DNA of 10,906 nt from assembly GCA_013202615.1 (NCBI GenBank), contig JABMRL010000037.1:1-10906 (forward strand). The letters are read 5' to 3'. This document shows, in pieces, positions 1-10,906 of this stretch. Under the pieces are notes generated by a model, which saw nothing but the letters and a program-made list of their open reading frames with translations, ran no database searches and was not told the DNA's origin. This DNA comes from Dehalococcoidia bacterium (lineage in GTDB: Bacteria; Chloroflexota; Dehalococcoidia; Dehalococcoidales; RBG-16-60-22). Position 1 is the first letter of the stretch. Every line of letters begins with the position of its first letter. A program made the position numbers and the translations under genes.

Positions 1-77
1 AGTTTCGGTTTATCCCAGACCTCGCGGTTCACCAGTTTGTCAGGAATCCCGCCGCACAGCATCACTTTTCGAGGCAA
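1..77 (-). CDS. 5' end of an unrecognised gene, cut by the window edge
   Basis: The first 25 codons of a leftward gene are visible, beginning with a TTG codon at 77-75 and reading MPRKVMLCGGIPDKLVNREV followed by WDKPK up to the edge. A clear AGGAGG Shine-Dalgarno sequence at 88-83 lies 5 nt before the TTG. No ATG or GTG lies further upstream in this frame before the in-frame TGA at 107-105, so TTG is the best start. The gene follows the VOC gene by 32 nt on the same strand, so the two are probably co-transcribed. The visible residues do not let me name a family. Confidence concerns only the existence of a coding start here. Confidence 0.6.
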   Translation of the reverse strand, partial: MPRKVMLCGGIPDKLVNREVWDKPK

Positions 78-109
78 GAAGTCCTCCTGGTAGCCCTTAA
101 GCGCTCAAT

Positions 110-556
110 TTATTTGGGTGCCTGAACCAGTTCCAGAGTCATACCCTCGGGGCCCCACAGATAGGCCATCTGCCAGCCGACCATAGGGTTACTCTCGTCA
201 GTATTTTTAACCGGCGGCGATTTGAACTGCACGCCTTTCTGTTTGAGGGTCTCATACATCTCGTTGATATCATCTACGACAAAACCTATATGCGGGTAGC
301 CGACATCGTTGGTATTACCTTTAAGCTCCTTGCCTGGAGGTGACAGGTACTGTATGAACTCCAGCACGAAATCTTGAACCTGGACTTTTTGGACTCGAAG
401 ATGTGCTCCCGGCAGGCCGATGCACTTTTCGATAAAACCGCCTTTATATTCGTATGGCTCCCAGATGTTGGTACAGCCAAACTTATTTCTGAACCAGTCA
501 ATAACCTGGTCCAGGTCCTTAACTGTTATGCTGACATGATTGATTTTCTCTATCAC
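110..556 (-). CDS. VOC superfamily protein (glyoxalase/epimerase/dioxygenase fold)
   Basis: This is a 148-residue vicinal-oxygen-chelate protein with two beta-alpha-beta-beta-beta modules, about residues 3-71 and 85-146. Four residues sit where the family binds its divalent metal: His7 (NHVSITV), Glu66 (VLEFIQY), His89 (YPHIGFVVDD) and Glu142 (MTLELVQ). An intact metal site suggests a working enzyme such as a lyase, epimerase (methylmalonyl-CoA epimerase-like) or dioxygenase; the substrate is not visible. I chose the GTG at 556-554 because AAGGAGGG lies at 570-563, the spacing is right, and the VOC fold begins at once. The frame stays open upstream to 724, but those residues are low-complexity and unlike the family. 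The gene heads a leftward pair with the partial gene at the window edge. It is probably cytosolic, as no signal peptide or membrane segment is seen. Confidence 0.85.
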   Translation of the reverse strand: MIEKINHVSITVKDLDQVIDWFRNKFGCTNIWEPYEYKGGFIEKCIGLPGAHLRVQKVQVQDFVLEFIQYLSPPGKELKGNTNDVGYPHIGFVVDDINEMYETLKQKGVQFKSPPVKNTDESNPMVGWQMAYLWGPEGMTLELVQAPK

Positions 557-562
557 GGTAAA

Positions 563-570
563 CCCTCCTT
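563..570 (-). promoter_or_regulatory. Ribosome binding site deciding the GTG start of the VOC gene
   Basis: On the minus strand AAGGAGGG is followed by the six bases TTTACC and then GTG. It marks the true start at 556 and argues against the longer open frame that extends to 724. Confidence 0.8.
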
Positions 571-664
571 CTTTTTTATTCCTTCTTATCTCTTTTAGTG
601 GGTTTTCATTGCTGGAACCTCCCGTTGATATGAAATGGTGTTGAAGGTGGAGTTGGATGACATA

Positions 665-693
665 ATTATACACATATTTGCTCATTAGTTGAA
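665..693 (-). promoter_or_regulatory. Possible promoter of the VOC gene
   Basis: A perfect minus-strand TATAAT lies at 670-665. The hexamer 17 nt upstream (TTCAAC, 693-688) matches the -35 consensus at only three positions. It would give a leader of about 100 nt before the GTG start. Only the -10 is convincing. Confidence 0.4.
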
Positions 694-786
694 ATAATAC
701 GGAAAGGGGAGTGGGGCAGGGCACACTTCTTTATAGTCCCGCAAAGCTATTCAGTTGCTCTGATCGACCGTGGTTTTTTCTTGCTA

Positions 787-815
787 TTGCAAATCAAGTC
801 TGTTTATTGTATAAT
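787..815 (+). promoter_or_regulatory. Sigma70-type promoter of the zinc-ribbon gene
   Basis: TTGCAA at 787-792 is followed by a 17-nt spacer and a perfect TATAAT at 810-815. Transcription would start near 822, giving a leader of about 100 nt before the ATG at 924. The rest of the 557-923 intergenic stretch holds the VOC-gene leader on the minus strand and this leader on the plus strand. I see no further gene in it. Confidence 0.65.
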
Positions 816-923
816 GGTGACAGGTTTAGTACTGGTTATCAGAAACAGAGTTGAACACCACAGTATCCATAACATGTTGGATGACCAAACTTGAGCCAAA
901 TAATTAAGAGAGGAGGTCATCCG

Positions 924-1229
924 ATGAGCTTTGAAGACAAGACCCTCGTGTGTTCCGATTGCGGTAAAGAGTTTACCTTCAATGTTGAGGAACAGGAGTT
1001 TTTCCAGTCGAGAGGTTATACTAACGAGCCCAAACGTTGCCCCGAATGCCGTCAGGCAAGAAAGCAAACACGTTCCGGAGACAGTGGCTATGGGGATAGG
1101 CCCTATCGCCAGATGTTCCCGGCGGTATGCGCCGAGTGTGGCAAGGAAACCGAAGTGCCGTTTGAGCCACGCGAAGACAGGCCAGTTTACTGCCGCGACT
1201 GCTTCCGCAAAGTAAAACCGAGCAGATAA
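924..1229 (+). CDS. Small two-module zinc-ribbon protein (CxxC-x17-CxxC type)
   Basis: This 101-residue soluble protein has two zinc-finger modules. The N-terminal one has Cys10-x2-Cys13 and Cys39-x2-Cys42 (CPEC), like the 'probable zinc-ribbon' domain family. The C-terminal one has Cys69-x2-Cys72, exactly 17 residues, then Cys90-x2-Cys93, matching the CxxC-x17-CxxC family. The linker (about 46-62) is rich in Arg, Gly, Ser and Tyr and probably disordered, and the tail is basic. All eight cysteines are present, so two structural zinc ions are expected. Such proteins are usually thought to bind nucleic acid or ribosomes, but no function is established to my knowledge. GGAGG at 912-916, 7 nt before the ATG, fixes the start; an in-frame ATG at 891 lacks such a site. 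The gene has its own promoter and terminator, so it is monocistronic. Confidence 0.85.
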   Translation: MSFEDKTLVCSDCGKEFTFNVEEQEFFQSRGYTNEPKRCPECRQARKQTRSGDSGYGDRPYRQMFPAVCAECGKETEVPFEPREDRPVYCRDCFRKVKPSR

Positions 1230-1250
1230 ACTCGATTCAACGGACAAGAT

Positions 1251-1285
1251 ATATGGGCCGGGATATACCCGGCCCATATGTTTTT
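1251..1285 (+). terminator. Rho-independent terminator after the zinc-ribbon gene
   Basis: A perfect 12-bp GC-rich stem (1251-1262 with 1268-1279) encloses the 5-nt loop ATATA. It is followed by one G and a TTTTT tract at 1281-1285. It lies 21 nt after the stop codon. On the minus strand the same stem lies downstream of fdhE but lacks a U-tract, so any role in ending the fdh transcript is uncertain. Confidence 0.9.
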
Positions 1286-1286
1286 A

Positions 1287-1315
1287 TTACCGCTAACGAT
1301 TCTCACAAGCGGTAA
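1287..1315. repeat. Inverted repeat between the zinc-ribbon terminator and fdhE
   Basis: TTACCGCT at 1287-1294 is repeated inverted as AGCGGTAA at 1308-1315, a perfect 8-bp stem with a 13-nt loop. It lies downstream of fdhE on the minus strand without a following U-tract. It could be a 3'-end processing or stability hairpin for the fdh mRNA. The remaining bases to 1404 hold nothing I recognise. Confidence 0.5.
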
Positions 1316-1404
1316 ATGTAACGGTGGCAGCGGTGGATTAAAGCCATGGCGGTATAGTGCAACTGGCACGGGTGTTGTTTAACATTCGCCCGAAAGCTGT
1401 GTCG

Positions 1405-2304
1405 TCAGTTTTTCCTGGTACGTCTGGTCCTGGGCGACTGTCCGGGAATTTTTGTGGCTTTATTGTAAGTCAGATATCCCTGTTCCCTGGCCTGACGGTC
1501 GAGGTCCAGTGAATACAGGCGTTCCAGGGGTAATAGAACCTCATCTTTAGCTTGCCGTAAGTCGATAGTTTTCAGATAATGTTTGCAGTGCTCGCAGACA
1601 TAGAGGCGGTAGCGCCCTTCGTCATCGGTGAAGTAGGCCAGGGCATTCTGGTCCTGTGTGTCGCAGAAGGGGCACTGCAGACGCTGGAAAAGCCACTCCG
1701 TATCACAGCGAGAGCACAAAAGCCACCTTGAACCCTTTTCCTCATCCAGATAGGCGAAATCAGGACTACCGCCGCAAATCGGGCAATAACTGCGGCGCCA
1801 GCGTTCTTGGTCAACAGAACCAATCAGGGTTTTGGCGTGACTTACCAGGAAAGGTTTCAATGTCGCATGGATGATAGCGGTCAGGAAGTTTCTGTCTATA
1901 CCCCTGATTAAAGCCGTTGCGGGCAGCTTTTGTTTCTCATACCATGCCTTGATTGCTTCCCGGTTGGGAAAAGACTCAGTTTTTAGTTCCCTCAACCTCT
2001 CCGGGGGGACCTTGAAAATCTCCGAATGTTCGGCGCAGGCAGTCGTAATTTTGGCAAAAGTAGCCGCCAGTAACGGCCAATCAAGGGCTAGTTCATCGAA
2101 TCCGATGAGGGGAATGCCATCCTGTATACGTTGCGAAATAGCCTCGCGACTCAGGCTCGGTTCGATTCGCGAGGCTATTTTTTGCTCAACTCCAGATTGT
2201 ACACGTAATAGCTGTTGATATAATTTCAGAAGCTGCGGTAGCGCTCCCTCTTTTCTTTCCTTTTCCTCCAGATGGTGAATGAGTGCATCAGTCTCTACTG
2301 GCAA
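1405..2304 (-). CDS. fdhE: Formate dehydrogenase accessory protein FdhE
   Basis: This 299-residue cytosolic protein is close in length to E. coli FdhE (about 309). FdhE is an assembly factor for respiratory formate dehydrogenases: it binds the catalytic subunit and is thought to act on its metal cofactor before Tat export. The diagnostic C-terminal rubredoxin-like region has four CxxC pairs: Cys174/Cys177 (YCPICGGSP), Cys197/Cys200, Cys211/Cys214 and Cys237/Cys240, the last followed by the HYLKTID motif typical of the family. The N-terminal half is helical and charged. The start is a TTG at 2304-2302 directly abutting the TAA of the cytochrome b gene (2307-2305). GAGGTG inside the last codons of that gene serves as ribosome binding site, so translation is probably coupled. 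The tail after about residue 285 is very basic (RTRRTRKN). It is the last gene of the fdh operon. Confidence 0.92.
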   Translation of the reverse strand: MPVETDALIHHLEEKERKEGALPQLLKLYQQLLRVQSGVEQKIASRIEPSLSREAISQRIQDGIPLIGFDELALDWPLLAATFAKITTACAEHSEIFKVPPERLRELKTESFPNREAIKAWYEKQKLPATALIRGIDRNFLTAIIHATLKPFLVSHAKTLIGSVDQERWRRSYCPICGGSPDFAYLDEEKGSRWLLCSRCDTEWLFQRLQCPFCDTQDQNALAYFTDDEGRYRLYVCEHCKHYLKTIDLRQAKDEVLLPLERLYSLDLDRQAREQGYLTYNKATKIPGQSPRTRRTRKN

Positions 2305-2955
2305 TTAGCTCTTCACCTCTTTACTTTTGGCAACTTCCTCATACCACTTGGCGTGGTGTTTCTTGGCGTACTCGGCGGATATGTTGCCCTTGTATATAGC
2401 TTTCCAGGCTTCGTTCATAAGCGGGTGGAAGAGGCCGAGGTAGATATGGAGGAGGAGCATCGTGCCGGCCAGAATGAAGGCGACGTCATGAATGAAGACC
2501 ATCCATTGCAGGACTGCCGCCGGGGCTGACGTCTTGGCGAACCACATAATGAGTCCGGTTATGGTAAAAATTGCACCCGAGACAAGGACAATGAGCCACC
2601 ACAATCTCTGGCCGGTGTTCATGCTACCCTGGGGCGGCATATCTTTTTCATCGCCGGAAAAATAATAGCGCGGCGCTGCTTTCAGCCAGCCAATGTCACT
2701 GGCTCCCCAGGAAAAAGCCTCTTTTATCCCTCTCTTGGTTGCCTGCCAGTTCATTGGAATATAGATGAGGGGGGCGATGATGAAGACGACCGCACCGATG
2801 CGGTGTATCACCCGGGTCACGCTGTCCTGGGCCAAAAATCCCAGTTGCGGGATGAAAAGGACAAGACCGGTTAGAAACAAGATGCAAAAAGAGACCAGAT
2901 GTACCCAGTGCAATATCCGTGTCGGTTTACTGTATTTTTCAACTTCCTGCGACAT
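2305..2955 (-). CDS. fdnI: Formate dehydrogenase gamma subunit, cytochrome b556
   Basis: This 216-residue integral membrane protein equals E. coli FdnI in length (217). It takes electrons from the iron-sulfur subunit and passes them through two b hemes to quinone. Four hydrophobic helices are visible at about 14-36, 50-68, 117-139 and 152-175. Histidines stand at the expected heme-ligand positions: His16/His19 in helix 1 (LHWVH), His51 (VIHRIG), His156 (FIHDV) and His170 (LLHIYLG). The C-terminus is charged and soluble. I chose ATG 2955-2953 because AGAAGGAG lies just upstream and the family begins there; an earlier ATG at 2994 has no such support. The gene overlaps the end of the iron-sulfur subunit gene by 17 nt and abuts fdhE, so the operon is translationally coupled. 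The symbol could equally be fdoI or fdhC. Confidence 0.93.
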   Translation of the reverse strand: MSQEVEKYSKPTRILHWVHLVSFCILFLTGLVLFIPQLGFLAQDSVTRVIHRIGAVVFIIAPLIYIPMNWQATKRGIKEAFSWGASDIGWLKAAPRYYFSGDEKDMPPQGSMNTGQRLWWLIVLVSGAIFTITGLIMWFAKTSAPAAVLQWMVFIHDVAFILAGTMLLLHIYLGLFHPLMNEAWKAIYKGNISAEYAKKHHAKWYEEVAKSKEVKS

Positions 2956-3757
2956 CTTTTTTCTCCTTCTCCCGGTTAATATTTGCCCGGGCAACCATGT
3001 AGTTCAGTCCCAGACCCAGCACGGTCAGTCCGCCCACCGCCCATCCGAGCGGTTGAATTGCATCCTGCCAGGCCACTGTGGCCGCCGAAATCTGTGGATT
3101 CACCGGCAATTCGTAGACTGACGGGTGGTCATCAAGTACATACATTACATGCAGGCCGCCCAGTTCGTTTTCACCGTATAAATTGGCGTTTGCCCACCCG
3201 GCATCCCTGAGCGAATCGACTCGTTTCCTGCCTTCGGCGACCAGCTTATCACGGTCGTCATACTGCAGGGCGTTGGTTGGGCAGGTTTTAACACAGGCCG
3301 GTTCCCAACCTTCAGCAATGCGGTCGAGGCCGGGCGTGGTGCATAAGGTGCACTTATCCATTTTGGCAATGCCGGTAAGCAGATTGCGGTCAGAACGCGG
3401 CACATCAAAAGGACAGGCTTCGATGCAGTAGCCACAACCGGTGCAAAGGTCCTTGTTGTAAGCCACGAAGCCAAGTTCGTGATGGTACAGTGCTTTGCTG
3501 GGGCATACCTTAACACACCCAGCGTCAGTGCAGTGCATACAGGAGCGGCGGGTGAACAGCCACCTTACCTTTCCGCCTGGCTCTATCTCCCGGAACTTCA
3601 TCTTGAGCCAGGTCGTAGGGGAAAGGTCGGCAGGGTTTTCATAGGTCCCTCTATTGGTAGTCACCTCTGCCGGCAGCTCGTTCCAACCCTTGCAGGCTAC
3701 CTGACAAGCTCTACAGGCGGTGCATTTAGTAGTATCGTACAGTATCGCTTTCGCCAT
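2939..3757 (-). CDS. fdnH: Formate dehydrogenase beta subunit, four [4Fe-4S] ferredoxin protein
   Basis: This 272-residue electron-transfer subunit connects the molybdopterin/selenium site to the cytochrome b. Four ferredoxin-type cysteine groups are visible: Cys12/15/18/22 (CTACRACQVAC), Cys73/76/81/85 (CMHCTDAGCVKVC), Cys105/108/111/115 (CTGCGYCIEAC) and Cys136/139/155/159 (CTLC then CVKTC), giving four [4Fe-4S] clusters. A single hydrophobic helix near residues 233-256 anchors the C-terminus in the membrane, as in FdnH. The first twenty residues show no signal peptide of their own, so it should be co-exported with the Tat-bearing catalytic subunit. The ATG lies one base after the TAA of the catalytic gene, and its GGAGG site is inside that gene's last codons. 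The 3' end overlaps the cytochrome gene by 17 nt. The symbol could equally be fdoH or fdhB. Confidence 0.94.
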   Translation of the reverse strand: MAKAILYDTTKCTACRACQVACKGWNELPAEVTTNRGTYENPADLSPTTWLKMKFREIEPGGKVRWLFTRRSCMHCTDAGCVKVCPSKALYHHELGFVAYNKDLCTGCGYCIEACPFDVPRSDRNLLTGIAKMDKCTLCTTPGLDRIAEGWEPACVKTCPTNALQYDDRDKLVAEGRKRVDSLRDAGWANANLYGENELGGLHVMYVLDDHPSVYELPVNPQISAATVAWQDAIQPLGWAVGGLTVLGLGLNYMVARANINREKEKKDVAGS

Positions 3758-3758
3758 G

Positions 3759-6700
3759 TTATGCCCTCCTCACATTGCATAAGAAAGTCTTATACTCTGG
3801 GATAGTCGTGTTAGCATCACCAACGTGGGGGGTGAGGATGTTGCCGCTGTCACCGGTGGACATGCCGCTGTATCCCCAATGGTTTAGTACACCGATATGA
3901 TGGATTGTCTTTCCGCCCACTTGCAGCGGCTGGAAGCGTTTGGTGACGACGGCTACGGCATTAACCTCGCCGCGCGCGTTATAGACAACGACCTTGTCCC
4001 CAGCCGTGATGCCCTTTTCCGCAGCCAGCACTTCGTCCATCTCCACGTACATCTCCGGCATAAGCTCCACCAGCCAGGGAAGATTTCTGGTCATGATGCC
4101 GGTCTGCCAGTGCTCGGTGCAGCGATAGGTGGTGCCGACGTAAGGATATTCACTTGGTGTGCTGCGCTCGTTCCGGTATTTCCCGATGAAGGCACAGGGA
4201 TTGGTCTTGGTGCCTGACATCAGGTTCCTGTCCAGCGGGCTTTCCCAGGGTTCATAGACCTCGGGTAGTGGTCCATCGACACGGCCATAGCCCCAGATGC
4301 GGGCGATACCTTCCGGCTTCATAATGAAGGGCAGGTATTTCTCGCCCTCTTTAGCCTGGTTTATCGGCGCCCAGCCACCATCGGGAACGTCGCCCTGCCA
4401 TTTTTTCTCACTGTCGTAGTCGAGAATAACCGGGTGCTCGCTGTCCCAGGGGACCCCGTCAAGGTTGACCGATGCCCGGTTGTAGATAATCCGTCGGTTC
4501 ACCGGCCAGCACCAGGACCAGTTGGAGTACAGGCCGATTTCCTTGGGATGCGCGTCCACGGCGCCACGCCGGGCGCATTTATTCCCGTCCTCTTCGGTGT
4601 ACTGGTTGCAGTACAGCCAGTTGCCCGATGAGGTGGTGCCGTCATCTTTGAGACTGCCGAAGCTGGCTGCCAGCTTGCCGGTGGTAAGGTCATAGCCGTT
4701 GACCTCTCTAGCCACCATATCGGCATTGACATCGCCGTAGTTCCATACCAGATTGGTGACAGCTTCGCGTCCGGGAGCAGAGCTGTCAGCCTGGTAAAGT
4801 TCCTTGATTTTCAGCATGACGAGGTTCATTATTTCTAGGTCAGGTAAGGCGACTCCCGGCGGGTTCACCGCTTTATAGCGCCACTGTGCCCAGCGACCGC
4901 TATTGCTGATGCTGCCCTCTTTTTCGTAAGAGCAGGCTGCGGGGAGAACAAAGACCTCGGTGTTAATACTGGCCGCATCCGCTCCAGGCCTGTTCCAGAA
5001 CTCGGCGGTTTCATTCAGCCAGATGTCGGCGGAAACGAGCCAGTCCAGGTTGCCCAGGGCTTCGCGCTCTCCGTTGGAATTGGGGCCACCCACCGCAGGG
5101 TTCTGCCCCCAGCACCAGAGGCCCTTGATTTTACCTTCGCCCATGGCCTCGAACATTCCGATGTGGGTGTAGTTCTTGGCCGGGTCGCACTTGGGAAGGT
5201 AGTGGAAGCCAAAATCATTGGCCGTCTGAGCGGAATCTCCATACCATGCCTTGAGCAGGCTGACCACGTACTTCTTGGAATTACCCCACCAGTTAGAGCT
5301 TTTATCTCCGGCCAGGCCTTGAGGAGTTATGGTGGCATCAGGATTCTTGCCGGAGCGCTTGATATAAGTGTCAAGGTCAGCATCACTTTCCATGGGCACG
5401 TTGAGATATCCGGGGAGGATGTGGGCCAGCAGACACATGTCAGTGGAGCCCTGTACATTTGAGGTGCCGCGCAGGGCGTTGATGCCGCCGCCGGAAACAC
5501 CCATGTTGGCCAGAAGGAGTTGGAGGATGGCGTAGCCCCGGATGTTTTGAGTACCGTAGGTATGCTGGGTCGTGCCCATGGCATACATGATGGTGCCCGC
5601 CTTGCCCTTCTGGCCGGTGGCCGTATAGGTCTGGCAGACCTGAAGGTAGGTATCCTTTGGCGTACCGGTAATATTGCATACGGTATCCGCGTCATAGCGG
5701 GAGAAATGCTTCTTCATAAGCTGGAAGACGCAGTTGGGATCTTTCAGAGTTGGGTCGGCGGCGGGAGTTTTGGTGTCGCCATACTTCCAGGTATTCTTGG
5801 CATCAGTGGTATATTTGCCGTCCTTTACTTCGCCGAACAGCCCGTCATCGAATTCGAAGTTGGAATTGATAATCAGGGCAGCATTGGTGTACTGGGTTAC
5901 GTACTCCATATTGTAATTGCCCGGATTTCTCTCCATGTCGTTGAGTATGTAGTTTATCATGCCGCCGATGAAGGCAATGTCGCAGCCTGACCTCATCGGG
6001 GCATAGATATCTGCCTTGGAGGAGGTGCGGGTGAAGCGGGGGTCAACGCTGATGAGCTTGGCACCCTTCTCCATTGCCTTGGTAACCCATTTGAAGGATA
6101 TGGGATGATTTTCGGCAGCATTGGAGCCGATAATCATAATGCAGTCGGAATTGCGGATGTCAATCCAGTGATTGGTCATGGCACCGCGGCCGAACGTTTC
6201 CGCCAAACTGGCGACAGTGGCGGAATGTCATATGCGGGCGCAGTGCTCCAGATACACCATACCGAGGGCGCGGTCCATCTTGGAGAGTAGGTAGCACTCT
6301 TCGTTATCCAGTTCGCCACCACCCAGGCTGGCGACGGCCTCAGTTCGGCTGTTTGCTTCGTCAAAAGTGGCATCGCGGGTGGCTTTAACTCTCTGGGCGA
6401 TGGTCTCTATTGCCGTACCCCAGTCCATCTCTTGCCAGGCAGTTCCACCGGGGGCCCGGTAAAGGGGCCTGGTAAGACGGAGAGGATTGGGCTTGCCATC
6501 CACCTGATGGACCTGAGACATGGCGAGACCTTTGCTGCAGAGAGAGCCTTCATTGATGGGATGGTCAGGGTCTCCCTCTATTTTGAGGGTTTCGTCTTCA
6601 TAAGTCGTTACGATTGCCCCACAGCCCACAGCGCAGTAGCAACAGATGGTGGTGGTCTCTTTGACTTTGTTTTTGAGGGGTAAGAACCTGGGAACTCCAG

Positions 6701-6797
6701 CCAGGGCTGCCGTCGGGTCGAGGGTCCCAAACAGGAAAACACCTCCTATACCGGCGGCTCCTGAGGCTTTTAGAAAATCTCTTCGGCTTAACTCCAT
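3759..6797 (-). CDS. fdnG: Formate dehydrogenase alpha (catalytic) subunit with selenocysteine, Tat-exported
   Basis: This is one gene of 1012 residues, close to E. coli FdnG (1015), read through an in-frame TGA at 6230-6228 as selenocysteine 190. It oxidises formate to CO2 at a Mo- or W-bis(pyranopterin guanine dinucleotide) centre. The N-terminus carries a Tat signal (SRRDFLK at 4-10, hydrophobic stretch, likely cleavage after ALA at residue 33), so the active site faces the periplasm. A [4Fe-4S] cluster is bound by Cys52-x2-Cys55-x3-Cys59-x27-Cys87. The Sec residue is followed by His191, the expected catalytic neighbour, and by TVASLAETFGRGAMTNHW, the usual context in FdnG-type enzymes. 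The molybdopterin domains fill the middle, and the C-terminal dinucleotide-binding domain starts near residue 890. The start ATG has AAAAGGAGG 5 nt upstream. The gene leads the operon and ends one base before the beta-subunit ATG. Confidence 0.95.
6198..6225 (-). promoter_or_regulatory. SECIS-like hairpin after the selenocysteine codon
   Basis: The mRNA just after the UGA folds into a 7-bp outer stem (TTCCGCC 6225-6219 with GGCGGAA 6204-6198), a UU bulge on the 3' side (6206-6205) and a 4-bp inner stem (ACTG with CAGT) capped by the tetraloop UCGC (6214-6211). Position and size fit a bacterial SECIS element bound by SelB. The loop differs from the GGUCU loop of E. coli fdhF, as is common across phyla. 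Confidence 0.75.
6228..6230 (-). other. Selenocysteine UGA codon
   Basis: This TGA lies in frame between HCARI and HSATVASLAETFG. In FdnG-type formate dehydrogenases selenocysteine stands exactly here, before His and ahead of the FGRGAMTNHW segment. Similarity continues on both sides in the same frame, and a hairpin follows at once, so recoding is much more likely than a nonsense mutation. Confidence 0.93.
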
Positions 6798-6801
6798 AGT
6801 G

Positions 6802-6810
6802 CCTCCTTTT
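6802..6810 (-). promoter_or_regulatory. Ribosome binding site of the formate dehydrogenase catalytic gene
   Basis: AAAAGGAGG on the minus strand is followed by CACT and the ATG at 6797. It is a near-perfect Shine-Dalgarno sequence and fixes the start of the Tat signal peptide. Confidence 0.85.
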
Positions 6811-6845
6811 CTCCGGTTCCGTCAATTTATATTAGCTATTAATTT

Positions 6846-6872
6846 AAAAAAAAAGGGAATTCATCCCCCTTT
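6846..6872 (-). terminator. Terminator-like hairpin in the fdh leader (possible attenuator)
   Basis: On the minus strand AAAGGGGGA (6872-6864), loop TGAA (6863-6860) and TTCCCTTTT (6859-6851) form a 9-bp stem with two G-U pairs, and the run of T continues to 6846 (nine in all). This is an intrinsic-terminator shape lying between the fdh promoter and the fdh ribosome binding site. It would either attenuate fdh transcription or stop transcripts arriving from the right. In the plus direction a weaker T-rich tail follows (6870-6880). Confidence 0.6.
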
Positions 6873-6925
6873 CTATTTTTCAAGCAACTACGTAAGGTAA
6901 TCAGAGCGTCAACCATTCAGATAAT

Positions 6926-6955
6926 ATTGTAAATTATATATAAAGTTATTGTCAA
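6926..6955 (-). promoter_or_regulatory. Promoter of the fdh operon
   Basis: A perfect minus-strand TTGACA (6955-6950) is followed by an 18-nt spacer and TACAAT (6931-6926, five of six consensus bases), in a very AT-rich setting. Transcription would begin near 6919, giving a leader of about 120 nt that contains the terminator-like hairpin. Confidence 0.7.
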
Positions 6956-7019
6956 CATTTTATTTAGCGTTTGTAAAAGAACGGTCGGAAACTGATACAA
7001 TGTTGAGTTATTAACGGTA

Positions 7020-7048
7020 TAGACGGACGGGCAGCTTCACCATATAAT
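7020..7048 (+). promoter_or_regulatory. Candidate promoter of the rightward ThDP-enzyme operon
   Basis: TAGACG (7020-7025, four of six consensus bases), a 17-nt spacer and a perfect TATAAT (7043-7048) would start transcription near 7055, about 108 nt before the ATG. The 6798-7162 intergenic stretch holds this site, the fdh promoter and the leader hairpin. I find no gene in it. Confidence 0.5.
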
Positions 7049-7162
7049 GGTAGACAGAAAATGAGCGGCGCGCAGCGTTGGCTGGTCTGAGATTTGCTCT
7101 GATGTGATTCTGAATGCCAGGAGAGTTCGAACAGTAATTTGGTCGAAGGAGGAAACACGATT

Positions 7163-8833
7163 ATGAATTCATGGGAAGCAATCGTAAATATGCTAAAGGC
7201 TGAGGGAATCGATTATATCTTCGGCATAGGTGATTCCGGCCTGCAGCTATATGCCGAAAAGATTGAAGGTATAAGTAACGTAAACCTGCGATATGAGGGG
7301 TCAGCACCGTTCATGGCTATGGCTTACGCCAGATTGAGCGGCAAGCCGGGCGTTTGCACCGCCAGCGCTGGACCGGGAACGGCCAACCTGCTGCCTGGTG
7401 TACTGGAAGCATATTCTGGTTGCTCACCGGTGGTGATAATCAATGCCGCTAACTCACAGAGGACGTATGGCATGGGAGAGTTCCAGGAATCAGACCAGAT
7501 AGCCATGATGAAGCCTATAACAAAGTGGAGCGCCCGCATCCCGTATACCGACCGTATACCGTGGTTTGTGCGCCGGGCGTTTTCCATCGCTGTCAACGGG
7601 CAGCCGGGTCCGGTTTTTCTGGAGATGCCGTACGACGTGAGCGGGAAGACGCGATGGGAGCTGCATGATATTGGAAATCCTGAGTATGTGCCCGCCAAGA
7701 AAATTCGCACTGGCGGTGCCCCAGAGCTAATAGGTGAAGCTGCAAAATTGCTGGTAAAAGCTAAAAAGCCGGTGGTGGTTTCCGGCAACGGGACCGTGCT
7801 GGCAGGGGCTGCTGAGGAATTCAAGCAGTTTATCGAGTTGCTGGGCATACCTTTTATTACCACACCGGGAGGGAGGGGTATTCTGCCTGAGACCCATCCC
7901 CTGGCCCTCGGTGTCTGCGGTTACTACCGTACCAGGGTCGGTAAAGAGGTCTATTCCGATGCCGACCTTGTATTCACCGTTGGCACCAGGAACGAAAGCT
8001 ACAGCACCCACCAGTGGCGTGATTTCCCCGCCGGAGCGAAGTTCATCCAGGTTGACATTGAACCCTTTGAAATAGGCAGGAACTGGCTGCCGGACGTGGG
8101 CATCGTCGGTGATGCCGGGCTCGTCTTGAGCCAGCTCTCTGAAGCTATTAAAGCAGAGTCCGGGACGGGCAAAGACTTCCGTGAAATACCCAGGGTGCAG
8201 GAGCTGATAAAAGCTAAAGAGGCGTTTGAGCAGGAAGTAGCGGCGGAGTGCATGGTAGAGGCGACGCCGATACCGGCCAAGCGGGCTATCTATGAGACGA
8301 GCCGGGTATTCGGGGGGAATACCATTCTGGTCAGTGAGAACGGCTCGCAGGATACCTGGTCATACTGCTTCCCGTATTTCAAGGTGCAGGACGGCTCAGA
8401 GTGCGTGCCGGTCGCCGAGCAGACCTGTATGGGCATGGGCGTTGTGGGGGCCATCGCTGCCAAACTGACAAAGCCGGAGAAAAACGTGGTCTGTATCACC
8501 GGCGATGGTGCTTTCCAGATGTACATGAAAGAGCTGCCAACCGCCGCCCAGTATAAGGCCGGATGCACATGGCTGGTTTTGAACAACTCGGCATTAGGCT
8601 GGGTAAAGCACCATCAGATGACAGCGGTTGGCTGGAATACCAGCACCTTCCAGGTGCAGCCCGATTTCGTCAAATGGGCGGAGGCATGTCAGTGCTTTGG
8701 CAGGAGAGTGGAGAAAGCATCCGAGATTAAGCCGGCTCTGGAAGAGGCGCTGAAAGCGAACAAAGAAGGCAAGCCTGCTGTCATCGATGTCGCCGTTGGG
8801 CTTGAGATGTCGCACTTCAAACGGGCTGAGTAA
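7163..8833 (+). CDS. Thiamine-diphosphate-dependent enzyme, acetolactate synthase-like
   Basis: This 556-residue protein has the three-domain layout of ThDP decarboxylases and ligases: N-terminal pyrimidine-binding domain (about 3-170), central domain (about 190-325) and C-terminal pyrophosphate-binding domain (about 375-545). Glu45 (RYEGSAP) is the conserved cofactor-activating glutamate. The ThDP/Mg motif is GDG at 447-449, 24 residues, then NN at 474-475, followed by SALGWVKHHQ, which resembles acetolactate synthase. The motif FGIGDSG at 20-26 replaces the usual FG(V)PG. Close alternatives are acetolactate synthase-like ligases and 2-oxoacid decarboxylases; the substrate cannot be named. 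I chose ATG 7163 with AAGGAGG 10 nt upstream; a TTG at 7139 is less likely. It leads an operon, 24 nt before the oxidoreductase gene. No membrane segments are seen, so it is cytosolic. Confidence 0.85.
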   Translation: MNSWEAIVNMLKAEGIDYIFGIGDSGLQLYAEKIEGISNVNLRYEGSAPFMAMAYARLSGKPGVCTASAGPGTANLLPGVLEAYSGCSPVVIINAANSQRTYGMGEFQESDQIAMMKPITKWSARIPYTDRIPWFVRRAFSIAVNGQPGPVFLEMPYDVSGKTRWELHDIGNPEYVPAKKIRTGGAPELIGEAAKLLVKAKKPVVVSGNGTVLAGAAEEFKQFIELLGIPFITTPGGRGILPETHPLALGVCGYYRTRVGKEVYSDADLVFTVGTRNESYSTHQWRDFPAGAKFIQVDIEPFEIGRNWLPDVGIVGDAGLVLSQLSEAIKAESGTGKDFREIPRVQELIKAKEAFEQEVAAECMVEATPIPAKRAIYETSRVFGGNTILVSENGSQDTWSYCFPYFKVQDGSECVPVAEQTCMGMGVVGAIAAKLTKPEKNVVCITGDGAFQMYMKELPTAAQYKAGCTWLVLNNSALGWVKHHQMTAVGWNTSTFQVQPDFVKWAEACQCFGRRVEKASEIKPALEEALKANKEGKPAVIDVAVGLEMSHFKRAE

Positions 8834-8857
8834 GACTGATTGTTAAGGAGTGAAAAT

Positions 8858-9697
8858 ATGACCACCATTGCTCTCATGGGCGCCGGCGGGCAGATGGGAA
8901 TACGGATTACCCGGAAACTGAAAGACAACCCCGACTATAAAACCATTTACGTAGAGGTCGGCGACAAGGGTAAGGCAAAACTTGCCGGGCTGGGGCTTTC
9001 GGCTACCGCGCAGGACGAGGCAGTTGCTCAGGCCGATGTGGTCATACTGGCCGTTCCCGACCGTTTAATCGGTCCAATCTGCAACGACATTGTGCCAATG
9101 GTGAAAAGCGGGGCGATGGTCATGGGGCTTGACCCGGCAGCGGGATATGCCGGAATGCTGTCGGACCGCAGGGATATAAGTTACTTCATCACCCACCCGT
9201 GCCATGCACCCATGTTTGGTGACGAGACCGACCCCGAAGCCCAGCAGGACTTTTTCGGTGGCGACAAGGCAAAGCAGAGCATCGTCTGCTCCCTGCATCA
9301 GGGGCCAGATGAGGACTATGCCAGGGGGGAGGCGATTGCCAGGGTGATATACGCTCCGATATTAAAGGCGTACAGGGTCACCACGGAGCAGATGGCTATC
9401 CTGGAACCCGCCCTTGTGGAGACCCTCGGACTATCCTGCGTCTACGTCATGAAAGAGGCTATGGATGAGGCGGTCAGAATGGGCGTTCCTGAGGCGGTGG
9501 CACAGGATTTTCTGTTTGGCCACGTCCGCTGCATGATGGGCGAGGTTTTTCTTTTGGCTGGTGCCACCCTCTCCGAGGGGGCCAGGCTCGCTGTAGCCGA
9601 GGCAAAAGAACAGATATTCCAGCCCGACTGGATGAAAATAATGAAAATCGATAGCATCAAGGATAGCGTGCGGAAAATAACCCGCGCCGCCGGCTAA
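8858..9697 (+). CDS. NAD(P)-dependent oxidoreductase, phosphogluconate-dehydrogenase C-terminal / apionate-oxidoisomerase-like family
   Basis: This 279-residue protein begins with a Rossmann nucleotide-binding loop, GAGGQMG at 8-14, and a second strand ending in YVEVGDKG that may contact the cofactor ribose. The segment ADVVILAVPD is typical of beta-hydroxyacid dehydrogenase-type folds. A motif THPCHAPMFGDETDPEA from residue 112 and the helical C-terminal half (QMAILEPALVETLG, then FQPDW) match the family containing D-apionate oxidoisomerase (ApnO), which couples oxidation to a carbon-skeleton rearrangement. The substrate here is unknown. His113, Cys115 and His116 are candidate active-site residues. 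Start ATG 8858 has AAGGAG 7 nt upstream; the open frame from 8840 is longer but unsupported. It lies between the ThDP enzyme and the UxaA-family gene, and co-transcription is likely. Confidence 0.8.
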   Translation: MTTIALMGAGGQMGIRITRKLKDNPDYKTIYVEVGDKGKAKLAGLGLSATAQDEAVAQADVVILAVPDRLIGPICNDIVPMVKSGAMVMGLDPAAGYAGMLSDRRDISYFITHPCHAPMFGDETDPEAQQDFFGGDKAKQSIVCSLHQGPDEDYARGEAIARVIYAPILKAYRVTTEQMAILEPALVETLGLSCVYVMKEAMDEAVRMGVPEAVAQDFLFGHVRCMMGEVFLLAGATLSEGARLAVAEAKEQIFQPDWMKIMKIDSIKDSVRKITRAAG

Positions 9698-9753
9698 TAC
9701 GGAGGGGCGATATTACGTCGGTTTCATCTATAATATAAATCAGGATACAGGTG

Positions 9754-10906
9754 ATGGAATTCCGGGGATTCCGAAGAAAAAATGGTACCGTCGGCGTTAG
9801 AAATCATGTGCTGATTTTCCCCACCACGATCTGCGCTTCCACTGTGGCCCAGATGATTAGCCGGGAGGTATCCGGCACCGTCAGCGTGGTGCACCGTCAC
9901 GGCTGTGGCCACTTTGGCGACGAGAAAGAACTCATGGTCCGGACCATGGCCGGTTTCTGCGCCAACCCCAACGTTGCCGGCGTACTGCTCGTGGGACTCG
10001 GCTGCGAGTTGCTCACTCCCGAACTTATCGCTGAAGAACTGGTCAAAACCGGACAGAGGTTCGAGACACTCAGCATACAGGAAGCCAGGGGCACGACTAA
10101 CAGCGTGGCCAGGGGCAGGAAAATAGCGCAGCGACTTGTAAAAGAGGCCGCCGCGGCGAGTCGGGAAGTGGTTCCCGTTTCCGAATTGATATTGGGTCTC
10201 AACTGCGGCGGGTCAGACACTATCTCCGGAGTTACCGCCAATCCGGCGCTGGGCGTTGCCTCCGATTTATTAATCGCCGAAGGGGGAACGGTGATTTTTT
10301 CGGAAACACCGGAAATGATAGGGGCGGAAAACGTTCTCACCAGGCGGGCGGCAAATGCACAGGTCGGAAGTCGTGTTTCGGCGGTAATATCGGAGGTTTA
10401 TACCAGCATAAAGTCAATGGGCGTTGATGTTATGGGAGCCGAACCTTCACCCGGCAACATAGCCGGCGGGTTGACCTCTCTGGAGGAAAAATCGCTGGGG
10501 GCTGTCCTCAAGGGCGGGACCACCCCGGTGGTGCAGGTTACTGATTTCGCAGAGAAGCCGGAACAGAAAGGCCTGGTATTGATGAATGGACCGGCTCACG
10601 ACGTGGTCTGCAACAGTGGCATGCTGGCCGCCGGCGCTCAGGTCATTGTCTTTACCACTGGAAAGGGGACGCCGATAGGTTCGCCCGTTGCTCCGGTAAT
10701 CAAGGTCTCCTCCAACAGCGCCCTCTATGAAAAGATGAGGGATAATATCGATATAAACGCCGGAACAATAATAGATGGTACGGAATCTATTCAGGGTACC
10801 GGTGAGAGAATATTTAAGGATATTGTTGACATCGCTTCCGGCGAATTAGCCAGGGCCGAGGTTTTGGGCCACTGCGAGTTTGCCATACCTTCTATCATCC
10901 CGACGG
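9754..10906 (+). CDS. UxaA-family dehydratase/lyase large chain (altronate/galactarate dehydratase, SuyB-like), 3' end cut
   Basis: The frame is open for 384 codons to the window edge and is probably within a few residues of complete. It covers the catalytic region shared by altronate dehydratase (UxaA), galactarate dehydratase (GarD) and the beta chain of sulfolactate sulfo-lyase (SuyB). Visible family motifs are GFRRKNGTVGVRNHV (5-19), HRHGCGHFGDE (47-57), GLGCE, NCGGSDTISGVTANPALG (from 150), GGTVIFSETPEMIGAE, SPGNIAGGLTSLEEKSLGA and FTTGKGTPIGSPVAPVIKV. These enzymes remove water (or sulfite) from 2,3-dihydroxy or sulfo acids. The SAF domain that begins full-length UxaA is absent, as in SuyB-type two-chain enzymes, so a small partner may lie beyond the edge. 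ATG 9754 has AGGA 8 nt upstream; GTG 9751 in the same frame is possible. It follows the oxidoreductase by 56 nt, the loosest spacing in this operon. Confidence 0.85.
   Translation, partial: MEFRGFRRKNGTVGVRNHVLIFPTTICASTVAQMISREVSGTVSVVHRHGCGHFGDEKELMVRTMAGFCANPNVAGVLLVGLGCELLTPELIAEELVKTGQRFETLSIQEARGTTNSVARGRKIAQRLVKEAAAASREVVPVSELILGLNCGGSDTISGVTANPALGVASDLLIAEGGTVIFSETPEMIGAENVLTRRAANAQVGSRVSAVISEVYTSIKSMGVDVMGAEPSPGNIAGGLTSLEEKSLGAVLKGGTTPVVQVTDFAEKPEQKGLVLMNGPAHDVVCNSGMLAAGAQVIVFTTGKGTPIGSPVAPVIKVSSNSALYEKMRDNIDINAGTIIDGTESIQGTGERIFKDIVDIASGELARAEVLGHCEFAIPSIIPT

Follow-up and report, generated by a model that had tools for sequence, protein, structure and literature searches.

A ThDP-dependent enzyme and an NAD(P) oxidoreductase (OXI), encoded side by side in a metagenome-assembled genome (MAG) of an uncultured member of the Dehalococcoidia, appear to form a true pair that handles an unusual branched hydroxy acid. 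The gene for a UxaA-family dehydratase that follows them is probably a loosely attached neighbor. The initial annotation had joined the three genes in one pathway, with the prediction that they would be neighbors in related genomes. That held for ThDP and OXI but not for UxaA, because the full run ThDP-OXI-UxaA occurs only in the analyzed DNA and in the genome of a sister species (G005). A fixed three-step pathway is therefore not supported.

Organization of the locus

The window (10,906 nt) is a whole contig of the MAG (G000; 77% complete). Three co-directional open frames form one short plus-strand run (Table 1), as first described, with 24 nt separating the ThDP stop from the OXI start and 56 nt separating OXI from UxaA; we infer that the three are co-transcribed. 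The run seems to comprise these three genes and no others, since the formate dehydrogenase genes upstream are divergent and a convergent ATPase gene follows UxaA both in G005 and on contig C269, which, judging by its sequence, is probably the downstream flank. Over its first 118 bases, C269 agrees with the end of the window to 93% rather than 100%. C269 encodes this ATPase (468 aa, IstB/AAA type), equal to that of G005 at 453 of 469 positions with the stop counted, and a DnaB-type helicase. These are not apiose or sulfolactate genes, which would have placed the trio in a characterized pathway and spoken against the initial annotation. Searches of the window returned no Rfam match at the gathering level and no excess of promoter-like sites (5, versus 3.5 in shuffles; SD, 1.9) or terminator-like sites (7, versus 4.2; SD, 2.3).

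Table 1. Coordinates of the three-gene run and its upstream neighbors in the window
Feature	Position	Strand	Evidence and remarks
Formate dehydrogenase alpha, remainder	3759..6206	-	TIGR01553, 973 bits; divergent neighbor, outside the unit
Formate dehydrogenase alpha, N-terminal part, ends at in-frame TGA (selenocysteine)	6228..6797	-	TIGR01553; ATA-TGA-CAT context; divergent neighbor, outside the unit
Ribosome-binding site AAGGAGG of ThDP gene	7146..7152	+	Read from sequence
ThDP-dependent enzyme, 556 aa, uncharacterized subfamily of the acetolactate synthase/HKA synthase superfamily	7163..8833	+	Three TPP_enzyme domains; ATG start at 7163, preceded by AAGGAGG
Ribosome-binding site AAGGAG of OXI gene	8845..8850	+	Read from sequence
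OXI, NAD(P) oxidoreductase, PGDH_C domain, D-apionate oxidoisomerase relative, KARI fold (model), 279 aa	8858..9697	+	PF16896 PGDH_C, 183 bits; ATG start at 8858
UxaA-family (galactarate/altronate-type) dehydratase large part, no SAF domain, open at contig end	9754..10906	+	PF04295, PF20629; GarD 6u7l, E 8.9e-72, residues 4-365; no SAF on contig; ATG start at 9754

The ThDP enzyme

The motifs Glu45 and GDG-x24-NN, first noted in the sequence of the ThDP enzyme, hold up in alignment. Glu45 (the catalytic Glu of the ThDP site), Asp448 of the GDG, and Asn474 are identical in all 31 rows, which comprise 29 family members and two IlvB proteins; position 475 is N in 29 rows and D in 2. The acetolactate synthase model TIGR00118 scored 355.2 bits, below its NCBIfam equivalog cutoff of 538.35, as did the other 24 of the 25 NCBIfam models shown relative to their own cutoffs. 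At the position of the Trp in the AHAS VRQW motif, which selects the second substrate, the window enzyme carries His484, and Trp is found only in the two IlvB rows. Arg276, which aligns with the AHAS Arg that binds the carboxylate of the second substrate, is R in 29 of the 31 rows. No regulatory-subunit gene lies beside the ThDP gene, the next gene being OXI. The top match among solved structures was an entry titled HKA synthase, tied structurally with glyoxylate carboligase. Likeness to the ThDP-dependent HKA synthases BbmA and CsmA (8x3x, 8x3z) is confined to fold and sequence similarity, and a literature search yielded nothing useful on these two proteins. Carbazole ThDP enzymes produce alpha-hydroxy-beta-keto acids, according to one report (PMC7466098).

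OXI and the KARI fold

The second gene product had been proposed to be non-homologous to IlvC, which needs correction. The predicted OXI model fits the KARI fold along its length, so some relationship between OXI and the IlvC family does exist, and the analogy with IlvC at step two is better than originally put forward; an acetolactate synthase superfamily enzyme does stand next to a reductoisomerase-type enzyme. The nearest structures were 5t57 and 3c24, with KARIs next, and 5t57, presumably a D-apionate oxidoisomerase, aligned over OXI residues 4 to 276, indicating full-length homology. In a comparison aimed at the KARI two-metal carboxylate site, sequence profiles of OXI and IlvC aligned confidently in the N-terminal domain only, the alignment of the C-terminal domain being unreliable. 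The KARI_C domain (PF01450) was absent from the OXI domain matches and had no match in G000 either. The window OXI clade carries the motif HPCHA, versus HPCHP in 5t57, 3c24, and most copies. HPCHA occurs in 35 of 130 sequences, three of them from loci and 32 from database proteins. Going by this motif, the presence of Ala in place of Pro may mean that the OXI substrate is not apionate.

Linkage of ThDP and OXI across genomes

The ThDP family occurs in MAGs titled Dehalococcoidia, Chloroflexi, Aerophobetes, Atribacteria, Halanaerobiaceae, and Spirochaetota. OXI adjoins ThDP in 4 of the 29 family loci and is absent beside it in 25, which indicates that the basic ThDP reaction does not need OXI; contig edges cut the G004 locus downstream and the G013, L034, and L035 loci upstream. 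In ten ThDP-bearing genomes searched, all three HPCHA-clade OXI copies with visible surroundings (window, G005, and G001) lie directly after ThDP, this linked clade being present in only those three of the ten. Five other OXI copies in the same genomes, 65 to 70% identical to that of the window, are located on contigs other than those of ThDP. Because few genomes carry OXI (3 of 400 in a sample of the phylum and 3 of 393 in one of the class, the window's genome included in each), its adjacency to ThDP is not expected by chance. On a Spirochaetota chromosome, a divergent OXI (39% identity) directly precedes a ThDP gene of the same family, an order reversed with respect to the window. This ThDP nests among Dehalococcoidia sequences in a tree of the 31 aligned rows, printed without support values, from which fragments, near-duplicates, or distant sequences were left out (L042, L047, L050-L052, L056-L060, and the second ThDP-like frame of L022).

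The order in G001 is ThDP, OXI, MFS, SAF, and another UxaA gene, a paralog with 37% identity to the window UxaA, preceded by a 2-oxoacid:ferredoxin oxidoreductase and a B12 mutase; the genes around this pair encode sugar-acid and 2-oxo-acid enzymes. G002 and G003 retain ThDP and that UxaA paralog with no linked OXI. The oxidoreductase and mutase precede ThDP in G001 to G004 and lie on other contigs in G000 and G005. They are therefore not needed next to ThDP, and we rejected a pathway made up of the whole cluster. Neighborhood genes were called as longest open reading frames with a 70- to 80-aa limit, a procedure that may overlook small genes and includes some wrong-strand frames; the script skipped eight loci duplicating those of the G-numbered genomes, and the genus genomes are drafts, 77 to 95% complete.

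The UxaA dehydratase

Window UxaA resembles the UxaA/GarD dehydratases in its two GD_AH domains (132 and 317 bits) and aligned GarD stretches. It differs from these and from SuyAB, a two-part enzyme type, in that no SAF domain was found within it, next door, or anywhere on the contig; a SAF gene adjoins one of seven UxaA orthologs (G013). Orthologs at 70 to 75% identity in five other genomes (G001, G003, G004, G013, and G019) all lie on contigs different from those of ThDP and are flanked by other genes than in the window, so that UxaA does not behave as the conserved third step originally assigned to it. Four of them (G003, G004, G013, and G019) have an opposite-strand short-chain-dehydrogenase-like frame nearby, Pfam confirmed for G019. 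The six genus genomes carry 3 to 7 UxaA-type genes each. Characterized UxaA enzymes use sugar acids as substrates.

These patterns bear on a looser explanation, in which three broadly related catabolic genes came into one operon by recent rearrangement and share no intermediates. The ThDP loci without OXI, the restriction of the trio to two genomes, and the short-chain-dehydrogenase-like frame found instead near four UxaA orthologs speak for it, but we hold it to be somewhat unlikely, given that every window-clade OXI seen in context follows ThDP and that the two genes stand side by side in a second phylum too.

Proposed reactions and alternatives

As a tentative preference, possible rather than probable, we favor consecutive action of OXI and ThDP on an apionate-like alpha-hydroxy-beta-keto acid, with cleavage as the likeliest outcome and UxaA as a separate entry reaction. 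The three genes would form a short unit in a Dehalococcoidia lineage that is anaerobic and uses sugar acids. For substrate, direction, and ThDP reaction, we infer the following. OXI would reverse the IlvC reaction, oxidizing and rearranging D-apionate or a closely similar branched 2,3-dihydroxy acid in an NAD(P)+-dependent manner, and ThDP would split what OXI forms, yielding a 2-oxo acid plus an aldehyde (hydroxypyruvate and glycolaldehyde in the case of apionate). UxaA would dehydrate a sugar acid, co-regulated with the pair yet not as its third step. The known D-apionate route consists of apionate oxidoisomerase, 3-oxoisoapionate kinase, and a RuBisCO-like decarboxylase, the last two of which ThDP cleavage would replace. 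A literature search found no paper on such a cleavage. In favor of this reading we count the linkage and rarity of OXI, its structural matches, the apiose-type neighborhoods of its relatives (below), the lack of RuBisCO-like hits in the genus genomes, the likeness of ThDP to HKA synthase and its Arg276, the carbazole enzymes, the surroundings in G001, and the UxaA-type genes of the genus; against it stand the 25 ThDP loci with no OXI beside them, the restriction of the linked clade to 3 of 10 genomes, the HPCHA motif, the reversed order in Spirochaetota, the Sinorhizobium OXI, the PF17042 proteins, the tie with glyoxylate carboligase, and the draft state of the genomes. If the pair works as proposed, it would mirror, in catabolism, the two opening steps of branched-chain amino acid synthesis, would account for how anaerobic Dehalococcoidia with no RuBisCO-like gene detected (0 of 6 genus genomes) could use branched plant sugars, and would provide the first testable substrate class for an uncharacterized ThDP family. 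If not, the locus is an ordinary sugar-acid neighborhood.

In a haloarchaeon and in G420, OXI relatives at ∼50% identity lie next to genes for a four-carbon-acid kinase and a RuBisCO-like protein, both of which belong to the D-apiose breakdown set given in PMC11747546. In the window, by contrast, a ThDP gene adjoins OXI, and neither a 3-oxoisoapionate kinase nor a RuBisCO-like gene is present; a PF17042 kinase-type protein is encoded in 4 of the 6 genus genomes. A Sinorhizobium OXI (49% identity) adjoins a sugar ABC transporter, and the 17 kb covered there listed neither a kinase nor a RuBisCO-like gene, so that membership in the family does not imply one particular pathway. The haloarchaeal and Sinorhizobium settings are the 2 examined among 251 plasmid records that contain a relative of OXI. 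Ordinary D-apionate catabolism, with OXI as the apionate oxidoisomerase, a non-RuBisCO decarboxylase encoded elsewhere, and ThDP acting on another substrate (an acyloin or 1,2-dione), is improbable, as it leaves the tight ThDP-OXI order unexplained and the OXI motif is changed.

The locus resembles the IlvB-IlvC-IlvD pathway in the ThDP superfamily, the KARI fold of OXI, and the order of reaction types, but it differs in a ThDP enzyme below the acetolactate synthase cutoff and without the AHAS Trp, an OXI without a KARI_C match, and a UxaA without an IlvD domain match. Canonical ilvD is present in all six genus genomes and ilvC in five, which makes a replacement route for branched-chain amino acids unlikely, and we rejected it; in G000, only 77% complete, no ilvC was found, and the ilvD frame is short and near a contig start. 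Least probable of all is the forward pathway of the initial annotation, in which ThDP joins two 2-oxo acids, OXI carries out reductive isomerization, and UxaA turns the resulting 2,3-dihydroxy acid into a branched 2-oxo acid by dehydration: this gene order and fold would suit it, two hydroxypyruvates could in principle yield 3-oxo-isoapionate (chemical reasoning only), and the oxidoreductase and mutase ahead of the related order in G001 could process a branched product, but window-type UxaA is unlinked in 5 of 5 other genomes, G001 having the 37% paralog, G002 and G003 hold ThDP and a UxaA paralog without linked OXI, no SAF partner is adjacent, and known UxaA enzymes act on sugar acids.

A link of the trio to the formate dehydrogenase genes was set aside, these being divergent from it. 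Such genes also occur near a ThDP relative in two Halanaerobiaceae loci (L042 and L053); besides these, among the neighborhood loci compared, their families are common only to the window and G005.

A three-gene run apparently bounded by a formate dehydrogenase set and an ATPase gene

The initial annotation's three neighbouring co-directional genes were borne out: those for the thiamine-dependent (ThDP) enzyme, the NAD(P) oxidoreductase related to D-apionate oxidoisomerase (OXI) and the sugar-acid dehydratase (UxaA) follow one another with gaps of 24 and 56 nt, and may be co-transcribed. The window is all of contig C197 in a metagenome-assembled genome (MAG) that comprises 1.34 Mb in 277 contigs and is 76.6% complete. 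Another contig of this MAG, C269, starts with a 93% match to the window end over 118 bases; it encodes a DnaB-type helicase and, in convergent orientation, an IstB/AAA-type ATPase of 468 aa. Because the same ATPase (453/469 positions equal to the C269 copy) lies convergent and 3′ of UxaA in the sister species (G005), we take C269 as the downstream continuation of the window, though 93% is below that expected for a true overlap. Given this ATPase downstream and a divergent selenocysteine formate dehydrogenase set beginning 365 nt upstream, the run appears to be three genes in length. The in-frame TGA of the formate dehydrogenase alpha gene has the context expected for selenocysteine, and FdhB, cytochrome b and FdhE genes follow.

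Coordinates of the window genes and of features at other loci
Feature	Location	Strand	Remarks
Formate dehydrogenase alpha	window 3759-6797	-	two frames split by in-frame TGA
ThDP	window 7163-8833	+	clear ribosome-binding site
OXI	window 8858-9697	+	clear ribosome-binding site
UxaA	window 9754-10906	+	cut by contig end
ThDP-like short frame	L115 5189-5482 (G003)		3′ of UxaA orthologue
Second mutase-like cluster	L112 5595-10458		
Second mutase-like cluster	L113 670-5533		
Second mutase-like cluster	L014 2847-7680		
Spirochaetota OXI-ThDP locus	L044 3534-15777		
Second OXI locus of G001	L090 9988-19957		
Second KARI_C copy	G005:C169:10982-11413		besides best-scoring copy
Second KARI_C copy	G002:C88:5928-6359		besides best-scoring copy

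The ThDP enzyme and its predicted reaction

The ThDP protein has three TPP_enzyme domains; among the titled genomes of the collection searched, a Dehalococcoidia MAG comes closest (97% in this protein). It falls below the cut-off of every NCBIfam model among the 25 listed of 54 matched (TIGR00118, 355 bits versus a cut-off of 538). BbmA (8x3x/8xod), titled a ThDP-dependent HKA synthase, was the top hit among solved structures by sequence (269 bits; next, 227) and the best Foldseek match, by E-value, of the structure model (pLDDT 88.7); by structural Z it ranked first at 43.5, though in effect level with glyoxylate carboligase (42.9), AHAS reaching 41. We read HKA as the alpha-hydroxy-beta-keto acid class. 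Glu45 is kept in 31/31 rows and Arg276 in 29/31, and His484 occupies the position of the acetolactate synthase tryptophan; the functional roles of this position and of Arg276 are those we presume.

Next to OXI, the ThDP enzyme could cleave the putative OXI-type product to hydroxypyruvate and glycolaldehyde, or synthesize it. Cleavage is favoured, since both the lineage and the surrounding genes look catabolic and no RuBisCO-like gene turned up in the draft genus genomes (0/6), as against G420, another genome compared, which has one. A PF17042 kinase-type protein occurs in 4/6 genus genomes, so a kinase route is conceivable. According to PMC10444878, cultured SAR202 Dehalococcoidia utilize sugars and sugar acids, and parallel non-phosphorylative pathways are proposed for them, which agrees with the setting of the window genes. 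A valine and isoleucine route is unlikely: ilvD occurs in 6/6 and ilvC in 5/6 genus genomes, and the trio is therefore not required.

Linkage of ThDP, OXI and UxaA

A ThDP search of 61 genomes at E 1e-120 gave 10 matches, among them that of the window; ThDP was also found in 39 titled loci, some of them identical with these. OXI adjoins ThDP in 4 of the 29 family members on the tree; of these 29, four stand at a contig edge. ThDP is the first of the pair in G001, G005 and the window, but the second in Spirochaetota (L044). OXI is scarce across Chloroflexota (3/400 in the phylum sample and 3/393 in the class sample, the window's MAG in both). Window-clade OXI occurred in three of ten genomes searched, each time directly after ThDP. 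Five further copies (65-70% identity), in G001, G002, G003, G005 and G013, are not on the same contig as ThDP; the motif, read in four of them, is HPCHP in G001, G002 and G013 and HPGHP in G003. The window-clade motif, HPCHA, recurs in 32 database proteins besides, the linkage counts resting on loci of the searched genomes. Spirochaetota ThDP, placed among Dehalococcoidia sequences in a tree printed without support values, was probably acquired by transfer. Although it nests there, the accompanying OXI is just 39% identical to that of the window, which suggests that the pairing is old or of more than one origin. A two-step ThDP-OXI module is plausible; its gene identities, folds, order and linkage are shown here, its substrate and direction inferred.

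The proposed IlvB-IlvC-IlvD-like three-step pathway found no support as a conserved unit: the trio with window-type UxaA occurs in 2 of the 29 family members, the window and G005, and the UxaA orthologue lies on another contig than ThDP, with different neighbours, in five genomes (G001, G003, G004, G013 and G019). Downstream of ThDP-OXI, G001 has genes for a transporter, SAF and another UxaA type with 37% identity, an arrangement that G002 and G003 share without OXI. Window UxaA has both GD_AH domains and aligns with GarD across residues 4-365; the SAF part is neither fused to it nor adjoining, and a SAF gene adjoins 1/7 orthologues (G013). The seven orthologues share 66-97% identity, and UxaA-type genes number 3-7 in each of the six genus genomes. 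Most simply, UxaA is a separate entry dehydratase. The short frame at L115 is similar (39% identity) to the C-terminus of a different ThDP enzyme and may be a remnant.

Related genes at other loci

At L112, L113 and L014, ferredoxin and 2-oxoacid:ferredoxin oxidoreductase (VorB-like alpha) genes cluster with a second methylmalonyl-CoA-mutase-like enzyme, which has a separate B12 subunit; this enzyme occurs in 6/6 genus genomes, with 53-56% identity to their other mutase copies. L044 encodes a corrinoid protein, MttB-type methyltransferase, metallo-hydrolase, OXI, ThDP, E1 alpha and beta and an FGGY kinase; past a masked run, its ThDP frame has an extension resembling, by eye, a lipoyl domain. 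L090 is possibly a separate branched-sugar locus, since its OXI lies close to split transketolase halves, dehydrogenase-like frames and a DeoC-type aldolase. In Halanaerobiaceae (L041, L042 and L053), the gene directly 5′ of the ThDP relatives encodes a small, conserved protein (about 100 aa).
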